NCBI RefSeq assembly: GCF_000196175.1
Contig: NC_005363.1
Coordinates: 434,001-498,000, forward strand
Origin: Bdellovibrio bacteriovorus HD100
Lineage (GTDB): Bacteria; Bdellovibrionota; Bdellovibrionia; Bdellovibrionales; Bdellovibrionaceae
Reading direction: 5' to 3'
Length of the DNA stretch: 64,000 nt
Shown one piece after another: positions 1 to 64,000 of this stretch (positions within the stretch are counted from its first letter, which is position 1; every line of letters begins with the position of its first letter). Made by a program: the position numbers and the translations under genes. The notes under the pieces are model-generated. The model did not search any database, had not been told where the DNA came from, and was given only the letters and a program-made list of their open reading frames with translations.

Positions 1-73
1 CAAAGCCCACTAAATACAGGAAAACAGTGAAAAAGATGATGGCCAGCTGTGATTTGTTTGATGTCGCAGTCAT
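1..73 (-). CDS. Start of a membrane protein, probably MFS transporter (partial)
   Basis: Only the first 24 codons of a leftward gene lie in the window. They read MTATSNKSQ followed by a hydrophobic stretch (LAIIFFTVFLYLVGF) that resembles the first transmembrane helix of TetA-like major facilitator transporters. The start is the ATG whose complement is at 71-73. The Shine-Dalgarno sequence is weak. The 23-bp gap to the next, divergent gene must hold both promoters. The family call rests on one helix and is an inference; any polytopic membrane protein would fit. Confidence 0.4.
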   Translation of the reverse strand, partial: MTATSNKSQLAIIFFTVFLYLVGF

Positions 74-96
74 AGGGTTGTTAATATTAGGAAGTT

Positions 97-1251
97 ATGA
101 AAATGGCAAATAATCTTCCGCGTTGGGCGTGTGTCGCTCTGTCTATTTTTTCGATTTCATTGCCAGCTCTGGCTGTGGATAACTACAAGGAATTTCGCCG
201 GGATCACTGGGATTTTGAGGTGAATGCCAACTATTTCTATTCTGAGGCCAATTATCCGGCTTCAGGGGGCGGCAGTCAGAGCCTGGTCAGTGGTAACAGC
301 TACTCGTTAATCGACACTTCTTTTGGGACTCGCTATGTTCCGAAAAGAAACTGGTCGATTCTGGGCTGGGGAACGATCAGCAATGCGGAAAGCAAGGACT
401 CGGTCGCCACTCGTTCCAACAGTTCGATCAGTGAAGCGGCTGTGGGCTTTGATTTCCTGATGTATTCCGACGCATTTCAGCTGATTCCGGAAGTCATCGC
501 GGTCATGCCCTTTGAAGAGGTCAACCCTGCTTCGGATACCGTACTGAATTCAGAAGGTGTTTTTGAGGTTCGCTCCCGTTTGATTGCACAAAAAGACTTC
601 GGAACTCTGCGCGGCTATGGCTGGCTGGGTTTCAATTATCGCGGCAGTGGCCGCTCATTCCTGATGCCTTGGGGGGTGGGGGCGCAGATGAAGCTGCAGC
701 GACTGCGTTTGGGAGCCGAGCTTTTCGGTTATCAAAGTGTTTCTGATGACACCACGGACGTGACTGAAGCTTTGCGAACTTCTTACATCAACAGCGTCAA
801 TGCGGGTTCAATGAAATTCTATTCTGTGAAACCGAATTTGATGGACAGTCAGCTGTATGCAACCTGGCTGATCAGTCCGAAGTTGAGTGTGCAGGCCAAT
901 GGGGGCATGACGCTGACGGGCTCTAATTCGGCGGCGGGCTTCCATGTCGGTGGTTTCATCCGCTACAGCTTTGATATGAGCGAGGGTTATTCAGAGCCGG
1001 ACTATGTTCCTCCGGTTGAAAACCCGGTGCCGAACTACCGCTCCAATATGTATGAAGAAAGCGATTTGAGCTCCGAAAAGAAAGTCCGCCGCTTTAAAGA
1101 GCAGACAAGCGACGGTGTGGATCAGAACCTGTTCAAGCCCCGTCCGACTGCGCCGAAAAAGCGTCCGCGGGTGGATGATGAATTGCAACAGCAGCTGGAT
1201 GATACGGAATTCCAGATCGAGCTGAAATCCAACAAAAAGAAACGTCGTTAG
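97..1251 (+). CDS. Secreted outer-membrane barrel-like protein with basic tail, function unknown
   Basis: This 384-residue protein has a signal peptide (about residues 1-26, ending LPALA). A body of alternating polar and hydrophobic strands rich in Gly, Tyr and Phe follows up to about residue 295 (the last strand is near GGFIRYSFDM), so an outer-membrane beta-barrel is likely. Unlike most barrels it does not end in an aromatic residue. A charged tail of about 85 residues follows, with Lys/Arg clusters and a terminal KKKRR. AGGAAG lies just before the ATG; a second ATG two codons later is possible. I do not recognise a named family. It converges on yggU with 2 bp between the stop codons, and a hairpin there probably ends its transcript. 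Confidence 0.7.
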   Translation: MKMANNLPRWACVALSIFSISLPALAVDNYKEFRRDHWDFEVNANYFYSEANYPASGGGSQSLVSGNSYSLIDTSFGTRYVPKRNWSILGWGTISNAESKDSVATRSNSSISEAAVGFDFLMYSDAFQLIPEVIAVMPFEEVNPASDTVLNSEGVFEVRSRLIAQKDFGTLRGYGWLGFNYRGSGRSFLMPWGVGAQMKLQRLRLGAELFGYQSVSDDTTDVTEALRTSYINSVNAGSMKFYSVKPNLMDSQLYATWLISPKLSVQANGGMTLTGSNSAAGFHVGGFIRYSFDMSEGYSEPDYVPPVENPVPNYRSNMYEESDLSSEKKVRRFKEQTSDGVDQNLFKPRPTAPKKRPRVDDELQQQLDDTEFQIELKSNKKKRR

Positions 1252-1253
1252 TT

Positions 1254-1538
1254 TTAGGGAAGCCTCAGTGCTTCCCTTGTTTTTTCCACATCAAGACCTG
1301 CCAGCTCCACCACCTTGTGGCGTCCGGTTTCGCCTTTGATCAAATGCACATCGCGCTTGGGAATATCAAACAGATCCGAAAGAAATTCGATCAGGCATTC
1401 ATTGGCTTTTCCGTCGACAGGCGGGGCGGTCAGTTTGATTTTGATTTCGCCGTTGTGAGGACCCACAACTTCGTTTTTGGAGGACTTGGGCTGAATAAAA
1501 AGGTGGAGTCGAACTCCACCTTTTGTTGCTTCAATCAT
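1254..1538 (-). CDS. yggU: YggU / DUF167 family protein
   Basis: This is a 94-residue protein of the DUF167 (YggU) family, whose biochemical role is not established. Typical features are visible: QPKSSKNEV near residue 16, the strand IKIKLTAPPVDGKAN (a highly conserved block) and a C-terminal segment with KGETGRHK. It is the last gene of a leftward cluster yggS-proC-divIVA-yggU, 17 bp after divIVA. That neighbourhood is conserved in many bacteria and links the protein to the cell-division/PLP homeostasis cluster. An odd feature is a strong terminator-like hairpin within codons 5-14 (1498-1524), which may limit transcription into this gene. Confidence 0.88.
   Translation of the reverse strand: MIEATKGGVRLHLFIQPKSSKNEVVGPHNGEIKIKLTAPPVDGKANECLIEFLSDLFDIPKRDVHLIKGETGRHKVVELAGLDVEKTREALRLP
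1257..1286 (+). terminator. Rho-independent terminator after the barrel-like protein
   Basis: A 7-bp perfect stem, GGGAAGC (1257-1263) with GCTTCCC (1270-1276), is followed by TTGTTTTTT. It lies six bases beyond the stop codon of the rightward gene and inside the 3' end of the opposing yggU gene. Confidence 0.6.
1498..1524 (-). terminator. Terminator-like hairpin inside the start of yggU
   Basis: AAAAGGTGGAGT (1498-1509) and ACTCCACCTTTT (1513-1524) form a perfect 12-bp stem with a 3-nt loop. On the minus strand the stem is followed by a run of five T and then ATT, as in an intrinsic terminator. It lies 14 nt into the yggU coding sequence and 32 nt beyond the divIVA stop codon. It could end divIVA transcripts or attenuate yggU expression depending on ribosome position. 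Confidence 0.5.
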
Positions 1539-1555
1539 GAGTGTCTTCGTGCTGA

Positions 1556-2092
1556 TTATTCAGCAGAAAGAGGGGACACGTTTGGAGAGCGGCCGGCGCC
1601 ATTTCCATTCACGATATTGTGATTTGGAAGCTGAGCTTGTGGCATGTACTTTTCACCTTGCTCCAGCAGGGACAGATGCGCTTGCGCCAGAGCTTTCAGG
1701 TTGGCTTCAAACTGCATGCGCACGCGCTTCAGTTCGGTCACTTCCTGGTACATTTTCTTCAAAGAGTCGCGGGAATCACGAGTGATGATCTCGGCCTTTT
1801 GCTGGGCATCGGCGATGATCAATTTCGCTTCACGGTCGGCATCCTGACGAAGGCGGTCTGCCATCTGAGTTGCAGTGGCGATAGTCTCTTTCAAAACCTG
1901 ATCGCGCTCTTTGTATTCCATCAAAGAAAGTTCTTTTTCGCGAATGGCTTCTTTCAGGGTGTTTCTTTCCTGAATCAAGGACTCCATCTGGGCAGCGATC
2001 TGCTGAAGAAAATCCATAACTTCGTCAGCATCAAGACCCATCATCTTTTTACCAAAAGATTTGTGAGCGATATCGATAGGAGTAATTCTCAT
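1556..2092 (-). CDS. divIVA: DivIVA-family cell-pole/division protein
   Basis: This 178-residue protein begins with the DivIVA membrane-targeting motif (MRITPIDIAHKSFGKKMMG, with LDADEVMDFL after it), followed by a long coiled coil from about residue 28 to 145 and a disordered Pro/Asn-rich tail. DivIVA proteins bind curved membrane at poles and septa and recruit division or chromosome-segregation factors. From memory, the B. bacteriovorus homologue has been linked to progeny cell shape. The gene follows proC by 59 bp in the leftward cluster, and AGGAGGAAC precedes the ATG. The N-terminal motif and the coiled coil make the family call firm. Confidence 0.9.
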   Translation of the reverse strand: MRITPIDIAHKSFGKKMMGLDADEVMDFLQQIAAQMESLIQERNTLKEAIREKELSLMEYKERDQVLKETIATATQMADRLRQDADREAKLIIADAQQKAEIITRDSRDSLKKMYQEVTELKRVRMQFEANLKALAQAHLSLLEQGEKYMPQAQLPNHNIVNGNGAGRSPNVSPLSAE

Positions 2093-2151
2093 TTTGTTCC
2101 TCCTTGAACAATATGATTAAGGATAAAGGCCGAGTCTGTGCCTGGGCAAGG

Positions 2152-2979
2152 TTATTTGATTTCCCGGGCCATTTCTTTGTTTCTCATCGCCGCTTTCTCG
2201 AAGCTGATGCGAAGAGCGCGTTCAATCTCAAGCTCTCTCATGGACTGAAGTCCAGCCGCAGTGACGCCTTTCTTTGATGTGACACGGGCTTGCAGGTCTT
2301 CCACGCCTTCGCGGGCTTGTGCTGCCAGCAGCGAGGCGCCGACAAAAGTTTCAATGGTCATCATGCGGGCTTCTTCGACAGAAAAGCCATGCTCTTCGAT
2401 CCAGTCCTGCCAGTACATCATCATCTCAAAGACAAATCCGGTTCCGCTGGAGCAGGAAACCATCAGGGCTTCAAACTGATCCTCGTCGTGAACCTGAATC
2501 ACACGACCCAGAGGCTGGAAAAGGTCTTCCACGGTGCTGTCCAGGCCGCTGTCGTCATCGTCATTCAAAAGATAACCGATAACTCCACGACCGATCAGAG
2601 ATGGGGTGTTGGGCATCACGCGCGCAAGGCGCGCACCTTGAACGTAACGCTCCAGCTTTTCCATGCGGATGCCGGCGGCAACACTGATGACGATCTTGTG
2701 TTCGTCAAAACTGCGGGTCACTGGCTCCAGTGCCTGCAGCAGATCCTGAGGTTTGATCGCCAGGATGATGATATCGCACGTGTCGACCAGTTCATCATTG
2801 CTGAAGACCGGATTTATTTTGAATGTTTCAGCAAGTTTGTGAAGCTTTCCTTCAGAGCGGTTGGAAGCGAAAATATTTTTGGCAGGAAAGCCTCCTTCGA
2901 TGAGACCTTTGATCATGGCTTGCGCCATATTCCCTGCACCCAGAAAGCCGATTTTTTGCGATTTCAACAAGGGATTCAT
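2152..2979 (-). CDS. proC: Pyrroline-5-carboxylate reductase
   Basis: ProC makes L-proline from pyrroline-5-carboxylate with NAD(P)H, the last step of proline synthesis. The 275-residue product matches the family length. It has the N-terminal dinucleotide-binding loop GFLGAGNMAQAM (residues 11-22), the IILAIKPQ segment near residue 74, and a C-terminal dimerisation domain with the conserved VTSKKGVTAAGL signature. The ATG lies 10 bp after the yggS stop, so the two genes are very probably co-transcribed. The cytosolic enzyme looks intact. Confidence 0.95.
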   Translation of the reverse strand: MNPLLKSQKIGFLGAGNMAQAMIKGLIEGGFPAKNIFASNRSEGKLHKLAETFKINPVFSNDELVDTCDIIILAIKPQDLLQALEPVTRSFDEHKIVISVAAGIRMEKLERYVQGARLARVMPNTPSLIGRGVIGYLLNDDDDSGLDSTVEDLFQPLGRVIQVHDEDQFEALMVSCSSGTGFVFEMMMYWQDWIEEHGFSVEEARMMTIETFVGASLLAAQAREGVEDLQARVTSKKGVTAAGLQSMRELEIERALRISFEKAAMRNKEMAREIK

Positions 2980-2988
2980 ATTGTGATC

Positions 2989-3648
2989 CTACCCTTTGGC
3001 GGGACGTTCGCCAAATAAAATAGTCCCAAGGCGCACGATTGTGGCGCCTTCCTCAACCGCGACCGGATAGTCGTGACTCGTGCCCATTGACAGCTCATTC
3101 AGCGGATGAACTGTCGTGTCCGTGGTCGTTTTCAGGCGGTCGCGCAGTTGGCGCAGCTCTGCAAAGTAAGGACGTACTTCGGCCCCGGTTTCGGTTAATG
3201 GTGGCATGGTCATCAGGCCATAAATGTGAAGATGGGGCAGTTTCGTCAGTTCGGCCCACTGGTTTTCAAGTGTTTCCGCGGAAAAGCCCTCTTTGCTGGC
3301 TTCGCCTGCCAGATTCACCTGGATCAGGATGTTTTGACTGACGCCTTTTTGTTCGCACTGGCGGCTGATCACCTGAGCCAGTTCCAGAGAGTCCACCGAA
3401 TGAATCAGGTGAAACTTTCCGACCACCAATTTGGCTTTGTTCTTTTGAAGGTGGCCAATCAGATGCCACTGAATATCAGAAAGGTCAGAAAGCACGCTTT
3501 GTTTTTCAAGGGCTTCCTGAACGTAATTTTCACCAAACAGGCGCTGACCCTCGACGTGCAGGGCGCGCACCTTTTCCGCCGGCTGAAGTTTAGAAACGGC
3601 CAGGATCTTCGCGGGTTTTGCTTTTTCTGTGATCTCTTTTAATGCCAT
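2989..3648 (-). CDS. yggS: YggS/PLPBP family pyridoxal-phosphate homeostasis protein
   Basis: The chosen ATG (MALKEITEKAKPAK) gives 219 residues. The open frame continues upstream, but without family similarity. The PLP-binding lysine sits in AVSKLQPAEKV, and other family blocks are visible: FGENYVQE, WHLIGHLQKNKAK, VNLAGEASKEG, GLMTMPP and LSMGTSHDYPVAVEEGAT. The family binds PLP without catalysing a known reaction and buffers vitamin B6 and amino-acid pools. It is the first gene of the leftward yggS-proC-divIVA-yggU cluster, and its start faces the RAYT-like gene across about 100 bp. Confidence 0.93.
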   Translation of the reverse strand: MALKEITEKAKPAKILAVSKLQPAEKVRALHVEGQRLFGENYVQEALEKQSVLSDLSDIQWHLIGHLQKNKAKLVVGKFHLIHSVDSLELAQVISRQCEQKGVSQNILIQVNLAGEASKEGFSAETLENQWAELTKLPHLHIYGLMTMPPLTETGAEVRPYFAELRQLRDRLKTTTDTTVHPLNELSMGTSHDYPVAVEEGATIVRLGTILFGERPAKG

Positions 3649-3747
3649 GACGTGAAACCTATCATTCCGTTCGCAAAAATGTCCAATAAAAATACCATCG
3701 CTACTTTTTTTGTTGACGACCCCGGAAATGGTGGTAGAACATGGTTC

Positions 3748-4278
3748 ATGAGACGCTCCTCCCGAAGAGCCACAGCCCGTATAGATAACCCCCGTCTGCA
3801 ACTTACGAAGCAGTTCGGGGGTGCGCTTTTGAAGAGCAGTCACGCCAAAACGGCGCGGCCGCTTTCTTTGAAAAAAGCCATGCATGTTGTGTTGTCGTCA
3901 GAATCCGCCCAGGGCGAATGGGCCTTTGAAAAATCGAAGAACAAAAGAATCATCGAAACAGTTTTAAAGAGTCAGGCGCGAAAATACGGAATTTCCCTCA
4001 GGGAAATCGTCTGTTCCGGCGAAAGCCTGCATGTGTTGATTCGTCTGCGCAAACGGCGCAGCTTTGCGCCCTTTATTCGCGCGGTCAGCGGCATGCTGGC
4101 CCTGATGATCACCGGGGCTGGTAAAACACGAAAACTGAAAAAGAAGTTCTGGGATCAGCGCCCATGGACACGGGTCTTGGAAGAAGTTCGCGGCTATTCC
4201 GTCATCGCCGACCGCGAAATACTCGAACATCTAAAAAAAATAGGACTGCAATCACAGCCCTATCCTCTAAGAATCTAA
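3748..4278 (+). CDS. RAYT-like IS200/IS605-fold (Y1 transposase-like) protein
   Basis: This 176-residue basic protein resembles REP-associated tyrosine transposases: a basic N-terminus (MRRSSRRATAR), the block RPLSLKKAMHVVL, a helix with IIETVLKSQARKYGI, the strand SGESLHVLIRL, and a C-terminal KFWDQRPWTRVLEEVRGYSVI. The usual HUH metal site (His-x-His) is reduced to one His here (near residue 93), and a Tyr follows in RGYSVI. The ATG at 3748 was chosen because the family block begins there. TTGACG and TAGAAC with 16-bp spacing upstream could be its promoter. A pair of inverted REP units begins at its stop codon, the arrangement expected of a RAYT with its substrate. The closest families are domesticated REP-handling nucleases; activity is not shown. 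Confidence 0.75.
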   Translation: MRRSSRRATARIDNPRLQLTKQFGGALLKSSHAKTARPLSLKKAMHVVLSSESAQGEWAFEKSKNKRIIETVLKSQARKYGISLREIVCSGESLHVLIRLRKRRSFAPFIRAVSGMLALMITGAGKTRKLKKKFWDQRPWTRVLEEVRGYSVIADREILEHLKKIGLQSQPYPLRI

Positions 4279-4351
4279 AAGGTACCTGCTTACTTTTTCC
4301 GAAGCGCCGCGTTTTGTGCAGGGCTTCTGCAAAAGTAAGCAGGTACCTTTT
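4277..4351. repeat. REPIN: two inverted 34-nt REP units
   Basis: Two 34-nt units face each other, 4277-4310 (minus orientation) and 4318-4351 (plus), separated by 7 nt. In the reading direction each has the layout GCNGSGCTTC, a short A-rich part, AAAAGTAAGCA, then GGTACCTTTT. The outer 21 bp of the two units are a perfect inverted repeat. A third unit of the same length is found at 49777-49810. The pair separates the converging 3' ends of the RAYT-like gene and the deacetylase gene and may also act as a terminator for both. Confidence 0.8.
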
Positions 4352-4355
4352 GGGG

Positions 4356-5228
4356 TTAGCGGCGGTTTAGTTTGGGGAAGATGTTGCGGTCGGTGAGGGA
4401 TACGAAACGGTAGCCGTCTTGTTCCAGCATCGTCATCAGACGGTCCAGGCTGTGTGCGGTGTTTTTGTGGATGTCGTGCATCAGCAGGACACCGCCTTGA
4501 GTTTGTGCCACGACGTTAGCTACGTAGCCGGCGTAATCACGGCGCAGATGCTGCGGGGCCTGGCAGGTTGCGTTTTCTTTGTCGCTGACTTGGCCGTCAG
4601 CAAAAGCCCAGTCGCAAGTGTCGATATCCCAGCCTACATTTACATAACCCAAAGAACTGACCAGTTCGTTGCTGGAGCAGGTGGAGTTTCCGTAAGGATA
4701 ACGGAAGAAGCGGGGAGTTCCCACGGTGCGAAGCAGGCGGTCGGTGGTCTTGATTTCCGAGTTCATGCGCGATGAGCTCAGTTCGTGGAAGTTCGGATGG
4801 CTGTAAGAGTGATTCGCCAGCTGATGACCTTCGGCCACCATACGGCGCAGGATCGCTTCGTTACCTTTGATTTTGCTTCCCAAAATAAAGAACGTGCCCT
4901 TGGCATTGTGTGCTTTCAGGACATCCAGAATCAAAGGTGTTGTATCCGGGTTCGGCCCGTCATCGAAGGTCAGCGCAATCGTACCACGAGTGACCGAGTC
5001 AGGAACTTGAATCGCATACTTGCAGCGATTCGGTTTGAATTTGTCGAAAATGCCCCATTCGCTTTCGATGTTCAGGATTTTTTCCATCGCCCGTTTCATT
5101 CCCTGGGTCGTCTGGAGCTCAATCAGTTTTTCGTTGGAAGGAGCCTGTGGCAGAGCTTCCTCCTGGGCGTGAGCCAGGGAAGCAGTCAAAGTCAGCGCGG
5201 ACAGTGCCAAAGAAATAGGGCGTTTCAT
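4356..5228 (-). CDS. Secreted polysaccharide (peptidoglycan) deacetylase, NodB fold
   Basis: This 290-residue protein has a signal peptide (cleavage after SLAHA) and a NodB homology domain. Visible motifs are TFDDGPNPD (metal and base Asp at about 89-90), HSYSHP (metal His at about 140 and 144), RYPYG, DTCDW and LLMHDIH. Members remove N-acetyl groups from peptidoglycan or chitin. The gene order matches, as I remember it, the region of HD100 Bd0468, one of two predator deacetylases reported to modify prey cell-wall glycans during invasion; that assignment is from memory and synteny, not from alignment. GGAGG precedes the ATG (a TTG one codon earlier is also possible). The gene is monocistronic. 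Confidence 0.9.
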   Translation of the reverse strand: MKRPISLALSALTLTASLAHAQEEALPQAPSNEKLIELQTTQGMKRAMEKILNIESEWGIFDKFKPNRCKYAIQVPDSVTRGTIALTFDDGPNPDTTPLILDVLKAHNAKGTFFILGSKIKGNEAILRRMVAEGHQLANHSYSHPNFHELSSSRMNSEIKTTDRLLRTVGTPRFFRYPYGNSTCSSNELVSSLGYVNVGWDIDTCDWAFADGQVSDKENATCQAPQHLRRDYAGYVANVVAQTQGGVLLMHDIHKNTAHSLDRLMTMLEQDGYRFVSLTDRNIFPKLNRR

Positions 5229-5307
5229 CAATTAAGACCTCCGGTAGAGAGCTGAAAGGCGCACCATAACAGAGGATGCGCCGAAGGCCCCAGAGATCTT
5301 TCACTGT

Positions 5308-5886
5308 TCAGAATTTGGACAGTAGATTTTTCACCAGGTCGATGGGAAGTCCCACCACATTGTAGAAGGGGCCGTCGAAGCGTTCGATGAATTTTCCACC
5401 CTGTCCCTGAATGCCGTAAGCACCGGCTTTGTCCATGGGTTCGCCGGTGTCTATGTAGGTCCAGATTTCATCATCAGTCAGCTGCCGGAAGTAAATTTTT
5501 GTAGTCTCAGTCTGAGACACTTCCTTGCCCGTGCTGGACTCGACCAGGCAGACCGCCGTGATGACCTCATGATATTTACCAGACAAAAGTTTAAGAATGC
5601 GATAGGCATCCTGACGATCGGCGGGCTTACCCAGGGGGGCCCCATTGAAAATCACCTCGGTGTCGGCGCAAAGCACGATAAACGCGTCTTGCCGGCTGGA
5701 CTTTAGCAGGGGCAAAGCAGCACTCGCTTTTCGTCTGGCGATATCTAAAATCTGATCGTTTACATTCAGGTTTTTGTTAGGAATTTCCGATACTTTAACT
5801 GGAACCACGTCGAATGAAAAACCCGCTTCACTAAGAAGCTGTTTTCGGCGCGGTGACTCTGAGGCCAAGATCAATGCTGGTTTCAT
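5308..5886 (-). CDS. maf: Maf-family nucleotide pyrophosphatase
   Basis: The 192-residue product starts at MKPALILASESPRRKQLL, the hallmark Maf N-terminus. It also has VLCADTEVIF with the metal/catalytic Asp-Thr-Glu region, GKPADRQDAYRIL and DKAGAYGIQGQGG. Maf proteins hydrolyse non-canonical or modified nucleoside triphosphates (dTTP/UTP or methylated GTP) and have been linked to division arrest. The open frame extends farther upstream, but residues before this Met are unrelated to the family and overlap the divergent gene. The start is 28 bp from the tadC-like start on the other strand, so the promoters overlap. Confidence 0.92.
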   Translation of the reverse strand: MKPALILASESPRRKQLLSEAGFSFDVVPVKVSEIPNKNLNVNDQILDIARRKASAALPLLKSSRQDAFIVLCADTEVIFNGAPLGKPADRQDAYRILKLLSGKYHEVITAVCLVESSTGKEVSQTETTKIYFRQLTDDEIWTYIDTGEPMDKAGAYGIQGQGGKFIERFDGPFYNVVGLPIDLVKNLLSKF

Positions 5887-5914
5887 GAGGATACTTGAAC
5901 ACGAAGAGGCGAAA

Positions 5915-6823
5915 ATGGGAAGTGCAGAGTTAATGCTGATTCTGGGATTGCTGCTCGCAGGAGTTGCGGTCTTCCTTTTTGTCAGTTCCATCTTTGCAAG
6001 TAACACGGACAAGCAGCAGCTTTCATGGGCGAACAATGATGAGCCGGTGAAATCCAAAAATCCGGTGATCAATTTCTCGCGACCACTGGTGCACCAGTTC
6101 ACCTTGCAGCATGCGATGAAGATTCGCAGCGAGTCCTACCGCAAAAAAGTTCGTAAATACATCAAAACCTCGGGCCTGTCTTCAGAGCTGAACGAGGATG
6201 AATTCATCGGGTTGCAGTTCCTGTGGGGGATCATGTTCCCGATCTTCCTGCTGATCATGAACTTCTCATTGCAGTTGGGTTTGTCCCCGATGGTTGTTGT
6301 GGGTATGGGTCTGATTGGTTTCTATCTGCCGCAGATTCATGCGCGCGGGGAAAAGAAGCGCCGGGAGCTTTCCGTGCGCGCGGACCTGCCGTTCTTCATC
6401 GATCTGCTGGCGCTGTCGGTGGAAGCGGGTCTGGACTTTTTCTCGGCGATTCAGAAGATCGTGGACAAAGCCAATGGCACGGACAGTGTGCTGGCAGAAG
6501 AGTTTTCAATTGTTTTGAAAGATATCAAAATCGGTTCCTCCAAAGCGCAGGCTTTGAAGGAAATGGCTGAGCGTTTGGACATGAACGAGATCACAAGTTT
6601 TGTGGCGGTTCTGGTGGATGCCGAGTCCACGGGGGCCAGTATTTCCCAGGTCCTGAAAGACCAGTCAGTGCAGATGCGTCTGGAAAGATTCGTTCGTGCT
6701 GAGAAAGCCGGTGCGCAGGCCTCCCAGACCATGTTGATCCCGCTGATGCTGTTCATTCTGCCAGCGGTATTCATCATCGTCTTCGGTCCGGTAGCGGTTT
6801 CATTCATGTATGGTGGAAAGTAA
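5915..6823 (+). CDS. TadC-type T2SSF inner-membrane protein
   Basis: This 302-residue protein has an N-terminal membrane helix (about 4-27), two more near residues 105-145, the T2SSF domain (ADLPFFIDLLALSVEAG through AESTGASISQVL) and a C-terminal helix before FMYGGK. This is the TadC pattern, the platform protein of Tad/Flp pilus or type II-like secretion machines. The ATG at 5915 was chosen because GAGG precedes it and the protein then begins at the membrane helix. It opens a six-gene operon with FHA-domain proteins. No TadA ATPase, TadB, pilin or secretin gene is next to it, which is unusual. Confidence 0.85.
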   Translation: MGSAELMLILGLLLAGVAVFLFVSSIFASNTDKQQLSWANNDEPVKSKNPVINFSRPLVHQFTLQHAMKIRSESYRKKVRKYIKTSGLSSELNEDEFIGLQFLWGIMFPIFLLIMNFSLQLGLSPMVVVGMGLIGFYLPQIHARGEKKRRELSVRADLPFFIDLLALSVEAGLDFFSAIQKIVDKANGTDSVLAEEFSIVLKDIKIGSSKAQALKEMAERLDMNEITSFVAVLVDAESTGASISQVLKDQSVQMRLERFVRAEKAGAQASQTMLIPLMLFILPAVFIIVFGPVAVSFMYGGK

Positions 6824-6827
6824 AGTG

Positions 6828-7175
6828 ATGGCTAAGTTGATGAACACAACCAACAACAAAACTTTGATTGCGGATCTGGAAGTGGCCTCCACTTTCCTGA
6901 GTCGTGGCAAAGGTCTTTTGGGCCGCGAAAGTCTGCCGGCTGAAAAGGCGTTGTGGATTCATCACTGCAACAGCATCCACACCTTCTTTATGAAGTTTTC
7001 TATTGATTGTGTGTTCGTGGATAAAAATCTTAAGGTGCGCGCGATCCGCAGGGATGTGCGTCCCTGGAGACTGGTGCTCCCGGTGTGGGGAGCCGCTTCG
7101 GTGATAGAGATGGCATCAGGTACAGTCAGCAACGGGAATGTCAGCGTGGGAGATCAACTTTATGTGGGCGCTTAG
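6828..7175 (+). CDS. DUF192 family protein
   Basis: This 115-residue protein is of the DUF192 family: it has the short core STFLSRGKGLLGR, then LWIHHCNSIHTFFMKFSID and VFVDKNLKVRAI, ending in VSVGDQLYV. The family has no settled function. The gene starts 4 bp after the tadC-like stop (ATG at 6828, with GGAAAG upstream; an ATG at 6810 inside the previous gene is less likely) and overlaps the next gene, so it belongs to the operon. DUF192 genes beside Tad/T2SS and FHA genes occur in other predatory and myxobacterial genomes as far as I recall. No signal peptide is visible with this start. Confidence 0.85.
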   Translation: MAKLMNTTNNKTLIADLEVASTFLSRGKGLLGRESLPAEKALWIHHCNSIHTFFMKFSIDCVFVDKNLKVRAIRRDVRPWRLVLPVWGAASVIEMASGTVSNGNVSVGDQLYVGA

Positions 7176-8835
7176 AATCTTGTCCGGCCCGCAGGCGGGT
7201 TCAGTGCTGGAGCTGAAGATGGGGAAAAACCTCATCGGTCGGGCTCCTCAGTGTGACATAAAACTTATCAGTTCCGGTGTTTCCAAGGAACACACCGAGA
7301 TTGCTGTATTCAAAGATAAAATTGTTGTGACGGATCTTCGTTCCAGCAACGGCACTTATTTGAACGGTGTCCGTGTGCAGAGTGGTGTGATGCGTTTGGG
7401 TGACAAACTGGGCATTCACGATGTGATTGCCGATGTGATCCCGGCGCAGGAATCCCGAGCACAGCGTCCGCAAGGGCAGCCAAGTCCGCAGGCGCCAATG
7501 CCTTACTATGGCGGCGGAGCCGCTCCACAAATGCCGCAACCTATGCACATGGGTATGCCACAGCAAAATATGGGTATGCCTCAGGGGATGCCGCAGCCAA
7601 TGGCGGGCATGGGGATGCCGGGCGCAGGCCCAGCACCCGCACCAGCTCCGGCATTCCAGCAGGGCGGTTTCAAAGGCCTGGTGGATAAATTCAACGAATA
7701 TATGGACCGCGTGGCTTTGCCCGGGGTTTACAAGCTTCCACAGTTTGTGGAAATGAAAATGGTTCTGCTGGGCTTTGTGGTGTTGTTTATCTTCTCCACA
7801 ACGCTGCTTTCAATGATTCCGATGGTGCAGATCACCCGCGCCAGTATCATCAATGAAAGTAAACGCCGGGCGGCTTCCATTGCCCGTACGGTGGCGACAC
7901 TGAATCAGGCAGCTCTTTTGCAAAACAGTTATTCATCCTTAAGCACCAACGCGGCGGAATCCGAAGACGGTGTGAAGCAGGTTCTGATTGTGCAGCAGTC
8001 TGATGGTATGATCCTGGCGCCGGCTTCGCGCGCGGGGACCACGCCGGATCTGCCGTTTGTTCACTCGGCCCGTCGGGAAATGCGCCCGCAGTCGGTGGAA
8101 GTGGACTCCTCCACTATCGGTGCGAGCTTCCCAATTGGTCTGTTTGACCCGAACACGGGCGAGCAGTCGGTGAAGGCGCATGCGATTGTGCTTTATGATA
8201 TCGGCAGTCTGGCCTTTGATGACGGCCGGGCGATCAGTCTGTTTATGCAGACGCTGGTGATTGCCTCATTGATTGGTTTGTTGCTGTTCTACTTCATGTA
8301 TAAGCTGATTGAATATCCGCTGGTGACGTTGAATGCACAACTGGACGCCGCCATGCGCGAAAAAACTGACAATACGGTGGTGGATTTCCAGTTCCCGCCA
8401 TTGCAGGCTTTGATTGGTAATGTCAACAGTCTGTTGACCAGATATATCAACGGTGACACCGACAAGGGCGGTGGTGCCGCAGGATTTGTGAACAAGGACG
8501 GCGAGGCTGAAAATCTGATGCAGATGATCGGTTATCCATGTGTGGCGATTTCGAAGGAAGGCCGGATTATTTCCTGCAACCCTTCATTCCTGCAGGTGGC
8601 TCGTGCTGAAATGGCGCAGATTCAGGGGCAGATGTACAAAGCAATCCCGGATGTGGCTTTGCAGCAGAATATCGAAGGTCTGGTGGCGCGTTCCCGGGAA
8701 AATCCACGCGGCATCCACACGGATCAGCTGGAGTTCAGCGGGCACCTTTGTATTCTGAGCTGTCAGGCATTCTGCACAGGCCAGGAAGTGGATTATTATG
8801 TGATCACTGTGTCACCAACTGAAGGAGGCTCGTGA
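7162..8835 (+). CDS. FHA-domain membrane protein with PAS-like C-terminus
   Basis: This 557-residue protein has an N-terminal FHA domain (about 1-90; GRAPQCD, SKEHTEI, SSNGTYLNG), the phosphothreonine-binding type. A Met/Pro/Gln-rich linker (about 100-165) follows, then a membrane helix near 200-222, a sensor-like extracytoplasmic region, a second helix near 360-380 and a PAS-like domain at the end (SKEGRIISCNPSFLQVARAEM). It could couple an envelope signal to phospho-dependent assembly of the neighbouring FHA proteins. The ATG at 7162 overlaps the DUF192 gene by 14 bp; the frame opens 8 codons earlier without similarity. No kinase is encoded nearby, so the phosphorylating partner is unknown. 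Confidence 0.8.
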   Translation: MWALRILSGPQAGSVLELKMGKNLIGRAPQCDIKLISSGVSKEHTEIAVFKDKIVVTDLRSSNGTYLNGVRVQSGVMRLGDKLGIHDVIADVIPAQESRAQRPQGQPSPQAPMPYYGGGAAPQMPQPMHMGMPQQNMGMPQGMPQPMAGMGMPGAGPAPAPAPAFQQGGFKGLVDKFNEYMDRVALPGVYKLPQFVEMKMVLLGFVVLFIFSTTLLSMIPMVQITRASIINESKRRAASIARTVATLNQAALLQNSYSSLSTNAAESEDGVKQVLIVQQSDGMILAPASRAGTTPDLPFVHSARREMRPQSVEVDSSTIGASFPIGLFDPNTGEQSVKAHAIVLYDIGSLAFDDGRAISLFMQTLVIASLIGLLLFYFMYKLIEYPLVTLNAQLDAAMREKTDNTVVDFQFPPLQALIGNVNSLLTRYINGDTDKGGGAAGFVNKDGEAENLMQMIGYPCVAISKEGRIISCNPSFLQVARAEMAQIQGQMYKAIPDVALQQNIEGLVARSRENPRGIHTDQLEFSGHLCILSCQAFCTGQEVDYYVITVSPTEGGS

Positions 8836-9995
8836 TGAGCGCAGCCCCTCAGGTGAAGGATTCCATGAAGTTTGATATCGAGATCATCAAAGGACCGCAT
8901 ATTGGTCAGAAGCTTTCTTTTGAAAAGGCTTCTGTATCCATGGGCCGTGGTCCCGAGAATGACATTGTCCTTTCCCAGGATCCGCGCGTCAGCCGTCAGC
9001 ACGCGGAAATCAAACAGCGTGGCAATGAATTTGTGCTCGTCAATCTGAGTCAGAAAAACTTTGTGATGGTCAATGGCCAGAGCATTCAATCCGAAGTTCT
9101 TACGAACGATTCGGTGATTCAGATTGGTGAGACAGAAATTCTGTTCAAAGTCGACATGCCCGTGGTGCAGGCGCCTCCGCCAACACCGGCAGCGACACCG
9201 TCTCCGCTATTGACGCCAAATCCGTTCCCGGCGCCGACTCCACCGCGTCCGCAGCAGATGCCGGTCAGCAATCCGTTCCCGCAGGCTCAGACGCCGGCTT
9301 ATCAGCAGCCTCGTCCGATGCCGGCGATGCCGAATCCTTCGATGCCTCCGGCACAGCCGATGGCTTATGGTGGGTACACTCCACCTCCGAATCACGGCAT
9401 GCCCAACATGGGGGCGCCGATGGGTGGACCTTCTGGTGGTGGCGGACTGCTTTCCAATCCGAAGGCCAGATTCTATGGAATCATCGCCATTGTGGGTTTG
9501 GCAGCGTGGTTCTTCCTGTCGGATTCCGGCAATAAGAACAAAAAAGACCCGAATGCATTCAGAACTTCAGCTCTGTCCATGGCGGACGTGGCCGAGGCCG
9601 AGAAACGTTCGCAGGAGCTTTTGACAATTAAAAAAGAAAAATACGACTCGGTTCAATACCGCCGGGCTCAGGAAAACTTCATCAAGGGCTTCCGCGACTT
9701 CCAGCAGGGCCAGTATGCTCGTGCGCGCGAGGCGTTCCAGGTTGTTTTGAATCTGGATCCGGACAACGAGCTGGCAAAACGGTATTTCCATCTTTCGAAG
9801 ATCAAGTTTGACGAGCTGGTGAAATTCAACATGATTCAAGGCAACCGATACCGCGAAAAAAAGAACTGGAGAATGTGCCAGTCGAATTATTCCAACGTGA
9901 TGACCATGCTTCAGCACCGCAAGGACGATCCTTCATTCAAGGAAGCCAAGCAGTTCTATGAAGAGTGCACGCTGAATCTGGAGGGCAGGTTCTAA
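8835..9995 (+). CDS. FHA-domain membrane protein with TPR-like tail
   Basis: This 386-residue protein has an FHA domain (about 14-105; GRGPENDIVL, SRQHAEI, VNGQ), a Pro/Met-rich linker (about 110-205), one membrane helix (about 212-232, YGIIAIVGLAAWFF) and a TPR-like helical region (QYARAREAFQVVLNLDPDN). FHA is N-terminal and cytoplasmic, so the TPR part should be periplasmic. GGAGG lies 6 nt before ATG 8835; a GTG one codon earlier is too close to it. The stop of the previous gene overlaps this start (TGATG), indicating translational coupling. It is a paralogue in design of the next gene. Confidence 0.82.
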   Translation: MSAAPQVKDSMKFDIEIIKGPHIGQKLSFEKASVSMGRGPENDIVLSQDPRVSRQHAEIKQRGNEFVLVNLSQKNFVMVNGQSIQSEVLTNDSVIQIGETEILFKVDMPVVQAPPPTPAATPSPLLTPNPFPAPTPPRPQQMPVSNPFPQAQTPAYQQPRPMPAMPNPSMPPAQPMAYGGYTPPPNHGMPNMGAPMGGPSGGGGLLSNPKARFYGIIAIVGLAAWFFLSDSGNKNKKDPNAFRTSALSMADVAEAEKRSQELLTIKKEKYDSVQYRRAQENFIKGFRDFQQGQYARAREAFQVVLNLDPDNELAKRYFHLSKIKFDELVKFNMIQGNRYREKKNWRMCQSNYSNVMTMLQHRKDDPSFKEAKQFYEECTLNLEGRF

Positions 9996-12019
9996 TGGCT
10001 CTTCTGCGTGTGCGCCTGCGTGGCAAAACAGTCTGTGAAGTGAATCTGACGGAGGACCGCTCTTATGTGGCCGGCCGTAAAGAGGACTGTGATATCGTAT
10101 TGCAGCCGGAAAAAGGCATTTCCCGCGAGCATTTCAAAGTTTCTTTCAACGGCAGCTGGAATGTCGAAGTTGTCTCCCGTTATGGTGAAGTGATCCATAA
10201 TGGGGAACAGGTTCAGCAGTTCCAGCTGGAGCACGGGGCGATGTTCACTGTGCCTCCATATGAATTTGACTTCCTGAACACAGTGGCGGAAGCCCCGGTG
10301 TACCAGGAAGCCCCTGCCATGAGCAGTGGCGAAAACCTGCCGGCAGTCATGGGTTCCGCTCCGGAGTCATTTGATGGCAGTGATGAAAAAACCATGATCG
10401 GGGTGGCGCCCACAGCGGCCTTCATCAAGATTGTGGATGCGCAGAATGAAACCAAAGAGATGATCCGTCTTGATGCAGGCGATGCCTGGATTGCAGGACG
10501 GGATTCCACCTGTCATATCCAGATTCGCGATCAGCGGGTCAGCCGTCGTCAGTTTGAAATCCGCCGGGCCGGATCCCAGTTTGTGATTCTGGATCTGGGC
10601 AGTGTGAACGGCACGCTCTTAAATGGAAACCCTATATCCTCCACGGACATGACTCCGATCAAGTCCGGGGATGCGATCAGTGTGCTGGAAAATTATTTGT
10701 ACTTTGAGTTGCACGATGCCAGCTTCCAGAGCCGTCTGGAAATGGTGAATGTGGCGCCGCCCAGTCCGTTGGTGCCAACCAGCTATGACAACGTGCCTAT
10801 GGAATACCAGCATCAGTCCCACGAAATGATGCCGTATCAGGGGGCGATGCCGCCGATGCCGTATCAACAGCCGATGCAGTATCCAGGCATGGGGGCACCG
10901 ATGCCTGGGCCAATGCCGCAGGCTTCGGGCAAATTTGACTTCCAGAAGCACCGTCCGAAACTGATTGTGGGTGCGGTGGTGCTTTTGGCCGTGGCCTATC
11001 TGTTCAGCGGTGGTGACAAGACGGCTCCGCCGGCGCAGCCGGGTCAGGTGATGGCTCCGGGTTCGCCGCAGGAGTTGTTCTCGAAGCTGAAGCCTGAGCA
11101 ACAGGCCTTGGTTCGTCAGCGCTATAAAGACGCGAAGAATCTGTACATGCAGGGTAAGTATCAGCTGGCCCAGGATGAGATCATAAAGATTCAGGAGATC
11201 ATCCCGGACTACGAGGATATCCGCGAGATCGAGCGTCTTTCGAAAGAGGCGATCTTCATTCAGGAACAGCAGCGTCGTCAGGAAGAAATTGAAAAGGCCA
11301 AAGCCGAAGCTGAGGAGAAAATCCAGAAGCAGGTTGTGGAATGCCAGAAGAAAATAAATCCAACCATCACGGCGGCCGAGATGGAAGACTGTCTGAGTCC
11401 CGTGCTGCAGTTCAATCCAGAGCATCCGCGCATTCTTGACCTGAAATCCCAGGTCGATATGCTCAATGCCCAGCGCGAGGCCAAAGAGGCTGAAAAGGCC
11501 GCTTACCAGTCCCTGGTGGCAAAGATGCGTGGCCTGTATGGCTGGGCTGAAGGGGTGCATAAAAAAGGCAAACCTCTGGATGCCATTGCAGCTTACGAAA
11601 AAGTACTGGAGTCAAAGCTTCCGGATCCAAGCGGTTATAAAGGTCAGGCCAAACGCAACATCGCTTCGATTCGTCAGATGATGAATTCCAAAACGGCGAG
11701 TTTGCAAGCCGAGGCGGAAAAGAACTATCAGGCCCAGAATCTGAAAGGGGCGATTCAGGCCTTGCGTAAAGCGCGCAGTCTGGATCCAACCAATGATGAG
11801 CTTCCGGATCGTATCGAGCGTTACACCAGCGAGCTGCGCAAGCAGATGATGACGCTTTATCAGGAAGGCATCCTGGAGGAAAGTTTTGGTAACGTCGATG
11901 GGGGCGAATCCAAAGCCGGCGCCAAGGACAAGTGGAAGAAGATCCTGGAGCTGGATATCCCGGACGGTGAGTACTACAAGAAGGCCTACATCAAGTTGAA
12001 AAAATACGGAGCATTGTAA
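9995..12019 (+). CDS. Double FHA-domain membrane protein with long TPR/coiled-coil tail
   Basis: This 674-residue protein has a first FHA domain (about 1-95; GRKEDCDIVL, SREHFKV, HNGEQV), a second FHA domain (about 135-235; GRDSTCHIQI, SRRQFEI, SVNGTLLNG), a Met/Pro-rich linker, one membrane helix near 313-335 and a long helical region with TPR-like units (YMQGKYQLAQDEII, QAQNLKGAIQALRKARSLDP) and a charged coiled coil. Domain order is like the previous gene but with the FHA duplicated, so the two probably arose by duplication. ATG 9995 overlaps the previous stop (TAATG). It probably acts as a phospho-dependent scaffold at the inner membrane; the target is unknown. Confidence 0.82.
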   Translation: MALLRVRLRGKTVCEVNLTEDRSYVAGRKEDCDIVLQPEKGISREHFKVSFNGSWNVEVVSRYGEVIHNGEQVQQFQLEHGAMFTVPPYEFDFLNTVAEAPVYQEAPAMSSGENLPAVMGSAPESFDGSDEKTMIGVAPTAAFIKIVDAQNETKEMIRLDAGDAWIAGRDSTCHIQIRDQRVSRRQFEIRRAGSQFVILDLGSVNGTLLNGNPISSTDMTPIKSGDAISVLENYLYFELHDASFQSRLEMVNVAPPSPLVPTSYDNVPMEYQHQSHEMMPYQGAMPPMPYQQPMQYPGMGAPMPGPMPQASGKFDFQKHRPKLIVGAVVLLAVAYLFSGGDKTAPPAQPGQVMAPGSPQELFSKLKPEQQALVRQRYKDAKNLYMQGKYQLAQDEIIKIQEIIPDYEDIREIERLSKEAIFIQEQQRRQEEIEKAKAEAEEKIQKQVVECQKKINPTITAAEMEDCLSPVLQFNPEHPRILDLKSQVDMLNAQREAKEAEKAAYQSLVAKMRGLYGWAEGVHKKGKPLDAIAAYEKVLESKLPDPSGYKGQAKRNIASIRQMMNSKTASLQAEAEKNYQAQNLKGAIQALRKARSLDPTNDELPDRIERYTSELRKQMMTLYQEGILEESFGNVDGGESKAGAKDKWKKILELDIPDGEYYKKAYIKLKKYGAL

Positions 12020-12020
12020 A

Positions 12021-12707
12021 GTGAAACTGCAGGAGCGCTCGTACAGCACCAAGATTCTTCGTCCCAAGCCGCTGATTCATCGCGAGGATGACGGCAGTCT
12101 GATCGTTGTTGCCACGTCTTGGGGGCAGCCTGAGCATGCCCAGCGGGCACTGGATGAAGTGGTGAAGTATGTCAGCGCTGCCAAGGCGGACGTGGAAGTG
12201 ACGTCACCTTTTGAGTTTCTGACGTGTCTTTCGGATGAAGTGAACTATGTGCGCACCGGCATTCTGATTGCCAATGACCTGCTTTACCGCGGTGAAAACC
12301 GCGCAGAGTATTTTTCCGGCGTGGAGCTGATGGCGATCTTCAAACGCGGCCCCCAAGTGGCGTGGGCGCACGTGGGTTGTCCCAGTTTGTTTATTCAAAG
12401 AAGAAATCAAAGGCTGCAGCCGTTGTCCATCGGACAGGATCTGTCCAGTGAGCTGCCAAGACCGCAGGCTTTGCCTCCATTACCATCCCAGCTTTTGGGG
12501 TTGGATCCGACCTGCTATATTCAGTGCGGGCACACCTACGTGAGCGAAGGTGATCGCCTGGTGCTGCTGGCCAGTTCCAGTGTGGCAACCACACTGTGGA
12601 CCCGCGAAGGGGATTCGCTGGATCTGGGCACGGTCACCACAGGGATGATTCAGGAAGATCCGGATTCCCCGTTCTGGCTGGGTCTGATCGACGTTTCCGG
12701 CGAATAG
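12021..12707 (+). CDS. Degenerate PP2C-like protein, last gene of the FHA operon
   Basis: This 228-residue soluble protein begins at GTG 12021, one base after the previous stop. The segment VELMAIFKRGPQVAWAHVGCPSLFIQR, split as VELMAIFKRG and VAWAHVGCPSLFI, followed by a later GDRLVLLASSSV, has the layout of PP2C Ser/Thr phosphatases (usually GT..A....AN-VGDSR..., then GD.LLLCSDG). The metal-binding Asp of the GDSR-type motif is Cys here and the DG pair after LLASS is missing, so it looks catalytically inactive. The fold call is an inference from pattern and from the FHA context, where PP2C partners are common. If it is not PP2C, I do not know the family. Confidence 0.6.
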   Translation: MKLQERSYSTKILRPKPLIHREDDGSLIVVATSWGQPEHAQRALDEVVKYVSAAKADVEVTSPFEFLTCLSDEVNYVRTGILIANDLLYRGENRAEYFSGVELMAIFKRGPQVAWAHVGCPSLFIQRRNQRLQPLSIGQDLSSELPRPQALPPLPSQLLGLDPTCYIQCGHTYVSEGDRLVLLASSSVATTLWTREGDSLDLGTVTTGMIQEDPDSPFWLGLIDVSGE

Positions 12708-12718
12708 TCCAAAAAAAC

Positions 12719-14530
12719 TCAAAGTTCTTCGATAGTCAGGGATTTATAAACCTGATGGCGCAGCTTGGAAAATTCCGGCAATGCCAGTGCCAGCTCGACA
12801 CGGGAAGGGGCAAAGATATTGTCCCGGGATGTGTCCCAGATCAAACCCGCAGCGATATTATTGCGTTGAATCAGCTGATCCAGCATATAGTTGCGGAAAG
12901 AGCGTTCAAAGCGCTTGCGCTGGGCTTCCCTTGAAAGCCCGCGGGCATCGGCGCGAATCCAGTCGATCCATTCCAAAAACAGTCCGTCGTTGCAGTTTTT
13001 CAGGTTGTCAGTGCCGATGGTTTTGACTGTCACCAGATCAAAGCAGGCATCACTGACCTTGGCGGTTTTAACATTCAGATTTTTTTCGGCCACAAACTGC
13101 CAGGTCGAAATTTTATTTTTCTGCCCCAGTTGCTTCAGGGTGTCCCAGTCCTTACGGTTGAGTGCGATCTGCGCCGTCCAGTTCAGAAGATCCAGGCTCC
13201 GGGGCTGCTGGGCCTGCAGTCGCTTCAGATCCTTTAATAGCAGGTCTTCCTGATCTGCGCGCATCCAGCGGGAATACGGCAGGCTCAGTTTCGTTGTCCA
13301 CTCAGAATTTAAAGCCGGGAAGGACACAAACTGATTTCGATAAAGCAGGTTTTGCAGCTTTTGTGTGGTCGGTAAAATACTTTCCTGCAACAGCGGCAAG
13401 GGGTTTGTTTCAAAGCGGTCGACCAATGTGTTGTACAGGCGGGGCTTTTCTTCATTGATGTAAAGAACATGATTGGAGATTGCCGCAGTCTTCAGCGGAC
13501 CGGCTTTACGCCACAGGGCCCAGCCGGACTCCAGCAGCAGGGGGCGGTCCTCTGGCCAGGTGGCTGTGGCACTTTTCATCACTTCGGTCAAAGACTGAGC
13601 CGGAAATGATTGGGGCGCCTGATCCACGATGCTTTCGCCCAAAAGATGGAAAAGCGTGCGGCCCACATCGACCAGGCTGACGTTCTGGTCAATTTTCCAG
13701 TGAATAGCTTCGTCACGTTTTTTCTTTTGTGAGGGTTTGATGAACAACGCCACCTGGGTATTTTCCCCATGCAGATTCATGGAGCTGAGTTCTTTCGGAC
13801 GGTCATTGCCGGTGTGACCATTCAGCCCCACCAAAAAGATGGTGGTGCTGTCCCAGTGGCCACTGGATTTCAGATCCTGGAAAAGCTCAAAAAGGCTTTC
13901 ATCAAGTTCTTCACGCTGGCTTTCGAAGCTTAAGTTTCGGGCCTCGCCCAGATCCGTCAGGGTTTCGGTGTTCGTGAACAGCAGATCCGGAACATAGATC
14001 ACACTGAAGAAAGACATACCGCCGACATCCTGGTGAACCCATTGTCGAAAAGCATCGGCATTCTGTTTAAATGGACGAATCAGGCTGCGGAAGGTTGGAA
14101 CTATATTGTCATCGAAAAGTTCAAAGCCTTGATTCAACCCGCTCCGACGAAAGACGGGGGCGCCACCGGAAAAGAAGCTGGTGCGATAGTCCTGATCCAG
14201 GGCCACCTCGGAAGCCAGCTCGACTTCCGCAGTCAGTCCGGGGCCGCCATTGTGGCGAACCTTGTGCTGATAAGGATAAAGACCCGTCAATAGGGACGCC
14301 AAAGCCGGAACGGACATCGGAGACGGTGAAAAGGCATGGGTGAAACGCACGGACTCACTGCAAAGCAATTGAAAACCAGACCTCTCGGAGGAATCCTGAC
14401 TGCAATTGACGTCGCTGATGGTCAATTCGTCCACCGCGATGATCAATATAGAGTTCCTGTCTTTTGTTTGGCAGGAGAGCTGGACCAAACTCAGAAGGAT
14501 GAGTGTGAGAGTTAAAATGATTTTCCGCAT
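12719..14530 (-). CDS. Sulfatase/alkaline-phosphatase-superfamily lipoprotein, active site altered
   Basis: This 603-residue exported protein has a hydrophobic N-terminus ending LVQLSC, a probable but not canonical lipobox with Cys20. The sulfatase-like core runs from about 27 to 320: ILIIAVDEL (usually with a DD metal pair), then SVPALASLLTGLYPYQHKV. In active sulfatases the latter block is C/S-x-P-x-R; here Ser73 is present but the Arg is Leu. The C-terminal 250 residues are helical and unassigned. It may bind rather than cleave, or act on another ester such as phosphoglycerol. It converges on the FHA operon and diverges from exbB. Confidence 0.7.
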   Translation of the reverse strand: MRKIILTLTLILLSLVQLSCQTKDRNSILIIAVDELTISDVNCSQDSSERSGFQLLCSESVRFTHAFSPSPMSVPALASLLTGLYPYQHKVRHNGGPGLTAEVELASEVALDQDYRTSFFSGGAPVFRRSGLNQGFELFDDNIVPTFRSLIRPFKQNADAFRQWVHQDVGGMSFFSVIYVPDLLFTNTETLTDLGEARNLSFESQREELDESLFELFQDLKSSGHWDSTTIFLVGLNGHTGNDRPKELSSMNLHGENTQVALFIKPSQKKKRDEAIHWKIDQNVSLVDVGRTLFHLLGESIVDQAPQSFPAQSLTEVMKSATATWPEDRPLLLESGWALWRKAGPLKTAAISNHVLYINEEKPRLYNTLVDRFETNPLPLLQESILPTTQKLQNLLYRNQFVSFPALNSEWTTKLSLPYSRWMRADQEDLLLKDLKRLQAQQPRSLDLLNWTAQIALNRKDWDTLKQLGQKNKISTWQFVAEKNLNVKTAKVSDACFDLVTVKTIGTDNLKNCNDGLFLEWIDWIRADARGLSREAQRKRFERSFRNYMLDQLIQRNNIAAGLIWDTSRDNIFAPSRVELALALPEFSKLRHQVYKSLTIEEL

Positions 14531-14606
14531 ACCTTGACCGTATGTAATGGTTTTAGTGATAATGGATCAATTAGATAGCGCAGTCAAAGATTTGGAGGAA
14601 TCACCC

Positions 14607-15236
14607 ATGCTCACGGAAAAGATATTTACTATTGCTCACTTGGCGGATCAGGTCGTTTTGTGGATCTTGCTTGTTCTCAGCGTATTGAGCATCGGCATGA
14701 TTCTGGAACGTTATTTTGCCCTGAAGAAAATTTCCGCAGAGTCGCAAAGAGTGCGTGCTCGCATCAAGCTGGCACTTCAGAGCAACAGCCTTGAGGATGT
14801 GGAGGATCTGGCGAAAGATCCTAACTCTATTGAAGGCCGTGCCGCAGGTTACGCGTTGAAACACATGAGAGACGCGGGCAGCAAAGGTCTTTCTGAAATC
14901 TTCAACACCTTTGCTTTGACTGAGCGTCCAGAGCTGGAAAAGTTTCTGGGTTTCCTGGCAACCGTGGGTTCCAATGCTCCGTATATCGGTTTGTTCGGTA
15001 CGGTTTTGGGTATCATGAAAGCCTTTAATGATCTGGCGACAGCTCCTGAAGCGGGTCAACAGACGGTGATGGCGGGTATCTCTATGGCCCTTGTGGCAAC
15101 GGCAGCGGGTCTGTTCGTGGCGATCCCGGCGGTGGCGGCGTACAACTATTACAGCAAACAGGTTCGTGGCGTGTTCCAGAATCTGGAAAGCGTGAAAGAG
15201 TTGTGCCTGGCTTACGCTAAGAAAAAAGGTGTTTAA
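14607..15236 (+). CDS. ExbB/TolQ/MotA-family proton-channel protein
   Basis: This 209-residue inner-membrane protein has one helix near residues 12-35 (VLWILLVLSVLSIGMIL) and two near 105-175, with the family signature APYIGLFGTVLGIMKAF and ATAAGLFVAIPAVAAYNYY. With the ExbD-like protein directly downstream it forms a proton-motive-force-driven motor that powers TonB- or Tol-like proteins. ATG 14607 was chosen for the GGAGG 8 nt upstream. Earlier Mets would add an unrelated 20-residue extension. ExbB and TolQ cannot be told apart from sequence alone; no tonB, tolA or pal gene is adjacent. Confidence 0.92.
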   Translation: MLTEKIFTIAHLADQVVLWILLVLSVLSIGMILERYFALKKISAESQRVRARIKLALQSNSLEDVEDLAKDPNSIEGRAAGYALKHMRDAGSKGLSEIFNTFALTERPELEKFLGFLATVGSNAPYIGLFGTVLGIMKAFNDLATAPEAGQQTVMAGISMALVATAAGLFVAIPAVAAYNYYSKQVRGVFQNLESVKELCLAYAKKKGV

Positions 15237-15238
15237 AA

Positions 15239-15643
15239 ATGGCATTTAATAACAGCGACAATAATGAAGCCATAGCGGACATTAACGTCGTTCCGCTCGT
15301 GGACATCATTCTTGTGGTTCTGATCATCTTTATGGTGACAGCACCCATGTTTATGAAGCCCACGATCAACGTGAATCTGCCCAAGGCAGCCAGCGGTGAT
15401 CAGACAGCTCCGAGCAAGCTGAACATTGCTTTGACTGCTGACGGACGCATCAATCTGAATGGAACCTTCGTATCTGAAGAGGACGTTCGCGCCAAAGCCA
15501 CTGAAGAAGTGGGCAAGAATGCGGATGTGCAGGCCATCATTTCGGCGGACAAAGATGTGCCGCACGGAAAAGTGGTGGGGCTTCTGGATATCGTCAAAGG
15601 ATCCGGGGTTAAAAAGTTCGCGATCAGTATCGACAAAAAATAG
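15239..15643 (+). CDS. ExbD/TolR-family protein
   Basis: This 134-residue protein has a short cytoplasmic N-terminus, one membrane helix (VDIILVVLIIFMVTAPMFM) with the conserved Asp (about residue 22) needed for proton transfer, and a small periplasmic domain (about 55-134). It starts 2 bp after the ExbB-like stop and must be translated from the same mRNA. It is followed by a strong terminator, so the unit is a two-gene operon. Confidence 0.92.
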   Translation: MAFNNSDNNEAIADINVVPLVDIILVVLIIFMVTAPMFMKPTINVNLPKAASGDQTAPSKLNIALTADGRINLNGTFVSEEDVRAKATEEVGKNADVQAIISADKDVPHGKVVGLLDIVKGSGVKKFAISIDKK

Positions 15644-15649
15644 GAATGA

Positions 15650-15677
15650 AAAAGGGCTCTGTAAAGAGCCCTTTTTT
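15650..15677. terminator. Terminator between exbD-like gene and the convergent lipoprotein
   Basis: AAAGGGCTCT (15651-15660) pairs with AGAGCCCTTT (15665-15674) around GTAA, and T residues follow on the plus strand. A-rich sequence on the other side means it can also serve the leftward gene. Confidence 0.8.
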
Positions 15678-16723
15678 TATCGGCGCACCCATTTGCAGGT
15701 GTTAGAGATCAGTTTCAGCTTTTTGTTCCGGCATTCAAAGGCGATATTGCCGTCATACTTCCACTCGGAAGAGTCCGCATAGCGGTCACTGTAATACTCA
15801 TAGTTCGGATTCACCGCAGGTGTGTGAATGCGCGGGATCGTGGAACGGCAGCTGATCCAGGTCTTGTCCAAATAATTCAAATTCGAAGGCACGTTGAAAT
15901 AAGTCAGCTGACTGTAGCTTGGATACGGGAACAGCATGTTGTAAATGTCATAGCTTTGATGCAGCAGAAATTTTCCGCGCGGACCATCAAAGAATTCGGT
16001 GAAATAGTTATAGCCCTGATCATAGGTGGCGTTGGTGTAAGTGAAATACTTGCCCGCGGTGCAACCCACGGTTGGTTCCAGAATCGTCACGCGCGCCATG
16101 GTGCTTTGCAGACTCTGGCCTTTGCCGTCCTTGATAACGACGTAGTAAGTCCCTTCGTTTTTCCAGCTGTCAGCACTTCCTGAATAGAATGCATAGTTGC
16201 CGAAGCCTCCAGAGATGGCCTTGCTGTTGGCATACCATTGATAGGTGTAGGGCTGAGTGCCGCCAGTCACGGCCACATCCAGTTGGAAGTCGCCGTTTTC
16301 CTGAACACTGACGCTGGCCGGTTGAGTGGTGATACGGAAAGTGCCGTCGGAAGAACCGCCACCACCAGAAGAGCTGCCTCCACCCGTGCTGATGCCACCG
16401 GAAGAGCCACCACCGCCGCCAATAGTGACAGCCCCGCCGCCACCAGAGGACGAGCCGGAGCCGGAACCTGAAGAGTTGGAACCTCCGCCCATATTCACGC
16501 CGCCCGTGCCACCAGGACGGGAGCCCCAGATGTCAGTGCGGCCGCCCGCGCTGCTGCCACTGCCTTTGGATGCTTCAGTGGTGGAGCCCTCTTCCGCGCA
16601 TTCGCCGCTGCAGAATGAATTTTGGGGAGCACAGTTTTGAAAGCTGACAATAGTAAGGGAAGCGATGATCAACGCCGAAAGGACGCGAAAATTCCGAATT
16701 TTCCGAAGAATACGGCCATTCAT
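15677..16723 (-). CDS. Gly/Ser-rich exported protein with Ig-like domain
   Basis: This 348-residue protein has an N-terminal hydrophobic segment ending in SFQNC, the FQNC type of putative lipid-attachment site found elsewhere in this window, in place of a standard lipobox. A Gly/Ser-rich spacer (about 50-125) follows, then an Ig-like domain (TQPASVSVQENGDFQLDVAV... with QPYTYQWYANSKAI) near 130-215, then a Cys-containing C-terminal domain. Ig-like modules with QP-SVSV and YQWY patterns are common in surface adhesins. The spacer suggests it projects from the cell surface. No neighbour suggests a more precise role. Confidence 0.7.
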   Translation of the reverse strand: MNGRILRKIRNFRVLSALIIASLTIVSFQNCAPQNSFCSGECAEEGSTTEASKGSGSSAGGRTDIWGSRPGGTGGVNMGGGSNSSGSGSGSSSGGGGAVTIGGGGGSSGGISTGGGSSSGGGGSSDGTFRITTQPASVSVQENGDFQLDVAVTGGTQPYTYQWYANSKAISGGFGNYAFYSGSADSWKNEGTYYVVIKDGKGQSLQSTMARVTILEPTVGCTAGKYFTYTNATYDQGYNYFTEFFDGPRGKFLLHQSYDIYNMLFPYPSYSQLTYFNVPSNLNYLDKTWISCRSTIPRIHTPAVNPNYEYYSDRYADSSEWKYDGNIAFECRNKKLKLISNTCKWVRR

Positions 16724-16848
16724 AGTTACTTTCCCCCAAGTACCTGGACTTTAATACGGAAGAAATGTGGAAAAACTAAAGCAAAATGGCTGTTTTTTGA
16801 TCGCCTTATCTCAAAATGACACAGCTAAAGTCCTGCGCTGGTATTCCG

Positions 16849-17364
16849 ATGATAAAAGGTATGTTTAAAGCACAACCTTCAGACACTCAGTTCATTATAG
16901 TCACTTTCGTGTTGGTTCTCCTTTTGGGAATTCCGACGTTTATGAATTTGACTGAAGACTCGGCTGTCGTGGCTGAAGAAGAAGTGTTTGAGGCGGCCCA
17001 AACTCCGGCCCTTGCTGGCGGACGTGAGCCTGCCAGTATTCCCAGTGCCAAAGTGGCGGCGGTCAGCCGTCTGACGCAGTTTGATCTAAGCTGTGCGAAA
17101 AAGGCTCTGAATCCTTTGAGTGTGGACGGTGGATATGTCCAATTTGAGGGCAAAAACTGTCTGCGTGGCTTCAAAGAAGGCGACGTCGAGATCATTAATA
17201 AGAGCAACGGCTACACGGCTTCTATTTTCCTGCGTGGCACTGACAAATATCAAACGGATCTGATCCAGCTTAAAAAGGGCGATAATGAAATCACGATTCG
17301 CTATCGTGAACGCTCCGGAAAGGCTGTTGAGGAAGTCCTTCTGGTTCACTCCAGTCAAATTTAG
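16849..17364 (+). CDS. Single-helix membrane-anchored protein, function unknown
   Basis: This 171-residue protein with start ATG 16849 has an N-terminal membrane helix (about 15-33, FIIVTFVLVLLLGIPTF), an Ala/Pro-rich linker and a compact domain with two Cys (LSCAKKALNPLSVDGG and GKNCLRGFKEGD) that could form a disulfide in the periplasm. The start is uncertain because neither 16849 nor the nearby ATG 16861 has a good Shine-Dalgarno sequence. I do not recognise a family. It stands alone between two divergent or spaced transcription units. Confidence 0.55.
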   Translation: MIKGMFKAQPSDTQFIIVTFVLVLLLGIPTFMNLTEDSAVVAEEEVFEAAQTPALAGGREPASIPSAKVAAVSRLTQFDLSCAKKALNPLSVDGGYVQFEGKNCLRGFKEGDVEIINKSNGYTASIFLRGTDKYQTDLIQLKKGDNEITIRYRERSGKAVEEVLLVHSSQI

Positions 17365-17492
17365 TCTTTTAATATCAACATCTTAATGCATCCAGCTAGA
17401 GTAAGATCAATTAAATTGATCTTCAGTTACTCTGCCTTTAAGTTAGCCCCCGTCCCTGCGTTGAAGCGCGGACAATAAGTGGATTTATACTG

Positions 17493-18158
17493 ATGCTAAT
17501 TGAAGGATTGACCCAACCTGTGGATCTAAAAAAACGTTCGGACATTCATTATGCTCGAAAGATCTGGCATATGTCTGGAGTCTTCGCGATGTTCCTGGCT
17601 TATGTGTACATGCCACCGGCTGTTTCCATGACCGTGTTGATCGTTGCGTGGAGTCTGTTTGTTCCTTTTGATTTTCTTCGTTTGAAATACCCTGCTTTGA
17701 ATGACTGGGCGATGCACGCATTTAAGCCCATCATGCGTCAAAGCGAAGTGAAAAAACTGGCGGGAACGACCTTCCTGCTTAGCGGTGTTTTGATTGTTAA
17801 TATCCTGTTCCCTCGTCCGATCGTGGCGTTGACGCTGTTGTTCCTGGCTTTTGCCGATCCAATCGCGAGCTACTTCGGGATTCTTTACGGTAAAGACAAG
17901 ATCTTTGGTCACAAATCGATTCAAGGTTTTATGGCGGCGTTCTTTGTTTGCGCCGCTGTCACGTTCATTTATCTGATCTATCATAATTATCTGATGGATC
18001 GTCTGATTGTGGTCAGCTTGTTCGCCGGTTTGGTGGGCGCTTTTGCAGAATTGATTCCTATTGCCAAGCTTGACGACAATCTGACTTTGCCTCTGATGAG
18101 CGCTGTCGGATTGACTATCCTGTTTTATTTCTTTGGATTTTTCGCAGCCGTAAGCTAA
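17493..18158 (+). CDS. Phytol/dolichol-kinase-like membrane protein
   Basis: This 221-residue protein has about six membrane helices. The N-terminus has ARKIWHMSG, like the HxxG motif in CTP-dependent lipid kinases and CDP-lipid synthases. Further on are LAFADPIASYFG and GKDKIFGHKSIQG, the conserved Asp-Pro and Lys-Ser-x-x-Gly loops of the family. The likely reaction is CTP-dependent phosphorylation of a polyisoprenoid or diacylglycerol. It lies 73 bp upstream of pssA with a hairpin between, which fits phospholipid metabolism. The exact substrate cannot be read from the sequence. Confidence 0.75.
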   Translation: MLIEGLTQPVDLKKRSDIHYARKIWHMSGVFAMFLAYVYMPPAVSMTVLIVAWSLFVPFDFLRLKYPALNDWAMHAFKPIMRQSEVKKLAGTTFLLSGVLIVNILFPRPIVALTLLFLAFADPIASYFGILYGKDKIFGHKSIQGFMAAFFVCAAVTFIYLIYHNYLMDRLIVVSLFAGLVGAFAELIPIAKLDDNLTLPLMSAVGLTILFYFFGFFAAVS

Positions 18159-18167
18159 TGTCGTTGA

Positions 18168-18200
18168 GGTTGGAGACGGGTCTTTTCCGCCACTCCAACC
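18168..18200 (+). other. Hairpin between lipid-kinase-like gene and pssA
   Basis: GGTTGGAG (18168-18175) and CTCCAACC (18193-18200) form a perfect 8-bp stem with a 17-nt loop. No long T run follows, so it is a structure that may tune read-through into pssA or protect the mRNA, and not a clear terminator. Confidence 0.45.
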
Positions 18201-18231
18201 GCATACATTTTCTAGCTTAGGTGGACGAAAA

Positions 18232-19089
18232 ATGGCTACTGATACTCATCTTGATAAAATCGAATCTGACGATGCCAAAGCTCAGCGCTTGGCGATGTAC
18301 ATTTATATCCTTCCAAATTTGATGACCACGGGGAATCTGTTCTGCGGTTTCTTTGCTGTCATCCAATCCATCAAAGGTAATTATCTTTTTGCTGCATACG
18401 CGATCGTGGTTGCTGCTGTCTTTGACCAGTTGGATGGCCGTCTGGCGCGTTTGACCCGCTCAACGAGTAAGTTCGGTGCTGAATACGATTCTTTGTGTGA
18501 CTTGGTCAGCTTCGGTATGGCTCCGGCTACGATGCTGTTCCTGTGGGCCTTGCAGCCATTCGGTCGTCTGGGCTGGGTTGCGACCTTCCTGTTCGTAGCG
18601 TGTGGTGCGCTTCGTTTGGCGCGTTTCAACGTTCAGGCGAACGTGGTTGAAAAGAACTACTTCCAGGGTCTGCCGATTCCAATGGCGGCAGGTATCGTGG
18701 CTTCTTCTGTTCTGGCCTTCCAGGATCTGGAATTGGAACCGCTGGGCAACTACGGTTTGCTGGTGATGACTATTTTGCTGGCGTTGGTGATGGTTTCCAA
18801 CTTCCGCTTCCGCAGCTTTAAAGATCTGGATCTGAAAGAGCGTCTGCCGTTCCGTTACCTGATTCTGGGTGTCGGTGTTCTGGTTGTCGTGGCACTTCGT
18901 CCGGAAGTGATGCTGTTTGTTCTCTTCATGGCTTACGCAGTTTTGGGCGCTGTTTTCGGTGTCTTCAAACTTGGAAAAAACATCCGTAAGATCAAGCCAA
19001 GCGTGTACGCTCCTGCATCTGTGCATGAAAGCGATCTGGTCCTCGAAGACGAGGAAGAAGAGGCGAAGAAAGATGAAAAGAAAACTTAA
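18232..19089 (+). CDS. pssA: CDP-diacylglycerol-serine O-phosphatidyltransferase
   Basis: The 285-residue membrane protein carries the CDP-alcohol phosphotransferase motif in FDQLDGRLARLTRS with the later Asp-x3-Asp (EYDSLCD), which bind CDP-DAG and metal. The NLMTTGNLFCGF helix at the N-terminus and multiple hydrophobic segments fit the PssA (type II) family. It makes phosphatidylserine, precursor of phosphatidylethanolamine. The acidic C-terminus (EDEEEEAKKDEKK) is longer than usual. Its last 17 bases overlap the asd start. Upstream is a CTP-lipid-kinase-like gene. Confidence 0.9.
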   Translation: MATDTHLDKIESDDAKAQRLAMYIYILPNLMTTGNLFCGFFAVIQSIKGNYLFAAYAIVVAAVFDQLDGRLARLTRSTSKFGAEYDSLCDLVSFGMAPATMLFLWALQPFGRLGWVATFLFVACGALRLARFNVQANVVEKNYFQGLPIPMAAGIVASSVLAFQDLELEPLGNYGLLVMTILLALVMVSNFRFRSFKDLDLKERLPFRYLILGVGVLVVVALRPEVMLFVLFMAYAVLGAVFGVFKLGKNIRKIKPSVYAPASVHESDLVLEDEEEEAKKDEKKT

Positions 19090-20080
19090 AGTCGGTGTGG
19101 TGGGCGCGACCGGAATGGTCGGCCAAACCTTCATGAACATCCTGTCAGAGCGCAGTTTCCCAATTGAAGAACTGCGCCCCTTTGCTTCTGAAAACTCTCT
19201 GGGTAAGAAAATTGAACTGCAAGGTCAGCAATGGCCTTGTCAGGTATTGAAGGACGGCTGCTTTGACGGGCTGGATCTGGTTTTCTTCTCGTCCGGAGAC
19301 GACATCTCGGCTGAATGGGCCCCAAAGGCCGTGGCGGCAGGGGCTTTTGCCGTAGACAACTCGGCAGCCTTCCGTATGGATCCCAACACCGTGTTGATCG
19401 TTCCTGAAGTGAACGGGGACCTGGTGAACAAGGATTCCAAACCTCAGATCATCGCCAATCCAAATTGTTCCACCATTCAGTTGGTGGTGGCGTTGAAACC
19501 TCTGCTTGAAAAATTCGGCCTGGAAGAAGTGCGTGTCAGCACCTACCAGGCGGTGAGTGGAGCCGGTCAGGGCGGTCATGACGAATTGATCGAACAGACC
19601 ACGAATCATCCAAAACCAACAGACCCAAAAACTTTCCCGCACACCATTTTGTTCAACTGCATTCCTCAGATTGGTTCTTTCAACGATGAAGGTTACTGCA
19701 GCGAAGAAGTGAAGATCATGAAAGAGACCCGCAAGATTTTGGGTCAAAAAGATCTTAAGGTGTCCGCATTCACCGTGCGTATCCCGGCTTTGAACGCTCA
19801 CAGCGAATCGGTATGGGTGACTTTAAACAAGTCCGTCAGTCGTGACGAAGTCATGGCGGCTTTGTCCGGGCAAGAAGGCATCGTAGTTCAGGATGAACCC
19901 AAGAAAAGCGTTTATCCTTTGGCCCGCGATGTTTCTGGCAAGGACCCGGTCTATGTGGGCCGTGTTCACCGTGACCCGGAAAATCCAAAGATGTGGCTGA
20001 TGTGGGTTGTTTCAGACAACATCCGCAAAGGGGCTGCCCTGAACGGCATCCAGATCGCGGAAAAGATCTTCTTTAACTAA
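19073..20080 (+). CDS. asd: Aspartate-semialdehyde dehydrogenase
   Basis: Asd makes L-aspartate-4-semialdehyde from aspartyl phosphate with NADPH, the branch point to lysine, diaminopimelate, threonine and methionine. The 335-residue product starts MKRKLKVGVVGATGMVGQ, the NADP-binding loop. It contains NPNCSTIQL with the catalytic Cys and the His-containing RIPALNAHSESVW segment. The ATG lies inside the end of pssA in another frame, so the genes are translationally linked. LysC, which supplies its substrate, is encoded 38 kb away at 58582. Confidence 0.95.
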   Translation: MKRKLKVGVVGATGMVGQTFMNILSERSFPIEELRPFASENSLGKKIELQGQQWPCQVLKDGCFDGLDLVFFSSGDDISAEWAPKAVAAGAFAVDNSAAFRMDPNTVLIVPEVNGDLVNKDSKPQIIANPNCSTIQLVVALKPLLEKFGLEEVRVSTYQAVSGAGQGGHDELIEQTTNHPKPTDPKTFPHTILFNCIPQIGSFNDEGYCSEEVKIMKETRKILGQKDLKVSAFTVRIPALNAHSESVWVTLNKSVSRDEVMAALSGQEGIVVQDEPKKSVYPLARDVSGKDPVYVGRVHRDPENPKMWLMWVVSDNIRKGAALNGIQIAEKIFFN

Positions 20081-20086
20081 GTGTGG

Positions 20087-20114
20087 AAAGGGCTGTCTCA
20101 GGACGGCCCTTTTT
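20087..20114 (+). terminator. Terminator after asd
   Basis: AAAGGGCTGTC (20087-20097) pairs with GACGGCCCTTT (20102-20112, one G-T pair), followed by TTTT. It starts just after the asd stop. Confidence 0.8.
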
Positions 20115-20181
20115 ATTTCGACCTTGGTCGGGGCGGGGGGCATTTTTTGACTTCCGGACCTTAGCATGGTTCGATGAAAGG

Positions 20182-21555
20182 ATGAGACTTCCATGGACGG
20201 GATTTCAGCATCATCTTAGAACTTATGCACTTTCCACCTTAGTGGGGGGAATGCTGCTTTCTGCTCCGGCTCTGGCCACGATCACACTTGTTTCTGTGGA
20301 CGGAGCTTCTCGCATTGATCTGGCGACGACGGAAACCAAGACCACGCTGTATGCGGGTTTTGCCGGGACTTGCACCGCAGATGCAAACTCTGCCGCCACC
20401 TGTGACAGCTGCAGTGGTGAAACGGTTTCCAGTTCAAAGCTTTGGCCGTGCAATAAGAAAAACGCCTATAACAATCTTCGTATCACCATCCGTGTTCAAT
20501 CCAGCAACACGTCGGCGGTTTTGGCCGATGCCATCATTAAAGTGGGCGAAGACACGCTGACCCCTTCGATCAATCCGACATTGGCTGATGGTATTTTGAA
20601 TGTGCAGGTCACTTGGGGTGAGCTGTGCCAGAAGCTGGGGCAAAGCAGTGGTTGTACCGCGGATTTCAGCGGTGAGCTGTCTGTGGGTTTTAAAACCACC
20701 ACCGATTCCACGACCACCAACGATTTGATGACATTCAAGGTGATGGGGCGTGTGGCAAAAACCGACGGTTCCGACTGGGTCTATACCAACTGTCCGACCG
20801 ATGACATCACAATTCCTGCGGGCTCGGGCTATTGTTATTTCAGTGCCTATCGCGGGGATGAAAAGATCTATGCCGATCAGCTGGCGCGAGCGGATGATTA
20901 CCCTGCCAGCACGGCACCGGGCATTGAATACGCTGGTCCCGTGTTTTTCTATGAAAAGCAACTGGATGGCGAGGACGACAACACCACCATTGCGCGCATT
21001 TCAAATGCCTCCAGTTATATCCAGTTGGTGGATCCTGAAAGAGACAACCGCATTGACGGTCTGGAAAATGACGTCCGTTATTGCATGGTCATGGCCAATC
21101 AGGACAAGACCGGAATTGTCTCTTATTACTCACCACTGCCAGGGACCTCGGGTGGTGTCGATGCCATCAGTCTGTGTGCAACCCCTTCCAAGGTTGTCGG
21201 CCTTTTGGATGACAAGAGCTGCTTTATCGCCACCGCAGCCTTTGGCAGTGACATGGCCCCGGAGGTTCAAAGCTTCCGTGATTTCCGCAACAAATACCTT
21301 TTGAGTAATAGTGTTGGTACCAGGATTGTGAAGCTTTATTACAAGCACAGTCCGTTCTATGCAAACTTGATCGCTAAAAATGAATTCGCGAAATCCGCAG
21401 TCCGCACGATTTTGTGGCCGCTGCTGTTTTTCGCCCGCATGAGCGTCACTTTTGGTCTGTGGGTGACACTGCTGTTGGCCGTTCTGACAGGCGTGTCCAC
21501 TTATGAGATGTACCGTCGCTTTGTCGTCGGTCGCAAAACACGGGGTGAAGCGTGA
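20182..21555 (+). CDS. Exported CFI-box-CTERM protein
   Basis: This 457-residue protein has a signal peptide (to about PALA) and an ectodomain of about 340 residues. A C-terminal CFI-box-CTERM segment follows, with CFIATAAFGSDMAPEVQ, FRDFRNKYLLSN, LYYKHSP and a final hydrophobic helix with a basic tail ending GRKTRGEA. This sorting-like C-terminal domain is known from Deltaproteobacteria and other Gram-negatives; the Cys at its start is thought to be processed or modified. The start choice is weak because no good Shine-Dalgarno sequence is seen. Its stop overlaps the GTG of the next gene, suggesting a linked partner in the outer membrane. Confidence 0.75.
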   Translation: MRLPWTGFQHHLRTYALSTLVGGMLLSAPALATITLVSVDGASRIDLATTETKTTLYAGFAGTCTADANSAATCDSCSGETVSSSKLWPCNKKNAYNNLRITIRVQSSNTSAVLADAIIKVGEDTLTPSINPTLADGILNVQVTWGELCQKLGQSSGCTADFSGELSVGFKTTTDSTTTNDLMTFKVMGRVAKTDGSDWVYTNCPTDDITIPAGSGYCYFSAYRGDEKIYADQLARADDYPASTAPGIEYAGPVFFYEKQLDGEDDNTTIARISNASSYIQLVDPERDNRIDGLENDVRYCMVMANQDKTGIVSYYSPLPGTSGGVDAISLCATPSKVVGLLDDKSCFIATAAFGSDMAPEVQSFRDFRNKYLLSNSVGTRIVKLYYKHSPFYANLIAKNEFAKSAVRTILWPLLFFARMSVTFGLWVTLLLAVLTGVSTYEMYRRFVVGRKTRGEA

Positions 21556-22622
21556 ATGCCTGGCACAAATATTTTGTAGTTCTGCTGGCTGTTGTGTCTT
21601 TCCAGGCCGCCAAGGCGCAGGAACAAGGCCCGCCACAAGAACCGCCGTTCATTCAGGAAGAAACCGAATTTGAAGGCGAAGACCTGCAGATTGAGGATGA
21701 AATCCAAAGTGCCGCTCCGACCAAAGAGTCCGGCACAGTGAACTTGAACGAACAAACTCCAAGTGAATCCAATATCGAAGAAGACCTTATGCTGGAGGAA
21801 GAAGCCCCGGCCGTGGTTGAGGAAGCCGCTCCGGTGGTGATTCCCGAAGAGCCCCCACAGCAGGTGGCGCCGGTGCGCAAGACCCCGCAGGTCGAAGTGG
21901 TTCGTCGTTCCAAAAGCGGTGGGGTGGAATACATCCAGCATCCGCAGGCGGCCAAGGGGCTGATGACCATTACCAAAGATGGCGCCTACATTTATCGTGT
22001 AAAGTCGCCGTCCGCCTCGAAAGAGTCCGGCAGCTTCCGGGTCGGGATGATGGATCCTCCAAAGATTGATTCTGCCGACGGCGTGACCAACTACGATTCC
22101 ATGTATGGGGGTTCCTCCCAGGCGATGTTCATGTTTGATTATGAGTGGAAGCCCTTCAATGGCTATGGCAGTCTGGGCATTCAAGCAGGTCTTGGCTTGC
22201 TGTATGCTACCGGGCAGGGGCGATTCATCACTCCGGATCCGCAATTCCCGGATCAGGAAGCCAAGGAAGAATATTCCTTCCTGGCGATTCCGATCAACGT
22301 CGGGGGCGTGTATCGTCTGGAGTGGAGTGACCGGCAATGGATTGCGCCGTATGTTTCCGCCGGTGGCACCTATATCGGTGTTGCAGAAATTCGTGACGAT
22401 GGGAAGTCCCCGTCACTGGTGGGAACACCGGGCGTGTATGGGGCCGGTGGATTGCTGTTCAATATCGCTGCGATGAGCGACGATACAGCTTTCACGCTGA
22501 GTTCAGAATACGGCATCAATAACCTGTGGCTGTCTTTGGAATACCGTCAACTGCAGACGTTCAGCGAAGACGTCGACTTCTCGGGTGGTATTGTTGGTGC
22601 CGGAGTGACGGTCGACTACTAG
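21552..22622 (+). CDS. Outer-membrane barrel protein paired with the CFI-box protein
   Basis: The 356-residue product begins at GTG 21552 (MNAWHKYF), giving a 4-base overlap with the upstream gene. A signal peptide ends at VSFQAAKA. An acidic disordered segment follows (about 23-110, rich in Glu and Pro), then a barrel-like C-terminal domain (GSSQAMFMFDYEWKPF... to GAGVTVDY). A C-terminal aromatic residue is consistent with BAM-dependent assembly. The translational coupling suggests that it works with the CFI-box-CTERM protein. I do not recognise a named family. Confidence 0.68.
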   Translation: MNAWHKYFVVLLAVVSFQAAKAQEQGPPQEPPFIQEETEFEGEDLQIEDEIQSAAPTKESGTVNLNEQTPSESNIEEDLMLEEEAPAVVEEAAPVVIPEEPPQQVAPVRKTPQVEVVRRSKSGGVEYIQHPQAAKGLMTITKDGAYIYRVKSPSASKESGSFRVGMMDPPKIDSADGVTNYDSMYGGSSQAMFMFDYEWKPFNGYGSLGIQAGLGLLYATGQGRFITPDPQFPDQEAKEEYSFLAIPINVGGVYRLEWSDRQWIAPYVSAGGTYIGVAEIRDDGKSPSLVGTPGVYGAGGLLFNIAAMSDDTAFTLSSEYGINNLWLSLEYRQLQTFSEDVDFSGGIVGAGVTVDY

Positions 22623-22631
22623 GCTGGTGAA

Positions 22632-22684
22632 AAGGGCCCACCTCCGCGTGGGCTTCGCCTCAAAATGCCAGAGGCATTTTGTGC
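22632..22684 (+). terminator. Two hairpins after the barrel gene
   Basis: GCCCAC (22636-22641) pairs with GTGGGC (22648-22653), and CAAAATGCC (22661-22669) with GGCATTTTG (22673-22681) around AGA. The second stem is 9 bp, perfect, and ends in four T. They probably end the CFI-box operon. Confidence 0.5.
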
Positions 22685-22726
22685 ATCTGGAACCTTTTGA
22701 TCAGCCTTGGCTCTCGGTTTGTGAAA

Positions 22727-22763
22727 TAAAAAAGGTGCCTCCTTCGGAGAGCACCTTTTTTTT
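22727..22763. terminator. Bidirectional terminator 22.73 kb
   Basis: AAAAAAGGTGC and GCACCTTTTTT flank an inner CTCC/GGAG pair. A run of A on one side and T on the other allow it to serve the leftward small-protein gene as well as any rightward read-through. Confidence 0.75.
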
Positions 22764-22787
22764 GTCTTCAATTTTGAAGAATCAGAA

Positions 22788-23042
22788 CTATTTGTCAGAG
22801 CAAGCTGCAAAGTAAAGAGTTCTGTTGTGGCGATGAGTGACTGTCTGGCGGCAAGTTTGGCCGTACTCAGAGCAGTTGAATTTTACATAAGTTTGGCCTT
22901 GGCTGTCCTGGCCCATGACGTTGTTGGAATCGCACCAGCTGATGAAGTCGATGTAAAGTTCGTCTTGTGGACGGGAATAGTTAACTTCAGAAGCGAAAGC
23001 GGAACCGGATACAAGCATCAATACTGCGAAAACTGTTTTCAT
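22788..23042 (-). CDS. Small secreted protein with two predicted disulfides
   Basis: This 84-residue protein has a signal peptide (MKTVFAVLMLVSGSAFA) and a mature part of about 67 residues with four Cys (FISWCDSN, KFNCSEYGQTC, FAACSDK), probably two disulfides. AGGAG precedes the ATG. No family is recognised. It is monocistronic, ending at a bidirectional terminator. Confidence 0.65.
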   Translation of the reverse strand: MKTVFAVLMLVSGSAFASEVNYSRPQDELYIDFISWCDSNNVMGQDSQGQTYVKFNCSEYGQTCRQTVTHRHNRTLYFAACSDK

Positions 23043-23274
23043 GGATGAACTCCTTATTTTTTAGATTTAAAAAAGTGGGACAGGAAATACGCCTTTCGCC
23101 GGTGGCGGTCAATTCCCCGTGAATCTTGTGAAAAAATGGTAATTACCAAGTTTGGGCATTTCGTCCGGGAAGCTGGCGGAACATTCAAGCCTCAGTCTTT
23201 CTTTGATTTCCAACAAGTAATTAGGGGATTTCAAAACTCTTTTGTATTTACTCTCTATAAATCTAGGAGCTGTT

Positions 23275-24039
23275 TTGACCCGTCTGTATTGGATTCTGCC
23301 AATCCTGCTGGTTTGCGTGTGTGCGCAGGCCAAAAGCTATCGTGTTCTTGCCGAGGACAACTGGCCGCCTTTTTCCTATGTGGAAAACGGACGCCTGCAG
23401 GGAGTCTCCGTGGATCTGGTGCGAGCGGCTCTTGAGATTGAGTCCTCGGAGGTGGAGCTTTTGCAGGTGCCTTATCTGCGCTGCCTGGCTTTGACGGCCA
23501 TCGGGAAAGAGCCGGGCTGTTTTAACTCTGCAAAAAATCAGGAGCTGATTGAAAAGTACGTCTTCCCTGAAGAGCACCTTTTCCGCAGCCGGGGGCTGAT
23601 CGTTACCAACCGCCATGTAAAAAAGACCAAACCCATAAGGTCACTCCGCGAGTTGGAAGGCGAAACTGTGGCTCATCCCAGTGGCTTTCCCTTTGGGAAG
23701 GACTTTGACGATAACAAAAAGATTCTGAAACAATTCACGGCCAATGACATGACCTCGTTAAAGCTGGTGGTGACCGGGCGGATAAACTACGCTGCCATCG
23801 ACGAAATGGTTCTGTACTATTATCTGGAAAGAAACCCCCAGTTCCGCGGCAAAGTGGCCACGGTTCTGGAGCTGACCAATGAGCCCATCTATGTTCACCT
23901 TTCCCGCTCGCATCCGCAAAGCCGCGAGCTCAAAGAAAAGCTGGATCGGGGTTTGAGAAAGCTGAAAGCCTCGAATGACTACGCCCGCATCATGCAGCGC
24001 TGGCTGGGAAAAGACATCCCTTTGGACAACTTCCGATAA
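23275..24039 (+). CDS. Periplasmic SBP_bac_3-type solute-binding-like protein
   Basis: This 254-residue protein starts at TTG (23275), chosen because AGGAG lies 5 nt upstream and the peptide then begins with a signal sequence (LTRLYWILPILLVCVCAQA). The mature part reads SYRVLAEDNWPPFSYVENG...LQGVSVDLVRAALE, the standard type 3 periplasmic binding fold, and continues to a C-terminal helix with YARIMQRWLG. No ABC permease or ATPase gene is adjacent, so it is an orphan receptor that might act with a kinase or a distant transporter. A paralogue of the same fold is encoded at 40668. Confidence 0.8.
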   Translation: MTRLYWILPILLVCVCAQAKSYRVLAEDNWPPFSYVENGRLQGVSVDLVRAALEIESSEVELLQVPYLRCLALTAIGKEPGCFNSAKNQELIEKYVFPEEHLFRSRGLIVTNRHVKKTKPIRSLRELEGETVAHPSGFPFGKDFDDNKKILKQFTANDMTSLKLVVTGRINYAAIDEMVLYYYLERNPQFRGKVATVLELTNEPIYVHLSRSHPQSRELKEKLDRGLRKLKASNDYARIMQRWLGKDIPLDNFR

Positions 24040-24205
24040 GCGCTGAAGGTGCCTCTTTTTGGGTTTCCTGTCACAGGGCTGACTGGGGTTCCGCGTCCTT
24101 TTGTGCCTTATAAGCAATTTAGCAGAGATAATAGCTTTTTTAGGGCCTTTCTCTTGTTTGCCGGCTGGTATGCTCGTTGCTCCTTTTTGGGAAACAGGAG
24201 TTCCC

Positions 24206-25285
24206 ATGGCCATTCGTATCCTTTTCAAAAGCCTGCTTTTGCTCGCAGCCGTTTCTTTGACCGGGGCCCAGGCCTATGCCGAAGACGATGCCAATCTCCT
24301 GCTTTTTGAATCCGCCCCCAGCCAAGCCGAAGCCGCAAAAGCCCCGCGCACCGACATGCCTGACGAAGCGGTGATAAAACTGGATTTGTCTGAAGTGGTG
24401 GAAGGCGAGAAAGACTTTAATCGCAAGGCCTTTGTTGAAAGAGCCCGTGCTGCGATGACGGCTGATATTCCCAACGACAAGCTTTTTGAGTTTGAAGGTC
24501 CGCGCACGGAGGCCGAACTGGAAAAAGTGCTGGAGCTTTCTGATGCCGAGATCGCCAAGTTCCTGGCCAAAAAATCAGCCTTCCTTGGAAAGTTCGCCCG
24601 TGTGCTTTCTTTCTTCCGCGTGAAACCAGGCAAGATCAACAAGGCTTTGAACGAACTGAACAACCGCTTTTATGAAAGTTCCCATGTCGTTTCCCGCAGC
24701 AATGTGAAGGGCGGGACGATGATGGTTTCCATTGGGGCGGGCCTGGCGCTGCCGCAGAAGGTGATGGAAGCTCTTCGTGGCAGAAGCATTGGTCGTTTCA
24801 TCCCTGAATCCGGTGGTTTCTTTTACATGCTGGGACTGGGGGCGGGGGTTTCACGCCAGGTGGGATCCGACGGCAAATCAAAAATGGTCTTTGAGATTTT
24901 CATGGATGTCGAACGCCTGAAGAAAACCCTGACCGGTGTGGCAGAGGTTTCTGCGGCCGGCACGTATGGGCTTGTGTTTGAAAAACGTGATGGCACTTTC
25001 GCCAGTCAGAAAAACACCACCATGTACGGTGGCGCGACAGGTGTCTTCCGCCAGGGGCCGAATCAGTTTGGCTGGGCGGCTTCCACGGGGATGTCGATGC
25101 CTCCGGGGATTGGTATTTTCCTCGTGTATCAGGATCATGCGACCCGATACTATCTTTTCCGTCTGGAGGGTTTAAGGGCGTCGATTCCGGCTCTGCGAGG
25201 ATTCAAAGACAATATCATCTCGGCCTTGAGAAACTATGCGCACTTCGGCGGCAAGGTCGTCACCTGCCAGGGAGCTTTGTTCTAG
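24206..25285 (+). CDS. Secreted protein with no recognised family
   Basis: This 359-residue protein starts at ATG 24206 with AGGAG 6 nt upstream. A signal peptide ends at GAQAYA, then an acidic and Ala-rich region (about 25-140) precedes a glycine-rich segment (GGTMMVSIGAGLALP...GGFFYMLGLGAGVSRQVG). From there strand-like, Gly/Phe-rich sequence continues to the end, compatible with a membrane-associated beta domain. I cannot name a family. The gene is followed closely by truA (58 bp), with which it may share transcription. Confidence 0.6.
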   Translation: MAIRILFKSLLLLAAVSLTGAQAYAEDDANLLLFESAPSQAEAAKAPRTDMPDEAVIKLDLSEVVEGEKDFNRKAFVERARAAMTADIPNDKLFEFEGPRTEAELEKVLELSDAEIAKFLAKKSAFLGKFARVLSFFRVKPGKINKALNELNNRFYESSHVVSRSNVKGGTMMVSIGAGLALPQKVMEALRGRSIGRFIPESGGFFYMLGLGAGVSRQVGSDGKSKMVFEIFMDVERLKKTLTGVAEVSAAGTYGLVFEKRDGTFASQKNTTMYGGATGVFRQGPNQFGWAASTGMSMPPGIGIFLVYQDHATRYYLFRLEGLRASIPALRGFKDNIISALRNYAHFGGKVVTCQGALF

Positions 25286-25343
25286 GCTGTTAAAAGTTCC
25301 CTCCATCTTGCGGCCCTTCGGGGAAACTGGTAGGTTGCCGCGC

Positions 25344-26132
25344 ATGACTACTAAAGTGCGCTTTACCGTTGCTTATGACGGAACAGGATTCTGCGGCTGG
25401 CAGAAACAAAAACCCGAGGACCAGATTTCGGTCGCTCAGGTGATCGAAGAGGCCCTGTCCAAGGTCTTCAATGAAAAAATCACCCTGTTTGCTTCCGGGC
25501 GCACAGACGCCGGGGTTCATGCCCTGAACCAGGTCTGCCACTTTTCTACGCATCGCAAGATTGATCCGAACAAGAAATGGGACCTGTGCTGGGCTTTGAA
25601 TTCCCACCTGCCCCCAAGTATTGTGGCCAAAAAAGCCTGGATTGCTCCGGATGATTTCCATGCGACCTTGTCGGCGACTCATAAGACCTATCGGTATCTT
25701 ATAGTGAACAAGCCCCGTCCCAGCGCCCATTTAAACCGCTATGCGGACTGGGTGCGTCTGCCCATCGATATCGAACATTTGCAGGAAAGTTCAAAATATC
25801 TCTTGGGAAATCAAGACTTTAAGAGCTTTCAATCGGTCGGAACCCCGGTTCCTGATACGGTTCGTGAGATCTATAAAGCAGACTGGGAGTGGCGCAAACC
25901 GGGTGTGATGCAGTTCACGATCACCGGCAGCGGCTTTTTAAAGCAGATGGTTCGAAATATTGTGGGGACCTCATTGTTTTTGGAGCGCAAGGGCCTGGAT
26001 CCATCTAAAATGCAGGAGATCATTGCGGCTCAGGACCGCATGAAAGCCGGACCGCCGGCCCCCGCACAGGGCCTGTATTTGATGAAGGTTTATTATCCTC
26101 AGGACCTTGACAATAGGTGCCTAGAACTTTAA
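25344..26132 (+). CDS. truA: tRNA pseudouridine(38-40) synthase
   Basis: TruA isomerises uridines 38-40 in the anticodon arm of tRNA. The 262-residue product starts MTTKVRFTVAYDGTGFCGWQ and has the catalytic Asp55 in SGRTDAGVHA. It also shows HKTYRYLI and a C-terminal GSGFLKQMVRNIVGT block, as in the family. ATG 25344 is supported by conservation; the frame continues upstream into the previous gene without similarity. Confidence 0.93.
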   Translation: MTTKVRFTVAYDGTGFCGWQKQKPEDQISVAQVIEEALSKVFNEKITLFASGRTDAGVHALNQVCHFSTHRKIDPNKKWDLCWALNSHLPPSIVAKKAWIAPDDFHATLSATHKTYRYLIVNKPRPSAHLNRYADWVRLPIDIEHLQESSKYLLGNQDFKSFQSVGTPVPDTVREIYKADWEWRKPGVMQFTITGSGFLKQMVRNIVGTSLFLERKGLDPSKMQEIIAAQDRMKAGPPAPAQGLYLMKVYYPQDLDNRCLEL

Positions 26133-26243
26133 AACATCCCTTCCCGCAAAATAGTGTAAGAGCCCGTTGTTAAACTCAAACATATTTTTGCCGAGCAGAC
26201 GGACGGTAAAACCGGCTGTTCAAAATGAAACTGGAGACTCTAA

Positions 26244-26684
26244 ATGAAGACTTTCAATGCAAAAGCAGAAGAAGTTGAAAGAAAATGGTGGATCGTCGAT
26301 GCTGCTGGCCAAAAAGTTGGTCGTGTAGCAACTCATGTAGCGACTATCCTTCGTGGTAAAAACAAAGCTATCTACACTCCTAACGTTGATACTGGCGACT
26401 TCGTTGTTGTTATCAATACGGACAAGATGGAACTTTCTGGAACTAAGTGGCAGGACAAGAAGTACTACTCTCACACTCGCTTCTTCGGTTCTTTGAAAGA
26501 GATGACAGCAGCTCAAGCGAAAGAGAAAGATTCTACTTTCATCATTCACGAAGCTGTTCGCGGTATGCTTCCAACAAACAAGCTATCCCGTCACGTTATC
26601 ATGAAAATGAAGGCTTACACTGGTGCTGAGCATCCTCATGCTGCTCAAAAACCGGCTCTTTTCACCCTTCCATCTAAGAAATAA
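26244..26684 (+). CDS. rplM: 50S ribosomal protein L13
   Basis: This 146-residue protein has the typical L13 start (KAEEVERKWWIVDAAGQKVGR) and the conserved segments VVVINTDKMELSG, YYSHTRFFG and AVRGMLPTNKL. It is followed after 13 bp by rpsI, the universal L13-S9 operon. The 110 bp upstream are non-coding and may hold the promoter and a leader; I see a short GC stem near GGACGGTAAAACC but nothing firm. Confidence 0.95.
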   Translation: MKTFNAKAEEVERKWWIVDAAGQKVGRVATHVATILRGKNKAIYTPNVDTGDFVVVINTDKMELSGTKWQDKKYYSHTRFFGSLKEMTAAQAKEKDSTFIIHEAVRGMLPTNKLSRHVIMKMKAYTGAEHPHAAQKPALFTLPSKK

Positions 26685-26697
26685 TCGGAGATAGAAA

Positions 26698-27096
26698 ATG
26701 GCAGCAGCTGATAAATTCTATTATGCAACTGGAAGAAGAAAAACAAGCGCAGCGCGTGTTTTCTTGAAGCCTGGTAAAGGCACTATCACAATCAACGGTA
26801 AAAAATCTGAAGATTATTTGACTCGTATGCAATCCCGCATGGTGATCGTACAGCCTCTTGATCTTTTGAACCAAATCGGTAAGTTCGACGCTAAAATCAC
26901 TGTTGCAGGTGGTGGTGAGTCTGGACAAGCTGGTGCGATCCGTTTGGGTATCACTCGTGCATTGATCGCTTTCAATCCTGAATTCAAAGGGATCTTGAAG
27001 AAAGCTGGCTTCGTTACACGTGATCCTCGTATGGTTGAGCGTAAAAAATACGGTAAAGCGGGTGCGCGCCGTAGATTCCAATACTCCAAGCGTTAA
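26698..27096 (+). CDS. rpsI: 30S ribosomal protein S9
   Basis: This 132-residue S9 ends in the characteristic basic tail ([10 protein letters not shown]) and contains [22 protein letters not shown] precedes the ATG. It ends the rplM-rpsI operon, with a terminator 38 bp after the stop. Confidence 0.95.
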
Positions 27097-27134
27097 TTTG
27101 CTCGGACGCATTCTTTCGAGAATTGCGAATGGAA

Positions 27135-27167
27135 GAAAAAAGGGAGCTTTCGAGCTCCCTTTTTTTT
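27135..27167 (+). terminator. Terminator of rplM-rpsI
   Basis: AAAAAAGGGAGCT and AGCTCCCTTTTTT flank a TTCG tetraloop, followed by more T residues. This is a textbook intrinsic terminator. Confidence 0.9.
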
Positions 27168-27306
27168 ATCCAAAATCTGATACCGGGTTCATCCAGCATT
27201 CGTTCTAAACATCAATTTTTGTTTATATTCCCTTTCTAATTGTAATTTTACTCCCATTGCAACGCTGTCATGTGGATGCTAGTCCTCTAGGCGGGGGAGG
27301 GGCTGC

Positions 27307-28638
27307 ATGAAAAGTGCTGTCTTTGGCGTGTTGTTTTTCATGGGGGTTTTGGCGCAGGCTGAACAAGGGCCCGCCTACGTTGTTACTCCCAAAAGTGTTG
27401 AAGAGCGCTTGGCTGAATTGGAAGCCAATCAACATCTGCGCTATTTGAGTTTTTCTGGATTTTTGATCAACACCTACGATCATATTTCGGTCTCTGAAAG
27501 TTATCCCGACAGCTTGGACCATTCTGATTTGCAGTATCTGCGCCTGCGGTTTTCATTGAATGCAGATGCCGAGATCAGTCCCCAGGTTCGTGTGTATACT
27601 CGCCTGACCACAACCAAGTTCGTGAATAACTGGCGCACCCAAGGTGGATCACCCTCTTATATTCAGGACATTGAAGGTATTTACTCCAATTCCGGTTCCT
27701 GGATTTTTCTGGAAAAAGCTTACGTCGATTTGTCCTGTCCCGAATCGGTATGGACATTGTCGGTGGGACGCTTGCCGACTGTGAACGGCAGTCCTGAGCA
27801 CATGTGGGATCTGCTGCCAAGGCAGGGCACGTATCCACTTTTGACTTTTGATGCTCCTTTGGGTGGGGCGGCGCTGACCTACCGGGCGGACAGGCTGCTG
27901 CCGCAGGATCATGAGTTGGCGGTGCGGTTGTTGTATACGCCGTTTGTGGACGTCTTCTGGGGGGGGAATCTTAAGTACCTCAAACCGCCACAGGATGACA
28001 CCAACGGAAGCACTCCTGTCGGAAATGAAACGGACACCTTGATCAATATGGGTTCTGTGCAGCTGGACTATTCGATTCAGAACCCCCAGGGGGCGGAGCA
28101 GGCCGGGTTTATTCTTCAGTACTATAAAAGTGGACGTCTGCCATTTTCATCAGGTGCCGGCACTTCGGATTTGAATGTTCAGGTGGATGGTGTCACCGGT
28201 TTGCTGGATGTGATTGGGATTGCCCAGACCGGATGGGATGTTTCAATAAGTCATTCTTATACGAATGCGATCAGTGACGGTTTGTTGGCGCCGGGATTGG
28301 GATTTGGAACGGATCAGGAGCATGGCAGTAACTATGGCAGTCTGACTTTGTTGTCCACTCGCTATCGCTGGAGCAGCTGGGCGGCGGGTGCGGAATGGCT
28401 GTCCTCGTCTGATGCGCCCTTTTATTTTTCGGCAGCACCCGAGAACCTGACGCGTTTTTATTCAACTCCGGGTCACAGCGGGCATTTGTACCTCACTAAA
28501 AAGTGGTTAAGTCTGGTTACGATCAGAGCAGGCTATCGCCAGCAAAACTACAGCTCTTTGCCATTGGGATTCGGTCCGGTGCAGAGCACGGATCGTATTC
28601 TGAAAACCTATTACCTCAGCCTAAGAACGGATTTCTGA
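27307..28638 (+). CDS. Outer-membrane porin-like protein
   Basis: This 443-residue protein has a signal peptide ending near LAQAE, a short coiled segment (VEERLAELEAN) typical of porin-like N-termini, and a barrel of strands up to LKTYYLSLRTDF, ending in a C-terminal Phe. Its style resembles DUF3373-type putative porins; the family name is a guess. GGGGGAGGGG precedes the ATG by 5 nt. The stop overlaps the start of the small protein gene downstream, suggesting coupled expression. Confidence 0.65.
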   Translation: MKSAVFGVLFFMGVLAQAEQGPAYVVTPKSVEERLAELEANQHLRYLSFSGFLINTYDHISVSESYPDSLDHSDLQYLRLRFSLNADAEISPQVRVYTRLTTTKFVNNWRTQGGSPSYIQDIEGIYSNSGSWIFLEKAYVDLSCPESVWTLSVGRLPTVNGSPEHMWDLLPRQGTYPLLTFDAPLGGAALTYRADRLLPQDHELAVRLLYTPFVDVFWGGNLKYLKPPQDDTNGSTPVGNETDTLINMGSVQLDYSIQNPQGAEQAGFILQYYKSGRLPFSSGAGTSDLNVQVDGVTGLLDVIGIAQTGWDVSISHSYTNAISDGLLAPGLGFGTDQEHGSNYGSLTLLSTRYRWSSWAAGAEWLSSSDAPFYFSAAPENLTRFYSTPGHSGHLYLTKKWLSLVTIRAGYRQQNYSSLPLGFGPVQSTDRILKTYYLSLRTDF

Positions 28639-28898
28639 TGAGTGGGGTTGGGTTTTTCTTTTCGATAGTCGTGATGACATTCATGGTTCTGGGGCCGACG
28701 TCGGCTTATGCCGGCAAGGTCGAGTCCATTCAGGAAGTCATAGAAAAAAAATGCAGGAAAAAGATCAGCTATGAAGAGGCGCTGTCTTTGATTCGTCCTT
28801 TGTATCTGACCTGTGTGCCGGGAACGAAAGTGACTGTATACGACAGCTGTCAGGTCAAGTGCCTGAAGCCCAATTCGGGTGCTGTCATCGGACGATAA
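28638..28898 (+). CDS. Small secreted Cys-containing protein
   Basis: This 86-residue protein starts at ATG 28638, which overlaps the stop of the porin-like gene (TGATG). A signal peptide ends near GPTSAYA. The mature part of about 58 residues has four Cys (KKCRKKISYEEAL, LTCVPGTKV, DSCQVKCLKPN). A longer frame open upstream is not a better start. The family is unknown. Transcription ends at the hairpin at 28899. Confidence 0.6.
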   Translation: MSGVGFFFSIVVMTFMVLGPTSAYAGKVESIQEVIEKKCRKKISYEEALSLIRPLYLTCVPGTKVTVYDSCQVKCLKPNSGAVIGR

Positions 28899-28925
28899 AA
28901 AAAACGCCTCTTTCGAGGCGTTTTT
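28899..28925 (+). terminator. Terminator after the small secreted protein
   Basis: AAAACGCCTC (28901-28910) pairs with GAGGCGTTTT (28915-28924), with flanking A and T runs. It directly follows the stop codon. Confidence 0.85.
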
Positions 28926-28957
28926 CGTTTCATCTTGAAAGCTCTGTTAACAACAGA

Positions 28958-29347
28958 TTACTTCGTGCAAGACAATGGGTAGATGTTACCGTTAGCAGCC
29001 AGGAAGCCGCCGAAAGTGCCATCAGATTCAAGGCTCAGGCCCAGGAAGCCAGTGTTAGTGATAACACCGTCAACTTGAGAGGACTTTTCAGTCAAAGCCA
29101 ACAGGTTCAGGAAACCGTTCTGAAGTTGTTGAGCGATAGTGCCTTTGTCCATCTGAGAGAAGAACACAGCAGATTTAGAGCGCTCATTCAGGTTAACCAT
29201 CACGAAGTCAGCGGACTGATCATCAGCCAAATCAACTGCCAAAGTAACAGCGTTAGTTTCGGAAGGAACAACACAAGTCATGATTCTTGTGTCTGCCATT
29301 GCGGAAGAACCCATAAGAATCATCGCAGCCATAACAAGCTTTTTCAT
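28958..29347 (-). CDS. Small secreted protein
   Basis: This 129-residue protein has a signal peptide ending MGSSAMA. The mature part is strand-rich with two Cys (RIMTCVVPSETN and YPLSCTK) that would form one disulfide joining the ends. AGGAGGTTT precedes the ATG. No family is recognised. About 215 bp upstream to the next divergent gene are non-coding. Confidence 0.62.
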   Translation of the reverse strand: MKKLVMAAMILMGSSAMADTRIMTCVVPSETNAVTLAVDLADDQSADFVMVNLNERSKSAVFFSQMDKGTIAQQLQNGFLNLLALTEKSSQVDGVITNTGFLGLSLESDGTFGGFLAANGNIYPLSCTK

Positions 29348-29564
29348 TAAAACCTCCTATAAGGTGAACGGGGGGAGGCTATTTCAGTGTGCTGGACCAT
29401 GCAATGCAAATGCATCGCACTATTTACCTATACGCGCACGCAACGTTCCACATTGGACGCAAACCTAGCCCTAGCACTAAGTCTTAAGTGCTCTGATTTA
29501 AAGGACTTATTCATGTTTATTAGATTATTCTTAGTGTTAACGAAATTTTGCATAAGGAACATCT

Positions 29565-31409
29565 GTGAACAGCTTGATTTCATCTTTGGTCGTCATCTTA
29601 TTTTTCCAAACTGCTATTGCACAAGAGGCAGCACAGCCCACCCCTCCGGCGGCGGCTCCAGTCGCGGCTTCTGCGGAGACTCCTGAAAAAGCCGAGAAAA
29701 AAGAAACAGAGTTTTCAAGACCTCTGTTTTTTTCTGTGATGGATCAAGAGCTTAAAATCAAGAATCCCGTGGTCGAATACGATTTGAAAAAATCCAAGGG
29801 CAAGCAGCTTGAAATGGGCGGTCTGGTTTTCGACAACCAGTCGCTGTCTGCCAAAGTAGAAAACAACACACTGAATCTGACCTGGAATCATGAACTGGTT
29901 CCTGGCGGAGACGTGTCTGTGATCAATCAGCAGGGGAAAGAGTTGTGGAAGCAGCCCGTGAAGGGAACTGGCAGCTGGTCTTACTCCGGGATCCAGGAAA
30001 GCAAAGGCCCGCAGTGGAAGGACGGCGAACGATTCCGTTTCTGTCTTCGTGCGGAAGCCGGCAGGGGTTATTCGAGCATCTGTTCCCAGTGGTACGGGGT
30101 TGAGATCAAAGAAGGCAGCGTCCAAATCGGTGTGACCAAATCAGAAGCCAGCCCTCGTGTGATTTTCCAGAATGAAGAAAAGAAACTGCAGGGGGCCGAG
30201 GAAGTGGCGGTGGGAACTCCGGTTCAGTTCCTGGCGACGCTGGATTCTGATGCGACCTATGAATTCGTTTCTGAGCCAGTGGCGCCTGTGATTCGTGACA
30301 TGATCGAATCTGAAAAGAAATCCGGTGATGTGACCCTGACCGGGGATCTGCCGAAGCCATTGAAGCTGGAATCCGAAAGTATTGCCGGCGAAGACTATGG
30401 TGCTGTGACTAAAATACTGGGCTTTGAAAGCACGATCGGGGCCCGCGCCGACATGTGGAAAGCGGATGTGCCTCAGAAAAACGCCCGCCTGACATTGCCG
30501 GGAAAATCCGGTGGGGTGTTTGTCTATAATCTGGAGATCACCGAACCACCTCGTCAGAAGGACCGCCGATTTATTTCCACGCGTGCACTGAAGGGCACTT
30601 ATCTTTCCAAGGATCAGATGCCGGTACGTGATATGGAAGACAACGTGACGGTCTGGAACTTTGAAACTCCTCAGAAGTTTGCGATGAACACGGTGACACT
30701 GGATGTGCCGGGTGAAAAGTCCACGCACAAATCTTATCTGGAAATCTATCGTGCCGGTGCTGGTGAGGCCAGTTTGCGCCTGACCGGAGTTGTGACCAGT
30801 GAATCTGACTATGTGATTCTGGGGGAAGGCCACGTTTCCTGGTGGTTTAACGATCTGTTTGGCTGGCAGAACTATTGGTTGTCGAAACAGCGCTGGGGTG
30901 TGAGTGCCAAGTACTTCACGTCCCTGACGAATCTTCCAGCCTCCACCGCAGGCGGGAATTCAGAAGATGTGAAGCTGGCGGTGATGGATGCGGATTTGCG
31001 TTATCGTTTTACCCCGGGCCTGTGGGAAAAAGATGAAACCGTGGGGCTGATTGTGGCTTATGAGGCGATGACTTTGGGGGACAGCAATGTTCCGAAGATC
31101 GGTGCGGGTCTGTTCTGGGCGCGCTCCATGCCGCGGGCGATTGACTATTGGTTCTCTAAAATTCCATTCATGAACTATCCAAAATGGGTGGACATGGAAT
31201 TCATCAAGTATTTCTCTTCCACTGACAGCGATATCACCTTGGGTGATGACTATGTGCTGAACTTCCACGGCAAGGTGTTGTGGACTCCGCGTTTCTTTGG
31301 TGAAGCCGGGTTTGGCTTGAAGAACTATTATTATGAAAAGAACTCTGACGGCTCGGGTGCGAAACTGACCACCTTCTATGGCACTGTCGGGTTGGGTGTG
31401 AACTTCTAA
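29565..31409 (+). CDS. Large exported envelope protein, function unknown
   Basis: This 614-residue protein starts at GTG 29565 with AAGGA upstream. A signal peptide (ISSLVVILFFQTAIAQ) is followed by an Ala/Pro-rich stretch. A periplasmic beta-rich part (about 50-380) with Fn3/Ig-like patterns precedes a final barrel-like region ending in GTVGLGVNF with an aromatic C-terminus. It was probably built in the outer membrane. I do not recognise the family. It lies 12 bp before the histidine kinase, so the two are probably co-transcribed, and it may be part of what the kinase senses or controls. Confidence 0.62.
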   Translation: MNSLISSLVVILFFQTAIAQEAAQPTPPAAAPVAASAETPEKAEKKETEFSRPLFFSVMDQELKIKNPVVEYDLKKSKGKQLEMGGLVFDNQSLSAKVENNTLNLTWNHELVPGGDVSVINQQGKELWKQPVKGTGSWSYSGIQESKGPQWKDGERFRFCLRAEAGRGYSSICSQWYGVEIKEGSVQIGVTKSEASPRVIFQNEEKKLQGAEEVAVGTPVQFLATLDSDATYEFVSEPVAPVIRDMIESEKKSGDVTLTGDLPKPLKLESESIAGEDYGAVTKILGFESTIGARADMWKADVPQKNARLTLPGKSGGVFVYNLEITEPPRQKDRRFISTRALKGTYLSKDQMPVRDMEDNVTVWNFETPQKFAMNTVTLDVPGEKSTHKSYLEIYRAGAGEASLRLTGVVTSESDYVILGEGHVSWWFNDLFGWQNYWLSKQRWGVSAKYFTSLTNLPASTAGGNSEDVKLAVMDADLRYRFTPGLWEKDETVGLIVAYEAMTLGDSNVPKIGAGLFWARSMPRAIDYWFSKIPFMNYPKWVDMEFIKYFSSTDSDITLGDDYVLNFHGKVLWTPRFFGEAGFGLKNYYYEKNSDGSGAKLTTFYGTVGLGVNF

Positions 31410-31421
31410 CCCACGGGTAGA

Positions 31422-33722
31422 ATGAAAAAGAAGCTGACCTTTGTCCATTTATTCCTGCTGAATCAGCTGGTGACAACCCTGGTGCTTTTGACAGTGCTGG
31501 GGGTGTATGGCACGCATCTTTTCATTCAAGAGCAGCGTGCGATCCGCGAGCGTATGGAACCGGCCTCGGCCCGTGAAGTGGACCGGATCAACAATGACTT
31601 TGCCACGCTGGAAGCCAACGTTCAGCGCCTTAAGAGCATGGTGGAACTTTTTGATGTGATGCCCAAGGGCACGCGGGTGGAAAAGTTCCGTCAGTTTGCC
31701 TCGGCCACCATTGCGGGCCACAGCACACAATTCAACGCCTGGGTTGCTTTGGGGCCCCGCCTTGCCAAGGAATACTTGGGACGGGAATCCTATGTGTATG
31801 TTGTGCACCGGGATTATTCCCTGTTTGCCAGTCCCAAATACAATGATCCAACCACTTTCGTTGCAGAAGTGTTTACTGAGCCCGGTTACGACAAGGATCC
31901 GGATGTTCAATGGTGGTGGATGAATGAAAAGAGCTCCGGAGTAAACTATTCGGATTTCTATTTCGACAAGGGCTATATGGAAAAGGTGATGTTCAGCACC
32001 ACCACCGGCATTTTCAGCAATGCCGGAAAGCTCGAAGCGGTGGTGGGGATCGACACGTTGGCCGGGGATATTGCGCATCGACTGGGGATCTTCAAGCTGG
32101 GGGATACCGGGGGGGCTCTGGTCGTGGATGAGCACGGTCGCCCGGTCCTGCCGTTGATCGCCAAAGACACACCCGTGCTGGGTTTTAAATATCTGCGGGC
32201 CCTGAATCAGGATGAGTTCAGGGCGATGCCCAAGCTTTCGCAGAAGGTGTTTAACATTCAAAACCAGCGTCAGCTTCAGGAATTTCCCGGAGCCGACGGC
32301 AAAACTTATCTGACTTATTCCCGTCCCATCAAAGGCAAGCCCTGGCATCTGGTGATTTATCAGGAAAAGGGCGAGGCGTATTCCGGATTGTACTTCCGTT
32401 TGTTCTTCTTTGGTTTTGTGGCCCTGGTGGCTTATGTGGTGTTCACCCTGATGGTGTGGATGACCGGAAAGTACGTGATCGCGCAGGACAAAGAGGCCCT
32501 GGCCCGCCTGCAGGATTCCCGCGACCGTGCTGAAGCGGCGACGCGGGCCAAGTCATTGTTTCTTTCAACCATGAGCCACGAGATCCGCACGCCACTGAAT
32601 GCGATGCTGGGATCGGCTGAGCTGCTGAATGAAACGCATTTGAATTTTGAACAGAAAGAACTTCTGATATCTCTGCAAAGTGCCGGGGATACGCTGCTTA
32701 GCATGCTGAATAACATCCTGGATTTCTCCAAGTTCGAGTCAGGCCGCATGCAGCTGGAAAGCCGTGAGTTTCTGTTGAGCGATCTTGTGCGTGAGGTGCA
32801 GGCATTGATCAGCACGTCGGTCTTGCGCAAGAATTTGCAGTTCACCTTCCATCCTCCGGAGCATGACCGCTGGATTGTCGGGGACTCTCTGCGGCTGAAG
32901 CAGGTGTTGATGAACCTGCTGGGGAATGCCGTGAAGTTCACGGACCGCGGGGCGATCGAGTTGACGGTGCAGCCTTATCCCGGAAGTGAGCCGGGAAAAG
33001 AGACTATCTTTTTTGAGGTCAAGGACACCGGCATCGGGATTGCCAAAGAAAACCTGAAAAAAGTCTTTGATGAATTCGGGCAGGAGGACTCTTCGGTCAC
33101 GCGTCGCTTCGGGGGCACGGGCCTGGGCCTGAGCATTTCGCAGAAGATCGTGCAATTGATGGGCGGGGAGCTTTACTGTGAAAGCCGCCAGTTTGTGGGG
33201 TCGCGTTTCCATTTCTCTGTTCAGATGACTTCCCGCCGGGCGGAACTGTGGAGTGCGCGCTTTAATCTGGAGCTGACGCCGCCGCCGCAGCTGGTGCGAC
33301 CTAGTTCTGAAGCGGGTCGCAAGAGCATCCTGATCGTGGATGACATGGAAGAAAACCACACGCTGCTCAAAGCCTATATCAAGCGTCTGGAATATGTGAC
33401 CACCGATTCGGCCTACAACGGCTATGAATGTCTGGAGATGTGGGAACGGGGTCATTACGACATGATCTTTATGGATGTGCAGATGCCGAAGATGTCGGGG
33501 CTGGACACCATCAGGAAGCTGCGTGAAATAGAGCGGGCCCGGGGTCTGCACCGAACCCCGGTGGTGGTGATTTCCGCCAACAGCTTTACGGAAGACATTG
33601 AAAAAAGCCTTATGGCCGGAGCGGATCAGCACTGTGGCAAGCCGGTGCGCAAACAGACCGTTCTGGAAATCGTTCAAAAATACTGTTCAGAAGACATCGA
33701 AACAGCCCCTGCAAACTCTTAA
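31422..33722 (+). CDS. Hybrid sensor histidine kinase with Cache domain and receiver
   Basis: This 766-residue protein has TM1 (about 10-30), a periplasmic Cache-like sensor (about 35-325), TM2 (about 328-350), and a HisKA domain with phospho-acceptor His386 in STMSHEIRTPLNAML. HATPase_c follows with N, G1 and G2 boxes (LMNLLGNAVKFTD, DTGIGIAKEN, GGTGLGLSIS). A receiver domain (about 635-760) has the phospho-acceptor Asp685 in IFMDVQMPKMSG. No HAMP domain is evident. No response regulator gene is next to it; the terminal receiver may relay to a distant phosphotransfer protein. It is co-directional with the envelope protein upstream. Confidence 0.92.
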   Translation: MKKKLTFVHLFLLNQLVTTLVLLTVLGVYGTHLFIQEQRAIRERMEPASAREVDRINNDFATLEANVQRLKSMVELFDVMPKGTRVEKFRQFASATIAGHSTQFNAWVALGPRLAKEYLGRESYVYVVHRDYSLFASPKYNDPTTFVAEVFTEPGYDKDPDVQWWWMNEKSSGVNYSDFYFDKGYMEKVMFSTTTGIFSNAGKLEAVVGIDTLAGDIAHRLGIFKLGDTGGALVVDEHGRPVLPLIAKDTPVLGFKYLRALNQDEFRAMPKLSQKVFNIQNQRQLQEFPGADGKTYLTYSRPIKGKPWHLVIYQEKGEAYSGLYFRLFFFGFVALVAYVVFTLMVWMTGKYVIAQDKEALARLQDSRDRAEAATRAKSLFLSTMSHEIRTPLNAMLGSAELLNETHLNFEQKELLISLQSAGDTLLSMLNNILDFSKFESGRMQLESREFLLSDLVREVQALISTSVLRKNLQFTFHPPEHDRWIVGDSLRLKQVLMNLLGNAVKFTDRGAIELTVQPYPGSEPGKETIFFEVKDTGIGIAKENLKKVFDEFGQEDSSVTRRFGGTGLGLSISQKIVQLMGGELYCESRQFVGSRFHFSVQMTSRRAELWSARFNLELTPPPQLVRPSSEAGRKSILIVDDMEENHTLLKAYIKRLEYVTTDSAYNGYECLEMWERGHYDMIFMDVQMPKMSGLDTIRKLREIERARGLHRTPVVVISANSFTEDIEKSLMAGADQHCGKPVRKQTVLEIVQKYCSEDIETAPANS

Positions 33723-33729
33723 GACAGCG

Positions 33730-33757
33730 TTAAGTTTCTAACAGCTTATCCCGATAT
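33730..33757 (+). promoter_or_regulatory. Sigma-28 (FliA)-like promoter before the FQNC lipoprotein
   Basis: TTAAGTTT (33730-33737) and CCCGATAT (33750-33757) are separated by 12 nt, close to the FliA pattern TAAAGTTT-N11-GCCGATAA. The predicted RNA start is about 60 nt before the lipoprotein ATG at 33826. Confidence 0.45.
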
Positions 33758-33825
33758 TACGAAGGTCCGACCGCGGAACGGATCTTGCCTCTATTCATTA
33801 TGAAACGGGCAAACAGGGGGAATTC

Positions 33826-34413
33826 ATGACTAAACGTTTGGCACTGCTGACCGGGACCGTGTGTCTCATTCTGGGATTCCAGAACTGCAGTCAGAACTCG
33901 CTTCAGACATCTGAAATGGCATCATTGAATGATGTTTCTGTGGCTCTTCCACCATCCGGTGGTGGTGAATCTGCCAGCACGCCGGCGAAAGTCACCTATG
34001 TTGAAATTCCCAATGTATCAGACTCTGTCGTTGAAGGGCTTGCTGCCAAAGCCAGCGAGCTGGGTCAGTATCGACTGGTGATTGCGACCGACTCGGGCCG
34101 CATTCAGCTGGTGGATGAAGTGAATACTGTTATTCAGGAACGCTGTCTGCCTGCGGGCAGCTTGTCAGAACTGAAAACGATCCTGAGCGGTTCTTCCGTG
34201 TGCGCGGCCCCGGTGAAAGAAGCAGACATGTGCGCGATGAGATACAAACCGGCCTATGCGTCTTTGTACGCCAATGAAACTCGGGTGAATCTGGGTGAAG
34301 AAAAGGATTCCTGCGGGACAGGTCTGAAGGATCTGTGTGGAGGCCTGGCAGATGTGTTCCAGGCCTATGTTTCCCACGTTCGTAACAACTGGACAGCGAT
34401 GAACTGCGAATAA
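33826..34413 (+). CDS. Small exported FQNC-type lipoprotein
   Basis: This 195-residue protein begins with the signal sequence TKRLALLTGTVCLILGFQNC; as in the 15677 gene, Phe-Gln-Asn precedes the Cys in place of a standard lipobox. The mature part has further Cys (SVCAAPVKEADMCAM, DSCGTGLKDLCGG, NC at the end) and could be disulfide-rich. GGGGGAATTC precedes the ATG. No family is recognised. It is monocistronic with a terminator after the stop and a sigma-28-like promoter upstream. Confidence 0.62.
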   Translation: MTKRLALLTGTVCLILGFQNCSQNSLQTSEMASLNDVSVALPPSGGGESASTPAKVTYVEIPNVSDSVVEGLAAKASELGQYRLVIATDSGRIQLVDEVNTVIQERCLPAGSLSELKTILSGSSVCAAPVKEADMCAMRYKPAYASLYANETRVNLGEEKDSCGTGLKDLCGGLADVFQAYVSHVRNNWTAMNCE

Positions 34414-34420
34414 GCAGATA

Positions 34421-34448
34421 AAAAAAGGGCCCTGAGGCCCTTTTTTTT
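34421..34448. terminator. Terminator between the lipoprotein gene and alaS
   Basis: AAAAAAGGGCC (34421-34431) pairs with GGCCCTTTTTT around CTGA. T on one side and A on the other suit both converging genes. Confidence 0.85.
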
Positions 34449-34452
34449 GGTC

Positions 34453-37176
34453 TTAAAGACCCAGCATGGATTTCACTTTACTGAACGCTTCATTCAGCTG
34501 CGCACGGTTCGGAGCAGCCCCTTGAGCGAAGTCCGGACGACCGCCACCTTTACCGCCCATAACACCCGCAACCTCTTTCAGAAGATCACCGGCTTTGGTT
34601 TCGCCGGAAATTTCTTTCGATACGCTGACGATGATCGGATGACTGCCGTCACCCTGTCCGACAACAACCACGATGCCGGACTGAATTTTGTTTTTCAGAT
34701 GATCGGTGACTTCCGCCAGAACCTGACGGTCATCCAATGGAACATCGGCCAGAACCAGTTTCGCTGAAGCGCCTGCTTTGGTTTTGAAGGTCAGTGCATT
34801 TGCTGCCAGGTCATCCACGTTCACCTGACCGCCCTGAAGCTTCTTCATTTCTTTTTCAAGCTGTTTCACCTGGTCTTTCAGAGACTCCACGCGATTTGCC
34901 AAAGTGGCCGTTTCACCGGTGGTTTCCAGATGCTTGATGTAGTGCGGGCTTTTTTGGAAGCCGGCAGCAGCCAAAGCATCATCCAGATGAGTCACAGCAC
35001 TCATCATGTACTGAAGGGCATTGTCAGCGGTGATGGCCTCGATACGGCGAACACCGGAGCTGACTCCTGCTTCTGAAACGATTTTGAACAGGCGGATCTC
35101 AGACGTGTTCTTCACGTGCGTACCACCGCAAAGCTCGCAAGAGAAATCACCCATGGTCAGAACACGCACGTCACTGGCGTATTTTTCACCGAACAAAGCC
35201 ATCGCACCTTTTTCAAGGGCCGCTTTGTGGGACATCATCTCGGTTTGCACCGGATTGCAGCGGGCGATCTGTTCGTTCACCAGATCTTCGATCTTTTTGA
35301 TTTCTTCAGAAGAAACCGGTTTGTTGTGAGTGAAGTCAAAACGGGTTTTCTGGGAATCAACCAAAGAACCGGCCTGAGTCACATGAGTGCCCAGAACTTT
35401 GCGCAAAGCCGCGTGCAACAAGTGGGTTGCCGAATGGTTCGCAGCAGTGTTGCGTCTTTCAACCGGATCCACCCCTGTGACAACGGCTGTTCCCACTTTG
35501 AAGGAGCCGTGTTCGATTTCTACATGGTGAAGAACGATGTCGTCGATTTTCGTGGTGTTGATCACGCGGGCACGGTTGGTGTCGTGCATGATGTAACCCA
35601 CGTCGCCGGACTGACCGCCGCCTTCGCCATAGAAGGTGGTCGCATTCAGAATCATCAGACCGGTGTCACCGGTTTTCAGTTCCTGAACTTCCGCCTGACC
35701 ATTGGAAAGACCCATGACTTTACCGTCACCGATCGTGCCTTCATAACCCAGGAAGGTCACAGATTTGCCGGACTGAAGATAGTCTTTGGCAAACTTGATC
35801 ATGTGCGCTTCATCAGCGCCCATGGATTTGCCTTTCCAGCTGGCTTTGGATTTTGCGCGGTTGTCTTCCATTTCCTTTTCAAACGCGGCTTCGTTCACTT
35901 CGATGCCTTGCTCGTTGGCGATCACGCGGGTCAAATCCGCAGGGAAGCCATAAGTGTCATACATGCGGAAGACCACTTCGCCGGAAAGTTCCTTGATGCC
36001 TTTGGATTTGGCTTTTTTCAGCTCGTCTTCCAGGATCGCGGTGCCTTTGTCCAACGTGGCGATGAAGCGGTCTTCTTCGTCACGGATGGTGTTCAGGATG
36101 TGATCGCGGCGGGTTTTAAGTTCCGGATAAACAGAGCCCATGCTTTCGATCAAGGCTTCCGCCATGCCCGGCAGGAAGGATTTGTCGGCAGAAAGCTTGC
36201 GACCGTAACGGATCGCACGTCTCATGATACGGCGAAGAACGTAACCACGGCCTTCGTTGGATGGCAAAGCGCCGTCAGCAATCAGGAAGGAGGTGGAGCG
36301 GCAGTGATCGGCCAGAACACGCAAAGCCGAAGTGACTTCAGCTGCGGCCGGATTTTTCGCCAGCACTTCTTTGTCAGAGATGTATTCGATGTTCCCGATC
36401 TTGCACGCCAGCTGAATCATCGGCTGGAACAGGTCGGTGTCGTAGTTGTTAAACACGCCCTGCATGGCTGCAGACATACGCTCCAGACCACCACCAGTAT
36501 CAACTGACGGCTTCGGCAGCGGAGTCAGTGTGCCCGGAGGATTTTCGAAGTACTGCATGAACACCAGATTCCAGATTTCCACGAAACGGTCTTCGCCGGC
36601 TTCGATGCCTTTGAATGGATCAGAAATAGTGCCGGCTTTCGGACCGTGATCATAGAAGATCTCAGTACAAGGGCCGCAAGGACCGGTGTCGCCCATTTTC
36701 CAGAAGTTGTCTTTGTCAAAGCGGAAGATGCGCTCGCGGGGCACGCCTTCCTGGTTGTGCCAGATGTCGGCCGCTTCATCGTCAGAGATGTGCACGGTCA
36801 CATAAAGCTTTTCTTTTGGAATCGCCAGTTCCTTGGTCAGGAACTCCCACGCAAAGTGGATCGCGTCTTTTTTGAAATAGTCACCAAAAGAGAAATTCCC
36901 GACCATTTCAAAGAAAGTGTGGTGACGGGCGGTGAAGCCCACGTTTTCAAGGTCATTGTGCTTACCACCGGCGCGCACGCACTTTTGTGCTGTCACCGCG
37001 CGGGAGTAGTCACGCTTTTCAAGACCCAGGAAGGTGTTTTTGAACTGATTCATGCCGGCGTTGGCGAAAAGCAACGTCGGATCATTTTCAGGAATCAGGG
37101 AAGAGGACGGAACCACTTTGTGTCCGTTCTTTTCGAAGTATTTGATAAAGGCGTTTCTGATCTCAGAGCTTTTCAT
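34453..37176 (-). CDS. alaS: Alanyl-tRNA synthetase
   Basis: AlaS charges tRNA-Ala. The 907-residue product has the class II core (SSSLIPENDPTLLFANAGMNQF, motif 2 and 3 segments, GPCGPCTEIFYDHG), the editing domain (TAANHSATHLLHAALRKVLG with zinc-binding HxxxH and CGGTH near 668) and a C-terminal region. The length is near the usual 870-880. AAGGTT precedes the ATG, and the 5' end overlaps recX by 14 bp. AlaS follows recX in many bacteria; here recA, the usual third member, is 8 kb away on the opposite strand. Confidence 0.96.
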   Translation of the reverse strand: MKSSEIRNAFIKYFEKNGHKVVPSSSLIPENDPTLLFANAGMNQFKNTFLGLEKRDYSRAVTAQKCVRAGGKHNDLENVGFTARHHTFFEMVGNFSFGDYFKKDAIHFAWEFLTKELAIPKEKLYVTVHISDDEAADIWHNQEGVPRERIFRFDKDNFWKMGDTGPCGPCTEIFYDHGPKAGTISDPFKGIEAGEDRFVEIWNLVFMQYFENPPGTLTPLPKPSVDTGGGLERMSAAMQGVFNNYDTDLFQPMIQLACKIGNIEYISDKEVLAKNPAAAEVTSALRVLADHCRSTSFLIADGALPSNEGRGYVLRRIMRRAIRYGRKLSADKSFLPGMAEALIESMGSVYPELKTRRDHILNTIRDEEDRFIATLDKGTAILEDELKKAKSKGIKELSGEVVFRMYDTYGFPADLTRVIANEQGIEVNEAAFEKEMEDNRAKSKASWKGKSMGADEAHMIKFAKDYLQSGKSVTFLGYEGTIGDGKVMGLSNGQAEVQELKTGDTGLMILNATTFYGEGGGQSGDVGYIMHDTNRARVINTTKIDDIVLHHVEIEHGSFKVGTAVVTGVDPVERRNTAANHSATHLLHAALRKVLGTHVTQAGSLVDSQKTRFDFTHNKPVSSEEIKKIEDLVNEQIARCNPVQTEMMSHKAALEKGAMALFGEKYASDVRVLTMGDFSCELCGGTHVKNTSEIRLFKIVSEAGVSSGVRRIEAITADNALQYMMSAVTHLDDALAAAGFQKSPHYIKHLETTGETATLANRVESLKDQVKQLEKEMKKLQGGQVNVDDLAANALTFKTKAGASAKLVLADVPLDDRQVLAEVTDHLKNKIQSGIVVVVGQGDGSHPIIVSVSKEISGETKAGDLLKEVAGVMGGKGGGRPDFAQGAAPNRAQLNEAFSKVKSMLGL

Positions 37177-37627
37177 AAATAACCTTTCTTACGGTCTCAG
37201 AATCGAATCCACGGGAAGCCAACAGCCGGCCCACTCGGGCTTTTTCCTCTCGGGAAAATTTGTGGTCTTCGTCGTACTTATTTTTGACAATCGCCAGCGC
37301 CTTTTCAAGCTCCAAAGCACGATCTGTCTCAACAGCGGGAAGACCTTTTTCCTTCAGGTAGTTGTTGATGTAATAGATGCCCTTGTTGCGGCGATGAAGC
37401 ATGTCAGCCAAACGATGGGCCAGGTCCACGGGGTCGCCCAACCAGCGGTTGTCTTTGGCAAACTCGATGGCTTCATCGATGATATCCCCCACGTCCTCTT
37501 CGTCCGAGAACTTCTCTTTCAATTTGGTGCGAAGTTCTTTTTCGGAATGGTCCCGGCGCGCGATCATGTCCATGACCTTTTTCTTGGCGTACTGACGGGT
37601 TTTGAGGGGATCTTTCTCTCGGGACAT
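37163..37627 (-). CDS. recX: RecX-family regulator of RecA
   Basis: This 154-residue protein has RecX-type three-helix repeats: ARRDHSEKELRTKLKEKF, the following helix with VGDIIDEAIEFAKDNRWL, and SREEKARVGRLLASRGFDSETVRKVI. RecX binds RecA filaments and limits their activity. It overlaps the alaS start by 14 bp in the leftward recX-alaS unit. The start ATG has a weak Shine-Dalgarno sequence. The gap to the metallophosphoesterase gene is 24 bp, with no clear promoter. Confidence 0.85.
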   Translation of the reverse strand: MSREKDPLKTRQYAKKKVMDMIARRDHSEKELRTKLKEKFSDEEDVGDIIDEAIEFAKDNRWLGDPVDLAHRLADMLHRRNKGIYYINNYLKEKGLPAVETDRALELEKALAIVKNKYDEDHKFSREEKARVGRLLASRGFDSETVRKVIYEKL

Positions 37628-37650
37628 AGGGGAAATTAATACCCCGTTTT

Positions 37651-38811
37651 TTAACCCTTGCGAAGGATAATTTCAGTCAGTTCGCAATAAGTTCCCAGGC
37701 GCAGTTGCGGCCCCCAGTATCCGGTTCCCTGATTGACATAGAGCTGCATAGCTCCCACCTGGTAAAGGCCTTTGGCATAGCGTTCAAAGAACACGATCAG
37801 CCAGTTCCATGGGAAGAACTGTCCGCCATGGGTGTGGCCGGAAAGCTGTAGATCCACCCCGAGCTTTTCCACCTGCGGGGCCAGGGACGGCTGATGGGAC
37901 AGAAGTACTTTGAAGGCGCCGGGGCGCAGTTGGCTGGCGACCTTATCCAGCTCGGGTCCTTCTTGGCGGAAGTGCAGGGCGGCGGGATCGGGAATGCCGG
38001 CCACCTGTAGTTCAGCCTTACCAAATGTCAGCGTGGCGGCCTGGTTGATCAGAACATGGAAACCCACAGACCGGAATGCCTGAAGTCCCTTCGGGGCGTC
38101 CCAATAGTACTCGTGGTTCCCGGGAACATAAAAGATCCCATGGGTGGCCCGCATCTGTTTCAGGATTTCAAACTCCTGCTGATGCTTTTCAACGAAGCTG
38201 TCCAGAATATCACCGGTAAAGACAACCAGGTCCGGCTTCATCGCATTGACCTGATCGACCAGCTTTTGCACCAGACGCAGGGGCAGGCTGGGGCTGATGT
38301 GCAAATCCGTGATGTGAACAATGCGCAAGCCCTCGAGTTCGGAAGGCAGATTGGCAAAGGAAACCGGCATGATTTTGGCCCGGGCCCCGCGGCGGACAAC
38401 AGCATTTCCAAGAGCGATCATTGCCACCGGCAGCCCCATCAGGGTGGCCGTGGCTTGAGAGCTGTACAGCACTTCCAATGAAATCCAGGTGCCGGTCACG
38501 TTGTCAGCAAAAGCCAGCAGATCCCGCAGAATCACCAGCGTGATCAGAAAATTAATATAGGCCATGACAGTCAAAGAGCCGTTCAAAAGACGATCCCGCC
38601 ATGGATTCACGTCCAGCTTTTTTTCCTTCCAGAAGAACAGAAACGTCCCGATCACCAAAGCAAAAAGGAATGCGAGAAAGCTCACAATCAAAGTTGTTCC
38701 CTGCCACGAAAAATCCGTGAAGCGGGTCAGTTGGTGAGAGACATAGACGAAGATCGTAAGAATCAGAGTGCTGGCAACTGTACGAAAAATTCCCATGGGT
38801 TTTTTTATCAT
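37651..38811 (-). CDS. Membrane-anchored metallophosphoesterase (YkuE-like)
   Basis: This 386-residue protein has three to four membrane helices in the first 135 residues and then a calcineurin-like metallophosphoesterase domain. Metal-site motifs are VHITDLHIS, VFTGDILDS, VPGNHEYYWDA, LSHQPSLA and LSGHTHGGQFF. Relatives act on phospholipid-linked or cell-wall substrates. Two ATG starts (38811 and 38796) are possible. It lies 24 bp upstream of recX and probably leads that unit. The catalytic set looks complete. Confidence 0.85.
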   Translation of the reverse strand: MIKKPMGIFRTVASTLILTIFVYVSHQLTRFTDFSWQGTTLIVSFLAFLFALVIGTFLFFWKEKKLDVNPWRDRLLNGSLTVMAYINFLITLVILRDLLAFADNVTGTWISLEVLYSSQATATLMGLPVAMIALGNAVVRRGARAKIMPVSFANLPSELEGLRIVHITDLHISPSLPLRLVQKLVDQVNAMKPDLVVFTGDILDSFVEKHQQEFEILKQMRATHGIFYVPGNHEYYWDAPKGLQAFRSVGFHVLINQAATLTFGKAELQVAGIPDPAALHFRQEGPELDKVASQLRPGAFKVLLSHQPSLAPQVEKLGVDLQLSGHTHGGQFFPWNWLIVFFERYAKGLYQVGAMQLYVNQGTGYWGPQLRLGTYCELTEIILRKG

Positions 38812-38902
38812 GATTGGCTTGTGCTTGCACAGTCCAATGTAGAAACACAGATCGGCGAGTCGATGAACAAATGCTAATCTTGGAAAGTCGCGGGAGGTTT
38901 GT

Positions 38903-40591
38903 ATGAGTTTTCGTAATGAATTTGAGCAGGCGAGGGATTTTCTGATTCTGCACCGTTCAGACTATAAACATGCTTACAGCCAATTCCGCTGGCCCCGTTT
39001 TGATGATTTCAACTGGGCTCTGGATTATTTCGACCCCATGGCCGAAGGCAATACCAAGATCGGTCTGTGGCTGGTGGATGAGCTGGGACATGAAAAGAAG
39101 TTCAGCTTCAGCGAAATCTCCAAACGTTCCAATCAGGCGGCGAACTTTATGCGCGCCCGGGGATTGCAAAAAGGCGACTCTGTCTTTCTGCTGATCGAAG
39201 ATGACGTGGCCCTTTGGGAAATCATGCTGGCGGCCATGAAGCTCGGTGCGGTGATCGTTCCGAACAATCCTTTGTTGTCCCAGCAGGAGCTGAAAGACCG
39301 CTTGAACCGCGAGCAGATCAAGATGATCGCCACAACCAAAGCACACACAGAAAAATTTGATGTGACCTCTTCGGGGGTTATCCCTGTGGTGGTGGATGCC
39401 GAAGTCGAGGGCTGGATTTTTTATCCGGAAGCGTACAAGGAAAGTGCAGAGTTCGAAGCCACTGAGCGGACCAAGGCCACGGATCCCCTGTTCCGGTACT
39501 TTACTTCTTCCAGCGGGGTGAAACCAAAACTTGTCGAGCACAGTCATGCCGGATTTACGGTCGGGCATCTTTCCACCATGTACTGGATGGGACTGCATCC
39601 CGGGGACGTGCATCTGGGAATCAACTCTGCCGGCTGGGCCATGCATGACTGGAACTCTTTTGTCGCACCTTGGAATGCCGAGGCGACGGTTTTTGTTTTC
39701 AAGGAAAAGCGTTTCAACGCCAGTTTGATTTTGGATGTTCTGGATGAATATCCCATCACCACCTTCTGTGCGCCGCCGACGGTGTGGCGTTTGTTGTGCC
39801 AGGAAGATCTTAGATCCTATGACGTCCATCTGCGCGAAGCCTTAAGCACCGGAGAGCCACTGACGGCAGATCTGATTTCGAAAGTTCATCATGCCTGGGG
39901 CCTTTTCATCCGCGATGGATATGGCCAGACCGAGTCTGCAACTCTGATCGGGGTGCCGCCAGAAGAAAAAGACAGTTTCGGGACATCCGGAAAAGCCATG
40001 CCAGGCTTCAAAATCGCGCTGCTGGATGCTCAGGGTGAAGAGACCGACAGCGGGGAAATCTGTGTGGATATCTCGGAGAGCCCCTGGGGGCTGATGTCGG
40101 GACTGGATACTTCGAACAAATACTTTCATACCGGAGACACGGCATATCTGGACAGTATGGGGAACTTTACCTATTGCGACCGCATCGATGGACTGTTCAA
40201 GTCCTCGGACTATCGCATCAGTCCTTTTGAGATTGAATTTGTGTTGAAAGAGTTTCCATCCATTCGTGAGGCGGTGGTGATTCCGAGTCCTGATCCCATT
40301 CGTGAAAATGTGCCGAAAGCCCTGGTCATGCTGAGCAAAGGTGTTGAGCCCAGCAAGGAGCTGGCTTTGGATATTATGAATTTTGCACGCATGCGCCTGT
40401 CTCCTTTCAAGCGTATTCGCCGCGTGGAGTTTATGGAAATTCCCAAAAATACGTCTGGAGAAGTGCTCCGCTCGGATTTGGTCAATCTGGAGCGCGAGAA
40501 AAGAAAGCGCGGAGAAAAAGCCCCTTATGAATTCTGGGAAGAAGACGCCAAGATCGTCATCCCTGACACATGGGCGCAAGAACTGCCTTGA
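38903..40591 (+). CDS. Acyl-CoA-synthetase-like AMP-binding protein, catalytic Lys replaced
   Basis: This 562-residue ANL-superfamily adenylation protein has a P-loop-like YFTSSSGVKPKLVEHSH, the motif DGYGQTESATL, and YFHTGDTAYLD with the hinge Asp. The last motif, KNTSGEVLRSDL, has Glu520 where acyl-CoA synthetases and ligases carry the catalytic Lys (usually SGK). The order fits medium-chain acyl-CoA synthetases. The enzyme may be a half-active, altered or regulatory form. GGAGG precedes the ATG, and the gene diverges from the metallophosphoesterase with 91 bp between. Confidence 0.82.
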   Translation: MSFRNEFEQARDFLILHRSDYKHAYSQFRWPRFDDFNWALDYFDPMAEGNTKIGLWLVDELGHEKKFSFSEISKRSNQAANFMRARGLQKGDSVFLLIEDDVALWEIMLAAMKLGAVIVPNNPLLSQQELKDRLNREQIKMIATTKAHTEKFDVTSSGVIPVVVDAEVEGWIFYPEAYKESAEFEATERTKATDPLFRYFTSSSGVKPKLVEHSHAGFTVGHLSTMYWMGLHPGDVHLGINSAGWAMHDWNSFVAPWNAEATVFVFKEKRFNASLILDVLDEYPITTFCAPPTVWRLLCQEDLRSYDVHLREALSTGEPLTADLISKVHHAWGLFIRDGYGQTESATLIGVPPEEKDSFGTSGKAMPGFKIALLDAQGEETDSGEICVDISESPWGLMSGLDTSNKYFHTGDTAYLDSMGNFTYCDRIDGLFKSSDYRISPFEIEFVLKEFPSIREAVVIPSPDPIRENVPKALVMLSKGVEPSKELALDIMNFARMRLSPFKRIRRVEFMEIPKNTSGEVLRSDLVNLEREKRKRGEKAPYEFWEEDAKIVIPDTWAQELP

Positions 40592-40667
40592 GTTTAGTCT
40601 TGTTACAAGACTGAAAGAGTGGGGTCTTCTTGTTCGTTCTTTGTTCATTCGCTGTTATGATTACAGT

Positions 40668-41462
40668 GTGAAAACACGGTTATTAATTCTTTCATTGATC
40701 CTTCTATGTTTTTCTACAGTGGCGTCTGCGAAAGACTGTGGTCGCCGCTATCGCATTATTGTGAACAACTATGCCCCTTTGTTTGACGTGAACAATGAAG
40801 GTCATGTTCACGGTCTGACGTTTGATATTATGAACGAACTTTCGCAGCGGTTGGGTTGTGTGGTTTCACAGGCCCCCATGGATGCCCCGCGAATGCAGGA
40901 TGATTTTAATAACTGGCGTGCGGATATTGTGGGTCTGGTCATCCCTTCAGAAAAGTACCTTGCCACTGGAGAGTATGTTCCGGTGTACAAGACGGTCCGG
41001 AAGCTGTTGGTGAACAAGGCGCACTATGATCGCTCACGCACGATAGCAGACTATATTAAAGACAGCCGTATCAAGTTCGGCGATCAAATCGGCACTCGTT
41101 TCTTTTTGACGACCGACGAGAAAAAATTGTTATTCGAAGCCGGGCGCATCGTTCAATATCCAAGTCCGGCGACGGGCTTTCGTCAGCTGACTTCGGGGCG
41201 GGTGCAGGCGATGTTCACATCACAATCAATTTACAACTATTACCAAAAGACGATTCCCGATTTGAATCAGAGTGTGGTGGCCATTCCCGATCCCAACTAT
41301 GAGATGGAAGGCGGGATCTATCTTTCTGTGCGCAGAATTTCGAAGACCGAAGCAATGCAGATTAAAAAAGCCATCAGCGACATGAGAAAAGACGGAACGC
41401 TTCGCCGGATCGTTGCAAAATATGCCTCTGCGGAGGATTTGACTTTCTATAAAGACCTTTAG
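40668..41462 (+). CDS. Periplasmic SBP_bac_3-type solute-binding-like protein
   Basis: This 264-residue protein with a probable GTG start (40668) has the signal peptide TRLLILSLILLCFSTVASA. The mature part has CGRRYRIIVNNYAPLFDV followed by GHVHGLTFDIMNELSQRLG, the type 3 periplasmic binding fold seen also at 23275. A glycine-rich stretch near the end has MEGGIYLSV. No transporter permease or kinase is adjacent. The start is uncertain because no strong Shine-Dalgarno sequence precedes it, and the frame runs open far upstream inside the preceding gene. Confidence 0.72.
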   Translation: MKTRLLILSLILLCFSTVASAKDCGRRYRIIVNNYAPLFDVNNEGHVHGLTFDIMNELSQRLGCVVSQAPMDAPRMQDDFNNWRADIVGLVIPSEKYLATGEYVPVYKTVRKLLVNKAHYDRSRTIADYIKDSRIKFGDQIGTRFFLTTDEKKLLFEAGRIVQYPSPATGFRQLTSGRVQAMFTSQSIYNYYQKTIPDLNQSVVAIPDPNYEMEGGIYLSVRRISKTEAMQIKKAISDMRKDGTLRRIVAKYASAEDLTFYKDL

Positions 41463-41510
41463 GTTGCCCGCCAGGTGGTTCTCGTATTAACTGATGTTAA
41501 CTGGAGAACC

Positions 41511-42308
41511 ATGATGAACTCTTCCGTATATTCCTCTTTGGACTTAAATGGCAAAACCGCCGTCGTGTGCGGGGCTTCCGGTGGCATTGGCGAAGCGGCA
41601 GCCAGTCTGATGGCCCGGCGTGGGGCCCGCATCATTGCCGTGGCCCGCTCGGAAGAAAAACTGAAAAAACTTATGTCATCATTGCCGGGCTCTGATCACC
41701 GCTATCTGCTGGCGGATCTGGGTGATACTGAATCTTTGAAAGCCAACGTCCTTGCGCCACTGGCTTCCGAAACTGTGCACATTCTTCTGAACAACACGGG
41801 CGGACCCAAAGGGGGGCCGCTGCACAAGGCTTCGATCGAAGAATTTGATCAACCCCTGCGGGCGCATCTGAAGGCGGCTCATCTGCTGGTGCAGGCGGTT
41901 TTGCCTTCGATGCAAAAGAATCACTATGGGCGGATCATCAACGTGATTTCGACGTCTGTAAAAACGCCGATTCCGAATCTGGGTGTTTCCAATACGGTGC
42001 GTGGGGCGATGGCGAACTGGTCAAAAACCCTGGCCGGGGAGCTGGCGGGTTATGGGATTACCGTGAACAACGTGCTGCCGGGATACATCCGCACCGACCG
42101 CTTCAAAAGTCTGGTGGAAACTTCAGCGCAAAATACAAATTCCAGTGTGGATGAAGTGGAAGAAGCCTGGAAGAAAACAATTCCCGCGGGCCGGGTTGGA
42201 GAACCTGAGGAGATGGCCGAGGCGATTGCTTTTTTGGCCAGTCCCGCCGCCGCTTACATCACCGGAATCAATCTTCCTGTGGATGGCGGCAGAACTCCGT
42301 CACTTTAA
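41511..42308 (+). CDS. SDR-family oxidoreductase
   Basis: This 265-residue short-chain dehydrogenase/reductase has a NAD(P)-binding loop (VVCGASGGIGEAAASLM), NNTGG with the usual NNAG variant, and a C-terminal GINLPVDGGRTPSL. The catalytic Ser-Tyr-Lys set is shifted: IINVISTSVKTPIPNLGVSNTVRGAM lacks the usual YxxxK (the equivalent place reads NLGVSNT), so activity is doubtful. It resembles 3-oxoacyl-ACP reductase-type or SDR-6-like proteins. GGAG lies 4-8 nt before the ATG pair; ATG 41511 was chosen. Confidence 0.8.
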   Translation: MMNSSVYSSLDLNGKTAVVCGASGGIGEAAASLMARRGARIIAVARSEEKLKKLMSSLPGSDHRYLLADLGDTESLKANVLAPLASETVHILLNNTGGPKGGPLHKASIEEFDQPLRAHLKAAHLLVQAVLPSMQKNHYGRIINVISTSVKTPIPNLGVSNTVRGAMANWSKTLAGELAGYGITVNNVLPGYIRTDRFKSLVETSAQNTNSSVDEVEEAWKKTIPAGRVGEPEEMAEAIAFLASPAAAYITGINLPVDGGRTPSL

Positions 42309-42317
42309 GGGTGGGGG

Positions 42318-43313
42318 TTAAAGCCCCACTCCCATGATCGCTTTCATTTCTTTCAAGGTCTGGCGGGTTTTTTCCTGAGCTTTCAGGGAGCCCTCTTTGC
42401 AGATTTTCAAAACCGCTTGTGGGTCCTGAGCATACTGCGCACGACGTTCGCGCATGGGCGCGATGATCGTATTCAGAACTTCGGTCAGGCGCACTTTCAA
42501 AGTGCCATCACCCAAACCGCCGCGCTGATAGTGTTCTTTCAGGGCCGCGACTTCTTCTTTTCTTGGATCGAAAACATCCAGGAAGCTGAAGACCACGTTG
42601 CCTTCGACTTTGCCCGGATCTTCAATGCGGATGTGACCTGGATCGGTGTACATCTTCTGCACTTTCTTTTTGATGGTGTCAGCATCGTCGGAAAGATAGA
42701 TGGCGTTCCCCAGGGATTTGCTCATCTTCGCTTTGCCGTCGATACCTGGCAGGCGACCCGCCACACCCGGCATGCCTTTGACGGGCTTGAAGAAGTCCGT
42801 TTTGTAGATGTGGTTGAAACGCTGGGCGATTTCGTTGGTCTGCTCGATCATCGGGTTTTGGTCTTCACCGGCAGGAACCAGGTTCGCCTTGAAGCCCAGG
42901 ATGTCCGCCGCCTGGCTGACCGGATAAGTCAGGAAACCTGCAGGCAGGGACTTTTCCAGATTCTTCTGCTGGATTTCGGTTTTCACGGTTGGATTTCTTT
43001 CCAGGCGTGCCACGGTCACCAGATTCATGAAGTAAGTGGTCATTTCAAACAGTTCCGGCAGTTCGGACTGAACGAAGATGGTGCTTTTCGCAGGATCAAT
43101 ACCCGCTGCCAGATAATCCAACGTCACTTGTAAGATGTTGTCGCGAACTTTTGTGGTGTCATCATAGTTGTCGGTCAAAGCCTGAACGTCCGCGATGATG
43201 ATGTACTGATCGTGGGAATCCTGAAGATCCACACGGTTTTTAAGAGATCCAACGTAATGACCAAGATGGAGGGGACCTGTTGGACGGTCGCCCGTAAGAA
43301 TGATTGGTTTCAT
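42318..43313 (-). CDS. trpS: Tryptophanyl-tRNA synthetase
   Basis: TrpS charges tRNA-Trp. The 331-residue class I enzyme has TGDRPTGPLHLGHYVGSL near the N-terminus (HIGH motif as HLGH) and KMSKSLGNAIYL (KMSKS motif). The length matches bacterial TrpS. The start ATG is at 43311-43313 (minus). It ends 9 bp from the SDR gene's stop, with which it converges. Confidence 0.95.
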   Translation of the reverse strand: MKPIILTGDRPTGPLHLGHYVGSLKNRVDLQDSHDQYIIIADVQALTDNYDDTTKVRDNILQVTLDYLAAGIDPAKSTIFVQSELPELFEMTTYFMNLVTVARLERNPTVKTEIQQKNLEKSLPAGFLTYPVSQAADILGFKANLVPAGEDQNPMIEQTNEIAQRFNHIYKTDFFKPVKGMPGVAGRLPGIDGKAKMSKSLGNAIYLSDDADTIKKKVQKMYTDPGHIRIEDPGKVEGNVVFSFLDVFDPRKEEVAALKEHYQRGGLGDGTLKVRLTEVLNTIIAPMRERRAQYAQDPQAVLKICKEGSLKAQEKTRQTLKEMKAIMGVGL

Positions 43314-43709
43314 ATGATTTCTATAGCATTAAGAAAAGGGACTGGGAACATCAGAAAAGAAAGAAAATAGGTCGGCCCCGTAGAGTCTTAGAGGTGAAAC
43401 CAAACATTTTAGTTTCCGGCGTTTGATCTACAACTGCAGAGCTATCAGGGTGTCTACAAAGTAGACCAAGCTAGCCAGCAGAATCATCCAACGAATCATG
43501 GGGCCTCCGTGAGGGCAGTATGCGAAAAGGCCTCCCATAAGTCGAATCGCTAATTTTGATGGCATCCATAAGTTTTTCGCACTGAGACATAGATCCTTGC
43601 GTCCAAGCTGAAAACCAAATGGATAGTGGTTTGGTGTTTATTTGGAGCTCAGGAAGTTCCCGGTTTTGACCTTGCCTCAGTTTGGAGGCGGGTGTTTTGG
43701 TGAAGGGGT
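43314..43709. other. Intergenic region 43.3-43.7 kb
   Basis: Apart from the candidate short frame, this 396-bp gap holds the promoter region of trpS (left side) and of the acetyltransferase (right side), and a short inverted repeat with AAACCAAA and TTTGGTGTTT near 43612-43640. I see no tRNA, riboswitch or convincing gene. Confidence 0.5.
43428..43499 (-). CDS. Candidate 23-residue hydrophobic small protein
   Basis: In the 400-bp gap between trpS and the acetyltransferase, a short leftward frame (MIRWMILLASLVYFVDTLIALQL) has GGAGG 4 nt upstream of the ATG and is almost entirely one membrane helix. Such single-helix peptides can be real membrane proteins or toxins, but a frame this short occurs by chance. 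No neighbour supports a role. A longer 39-codon frame overlaps it (see rejected items). Confidence 0.25.
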   Translation of the reverse strand: MIRWMILLASLVYFVDTLIALQL

Positions 43710-44345
43710 ATGAATTCCCAAGGCGCTGAGATCTATAACAGTCAGAACGGGTGCTACTATTCGTTTCGCCCCTTTTCCATCGATCGTGATTTTGATGTTT
43801 ATTACAAGTGGATGCATCAGAAATATGTTTCGCAGTGGTGGGATCTGGCGAAAACCCGCCAGGAACTTGAGGCCCATCTGATCAGCGAACTTTCTGACAA
43901 ACACCAGGATCTTTTCATCGGTTTTATTGATGGCCGGCCGGTCAGCTATTGGGAGCGATACTGGCTTCAGCAGGACATTCTTGGCAAGTACGTTGAAACG
44001 CTTCCGTTTGATCAGGGTTTGCACTTCCTGATCGGAGAAACCGCTTATCTGGGGCGCACTTACACGCCGTCGCTGATCGCCGCGTTCTTGAAATTCCAGT
44101 TTCAGGAAACCCGCACCCAGCGCATCTTTGGCGAGCCGGACATTCGCAACCGCAAGGTCCTTCGTTATGCCGAAGAGACGTGTTTTGAAATGCAGGGGAT
44201 TGTTGAAATGCCCGAGCGCGCTTCGGCGGTGATGGTCTGCCGTCGTGAAAATTTCTTCGCCAAATACTCGGCCAAACCGGGGAAATTGTGGGCCTCCGCA
44301 GTCCGTGAATCCGGGCCGGTTTCCGAACCGGCTTTAATGCTCTGA
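43710..44345 (+). CDS. IucB/AlcB-type N-acyltransferase (siderophore-synthesis family)
   Basis: This 211-residue protein is of the IucB-like acetyltransferase family that acylates hydroxylamines in hydroxamate siderophores. The recognised blocks are FDVYYKWMHQKYVSQWWD, DQGLHFLIGETAYLGRTYTP and RIFGEPDIRNRKVLRYAEE. No siderophore synthetase or hydroxylase gene is near it, so it is a lone family member, possibly acting on a different amine. Start ATG 43710 has AAGGGG close by. It lies 51 bp upstream of pgpA. Confidence 0.78.
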   Translation: MNSQGAEIYNSQNGCYYSFRPFSIDRDFDVYYKWMHQKYVSQWWDLAKTRQELEAHLISELSDKHQDLFIGFIDGRPVSYWERYWLQQDILGKYVETLPFDQGLHFLIGETAYLGRTYTPSLIAAFLKFQFQETRTQRIFGEPDIRNRKVLRYAEETCFEMQGIVEMPERASAVMVCRRENFFAKYSAKPGKLWASAVRESGPVSEPALML

Positions 44346-44396
44346 CGCTTCTCATTCTGCATTGCAAGGCCTACGGGTCCGGCGTACCTCATCGGT

Positions 44397-44882
44397 ATGG
44401 TGACAAACTTTCTGATACAACTTGCGACTCTGTTTGGTGTGGGCCGTTTCCCGAAAGGGCCGGGCACGATGGGCACCCTGGCGACTATTCCGATTGTCAT
44501 TCTTTTAAGCAAATTGGGCCCTTTGGTTTACATGGGAGTAGTGGTTTTGCTGCTCCCTGTCGGAATTGCGGCCTGCGAGGCTTACGAGCGTTCCAAGGGT
44601 GGTCATGATCACAAAGAGATCGTAATTGATGAGGTTTTGGGTTTTCTGATCACCATGGTTTGGATGCCGATGACATGGCAGGCCATTTTAATCGGTTTTG
44701 CCCTGTTCAGAGTGCTGGACATCACAAAGCCTTTATTCATAGGATATTTAGATAAGAAGATCCAAGGAGGACTTGGAGTGATGATCGATGACGTGGCCGC
44801 GGGGATAATTGCGAGCCTCATCATGCAAGTGATCTACACTCAAACCAATTGGTTGGGCTCGCAAATTGTGGTGATTAACTAA
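44397..44882 (+). CDS. pgpA: Phosphatidylglycerophosphatase A
   Basis: PgpA removes phosphate from phosphatidylglycerophosphate in phosphatidylglycerol synthesis. The 161-residue membrane protein has RFPKGPGTMGTLATIP at the N-terminus, IVIDEVLGFLITM with the conserved Asp-Glu, and IDDVAAGIIASLI near the C-terminus. The stop is adjacent to the cinA start. Together with pssA and cdh this window has several phospholipid genes. Confidence 0.9.
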   Translation: MVTNFLIQLATLFGVGRFPKGPGTMGTLATIPIVILLSKLGPLVYMGVVVLLLPVGIAACEAYERSKGGHDHKEIVIDEVLGFLITMVWMPMTWQAILIGFALFRVLDITKPLFIGYLDKKIQGGLGVMIDDVAAGIIASLIMQVIYTQTNWLGSQIVVIN

Positions 44883-45368
44883 ATGTCACTTAACAACGAA
44901 AAGCTTCAAGAACTCATTCGATCCCTTCGCGACCAAAAACTCACAGTGGGTTTTGCGGAAAGTTGTACTGGAGGTGCACTTTCGGCTTTTTTAACAGAGC
45001 AACCAGGCGTGTCCGACATATTTCTAGGCTCTGTGGTTTCTTACTCTAACGAGGCGAAGGTGGATCTTCTGGGGGTTCGTCGAGACACTCTCATGCAAGA
45101 GGGTGCGGTGAGCGAGACAGTCGCTCGTCAAATGGCGCACGGAGTGCGTCGTCAGCTTAAAACTGATTGGTCTGTGGCAATCACAGGTATCGCTGGTCCG
45201 ACAGGTGGAACACCGTCAAAGCCAGTGGGCACTGTATGCTTTGCCATCGCTGGACCGGGTTTTGAAGATTCCCGAAAAGAACTCTTTTCAGGCGATCGCA
45301 AATCCATCCAGATGACTTCGGTAGACTATGCGGTGGCTTGGCTGAAAGAAGTTCTCGACAAGAAATAG
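44883..45368 (+). CDS. cinA: CinA C-terminal-domain protein (nicotinamide-nucleotide amidase)
   Basis: This 161-residue protein covers only the CinA C-terminal domain (PncC-type, converts NMN to nicotinate mononucleotide), starting LTVGFAESCTGGALSAFLTEQPGVS and with VSETVARQMAHGVR and ITGIAGPTGGTPSKPVG. The N-terminal MoCF-like domain found in full CinA is absent. It starts directly after pgpA and precedes recA by about 100 bp, the usual pgpA-cinA-recA order. Confidence 0.9.
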   Translation: MSLNNEKLQELIRSLRDQKLTVGFAESCTGGALSAFLTEQPGVSDIFLGSVVSYSNEAKVDLLGVRRDTLMQEGAVSETVARQMAHGVRRQLKTDWSVAITGIAGPTGGTPSKPVGTVCFAIAGPGFEDSRKELFSGDRKSIQMTSVDYAVAWLKEVLDKK

Positions 45369-45370
45369 TA

Positions 45371-45395
45371 AAAGGCCCCCGGCCTGATTTTTAAA
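45371..45395 (+). terminator. Weak terminator after cinA
   Basis: AGGCC and GGCCT form a 5-bp stem around CCC, followed by GATTTTT. It is short, so it may allow read-through to recA. Confidence 0.35.
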
Positions 45396-45405
45396 CATAA
45401 TTTGT

Positions 45406-45424
45406 ACTCCGACAGAGTCGGAGT
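45406..45424 (+). promoter_or_regulatory. Perfect inverted repeat in the recA upstream region
   Basis: ACTCCGAC (45406-45413) and GTCGGAGT (45417-45424) surround AGA. It lies 46 bp before the recA ATG in the probable promoter/leader region. It is not the LexA box reported for B. bacteriovorus (TTAC-N3-GTAA, from memory) and no T run follows, so it is an operator candidate or RNA hairpin, not a terminator. Confidence 0.45.
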
Positions 45425-45470
45425 GTAAAAAAGCGTCGTGGCGATAGTCACGAGAGAGAGGGAATAACAG

Positions 45471-46604
45471 ATGGCAAACGCTACTGTAGACAACAAAGCG
45501 AACTCAGAAAAAATCAAAGCTCTTGAATTGGCTGTTTCGACTATCGAAAAGCAATTCGGTAAAGGCTCCATCATGCGTTTGGGCGCGAACGAATCTTTGG
45601 TTAAAGACGTTGAAGCGATCAGCACGGGTGCATTGAGCTTGGATATCGCTTTGGGTATCGGCGGTCTTCCTAAAGGTCGTATCTGTGAAATCTATGGACC
45701 AGAGTCCTCTGGTAAAACAACTCTGTGCTTGTCTGTTATCGCTCAAGCTCAGAAAAAGGGCGGCGTTGTCGCTTTCGTTGATGCCGAACACGCTTTGGAT
45801 ATCAACTATGCTCGTAAACTGGGTGTGAACACGGAAGATCTTTTGATCTCTCAGCCAGACACTGGTGAACAAGCTTTGGAAATCACTGAAACACTTGTTC
45901 GTTCCGGCGCGATTGACGTATTGGTTGTCGACTCCGTAGCAGCCTTGGTTCCTCGTGCAGAGATCGAAGGTGACATGGGTGATTCCCACGTTGGTTTGCA
46001 GGCTCGTTTGATGTCCCAGGCTTTGCGTAAGCTGACTGCGGCGATCAACCGTTCCAACACTCTTGTTATCTTTATTAACCAAATCCGTATGAAAATCGGT
46101 GTTATGTTCGGTAACCCTGAAACAACTACGGGTGGTAACGCTTTGAAATTCTACTCTTCTGTTCGTTTGGATGTACGCCGTGTGGGCGCGATCAAAAACG
46201 GTGAGGACGTGACTGGTAACCGTACTGCGGTGAAAGTTGTTAAGAATAAAATGGCGCCTCCGTTCACCAAAGTTGAATTCGACTTGATGTACGGTGAAGG
46301 TATCTCTGAAGAGGGTGACCTTCTGGATCTGGCAGTGACTGCGAACATGGTTGAAAAATCCGGTGCGTGGTTCTCTATCAATGGTGAGCGCATGGGCCAA
46401 GGCCGTGATGCTGCGAAGAACTTCCTGAAAGAGCACCCAGAATACATGGTTGAACTTCGTAAGAAAATCCTTGCAGCAAACGGTATCGGCAAACTTTTGG
46501 TTGATACCAACGGCAACAACGGTGAAGACCACGAAGGTACAGAGCCAGTTGAAATCGAAGCAGAAGATGCTGCTCCGAAAAAAGGCAAAAAAGGCAAACA
46601 CTAG
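45471..46604 (+). CDS. recA: Recombinase RecA
   Basis: RecA catalyses strand exchange and activates LexA cleavage. The 377-residue product has Walker A (GPESSGKTT), Walker B (LVVDSVAAL), loop L2 ([20 protein letters not shown]) and an acidic/basic tail (PKKGKKGKH). GAGGG lies 9 nt before the ATG. Genes pgpA and cinA precede it; recX and alaS, which often follow, are instead 8 kb upstream on the other strand. Confidence 0.97.
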
Positions 46605-46624
46605 TCTGGCGTTCAACTGATTTG

Positions 46625-46661
46625 AAAAAAGACCGGTCAGAGATTTCTGTCCGGTCTTTTT
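46625..46661 (+). terminator. Terminator after recA
   Basis: AAAAAGACCGG (46626-46636) pairs with CCGGTCTTTTT (46651-46661), with an inner CAGA/TCTG pair. T residues follow. Confidence 0.85.
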
Positions 46662-46673
46662 GAGCGAAGAGAG

Positions 46674-47730
46674 CTACTTTATTAGAGGAACTAAAATACT
46701 CCAAATGTAATTTCCTACTAGACTGAGCAGGATGGTGCTAATTATACCCAGAAGTAGTTTGATTTTACTATTTCTGTAGTAGTCTTGTGCCTCTTCTATC
46801 ATGCGTTTGTCTTTTTCTGTAATTTCTACAAATGATAGCTCTGCCCAATCGTCAATTGAATTTTCAATTGATCTTCCTAAAACAAGTCCTCCTATTCCAA
46901 ATAGGGCGATAAATGAGAATGCCACAATTAAGAATTTAGCAAGATCCACAGGCGTGGAGGTTGTTGATAGGGCACTTGGTACTGCTGCCACTGTGAATAG
47001 TACGGCCATCGTTGAGAGTAGGACACGAGTAATTAGGGGGGCGTTTTCGCTTTTGCTTGAGATGAATTTATATGTTTTACTTGAACGTGCTTTCTTTGTG
47101 CTATCGAACCAGCCATCAAAAACATTCTGGATATATTTTGCAACCGAGTAGTCAATATATTTAATGCTAAAAATTGCAGTTGATCCGGCAAACATTAAGT
47201 ATTTCGCGGGGAATGGAAAATCCTGACTCTTCAGCTTGTTGTGTGATCCAACCCTAGAAATTAGGCGAATACTCAGATTGTATGTTTGCAGTTTGTTGTG
47301 TTTGGGAAGAATTATTCCAAAGTTATAAGTAATCAATAAGGACTCTAGGCTTGAGTCACTTGCTCGACCTTGTTCGATGAGCTTGTCAAGGCTATCAAAT
47401 GTCACCTGGTTATCATCTACAAAGAAGAGTTTGAAAGATGAGTTCTCCAGTCGAACATGATACTGATCGAATGACTGTTGAATTTTGAAGTGAAGCGTTT
47501 GAATATCCTTTATAGAAATCTGAATGGGCGCGTTATGTATTTTAGTGATCTCCTGAGTCTTTCCTGTGATCTCGTGGTACAAGCCTTGTAGAGTTTGGAA
47601 GTCGATTTTTTTATCAGTAGGTAGGCTGTCTACAATGATCGAGTCGTCGGCGTTGTTTCGGGGTCACTACTTCAGCATCTTTTGTATTGGTTGTATTGGT
47701 GAGTTTCTTCTTTTTGTCATCGAAGGCCAT
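46674..47730 (-). CDS. AT-rich membrane protein gene with frameshift near its start
   Basis: From ATG 47730 (with GAGGAG upstream) 24 codons read MAFDDKKKKLTNTTNTKDAE and VVTP; the frame then closes at 47614. A second frame, open from about 47663 to 46674, continues with NNADDSIIVDSLPTDKKI and then YHEITGKTQEITK onward. Deleting one base in the CCCC run at 47660-47663 joins both into a ~352-residue protein. The C-terminal part has membrane helices near LLSTMAVLFTVAAVPSAL and further ones. The region is clearly more AT-rich than its neighbours, suggesting transfer. The frameshift may be real decay, a programmed shift or a sequence error. No family is recognised. Confidence 0.6.
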
Positions 47731-47827
47731 CTAAAATCTCCTCTTGTTTGTAAATCGGTTTTTGTGTTTTAAAACATTAGGGCATTATTTGGTGTCTTGA
47801 GTTGATACAAACGTAGGTGGGTGTATC

Positions 47828-48181
47828 GTGCCAATTAAGATTAAGCGAGTTTATGAAAAGCCTAGTCGGGATGATGGTTATCGTGTTTTGGTCGATCGTC
47901 TGTGGCCCCGGGGAATTAAGAAGGAAGAGCTGAAATTCAGTGAGTGGCCCAAGGTGATTTGTCCCAGCACAGAGCTGCGTAAAGAATTCGGACACAAGCC
48001 CGAAAAGTTCGGGATGTTTCGCACGGAATATAAAAAGGAACTTAAATCCGCCGAAGCCCACGACAAGCTGGCGGAGCTAGCCGAGCGGGCTCAGGATGGG
48101 AATGTGACTTTGCTGTATGCCGCCCGGGACGAAGAAATCAACCATGCGATCGTTCTAAAGGAAGTTTTGGATAAGCTTTAA
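47828..48181 (+). CDS. DUF488 family protein
   Basis: This 117-residue protein is of the DUF488 family (KRVYEKPSRDDGYRVLVDRLWPRG, a conserved N-terminal signature, then EFGHKPEKFGMFRTEYKKEL and LLYAARDEEINHAIVL). The function is unknown. The GTG at 47828 gives the family-like N-terminus. It is unlinked to the AT-rich gene before it. Confidence 0.8.
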   Translation: MPIKIKRVYEKPSRDDGYRVLVDRLWPRGIKKEELKFSEWPKVICPSTELRKEFGHKPEKFGMFRTEYKKELKSAEAHDKLAELAERAQDGNVTLLYAARDEEINHAIVLKEVLDKL

Positions 48182-48408
48182 GGTGCTGATTTGATTTTGA
48201 TTTTTGGTTCTAGTTCCGGAGGCTCAAGATTTGCTCTTTCGGAAATCTCTGATTTCGATTATATTGGGTTCAAGGCCTCGCGAAAAAGCCTGCACCCGCA
48301 AAAGAGAATCTCATTTCGTGATGCGATCTAAATCGTGTCTTCAAAAAATCAAAATTAATTCTTTTGGTTGCCATGGGCGGGGACGGCGACAAGACCAAAG
48401 GATGTTCT

Positions 48409-48828
48409 ATGTCTGTATCACGCCTTGAATCGTATCGAATCAAAGCCAAACTTTTGCAAAAAGCCAAACAGAAAGCCGGTCAGGATTTTCAGTTAAAGGA
48501 TGCTTTTGCCCTGCTTGCAAAGACTGCGGGTTTTTCCTCGTGGAATGATTTGAAAGCCACGCTGGAAAGCCAGGTGGACTTTTGCAAGAAGGGTCACAGC
48601 GCTTACTGGAAGGTCTGGTATGCGTCTTATGACGAAGCCCGGGCTCATCTGGATTCTGACGGGGGCTATTTGCTGCCTTATCAGAAAGACTTTTTCATCT
48701 GCGATGAAAACTTCATTCAGTGGCTGGGGCTGGAAGTTGAGGACGAGGACCTTTTGAAGGTCGGTCGCGACTGGGCGAAGCCTCTGGATGCCGTTGCTTA
48801 TTCACGTCTGCTGAAAAAAATGAAGTAA
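48409..48828 (+). CDS. Hypothetical 139-residue protein
   Basis: The start is ATG 48409 with AAAGGA 6 nt upstream. A basic N-terminal helix (LESYRIKAKLLQKAKQKAG) precedes an AFALLAKTAGFSSWNDLKATL segment resembling small modules in other Bdellovibrio and proteobacterial proteins. The C-terminal half has no hint of function. It has no signal peptide and is probably cytosolic. Confidence 0.6.
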   Translation: MSVSRLESYRIKAKLLQKAKQKAGQDFQLKDAFALLAKTAGFSSWNDLKATLESQVDFCKKGHSAYWKVWYASYDEARAHLDSDGGYLLPYQKDFFICDENFIQWLGLEVEDEDLLKVGRDWAKPLDAVAYSRLLKKMK

Positions 48829-48903
48829 GTTGCTTCCGCTTTCGCGGCTTCCGCCGCTCCAGCTCTGCCAGCGAGGCAGAACTCAGCCGTTATCGCCAGC
48901 TAG

Positions 48904-48932
48904 ACGAAGTGAGGGATAATTACTCACTTCGT
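48904..48932 (+). other. Hairpin upstream of cdh
   Basis: ACGAAGTGAG (48904-48913) and CTCACTTCGT (48923-48932) form a 10-bp perfect stem with a 9-nt loop GGATAATTA. No long T run follows. Confidence 0.5.
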
Positions 48933-48941
48933 GATTTGATT

Positions 48942-48971
48942 CCTCCGTTTGGATAAATTTCTAAACGGAGG
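48942..48971 (+). promoter_or_regulatory. Hairpin sequestering the cdh Shine-Dalgarno sequence
   Basis: CCTCCGTTT (48942-48950) pairs with AAACGGAGG (48963-48971), a perfect 9-bp stem with a 12-nt loop. The GGAGG that starts translation of the GTG at 48978 is fully inside the stem. The loop GGATAAATTTCT begins like that of the preceding hairpin. This suggests translational control, for example by temperature or a factor. Confidence 0.5.
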
Positions 48972-48977
48972 TCGTTT

Positions 48978-49757
48978 GTGAAAAACCTGTCTTTCGTTTT
49001 CGCCGCTGTTGCTGTTCTGGGACTTAGCTCCTGCAAGTCAAAACCTGTCATTGAAGTTCCGCGTTCGGACGCCCTGTGGAATCTCATCAGCACGCAGTGC
49101 CTGCCGTTGCATAAAATCGGTGAAGAAAAAAATCCGTGCATCGAAGTGAACATCGCTCAAGGCGAGGAAAAAGGTTATGTCGTCTTTAAAGACCGTGTGG
49201 GGGATTTGCAGTATCTGCTGATGCCGACTGAAAAAATCACCGGCATGGAAAGCCCCGAAATCCGCGCAGCCGATGCGACTAACTATTTTGACCTGGCCTG
49301 GAAGGCAAGAAGCTATATGGAAAAAAAGCACGGCTCAGCCATTCCTGTGGAGGCGGTGTCGTTGGCGATCAACTCGCAGTTCGGGCGCAGTCAGAATCAG
49401 CTGCATATTCATGTGTCTTGTGTGAAACCTTTGGTGCAGCAGCACTTGCAGGAACAGTCCGCGAAATTGAAAAACGGCTGGAGTCTGTTGCCACAGCCTT
49501 TGCTGGGTCATAAGTATTATGCCCGCAAGGTCAGTGAAAAAGAGCTGGAAAAAGGCAACGCCTTCCAAATGCTGGCCGATGGTGTTCCAGGTGCCAAAGA
49601 TCACAGCGGTGAGTTTGGATTGGGTCTGGTGGCAGTGAAAGACAAAAAAAAGGGCCATAGTTTGATTTTGCTCACAAGTCGTTTTGAGCGTGGCACAAAC
49701 AATTACGGCTCAGTCGAAGAAATTCAAGATCACTCTTGCCCTCAATTGGCCCATTGA
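48978..49757 (+). CDS. cdh: CDP-diacylglycerol pyrophosphatase
   Basis: This 259-residue exported lipoprotein (LGLSSCK lipobox) resembles E. coli Cdh, which hydrolyses CDP-DAG to phosphatidate and CMP. Matching blocks are ALWNLISTQCLPLHK, GYVVFKDRVGDLQYLLMPTEKITGMESPE, NYFDLAWKARSYM, AISLAIN-like VSLAINSQFGRSQNQLHIHVSC with the HIT-like His residues and the end part of the fold. The GTG at 48978 has GGAGG 7 nt upstream, buried in a hairpin. pssA, which uses CDP-DAG, is also in the window. Confidence 0.87.
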   Translation: MKNLSFVFAAVAVLGLSSCKSKPVIEVPRSDALWNLISTQCLPLHKIGEEKNPCIEVNIAQGEEKGYVVFKDRVGDLQYLLMPTEKITGMESPEIRAADATNYFDLAWKARSYMEKKHGSAIPVEAVSLAINSQFGRSQNQLHIHVSCVKPLVQQHLQEQSAKLKNGWSLLPQPLLGHKYYARKVSEKELEKGNAFQMLADGVPGAKDHSGEFGLGLVAVKDKKKGHSLILLTSRFERGTNNYGSVEEIQDHSCPQLAH

Positions 49758-49776
49758 TTATGGAAATTTAAGTGTT

Positions 49777-49810
49777 GCAGCGCTTCGGAAAAAGGTACCT
49801 GGTACCTTTT
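49777..49810 (+). repeat. Solitary REP unit
   Basis: A 34-nt unit with the same layout as the pair at 4277-4351: GCAGCGCTTC, GGAAAAAG, then GGTACCTGGTACCTTTT. It matches the 4277-4310 unit at every position except one base and a 6-nt inner block, and contains its own 10-bp palindrome (AAAAGGTACC/GGTACCTTTT). It lies 19 bp beyond cdh. Confidence 0.75.
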
Positions 49811-49877
49811 GTCGCACTGGTTTATGTCTTTTACCCGAAAAGAACAGCTGGCCCTTTGAGTTTGTTAGTATGGGGCC

Positions 49878-50621
49878 ATGTTGAAAGTGTTACTGACTTT
49901 AGTTCTGGCCATTTCTTTGCGGGCTCGCGCCGATGACTATTCGGAAGTCCCGATGCCTCCGCCGTTGCCGGAGCCGCAAGAGCCTCTGTATCTGAATCCA
50001 ACCATCTATTATAAACCGATCATCAAGTTTGATGTGGACAAGTGTCAGGATGAGGTCCGGGTTGAAATGCTTTCTCCGGATGATAAAGTGTTGACCCGTC
50101 TTTGTTCCGCGGACTTCAACAACTGTGTCATGCAAGGGGCCTGTTATGTTCACGATGAGGACGGTCGTTTCCGTTCCTTTAATTACTATGCTCGCGGAGC
50201 CGACAACATCCCTCGCTTTAAAGAAGTCGACATGCGCAAGTGCCCTTATGGCTATGGCGTACGCAATGTGTGCCTTGACCCGTACTATACGGTCGCGGCG
50301 GATTTAAGTATTTATAAAATTGGCGATGTGATTTATGTGCCCAGGCTGGATGGGGCCGTGATGCCAAATGGTGTGACCCACGATGGGTTCTTTGTTGTGC
50401 GCGATGCCGGTGGAGCCATCAAAGGCCCCACCCGTTTTGATTTTTATACCGGCTTCACCAAACCCTATGCCAAAGAAAACACATTCAACCGCATGGGCTT
50501 TGCCAATATCAAAAACAGCTTCCCTTTCCGCATGGCGACGCCGGAGGAAGCTCAAGCCGCCCGAGGACGCACGGGTTATCCGGGTCTTCGCAGCATTATA
50601 ATCATTCCTCCGCGCAGATAA
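49878..50621 (+). CDS. Exported 3D-domain (MltA/YuiC-like) protein
   Basis: This 247-residue protein has a signal peptide (VLLTLVLAISLRARA) and a Pro-rich stretch, then a Cys-containing domain. In the last third a 3D (three-Asp) beta-barrel fold is visible as VAADLSIYKIGDVIYVPRLDG, HDGFFVVRDAGGAIKGPTRFDFYTG. In MltA-type lytic transglycosylases and Rpf-like enzymes this domain holds catalytic Asp residues that cleave peptidoglycan glycan strands; whether this one is active is unknown. It lies after a REP unit and converges on the next gene. Confidence 0.78.
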   Translation: MLKVLLTLVLAISLRARADDYSEVPMPPPLPEPQEPLYLNPTIYYKPIIKFDVDKCQDEVRVEMLSPDDKVLTRLCSADFNNCVMQGACYVHDEDGRFRSFNYYARGADNIPRFKEVDMRKCPYGYGVRNVCLDPYYTVAADLSIYKIGDVIYVPRLDGAVMPNGVTHDGFFVVRDAGGAIKGPTRFDFYTGFTKPYAKENTFNRMGFANIKNSFPFRMATPEEAQAARGRTGYPGLRSIIIIPPRR

Positions 50622-51050
50622 CTAGGGGCCGATGTCCTCTTCCAGATTGGCGCAGGAGATTTCGGTGTCTGTTTTCCAACCCATCAGTTTTTTCACCTGA
50701 CCGATGACCGAGATGGACGTCAGGCTGCCGTCTTTGTTCAAACCCAGTTCAGCGGCACCCCGAGTTGTCAGCCCGCCGTTCTGGTTCTTGGCACATTCCA
50801 TTTTCAAGCCCTTGGCAGTTTCGGTGACCTGCACATCATCACAGAAAGCGGCGATATCGCCAGTGGATCTGTCATGCAAGATGCCGACAAAGGCGCGTTG
50901 TCCGGCAACTTCAATATCATAAGTGGTGCCGTTGGTGCGGGACTCTTCAATCACCGTGCAACCATCCGCATTTGTGTAGACACGCATTTCCGTGTCTGCC
51001 TGAGCTTGAGCGCCAGCCATCAACAGTGCAACCATCAAAATCTTTTTCAT
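50622..51050 (-). CDS. Small secreted protein
   Basis: This 142-residue protein starts at ATG 51050 with AGAGGT upstream; a longer frame exists upstream but lacks a Shine-Dalgarno sequence. The signal peptide (ILMVALLMAGAQAQA) is followed by a strand-rich part with Cys at DGCTVIEES, AFCDDVQVT, MECAKNQ and ISCANLE. Its stop abuts that of the 3D-domain gene. No family is recognised. Confidence 0.62.
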   Translation of the reverse strand: MKKILMVALLMAGAQAQADTEMRVYTNADGCTVIEESRTNGTTYDIEVAGQRAFVGILHDRSTGDIAAFCDDVQVTETAKGLKMECAKNQNGGLTTRGAAELGLNKDGSLTSISVIGQVKKLMGWKTDTEISCANLEEDIGP

Positions 51051-51069
51051 AAATACCTCTCTTTTTAAA

Positions 51070-51117
51070 AATTCCAATTTCCAATTTCTAATTTCTAATT
51101 TCTAATTTCTAAATTCC
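51070..51117. repeat. 7-bp tandem repeat (AATTTCT) at the S8 protease stop
   Basis: Four perfect AATTTCT units (51083-51110) plus one AATTTCC unit (51076-51082) and flanking partial copies form an array of about 48 bp. The protease stop codon (51102-51104) lies inside it. The period is 7, not a multiple of 3, so copy number changes could alter the last residues, but the first unit already carries a stop. Confidence 0.7.
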
Positions 51118-53306
51118 AGTGAATCCAAGCGGGACTCAAAATAGTCGATGACCATCTGAGTGCTGCCGTGGGACTTCAGCCCCTGGATCCTGTCTGCGAT
51201 CTCCTGCAGGGAAAAATCCGCGTTTGTCGGCTTCCCATTCAGGAAGCGTTCTTCCAACTCTTTTTCTGCTCTATCCAATGCCGTTTGAATTTCCTGTTCC
51301 CAGACACTCAAGCCCCCATGGGCTTTCATGTAGGACTCCAAGGTCTGACAACGATAAGCCATTTCCACCAGACGGCAATCCTGGGGCTCGATCCCCAGCT
51401 TTTTGCATTCACGTCCGTTGGAAGAGCGATACTTATTGAAGATATGCTCGGTGTTTTGCACTTCGTAAGGGGCTTGCGGCATCACACCGTTTTTGGTGAA
51501 GCCCATACCCGAACCCAATTGAGTGTAACCATGCACTTCAGAGGCGAAAGCCGCTGGCAGCACCCGGCCATTGCGGTTCACGCGGCGAAGGGCGATGATG
51601 TCACCCGTTTGCGCTTCAGCGCGGGAAACCGGGGTGCATAGCGGGGATTCAAGCACATTGGCAAATTCGCTGGCGACGGTGTGGTGAATGCCTCGGGAAA
51701 TCCCAGCCAGGTAGGTGGCTGAATTCCAGCAGTTCGGTCCTTCCAGCTGCGCCGAACGCCCTTCCAGCTTCTGCATTTTTCCTTTAAGCAAAGCTGCTTT
51801 CAAATCGGCATAGCCGCCGGACTTGATCGGTGCCGGTGTTTTGGTCTTTTGCGCGGTTTCAATAAAGAGCTGACGGACTTCCGCGGCTTTAAGATGCGGA
51901 AGTTCAGTCCAAAGCTGAACAATCAGATTCACCATGTATGGTGTCGCCATGGAAGTGCCGGAGTGTTCAATCAGTCCGCCTCCCAAAGACGCGGCGTTGA
52001 CTTTCACTCCTGGAGCCAGAATGTCGACATTGTCCAATCCGAAATTGCTGAAGTCGGCCATCGTCGCATTTTCAGCAGTGACCTCTTCGATGGTGGCTGC
52101 GTTCAGAGCGCCCACTTTCAACACGTTGGGATGAGTGAAACTTGCCGGGTACTGGCGGTTCTTGCTGAGATCCAGATCCTGACCGGCGTTGCCCGAGGCG
52201 ACCACGAACAGAGTTTCCGGATTTTCTTCGATCATTGTTTTATAGGCACGAATCCCATCACGCAGACCCAGCATGTCTTTGTTGTCTGCGGGGAAGCCCA
52301 GACTCATGTTCACCAGACGGATTTTGTGCTGTTTGATAAAGGCGGACATTTTTTTGATATAGTCCGCGCGGGTGTAGTCCCCCGCAAAACCCACCAGACC
52401 CACATTGTTCAGTCCTTTGGTGGCGATGTGAGCGACATGTGTTCCATGGGAAAGGGGACGGTGGTCCTTTTGCAGTCCGCTGGTGGATTCCGTAGGCAGA
52501 CCAATATCACGAACCTGATCCCATCCAAAATTATCGTCCACCCAGCCGTTGCCGTCGTTATCAATTCCATCGACAGGGTCCGCCGGATTGTTCCACCATT
52601 TCGTCACCAGTTCGCTGTGATTATAGTCAAAGCCGGAATCAATGATGGCGATGACGAACTTGTCAGGATTTTCGCGCTGGGCTTTGAGAATCTTGATTTC
52701 CTCCGGGGACTTGCCGGATTCCTTCAGCGATTTTATCAGGTCATACTTTTCATACAGGCTGAATTCGGCCACGGTTTTTCCGGAAGTGTCCTTTTCGATA
52801 AAGGCATAGGGCTTTTCTTCTGTGCCTTTATAATAAAGGTACACGGAAGAGATCAGCTGTTCGTTTTTGTCCAGATAGTCTTTCTGAATTTCACGGAAGG
52901 GTTCTGTTTGTTCATTCCAGCCCACGTACTCCAGCTTGAAGGGCGCATCTTTGGTGAAGTGCCACTTGCGAATCAGCCGGGATTTTTCATTCTGGGTGTT
53001 ATTGGAATCCAGACCTGTCCATTCCTCGCGGGTTTGTACAAGGCCATAACTTTCTTTTTCAACCGAAAGGTCGGTGACGATGACACGACCAGGTGCGGGA
53101 TAGGTAAAGCGGGTCCAGCCGGTGAAAACACCATCGATGTCGAAATAGCGGCGCTCCACCAGTCGGGTGTCCTGATAGTATGATTCGCGGGAAACAACCC
53201 CGTTGTCGAACTTTTCCTTTTCCACTTTCATTGCTGCAAAAGCAGTCGAATGTCCCAGAATGAGACAAAACAGCAAAGCTTTCAGCAGCGGGCGGAAAAT
53301 CATCAT
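51102..53306 (-). CDS. Secreted S8 (subtilisin-family) serine peptidase
   Basis: This 734-residue exported protease has a signal peptide (LLFCLILGHSTAFAA), a propeptide-like region to about 205, and the catalytic triad Asp223 (IIDSGFDYNH), His287 (SHGTHVAHIA) and Ser452 (SGTSMATPYM). Asn is conserved near GNAG at 373. A C-terminal domain of about 260 residues with Cys follows. In a predator such secreted proteases are plausible prey-degrading enzymes. GGAAGGGA precedes the ATG and is sequestered in a hairpin (53309-53336). Two adjacent ATGs make the start ambiguous by one codon. Confidence 0.9.
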   Translation of the reverse strand: MMIFRPLLKALLFCLILGHSTAFAAMKVEKEKFDNGVVSRESYYQDTRLVERRYFDIDGVFTGWTRFTYPAPGRVIVTDLSVEKESYGLVQTREEWTGLDSNNTQNEKSRLIRKWHFTKDAPFKLEYVGWNEQTEPFREIQKDYLDKNEQLISSVYLYYKGTEEKPYAFIEKDTSGKTVAEFSLYEKYDLIKSLKESGKSPEEIKILKAQRENPDKFVIAIIDSGFDYNHSELVTKWWNNPADPVDGIDNDGNGWVDDNFGWDQVRDIGLPTESTSGLQKDHRPLSHGTHVAHIATKGLNNVGLVGFAGDYTRADYIKKMSAFIKQHKIRLVNMSLGFPADNKDMLGLRDGIRAYKTMIEENPETLFVVASGNAGQDLDLSKNRQYPASFTHPNVLKVGALNAATIEEVTAENATMADFSNFGLDNVDILAPGVKVNAASLGGGLIEHSGTSMATPYMVNLIVQLWTELPHLKAAEVRQLFIETAQKTKTPAPIKSGGYADLKAALLKGKMQKLEGRSAQLEGPNCWNSATYLAGISRGIHHTVASEFANVLESPLCTPVSRAEAQTGDIIALRRVNRNGRVLPAAFASEVHGYTQLGSGMGFTKNGVMPQAPYEVQNTEHIFNKYRSSNGRECKKLGIEPQDCRLVEMAYRCQTLESYMKAHGGLSVWEQEIQTALDRAEKELEERFLNGKPTNADFSLQEIADRIQGLKSHGSTQMVIDYFESRLDSLEFRN

Positions 53307-53308
53307 GG

Positions 53309-53336
53309 ATCCCTTCCTTGTATATATGGAAGGGAT
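53309..53336 (-). promoter_or_regulatory. Hairpin sequestering the S8 protease Shine-Dalgarno sequence
   Basis: On the minus strand ATCCCTTCC pairs with GGAAGGGAT (9 bp, loop of 10 nt). The second arm is the Shine-Dalgarno element just 2-5 nt from the ATG pair. It is the second such structure in the window, after the one at cdh. Confidence 0.45.
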
Positions 53337-53449
53337 AGCAACGAGGGTGCCAGCAGGTGGCGGGAAAAGTGGGGGATCTGACTGCTGCGGCTGTGTTTAA
53401 GCCACAGACAGTCTGGTGACGATTATTTGTATGTGCCGGGGCGAGACCG

Positions 53450-53935
53450 TTAGGCCAGAGCTTTTTTGATATCGTCGGCGATGTCCTTGGGCTCATCCTT
53501 TGGAGCAAAACGTTTTAATACGGCTCCGTCTTTGCCCACCAGGAACTTGGTGAAATTCCATTTGATCATCTCTGTTCCCAGCAGGCCCGGAGCTTCCTCT
53601 TTCAGCCACTGGTAAAGGGGATCCGCGTTGCCGCCGTTCACATCGACTTTGCCCATCACCGGGAAGGACACTCCGTAATTCAATTCACAGAACTGCTGGA
53701 TTTCTTCATTGGAGCCCGGCTCTTGGGCGCCAAACTGGTTGCAGGGGAATCCAAGAATGACCAGACCGTTGTCTTTGTTCTGCTGATACAGTTCTTCAAG
53801 GCCCTTGTATTGAGGCGTGTAGCCACATTTGCTCGCGACGTTCACAACCAACACAACTTTGTCCCGGTATTGATCCAGGGACACCGGCTGGCCATTGGCG
53901 GCTTTGACGGTGAAATCATAAAGATGCTTTTTCAT
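53450..53935 (-). CDS. Glutathione peroxidase (Cys type)
   Basis: This 161-residue thioredoxin-fold peroxidase has the catalytic Cys37 in NVASKCGYTPQ, the Gln/Trp residues of the site (LGFPCNQFGAQEPG and KWNFTKFLV) and the family length. It reduces peroxides using thioredoxin or glutathione. Cys replaces the selenocysteine of animal enzymes. AGGAGG precedes the ATG. The frame is open 25 codons farther upstream, but without family similarity. Confidence 0.92.
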   Translation of the reverse strand: MKKHLYDFTVKAANGQPVSLDQYRDKVVLVVNVASKCGYTPQYKGLEELYQQNKDNGLVILGFPCNQFGAQEPGSNEEIQQFCELNYGVSFPVMGKVDVNGGNADPLYQWLKEEAPGLLGTEMIKWNFTKFLVGKDGAVLKRFAPKDEPKDIADDIKKALA

Positions 53936-54077
53936 TGGGAACCTCCTCAAAGGGGCTGCGTGTGTATGACTGCTGATCTCATTCTGAGACAGAAGGGGGC
54001 ATCTAATCAAGATTATGGTTTGTTAAATTAATTTGAGAACTGGGAACATTAAAACATGAGAATATATTGTGAGGTAC

Positions 54078-54105
54078 TATAGGAACAATGTGGAGGGGCC
54101 GAAAA
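54078..54105 (+). promoter_or_regulatory. Sigma-28-like promoter of copy 1
   Basis: TATA (54078-54081), 16 nt, then GCCGAAAA (54098-54105), resembling FliA promoters (TAAAGTTT-N11-GCCGATAA). The -35 part is weak. The -10 ends 7 nt before the ATG at 54113, as in copies 2 and 3. Confidence 0.4.
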
Positions 54106-54112
54106 GAATACC

Positions 54113-55702
54113 ATGGGGAACCGGTACTTTGGGTTAATATCCCTCTTTTTTTCGGCATTTATGTTCAGCGCGCCGGCGACTGCGGATACGTTTTTAGGCT
54201 GTGCGGAATGGTGCCGGTCCATGTACCTGCCCAAGTCCGGGCAGGCGGATCAATCCCAAATCAGACGCTATGACATGTGCGTGGTGCAGACTCAGAACGA
54301 AGGCCGCTGCGGTGGCACACCTCGTTCTTCCGGTACGACGACCCGGCCGACCCAGCGTCAGCAGGAACCTGCTCAATCTTCCAACTATAATCCTGAACCG
54401 GGAACAGTTCCGTGCGGTGGCCGGTGTCCTTTCAGCGAATGCGTCGATGTGAATGGCAGCGGTCGCGACTATCAATGCCGTATGGATATCATCAATGGAA
54501 CAACCCAGACCGGTGGAAATGACTGTACGTCGCAGTACACGGAATTGCTGAATGAATGTTCCAACGCTGTTCAAGAGACATCCCACACTTGTGATGAAAA
54601 AAATGACTCCGGCATGTCTGGCGTTGCCAACACGGCTTCGCAGCTGGGGCTGATGCTGGGGCAGCAGACCTCCGGAAGCATTCAGTCCGCGTGTTCGCAG
54701 ATGGCCAGTTTCTCTGCGGCAGCCAATGCGGCGGTGGCAGCCTATCGTTTGAATTGTAATAGTGCTTTGGGAACCTGCCGTTCCACTTGCAGCAGGCTGG
54801 TTGAGTTCGTTCAGAACAACCCGACCTGCACCATTCAGGGGTTCCAGGGAACTGCCGGACAAAATGCGATGTTATTGCAAAATGCTGAATCCAAGGCCGA
54901 ACGCTGCGACCAGTTTGAAAGCAAGGTGCAAGAGGCGACTCAAGCCATCAACAACGTGGCAGGCACCATGCGAAATGCAGCCAGTTGCGCGGCAGCCACG
55001 TCCGGCGACAGTGCCCCACTTCCAGAAATCTGTAAAACCAATCCGAACCTTCCGGGATGTGTTGCCACGGGCCCGATGGATTGCACCAAGCCTGAACTTG
55101 CGGGCACCAAAGTCTGCGTGTGTTCGAAGAATCCAACCGATCCCATTTGTATGTCTGAAAACAGCAGTGGTGGATCCACGTTCCTGAGCAGCACCAACCC
55201 AGGGGCGCGCTTGAATACTTCCGGCGTTGATTTGCCGGGTGGTGATTTGCCATCTTTGCCGGGCATTGAGCATGGCAAACGAGGCGCTGGTGGTGCCGGT
55301 GAAGCTGTCGACGGAAAAATGGGTGGCGGTGCAGGCATTTCCAGTTTAGGTGGCGGCGGAGGCGGTGGTGCTGCCGGGGCCGGCGAAGGTGGCGGAGCCG
55401 AGGGCGAAGACGGTGGTCACGCGGTGAATGCCGGATTCTATGGCGGCGGTGGATCCTTTGGTGGATACGGTGGCGGCAGCGGTGAAGGCCGGGTCGGACA
55501 AGGTCAGGCAAATCAAGGCGGAGTCGCCGGCAAAAATGGTTCGCCGGATCTGCGCCAGTTCCTGCCTGGTGGAAAGTACGATCCAAAAGCCCGCGGCGTT
55601 GCGGGCACCGGAGGACCTGACGGTATTACGGGGCCCCATTCAAATATCTGGAAGAAAATTCAGAATCGTTATCAGGTTCTGGCTCCGACGTTGATTCCAT
55701 AA
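54113..55702 (+). CDS. Tandem Cys/Gly-rich secreted paralogue, copy 1
   Basis: This 529-residue protein has a signal peptide (to about residue 25, FMFSAPATADT). A variable Cys-containing N-terminal part (to about 140) precedes the family core, visible as CDEKNDSGMSGVANTASQ, a stretch of repeats with AANAAVAAYRLNC, and C-rich segments ending VCVCSKNPTDPICMSE. A Gly-rich region (about 385-470) follows, then a conserved C-terminus with PDLRQFLPGGKYDPKARG and NRYQVLAPTLIP. It is the longest and most divergent copy. I do not recognise a named family. Signal peptide, Cys and Gly content suggest a secreted or surface protein. Confidence 0.7.
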   Translation: MGNRYFGLISLFFSAFMFSAPATADTFLGCAEWCRSMYLPKSGQADQSQIRRYDMCVVQTQNEGRCGGTPRSSGTTTRPTQRQQEPAQSSNYNPEPGTVPCGGRCPFSECVDVNGSGRDYQCRMDIINGTTQTGGNDCTSQYTELLNECSNAVQETSHTCDEKNDSGMSGVANTASQLGLMLGQQTSGSIQSACSQMASFSAAANAAVAAYRLNCNSALGTCRSTCSRLVEFVQNNPTCTIQGFQGTAGQNAMLLQNAESKAERCDQFESKVQEATQAINNVAGTMRNAASCAAATSGDSAPLPEICKTNPNLPGCVATGPMDCTKPELAGTKVCVCSKNPTDPICMSENSSGGSTFLSSTNPGARLNTSGVDLPGGDLPSLPGIEHGKRGAGGAGEAVDGKMGGGAGISSLGGGGGGGAAGAGEGGGAEGEDGGHAVNAGFYGGGGSFGGYGGGSGEGRVGQGQANQGGVAGKNGSPDLRQFLPGGKYDPKARGVAGTGGPDGITGPHSNIWKKIQNRYQVLAPTLIP

Positions 55703-55731
55703 TCTCACTCTGAGACTTCGTTATACTTTGG

Positions 55732-55759
55732 TAAAGTTCCCATTTGGAATTACCGAACA
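55732..55759 (+). promoter_or_regulatory. Sigma-28-like promoter of copy 2
   Basis: TAAAGTTC (55732-55739), then ACCGAACA at 55752-55759, with 16 nt between TAAA and the -10. It lies in a block conserved with copy 3 (TGAGAC, 7 nt, TAC, then TTGGTAAAGTTC). The -10 ends 8 nt before ATG 55768. Confidence 0.5.
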
Positions 55760-55767
55760 GTTTATTT

Positions 55768-57129
55768 ATGGGAATGAGATCTTTTCTATCAATCAGCATG
55801 TTGTTCGCGCTTTCGATAAGTCTCTTCTCTGTGGAGGCCGAGGCTCGCCGGTGCAGGGCTCAGTGTGCCCAGGGCTACACCTGTTTTATGCCGGATCCGA
55901 CGGATCCCAATGGTCGCAACGACATGTGTGTGGCCTCCAACCAGGTCAGCAACACAGATTGTGTTTCGCAGTACAACCAGCTTGCTGAGCAGTGCCGTGC
56001 GCAGGTTACTGACACCACTTATACTTGTGATGAAAAGAATGACTCGGGCATGAGTGGTATTGCCAATTCAGCCTCCCAGCTTAGTTTGATGTTCGGTCAG
56101 CAGACCGCGGGAAGCATTCAGGCAGCGTGTTCAAAAATGGCTTCCTTCAGTTCGGCGGCGAATGCAGCAGTGGCGGCATACCGTTTGACCTGTCAATCCT
56201 CGATCACCAGCTGCCATTCGGCCTGTGATCAGGTTGTCGAATATGTCAGCAGCAATTCAGCTTGTTTGGATGCGGCAGGTGGCGCCGGGTCTTCGGCTCA
56301 GATGAGATCCTCTGCAGAAAGTGCGGCCGGGCGCTGCAATGACTTCGATGCGAAGGTGGCGGAAGCCAATCAGGCGATCAATAATTTCGCGGGCACCATG
56401 CAGAACGCGGCCCAGTGTGCATCTTTGACTTCCGGTGACAGCACGGCTTTGCCAGAGCTGTGCAAAGCCAATCCTTCTTTGCCAGGCTGTGAAGGCGTGG
56501 CGGCGGTGGATTGTACAAATCCCGCGATGTCGGGAAATAAAGTCTGTGTGTGTGCGAAGAATCCTTCCGATCCTGTTTGTATGAGTGAAAAAAGCTCTGC
56601 GGGTTCCACTTTTATCAGCAGCACCAATCCGGGTTCTCGCCTTTCAACTAATGGCGCGGACCTTTCCGGTGGCGATCTGCCAAGTCTTCCTTCCATTCTT
56701 CCGGGCAAACCAGGTTCTGGTGGTGCCGGTGAAGCTGTCGACGGAAAACAAGGCGGCGGCGCAGGCATTTCCAGCATGGGTGGCGGCGGCGGAGGCGGGG
56801 CTTCCGGTGGCGCTGCAGGCGAAGAGGGCCTTGAAGACGGTGTTCAGGTGAATGCCGGATTCTATGGTGGTGGCGGATCCTTTGGGGGTTCCGGCATGGG
56901 CAGTGGTGGTGGTGAGCGCGGAGCTGCCGGCATGGCTGGTGCGGCGGGCGCAGCCAAAGGCAAGGGGGCGCCGGATCTGCGCCAGTTCCTGCCTGGTGGT
57001 AAGTTCGATCCCAAATCCCGCGGTCTTGCTGGCAACGGCGGACCGGATGGAATTACGGGGCCTCATTCCAATATCTGGCTGAAAATTCAGAACAGATACC
57101 AGGTATTGAGTCCGACTTTGATGCCTTAG
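55768..57129 (+). CDS. Tandem Cys/Gly-rich secreted paralogue, copy 2
   Basis: This 453-residue protein starts at ATG 55768 (MGMRSF); a second ATG at 55774 is possible, but 55768 has the same distance from its promoter as copy 3. No Shine-Dalgarno sequence is visible. The order is signal peptide, short Cys-containing N-terminus, core CDEKNDSGMSGIANSASQ, Cys-rich part ending VCVCAKNPSDPVCMSE, Gly-rich segment, conserved tail with PDLRQFLPGGKFDPKSRG and NRYQVLSPTLMP. About 500 bp (56391-56894) are ~96% identical to copy 3. Function unknown. Confidence 0.7.
   Translation: MGMRSFLSISMLFALSISLFSVEAEARRCRAQCAQGYTCFMPDPTDPNGRNDMCVASNQVSNTDCVSQYNQLAEQCRAQVTDTTYTCDEKNDSGMSGIANSASQLSLMFGQQTAGSIQAACSKMASFSSAANAAVAAYRLTCQSSITSCHSACDQVVEYVSSNSACLDAAGGAGSSAQMRSSAESAAGRCNDFDAKVAEANQAINNFAGTMQNAAQCASLTSGDSTALPELCKANPSLPGCEGVAAVDCTNPAMSGNKVCVCAKNPSDPVCMSEKSSAGSTFISSTNPGSRLSTNGADLSGGDLPSLPSILPGKPGSGGAGEAVDGKQGGGAGISSMGGGGGGGASGGAAGEEGLEDGVQVNAGFYGGGGSFGGSGMGSGGGERGAAGMAGAAGAAKGKGAPDLRQFLPGGKFDPKSRGLAGNGGPDGITGPHSNIWLKIQNRYQVLSPTLMP
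56391..56894 (+). repeat. Near-identical block shared by copies 2 and 3 (first copy)
   Basis: The sequence 56391-56894 corresponds, without indels, to 57835-58338 at a constant offset of 1444. By hand count of 480 bases (56401-56880) there are about 19 differences, with a run of more than 180 identical bases around 56681-56865. Confidence 0.75.
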
Positions 57130-57158
57130 TCTTAAATTGAGACGATTCTCTACCTTGG

Positions 57159-57186
57159 TAAAGTTCTCATGTTGAAATGCCGATCA
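57159..57186 (+). promoter_or_regulatory. Sigma-28-like promoter of copy 3
   Basis: TAAAGTTC (57159-57166) and GCCGATCA (57179-57186), with 16 nt between TAAA and the -10, close to the FliA pattern TAAAGTTT-N11-GCCGATAA. The -10 ends 7 nt before ATG 57194, predicting a transcript that starts at or beside the ATG. It is the strongest of the three matches. Confidence 0.55.
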
Positions 57187-57193
57187 GGCTTCC

Positions 57194-58573
57194 ATGAGAT
57201 TCAGTGCATTGCTCGCGATAAAATCTTTATTCATATTTCCATTTTTCTTATTCGCGAATGACGCGAAAGCGGCGGCGACGTGCACGCCCGCCTGCCCCGG
57301 TGGATCCAGCTGCTTCATTAATGAATCGGGACAGGCTCAGTGCACGCCCAATGACAGCTTCATGGGACCGCCAGCGCCCGCAAGAAATGGCATGGTCACG
57401 TGCAGCTCCCAACTGGGGCTAATCATGGAACAGTGCCGGGAGCAGATTTCAGAAACATCTTATTCCTGCGACGAAAAAAATGACTCCGGCATGAGTGGCA
57501 TTGCCAACACGGCCTCTCAGCTCAGTTTGATGTTCGGTCAGCAGACGGCGGGAAGCATTCAGGCCGCTTGTTCCAAGATGGCCTCTTTCAGTTCGGCCGC
57601 CAATGCGGCGGTCGCCGCCTATCGTTTGAATTGTCAGTCTGCCATTACCAGTTGTCGATCAGCCTGTGATCAGGCGGTTGAGTTTGCCCAGCAAAATGCG
57701 GCCTGTCTGGATGCCGCCGCCGGAGGCACAGGTATCAGCCGTCAAGCTGTGGCTTCGGCTGAAAATTCAGCGAAACGCTGCAATGACTTTGACTCTAAAG
57801 TTCAAGAAGCCAATCAGGCGATCAACAACTTCGCGGGCACTATGCAGAACGCGGCTCAGTGTGCATCTTTGACTTCCGGTGACAGCACGGCTTTGCCTGA
57901 GCTGTGCAAAGCCAATCCTTCTTTGCCAGGCTGTGAAGGCGTGGCGGCGGTGGATTGTACAAATCCCGCGATGTCGGGAAATAAAGTCTGTGTGTGCGCA
58001 AAGAATCCCTCAGACCCTGTGTGTATGAGTGAAAAAAATTCTGCGGGTTCTACGTTCGTCAGCAGCACCAATCCGGGTTCTCGCCTTTCAACTAATGGCG
58101 CGGACCTTTCCGGTGGCGACTTGCCAAGTCTTCCTTCCATTCTTCCGGGCAAACCAGGTTCTGGTGGTGCCGGTGAAGCTGTCGACGGAAAACAAGGCGG
58201 CGGCGCAGGCATTTCCAGCATGGGTGGCGGCGGCGGAGGCGGGGCTTCCGGTGGCGCTGCAGGCGAAGAGGGCCTTGAAGACGGTGTTCAGGTGAATGCC
58301 GGATTCTATGGCGGTGGTGGCTCCTTTGGGGGTTCCGGCTATGGTGGTGGCAGTGGTGAGCGCAATGCCGCAGGCATGGCGGGCGCAGCTGGTGCTGCCA
58401 AAGGCAAAGGTGGACCTGATTTAAGCAAGTTCCTTCCCGGTGGACAGTATGATCCGAAGTTGCGTGGCTTGGCAGGCAGCGGAGGCCCGGATGGAATCAC
58501 CGGACCGCATTCCAACATCTGGCAGAAGATTCAAAACCGCTATCGCGTGATGAGTCCGACTCTTCTGCCTTAA
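57194..58573 (+). CDS. Tandem Cys/Gly-rich secreted paralogue, copy 3
   Basis: This 459-residue protein starts MRFSALLAIKSLFIF (signal peptide), with a short N-terminus rich in Cys (AACTPACPGG-like region TCTPACPGGSSCF). The family core with CDEKNDSGMSGIANTASQ, the Cys-rich part VCVCAKNPSDPVCMSE, the Gly-rich segment and the tail PDLSKFLPGGQYDPKLRG and NRYRVMSPTLLP follow. ATG 57194 has only a weak AGG at 5-7 nt. It is closest to copy 2. The family was not recognised; it is probably a secreted or surface structural protein of unknown role. Confidence 0.7.
   Translation: MRFSALLAIKSLFIFPFFLFANDAKAAATCTPACPGGSSCFINESGQAQCTPNDSFMGPPAPARNGMVTCSSQLGLIMEQCREQISETSYSCDEKNDSGMSGIANTASQLSLMFGQQTAGSIQAACSKMASFSSAANAAVAAYRLNCQSAITSCRSACDQAVEFAQQNAACLDAAAGGTGISRQAVASAENSAKRCNDFDSKVQEANQAINNFAGTMQNAAQCASLTSGDSTALPELCKANPSLPGCEGVAAVDCTNPAMSGNKVCVCAKNPSDPVCMSEKNSAGSTFVSSTNPGSRLSTNGADLSGGDLPSLPSILPGKPGSGGAGEAVDGKQGGGAGISSMGGGGGGGASGGAAGEEGLEDGVQVNAGFYGGGGSFGGSGYGGGSGERNAAGMAGAAGAAKGKGGPDLSKFLPGGQYDPKLRGLAGSGGPDGITGPHSNIWQKIQNRYRVMSPTLLP
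57835..58338 (+). repeat. Near-identical block shared by copies 2 and 3 (second copy)
   Basis: Partner of 56391-56894; the identity falls sharply both upstream and downstream of this block, which suggests recent gene conversion. Confidence 0.75.
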
Positions 58574-58581
58574 ATCAAAAA

Positions 58582-59769
58582 TCAAATCAAAGGATGAAGG
58601 CACTCGATGACCTGCTTGCGCAGGGGGGCTTCGACAAGAACGGTCAGGCTCATGGCGCTGATCAGGATCTTTTGGGTTTCCAGATTTTTTCCCGTCAAAG
58701 TATTCAAAACCTTTTGAGTCATTTCCGGTGACGTCGCGCCCGTGCATGTCAGGGTGACAGTGGAATAGTCGGTTGGCAGCAAGGTGAAGTCCGGATGTTT
58801 TTCCAGCTCTTTTTTCACGGCAAACATGATCTCTTGCGGGCCGGTCAAAAAGATTTCGGTTTTATCCAGGCTGGTTTCACAGCTAAGCAGCTGCGGGAAG
58901 GCAATCTGGTTCTTGTCCAAAAGATTCTGCAACCCCTGAAGGGCCTTGGCCGGATTTTTTTCGCGGCAGTGAATGCCCAACACCAGTTCGTGAGAGTTCA
59001 AAGAAAGAGCTTTGCAGGATTCAAACATATTCAATCCTTTTTTTACGATGGTTCCGTCAGAGGTTTTGCTGGAGGCCGGGCCGATATAAAGGGTCACATC
59101 ACGCATCTTCGCAAGTTCCACCGAGCGATAGTGCAGAACTTTGGCGCCCCAGAAAGTCATCTCCATCAATTGATCGTAATTCAGTTCACTTAAAGGGCGC
59201 GCGGATTTCACGATGTTCGGGTCGGCGGTAAAGACCGCGGGAACATCTTTCAGAATTTCGCAGCGCTCGGCATTGAAGGCCGCCGCCATCGCAACAGCCG
59301 AAGTGTCCGAACCGCCACGTCCCAGAGTGGTGATTTCCTTGGTGACCGGGGACACGCCCTGGAAACCGGCCAGAATCACCACGCGGTTGTTTTTCAAGGC
59401 CTCATCAAGGCGCATGGGTTTGACGTCTTTGATAAACGCATTGACGTGGGAATCATCAGTGAAAATCCCGGCCTGACTGCCGGTGAAGCTGATCGCAGGA
59501 CAGCCCAGGTCGTTCAAGGCCATACTGACCAGGGACATGCTGATGCGCTCACCTACGGTCAGCAGCATGTCCATTTCGCGGCGTTGAGGATGACTGGAAA
59601 CCTGGTTGGCAAGGTCGATCAGGGAATTGGTGGTTTTACCCATGGCACTGACCACCACAATCAGAGAATTTTCTTTCGACTGGGCGGCAATGCGCGACGA
59701 AACAGATTTGATCTTTTCAGGATCTGCTAAAGTGGCGCCGCCGTATTTCTGAACAATCAGGGGTTTCAT
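58582..59769 (-). CDS. lysC: Aspartate kinase
   Basis: LysC makes aspartyl phosphate, the first step to lysine, diaminopimelate, threonine and methionine. The 395-residue monofunctional enzyme begins MKPLIVQKYGGATLADPEKI (kinase motif KxGG), has TTLGRGGSDTSAVAMAAAF and a C-terminal pair of ACT domains (about 265-395) that would confer feedback control. It overlaps the next leftward gene by 4 bp. Asd, the following enzyme, is encoded at 19073. Confidence 0.94.
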   Translation of the reverse strand: MKPLIVQKYGGATLADPEKIKSVSSRIAAQSKENSLIVVVSAMGKTTNSLIDLANQVSSHPQRREMDMLLTVGERISMSLVSMALNDLGCPAISFTGSQAGIFTDDSHVNAFIKDVKPMRLDEALKNNRVVILAGFQGVSPVTKEITTLGRGGSDTSAVAMAAAFNAERCEILKDVPAVFTADPNIVKSARPLSELNYDQLMEMTFWGAKVLHYRSVELAKMRDVTLYIGPASSKTSDGTIVKKGLNMFESCKALSLNSHELVLGIHCREKNPAKALQGLQNLLDKNQIAFPQLLSCETSLDKTEIFLTGPQEIMFAVKKELEKHPDFTLLPTDYSTVTLTCTGATSPEMTQKVLNTLTGKNLETQKILISAMSLTVLVEAPLRKQVIECLHPLI

Positions 59770-60761
59770 TCCAAAGCAACTTTCCGAGAGTGCTGATAGA
59801 CGTAAGTGGAAACCATTCTTCCAGCCCCTTTCGGAACGCGAATGAAGTGTTTCTCAATCTGACGAGGAATGTATCCCAAGTACAGCTCGGCGTTCAAATC
59901 TTTTAATGCTTTTCTGGTGACTCCCAAATGATCCGCCAAAGGTTCCAGGTCGGTGCCACCAGGCACAAGTACGACGTCGTATTCCAATGGGTCCATTTTT
60001 TCCAGATCGCGGAAGCCATAAAGGTTCGGCGCTTTGGCAATCAACATGGCCGCGAGGATCTTGGGAACGTAATCTTGGGTTTCTTGAGGAAGAGCATCCA
60101 ATTTGATGAGTGCCCAGTAATCTTTGGTACCATATTTTTTGATGCGACGGCGCAGACCATTTTCACCCATGTTGTAGCTTGCGGCCACCAGGTACCAAGA
60201 GCCGAATTCGGAATGCAGATCCTTCAGGTAACGAATGGCCGCCAAAGTGGACTTCTTCAAATCCCGGCGCTCATCCAGCCACCAGCTTTTGCTCAGGCCG
60301 TAACGAGTCCCTGTGGATTCGATAAACTGCCAAGGGCCCACGGCATCAGCCGTACTGATGGCGTTCGGTGCAAAACCACTTTCGATCATCACCATATAAG
60401 CAAGATCCGATGGCAGACCCGCACGTTTCAGTTCTTCCTGAATGAAAGGCATGTACTTGTACGAGCGTTGCATCCAGGTGCGGAACCACTTGTTGCCGCT
60501 TCCCTGGAAGTAGGCGATCCACTGACTGACTTTTTTATTGTAGGTGACGGGCAGATCAAAGATCAGATTGTCGGATTGAACGTGGGTGGACTTGGCTGTG
60601 AGGGCTTTTAATTTTTCTTTCAGGCTGAGCGCCTGATTCACTGGAGCAGGGGATGCCGTGGTCGCTGCGGTAGCCGGGGTTGCTGATGCCACAGAAGCCG
60701 CGCCAGCTCCAGTGCTCAGTTGAATGATGCCAATAAAAAGAAGTGCAACCCACGTACTCAT
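59766..60761 (-). CDS. Secreted SLT-type lytic transglycosylase (MltD-like)
   Basis: This 331-residue protein starts at ATG 60761 (MSTWVALLFIG) with a signal-like N-terminus and an Ala/Thr-rich segment. It has a lytic transglycosylase domain with the catalytic Glu in MVMIESGFAPNA, then VGPWQFIESTGTRYGL and AASYNMGENGLRRRI. It cleaves peptidoglycan glycan strands. In a flagellated predator it may remodel its own or prey wall. Its stop overlaps the lysC start by 4 bp, although the functions differ. Confidence 0.88.
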   Translation of the reverse strand: MSTWVALLFIGIIQLSTGAGAASVASATPATAATTASPAPVNQALSLKEKLKALTAKSTHVQSDNLIFDLPVTYNKKVSQWIAYFQGSGNKWFRTWMQRSYKYMPFIQEELKRAGLPSDLAYMVMIESGFAPNAISTADAVGPWQFIESTGTRYGLSKSWWLDERRDLKKSTLAAIRYLKDLHSEFGSWYLVAASYNMGENGLRRRIKKYGTKDYWALIKLDALPQETQDYVPKILAAMLIAKAPNLYGFRDLEKMDPLEYDVVLVPGGTDLEPLADHLGVTRKALKDLNAELYLGYIPRQIEKHFIRVPKGAGRMVSTYVYQHSRKVALE

Positions 60762-60982
60762 AGAATCAATTATGAAGCCGATTCTTTGACACTGTCGACA
60801 AAGATCTGACAATTCCCTGGCACCATCGACGAAGGTCAATGCAGCGGCCAAATCGAAAAAAACTTGAGCCCAGATTTTTTTTCCTGAACAAAGGTCTGGC
60901 TTGGAACCTTTTTCCCAGACCAAGATCCGTCCTGTCAAAAGATGGCACACGCCTTGCTGCTCAACAATGTGGAGGGGTTTTC

Positions 60983-61798
60983 ATGGCGATAAAAGGGGTC
61001 TACACAGCACTCAGTGGGGCGATGGCTCAAAGTACAAAGCTGGATACGATCGCCAATAATTTGGCGAACGTGAACACACCTGCGTTCAAACGTGACCAGC
61101 AGCTCTTCCAGGAATATCTGACGGCCAACGAAAAGATGCCAGAGACCACGCAGATCCCGCGCGATGTGGCGGCGATTGAAAGCTTCTATAACATGCAAGG
61201 CGGCGACAAGTCGTATGTCGACACCAAAGGTACTTTCACTGACTTTTCTCAAGGTGGTTTGAAACCGACAGGCAACAGTCTGGATGTGGCTATTGATGGC
61301 AAAGGTTTCTTTGAAATCGCCACTCCGGGCGGCGTGAAGCTGACTCGTTCCGGTAATTTTACATTGGATGGCAGCGGACAGCTGGTTACCAAAGAAGGTT
61401 ATCCTGTTCTTCGTCAGGGTGAAGCCGGTTCCGATCCTGCCGGCCGGGTGATTCGTTTTACGGGCAATGGTGCTGTGGCTATCGCCGATAATGGCGATGT
61501 GTACGAAGGCACTGAAAATCTGGGCAAACTGTCATTGGTGAACGTAAACAATCCCGATTCACTGCAAAAGACCGGCAGCTCTCTTTATACATTCAAACCC
61601 AATATCGCTCCAGACATGCAGAATATTGCAAACCCAAGTTTGAAACAGGGGTTCCTGGAAACTTCGAACGTCAACATCGTTCAGGAGATGACAGACATGA
61701 TTTCCACCAATCGTGTCTTTGAAAGCACACAAAAGGCCATCAGTGCTTACGATCAGATGGCCGACAAAATGATCAATGTGGTGGGAAAAACAAATTAG
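60983..61798 (+). CDS. flgF: Flagellar basal-body rod protein FlgF
   Basis: FlgF is a proximal rod protein of the flagellum. The 271-residue product has the rod signature MAIKGVYTALSGAMAQSTKLD and IANNLANVNTPAFKRD, and a C-terminal helix with SNVNIVQEMTDMISTNRVFES. GGAGGGG lies 5 nt before the ATG 60983. It starts the rightward flgF-flgG-flgA-flgH cluster. Confidence 0.9.
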   Translation: MAIKGVYTALSGAMAQSTKLDTIANNLANVNTPAFKRDQQLFQEYLTANEKMPETTQIPRDVAAIESFYNMQGGDKSYVDTKGTFTDFSQGGLKPTGNSLDVAIDGKGFFEIATPGGVKLTRSGNFTLDGSGQLVTKEGYPVLRQGEAGSDPAGRVIRFTGNGAVAIADNGDVYEGTENLGKLSLVNVNNPDSLQKTGSSLYTFKPNIAPDMQNIANPSLKQGFLETSNVNIVQEMTDMISTNRVFESTQKAISAYDQMADKMINVVGKTN

Positions 61799-61864
61799 CC
61801 TTCGCTTGGGCTACGGCTTAACGGGCTAGTTAATTAAATTAGAAGCTAACGGAAGGATTCGTGA

Positions 61865-62650
61865 ATGCTTAAGAGTTTGAACACAGCAGCTACAGGGATG
61901 GCGGCACAACAGACCAACATGGATGTTATCGCCAATAATATCGCTAACGTTTCAACGGCTGGCTTTAAAAGATCCCGCGCTGAGTTTGAAGACCTCATGT
62001 ACCAGACCCAAAAGGAGCCAGGGACGGCTTCGGGTCTGAATGCTTATTCTCCAAATGGAGTGCAGGTCGGTTTGGGTGTGCGTACAGCAGGCGTGCAAAA
62101 GGATTTTGCCGGCGGCCAGGCGCAGATCACCAAGAATCCTCTGGATCTGCAAATTGAAGGTTCCGGTTTCTTCCAGGTGCTGACGGCGGATGGTGAAACA
62201 GCGTATACCCGTGACGGCGCCTTCAAAAAAGATCCTAACGGACGTCTGGTCGACAAAAACGGAAATACCCTGCAGCCGGAAATCACCGTGCCGGCCAACG
62301 TTTCCGGTATCGAGGTGGCACCCACAGGCGAAGTGCGTGTGATCACGGGTCTGAATGATGTACCTCAGACGATTGGTCAAATTGATGTGGTGAACTTTGT
62401 GAATCCGGCGGGCTTGAAAGCCATGGGTAAGAATCTGTTCACGCAGACTCCGTCCAGCGGTCAGGCGATTGCCTCCCGTCCGGGTCTGAATGGCACAGGC
62501 TATCTGGCACAAGGGCAGCTGGAATCCAGCAACGTGAACATTGTGGATGAGATGGTCAATATGATCACTGCCCAGCGTGCGATGGAAACCAACTCCAAAG
62601 TGATGCAGGCGTCCGATCAGATGCTTCAAGCCATTAACAATCTGAGATAA
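61865..62650 (+). CDS. flgG: Flagellar distal rod protein FlgG
   Basis: This 261-residue protein has MLKSLNTAATGMAAQQTNMDVIANNIANVSTAGFKR at the N-terminus, split as SLNTAATGMAAQQTNMDV and IANNIANVSTAGFKRSR, and MVNMITAQRAMETNSKVMQ near the C-terminus. FlgG forms the distal rod. It lies 66 bp after flgF with AAGGA upstream. Confidence 0.94.
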   Translation: MLKSLNTAATGMAAQQTNMDVIANNIANVSTAGFKRSRAEFEDLMYQTQKEPGTASGLNAYSPNGVQVGLGVRTAGVQKDFAGGQAQITKNPLDLQIEGSGFFQVLTADGETAYTRDGAFKKDPNGRLVDKNGNTLQPEITVPANVSGIEVAPTGEVRVITGLNDVPQTIGQIDVVNFVNPAGLKAMGKNLFTQTPSSGQAIASRPGLNGTGYLAQGQLESSNVNIVDEMVNMITAQRAMETNSKVMQASDQMLQAINNLR

Positions 62651-62653
62651 TTG

Positions 62654-63583
62654 ATGAAGAAGATTTTCTTGCTCGCATTTCTGGTAAGTCTTCAGGCCTT
62701 CGCTAGGCCTGAGATCTCTATTCCTTCCAGTGTGGAGATTTCCCAGCGTGAGCTTTTGCGTCTGGGTGACATTGCGACCGTCACGGGCGGCACCGAAGAG
62801 CTGGTGAATGCTCTGGATGCTGTGGTTCTGCGCGAGGACTGCCGGGAATTGTTGTTAAGCCAGCATTTGAATTCCAGCGAAATTCTGGTGAAGATGCGTG
62901 CGGCATTGAACAGTCAGGAAAATCTGCGTCGTCTGAATCCTCAATTCAAGGTGCCTTCCCAGGTGCAGGTGACTTTTGCTGCCACGCCGGTGTCGCGCCA
63001 GGAAGTTGAGAGAAAAGTTCATAATATTCTAAAAGCGCGCTGCAATGAGTGTGAATATCAGATCAGCATCCAAAGCACGCCACGTCCGGCGTCAAAGCTG
63101 TGGGATCTTGATTTCACTCAGCTTTCCGCCAAGGGCGGCTTTTTGCTGCCACTTCGCGATGGCGATCAGCGCCAGATCAAATGGATTTCCGGCACAATTC
63201 GCGTTTCAAAATTAACCCCTGTAACGACCCGTTTGATCTTACAAGGAGAGAGAGTTCAAGCAGATGACCTGCGCATGTCCATGACGGACGTGACTTTTGC
63301 CAAGGATGGCAGTTTGCGCATGGAGGATATCCAGGGTCAGATGGCAGCTCGCTCACTTCCCGTTGGAAGCACCGTATGGGCTTCTGATCTCAAACGTGAA
63401 CCGGCAGCTAAGAAGGGACAGATCGTTAAAGCTTTGCTTGGCGATGACAGTTTCGAGATCTCCGTCAACATGATGGCGGAGGACAGTGGCTTTGTTGGGG
63501 ATCTTATCAAGGTAAAAAATCTGGAAACCCAAAAAGTTCTGTCCGGTCTGGTCACTGAAAAAGGTGTGGTGAAGTTGCAATGA
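62654..63583 (+). CDS. flgA: Flagellar P-ring assembly protein FlgA
   Basis: FlgA is the periplasmic chaperone for P-ring FlgI. The 309-residue protein starts at ATG 62654 (a TTG one codon before is the alternative) with signal peptide IFLLAFLVSLQAFA. Its C-terminal SAF-like part shows VSKLTPVTTRLILQGERV and ARSLPVGSTVWASDLKREPA and ends TEKGVVKLQ. It overlaps flgH. Confidence 0.9.
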   Translation: MKKIFLLAFLVSLQAFARPEISIPSSVEISQRELLRLGDIATVTGGTEELVNALDAVVLREDCRELLLSQHLNSSEILVKMRAALNSQENLRRLNPQFKVPSQVQVTFAATPVSRQEVERKVHNILKARCNECEYQISIQSTPRPASKLWDLDFTQLSAKGGFLLPLRDGDQRQIKWISGTIRVSKLTPVTTRLILQGERVQADDLRMSMTDVTFAKDGSLRMEDIQGQMAARSLPVGSTVWASDLKREPAAKKGQIVKALLGDDSFEISVNMMAEDSGFVGDLIKVKNLETQKVLSGLVTEKGVVKLQ

Positions 63584-64000
63584 TGAAGATGATTTCTTCT
63601 TTCTCAGTTTTGGTTTTGATGGTGTTCACTGCAGGTTGCGCAACCATGCAGGATTTCATGGCGTCTTTGGACGGCCCGAAAGAGGCACCGGCGCTGAAGG
63701 ATATCAACACGGCGCCAAGATATTCTGACAACCAGAACATGGGTGTGCCGACGGATCGTCAGTACAAACGCATGACGAAAAACCGCATGGAAGAAGAATC
63801 CGACCTGGGCGCCAACGCCGGATCCATGTGGGTGATGGAAGGCCAGGGGGCTTACCTGTTTGCGCAAAACAAAATGCGCAAAGAAGGGGACCTGTTGAAT
63901 GTGACCTTGGATGGTCCGGCCAAAAAACAGGTCGACACCAAAGTGTCAGTGATCAAAAAACTTTTGAAGCAGCTGGAAGAGCAGCAGCAACAGCAGTTGA
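63580..64000 (+). CDS. flgH: Flagellar L-ring lipoprotein FlgH (partial)
   Basis: The gene begins at ATG 63580 inside the flgA stop and runs past the window end. The first 140 codons include a signal peptide with lipobox (VLMVFTAGC), then AMQDF-like and YSDNQNMGVPTDRQYKR, and a Trp-containing NAGSMWVMEGQGAYLFAQNKMRKEGDLLNV segment typical of FlgH. FlgH forms the outer-membrane L-ring of the basal body. Confidence 0.88.
   Translation, partial: MMKMISSFSVLVLMVFTAGCATMQDFMASLDGPKEAPALKDINTAPRYSDNQNMGVPTDRQYKRMTKNRMEEESDLGANAGSMWVMEGQGAYLFAQNKMRKEGDLLNVTLDGPAKKQVDTKVSVIKKLLKQLEEQQQQQL

Follow-up and report, generated by a model that had tools for sequence, protein, structure and literature searches.

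Can a flagellar sigma factor promoter lie so close to a start codon that the messenger would begin with the AUG itself? The question is raised by three tandem paralogous genes of Bdellovibrio bacteriovorus HD100, before each of which a first-pass annotation had placed a sigma-28-type promoter directly next to the ATG. The genes lie in the window analysed here, the whole stretch of 64,000 nucleotides at 434001-498000 of the HD100 genome (3,782,950 bases, single contig), and positions are those of the window unless the genome is named. It was judged very probable that the paralogues are attack-phase genes with their own FliA promoters and leaderless mRNAs, and that they are members of a class of about 20-25 genes.

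Three tandem paralogues

The three genes lie on the forward strand, flanked by a glutathione-peroxidase-like gene and an aspartate-kinase-like gene (both named by eye). Copy 1 (54113..55702) would encode a Cys-rich and Gly-rich protein of 529 aa with a signal peptide, copy 2 (55768..57129) a protein of 453 aa and copy 3 (57194..58573) one of 459 aa. The start codon was ATG in all three, with no GUG or UUG. Identity to copy 3 was 79% for copy 2 and 59% for copy 1. The proteins share one plan, in which an N-terminal signal peptide is followed by a Cys-containing helical middle and then by a stretch rich in Gly, and the C terminus is conserved (GPHSNIW.KIQNRY.V..PTL.P). A fourth and distant HD100 paralogue (at 134 kb, 31% identity) has the same promoter type, 22 nt from its ATG and with an AGGGGA Shine-Dalgarno (SD) sequence between them, and would thus be leadered.

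A sample of 60 genomes drawn from the genus, family and order had family members in 47. No Pfam family was assigned to the paralogues, the match to DUF885 (E 0.1) being noise, and the PDB search returned no solved relative. The AlphaFold model was poor (mean pLDDT 50), with helices at residues 70-228 and a mostly disordered remainder. No relevant paper came up when the literature was searched under presumed Bd locus tags.

FliA-type promoters

The attack-phase FliA consensus of HD100 is TTAAG-N16-CCGATA, found at 92 of 140 mapped promoters (PMC3627812). In this frame copy 1 reads TATAG (54078..54082), N16, CCGAAA (54099..54104), N8 and ATG; copy 2 reads TAAAG (55732..55736), N16, CCGAAC (55753..55758), N9 and ATG; and copy 3 reads TAAAG (57159..57163), N16, CCGATC (57180..57185), N8 and ATG. 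The spacer of 16 nt was exact in all three, the -35 matched at 3/5 to 4/5 positions, and the -10 matched at 5/6, 4/6 and 5/6 in copies 1, 2 and 3. The weak points are the -35 of copy 1, the imperfect -10s of copies 2 and 3, and the distance of 9 nt instead of 8 in copy 2. One clear FliA gene was identified in HD100 (280.9 bits, above the family cut-off).

The first-pass annotation had used a slightly different frame, with TATA at 54078-54081, N16, GCCGAAAA at 54098-54105 and 7 nt to the ATG at 54113 for copy 1; TAAA at 55732-55735, N16, ACCGAACA at 55752-55759 and 8 nt to the ATG at 55768 for copy 2; and TAAA at 57159-57162, N16, GCCGATCA at 57179-57186 and 7 nt to the ATG at 57194 for copy 3. 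All of these coordinates, spacings and distances were exact on re-reading the sequence. Its TAAA-like -35 was present in copies 2 and 3, while copy 1 has TATA(G), and the orthologues of copy 1 have TGTAG or TATAG. Its assignment to sigma-28 also stood: the three sites fit the mapped consensus with exact spacing and FliA is encoded, so that identification as sigma-28 (FliA) attack-phase promoters is supported at the level of sequence.

The same promoter type recurs in the family: 50 homologous frames were examined, and in 43 of them a good -10 precedes the ATG by 7-10 nt. The distance was 8 nt in 21, 9 nt in 17, 10 nt in three and 7 nt in two of them, a tally that leans to short distances since the best-scoring ATG/-10 pair per frame was chosen within 4-15 nt. 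The combined match of -35, spacer and -10 is not explained by this bias. One copy without such a promoter (L148, frame at 3352) stands, by eye, close behind its neighbour, and its ATG is preceded by purine-rich sequence.

Predicted transcription start

The distance from the -10 to the transcription start site (TSS) was calibrated on three FliA-type small RNAs listed in Table 2 of PMC3627812, read against the genome sequence; the TSS filter described in that paper required sites to be 'upstream of a gene'. Exactly 8 nt lie between the -10 hexamer and the published +1 of APsRNA6 and APsRNA7, whereas the listed start of APsRNA3 is 12 nt past the hexamer, counter to this value. In Campylobacter jejuni, sigma-28 starts were mapped 6-8 nt past CGATwt (PMC3847290), corresponding to about 7-9 nt in the CCGATA frame. 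With 8 nt as in APsRNA6 and APsRNA7, the predicted +1 would be the A of the ATG in copy 1 (54113) and copy 3 (57194), and in copy 2 either the corresponding A (55768) or the preceding base (55767).

Of 71 non-redundant N8 sites, 62 had a pyrimidine (C or T) directly before the ATG, as would be expected if the A of the ATG is +1; in a crude background the count was 109 of 188 ATG starts. At N9 sites a pyrimidine was found at position -2 in 17 of 20, which suggests that the initiator keeps its spacing to the -10.

Each paralogue would thus be transcribed in the attack phase from its own FliA (sigma-28) promoter, a step that draws on sequence together with published TSS data for other genes. FliA-RNA polymerase would start on the A of the AUG or no more than 1 nt away from it, giving an mRNA without leader and without SD site, and at the translation step, we infer, ribosomes would recognise the 5'-terminal AUG and start without SD. 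Leaderless mRNAs in general are translated from starts without SD. They have been reviewed in PMC9031893. For the three paralogues, a leaderless mRNA is strongly predicted rather than measured; the same prediction in the first-pass annotation gains support from the two small RNAs that start 8 nt past the -10 and from a geometry kept across the genus.

Shine-Dalgarno sequences and start codons

That none of the three starts has a good SD sequence at the usual distance was borne out, with the qualification that SD comparison is affected by crude start calls and by the -10 itself, which occupies part of the SD zone. Copy 2 has no SD. The sole candidate in copy 3 is an AGG at 5 nt from the ATG; it would be no SD in the predicted transcript since it would fall in the untranscribed discriminator. 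Upstream of copy 1, GGAGGGG is present 14-20 nt from the ATG, inside the promoter spacer; it was rejected as an SD because it is at least 14 nt from the ATG and is not conserved in the orthologues. Copy 3 has an in-frame stop (57173-57175), and no other start exists between this stop and the ATG.

The start context is strongly conserved in the family as ATGGGAATG or ATGGGGAA(T/C/A), giving Met-Gly-Met or Met-Gly-Asn/Lys (54113, 55768 and homologues). This context was absent from the other genes of the N8 class described below.

A genome-wide class in HD100

The loose motif TAAA-N14-18-GCCGA was not enriched in the whole genome (171 matches, compared with 206 for the reversed motif), and the hexamers by themselves are therefore weak evidence. 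When the distance to the ATG was included, TNNAG-N16-CCGA-N9..11-ATG was found 44 times in HD100 compared with 13 in the control. Among the 56 ATGs located 0-30 nt after TNNAG-N16-CCGAWA, 15 were at exactly 8 nt, with about 1.4 at each other position (Poisson P about 2e-11 for the single-position peak). Frames of 60 aa or longer are opened by the ATG at 26 N8 sites, two N7 sites and three N9 sites.

After frames running through the promoter were removed, 25 genes of at least 90 aa were left, one of which (L226, by eye a MutY-like internal start) is probably a false member. The N8 class of HD100, searched with ATG starts only, thus holds about 24 genes including the three paralogues (roughly 20-25). 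Lipoproteins and proteins that are secreted or at the surface make up most of it: by eye, a signal peptide or lipobox was recognised in 18, and a membrane segment in a further three. The layout is therefore a genome-wide class, and also a clade-wide one (see below), which the first-pass annotation had missed. That annotation had held that a consistent geometry in three copies makes chance less likely: the enrichment with ATG distance upholds this, while the independence of the copies was overstated, since copies 2 and 3 have their upstream sequence in common through duplication.

Two PilZ-domain proteins, candidate c-di-GMP receptors, and one protein of 1416 aa are in the class. The PilZ genes (L172 and L178) have a FliA promoter 8-9 nt before the ATG, at genome positions 953822-953859 (-) and 1386324-1386362 (+). 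The N8 layout of the 1416 aa protein is at 2499233-2499270 (-) (frame L245:989-5236); this protein gave weak matches to the Bd2133 adhesive fibre (E 6.5e-5) and to a 'cell wall surface anchor family' chain. Two further FliA-N8-ATG sites (L236 and L237), at HD100 742645-742682 (+) and 1176922-1176959 (+), are almost identical in sequence in many members of the genus, and the site at 1176922 lies before the gene of an RDD-family membrane protein (L174).

Conservation in the order and phylum

Relatives were searched with TNNAG-N16-CCGATA-N7..9-ATG, using the reversed pattern and an offset of N14..16 as controls. In the order (119 genomes) 808 sites were found, compared with 64 for the reversed pattern and 160 for the shifted distance, the latter control being conservative because several of its matches are the second ATG of N8 or N9 genes. 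The corresponding numbers (sites, reversed, N14..16) were 211, 9 and 35 in 20 genomes of the genus, 190, 15 and 36 in other genera of the family, and 407, 40 and 89 in other families of the order; in the phylum outside the order there were 412 sites vs 46. Among 139 listed matches in other members of the genus, 99 were N8, 24 N9 and 16 N7. The layout is widespread in the phylum.

Alternative explanations

A very short leader would leave the FliA promoters real and place +1 at 2-6 nt upstream of the ATG, so that translation would be SD-independent without being strictly leaderless. Start choice of sigma-28 does vary by 1-2 nt, and APsRNA3 illustrates that listed starts vary; the N8 mapped in the other two small RNAs, the ATG peak at one position and the pyrimidine-A step at the ATG speak for the A itself, and short leaders are considered unlikely. 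A leader of 6-7 nt would also result if the real start were the second ATG of ATGGGAATG, a context present in 18 of 43 homologues including copy 2. At the place of the second ATG of its orthologues, however, copy 3 has TTC, and alignment of the frames is gapless from the first ATG onwards. This speaks for the first ATG as the start; many genes of the wider class, moreover, lack a second ATG. A downstream start was thus given very little weight.

If instead the CCGA elements were not operative, copies 2 and 3 would be expressed by read-through from copy 1 or from another promoter, with leadered translation. The short intergenic gaps (65 and 64 nt), in which no terminator-like site was found, would suit this explanation, but each copy has kept its own promoter in other species, and sigma-70-like sites, tried as another promoter, were no more frequent in the region than by chance; the probability assigned to it is very low. 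Chance resemblance multiplied by gene duplication could appeal to the loose motif, not enriched genome-wide, and to copies 2 and 3 as recent duplicates; against the strong enrichment with ATG distance in HD100 and in the 119 genomes it is extremely improbable. FliA promoters with leaderless mRNAs thus stay the preferred reading.

Relation to known systems

Neither FliA control of attack-phase genes nor the existence of leaderless mRNAs is new. FliA has been reported as an essential, central attack-phase regulator in B. bacteriovorus (PMC5430801), and in HD100 it controls attack-phase secreted and surface proteins (PMC3627812). The FliA regulon described there (Karunker et al. 2013) is from the same genome and has the same -35 and -10 with N16; in the available text of that paper the word leaderless is absent, and its passages on FliA give no fixed distance from the -10 to the ATG. 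What looks new here, from sequence, is that part of the FliA attack-phase set appears leaderless. No report of this combination came up in the main text of openly available papers, searched for leaderless mRNAs in Bdellovibrio and for a link of leaderless mRNAs to FliA or flagella.

The leaderless mRNAs of C. jejuni and Helicobacter pylori (PMC3847290) resemble the present case in having the -10 directly before the ATG and no SD, and were predicted by the same logic. Those genes have sigma-70 -10s (TAnAaT), whereas a sigma-28 -10 is present here, and their leaderless set is poorly conserved between species, whereas the present layout is conserved across the phylum. In Mycobacterium tuberculosis, leaderless transcripts are described as a regular class, studied in replicating and non-replicating states (PMC3898074). 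The non-replicating state resembles the non-replicating attack phase of Bdellovibrio. M. tuberculosis belongs to a different phylum, and we take its case to be one of general leaderlessness, not of a flagellar-sigma gene set.

A wider proposal, which we hold only tentatively, is that part of the flagellar-sigma regulon may be leaderless as a rule in Bdellovibrionota, where the promoter would set both the timing of transcription and the mode of translation and would give non-growing attack cells an SD-free route to surface and secreted proteins. If the conserved part of the regulon is leaderless, a single short element would unite transcriptional with translational control, and the way in which non-growing predators translate their mRNAs would become testable. 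A promoter toolkit for Bdellovibrio takes the roughly 100 bp that precede the start codon and adds an RBS (PMC12622784), and this RBS would give a leaderless gene another initiation route. The N8 rule could also serve the re-annotation of start codons.

A palindrome near the promoters

A palindrome, (G)TCTCA-N3-TGAGA(C), was found upstream of the paralogues: TCTCATTCTGAGA at 53977..53989 before copy 1, where it is common to the divergent glutathione-peroxidase-like gene, TCTCACTCTGAGA at 55703..55715 before copy 2, and by alignment a degenerate form, GTCTTAAATTGAGAC, at 57129..57143 before copy 3. The core TCTCA-N3-TGAGA occurs three times in the window (0.12 expected); the occurrence at 5505 falls inside the coding frame of a Maf-like protein, and no link between it and these promoters was made. 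Several FliA-like promoters, those of copies 1 and 2 among them, have the core about 9-95 bp upstream, in HD100 often at 10-60 bp; this association is only suggestive because the loci were partly picked by the FliA motif. In an unbiased 240 kb sample, a FliA-like site was within 130 bp at three of five palindromes. The palindrome is possibly an operator for a regulator, and further sites were found at L043:5663, L096:1564, L085:1562 and L012:1528, and also before homologues in relatives.
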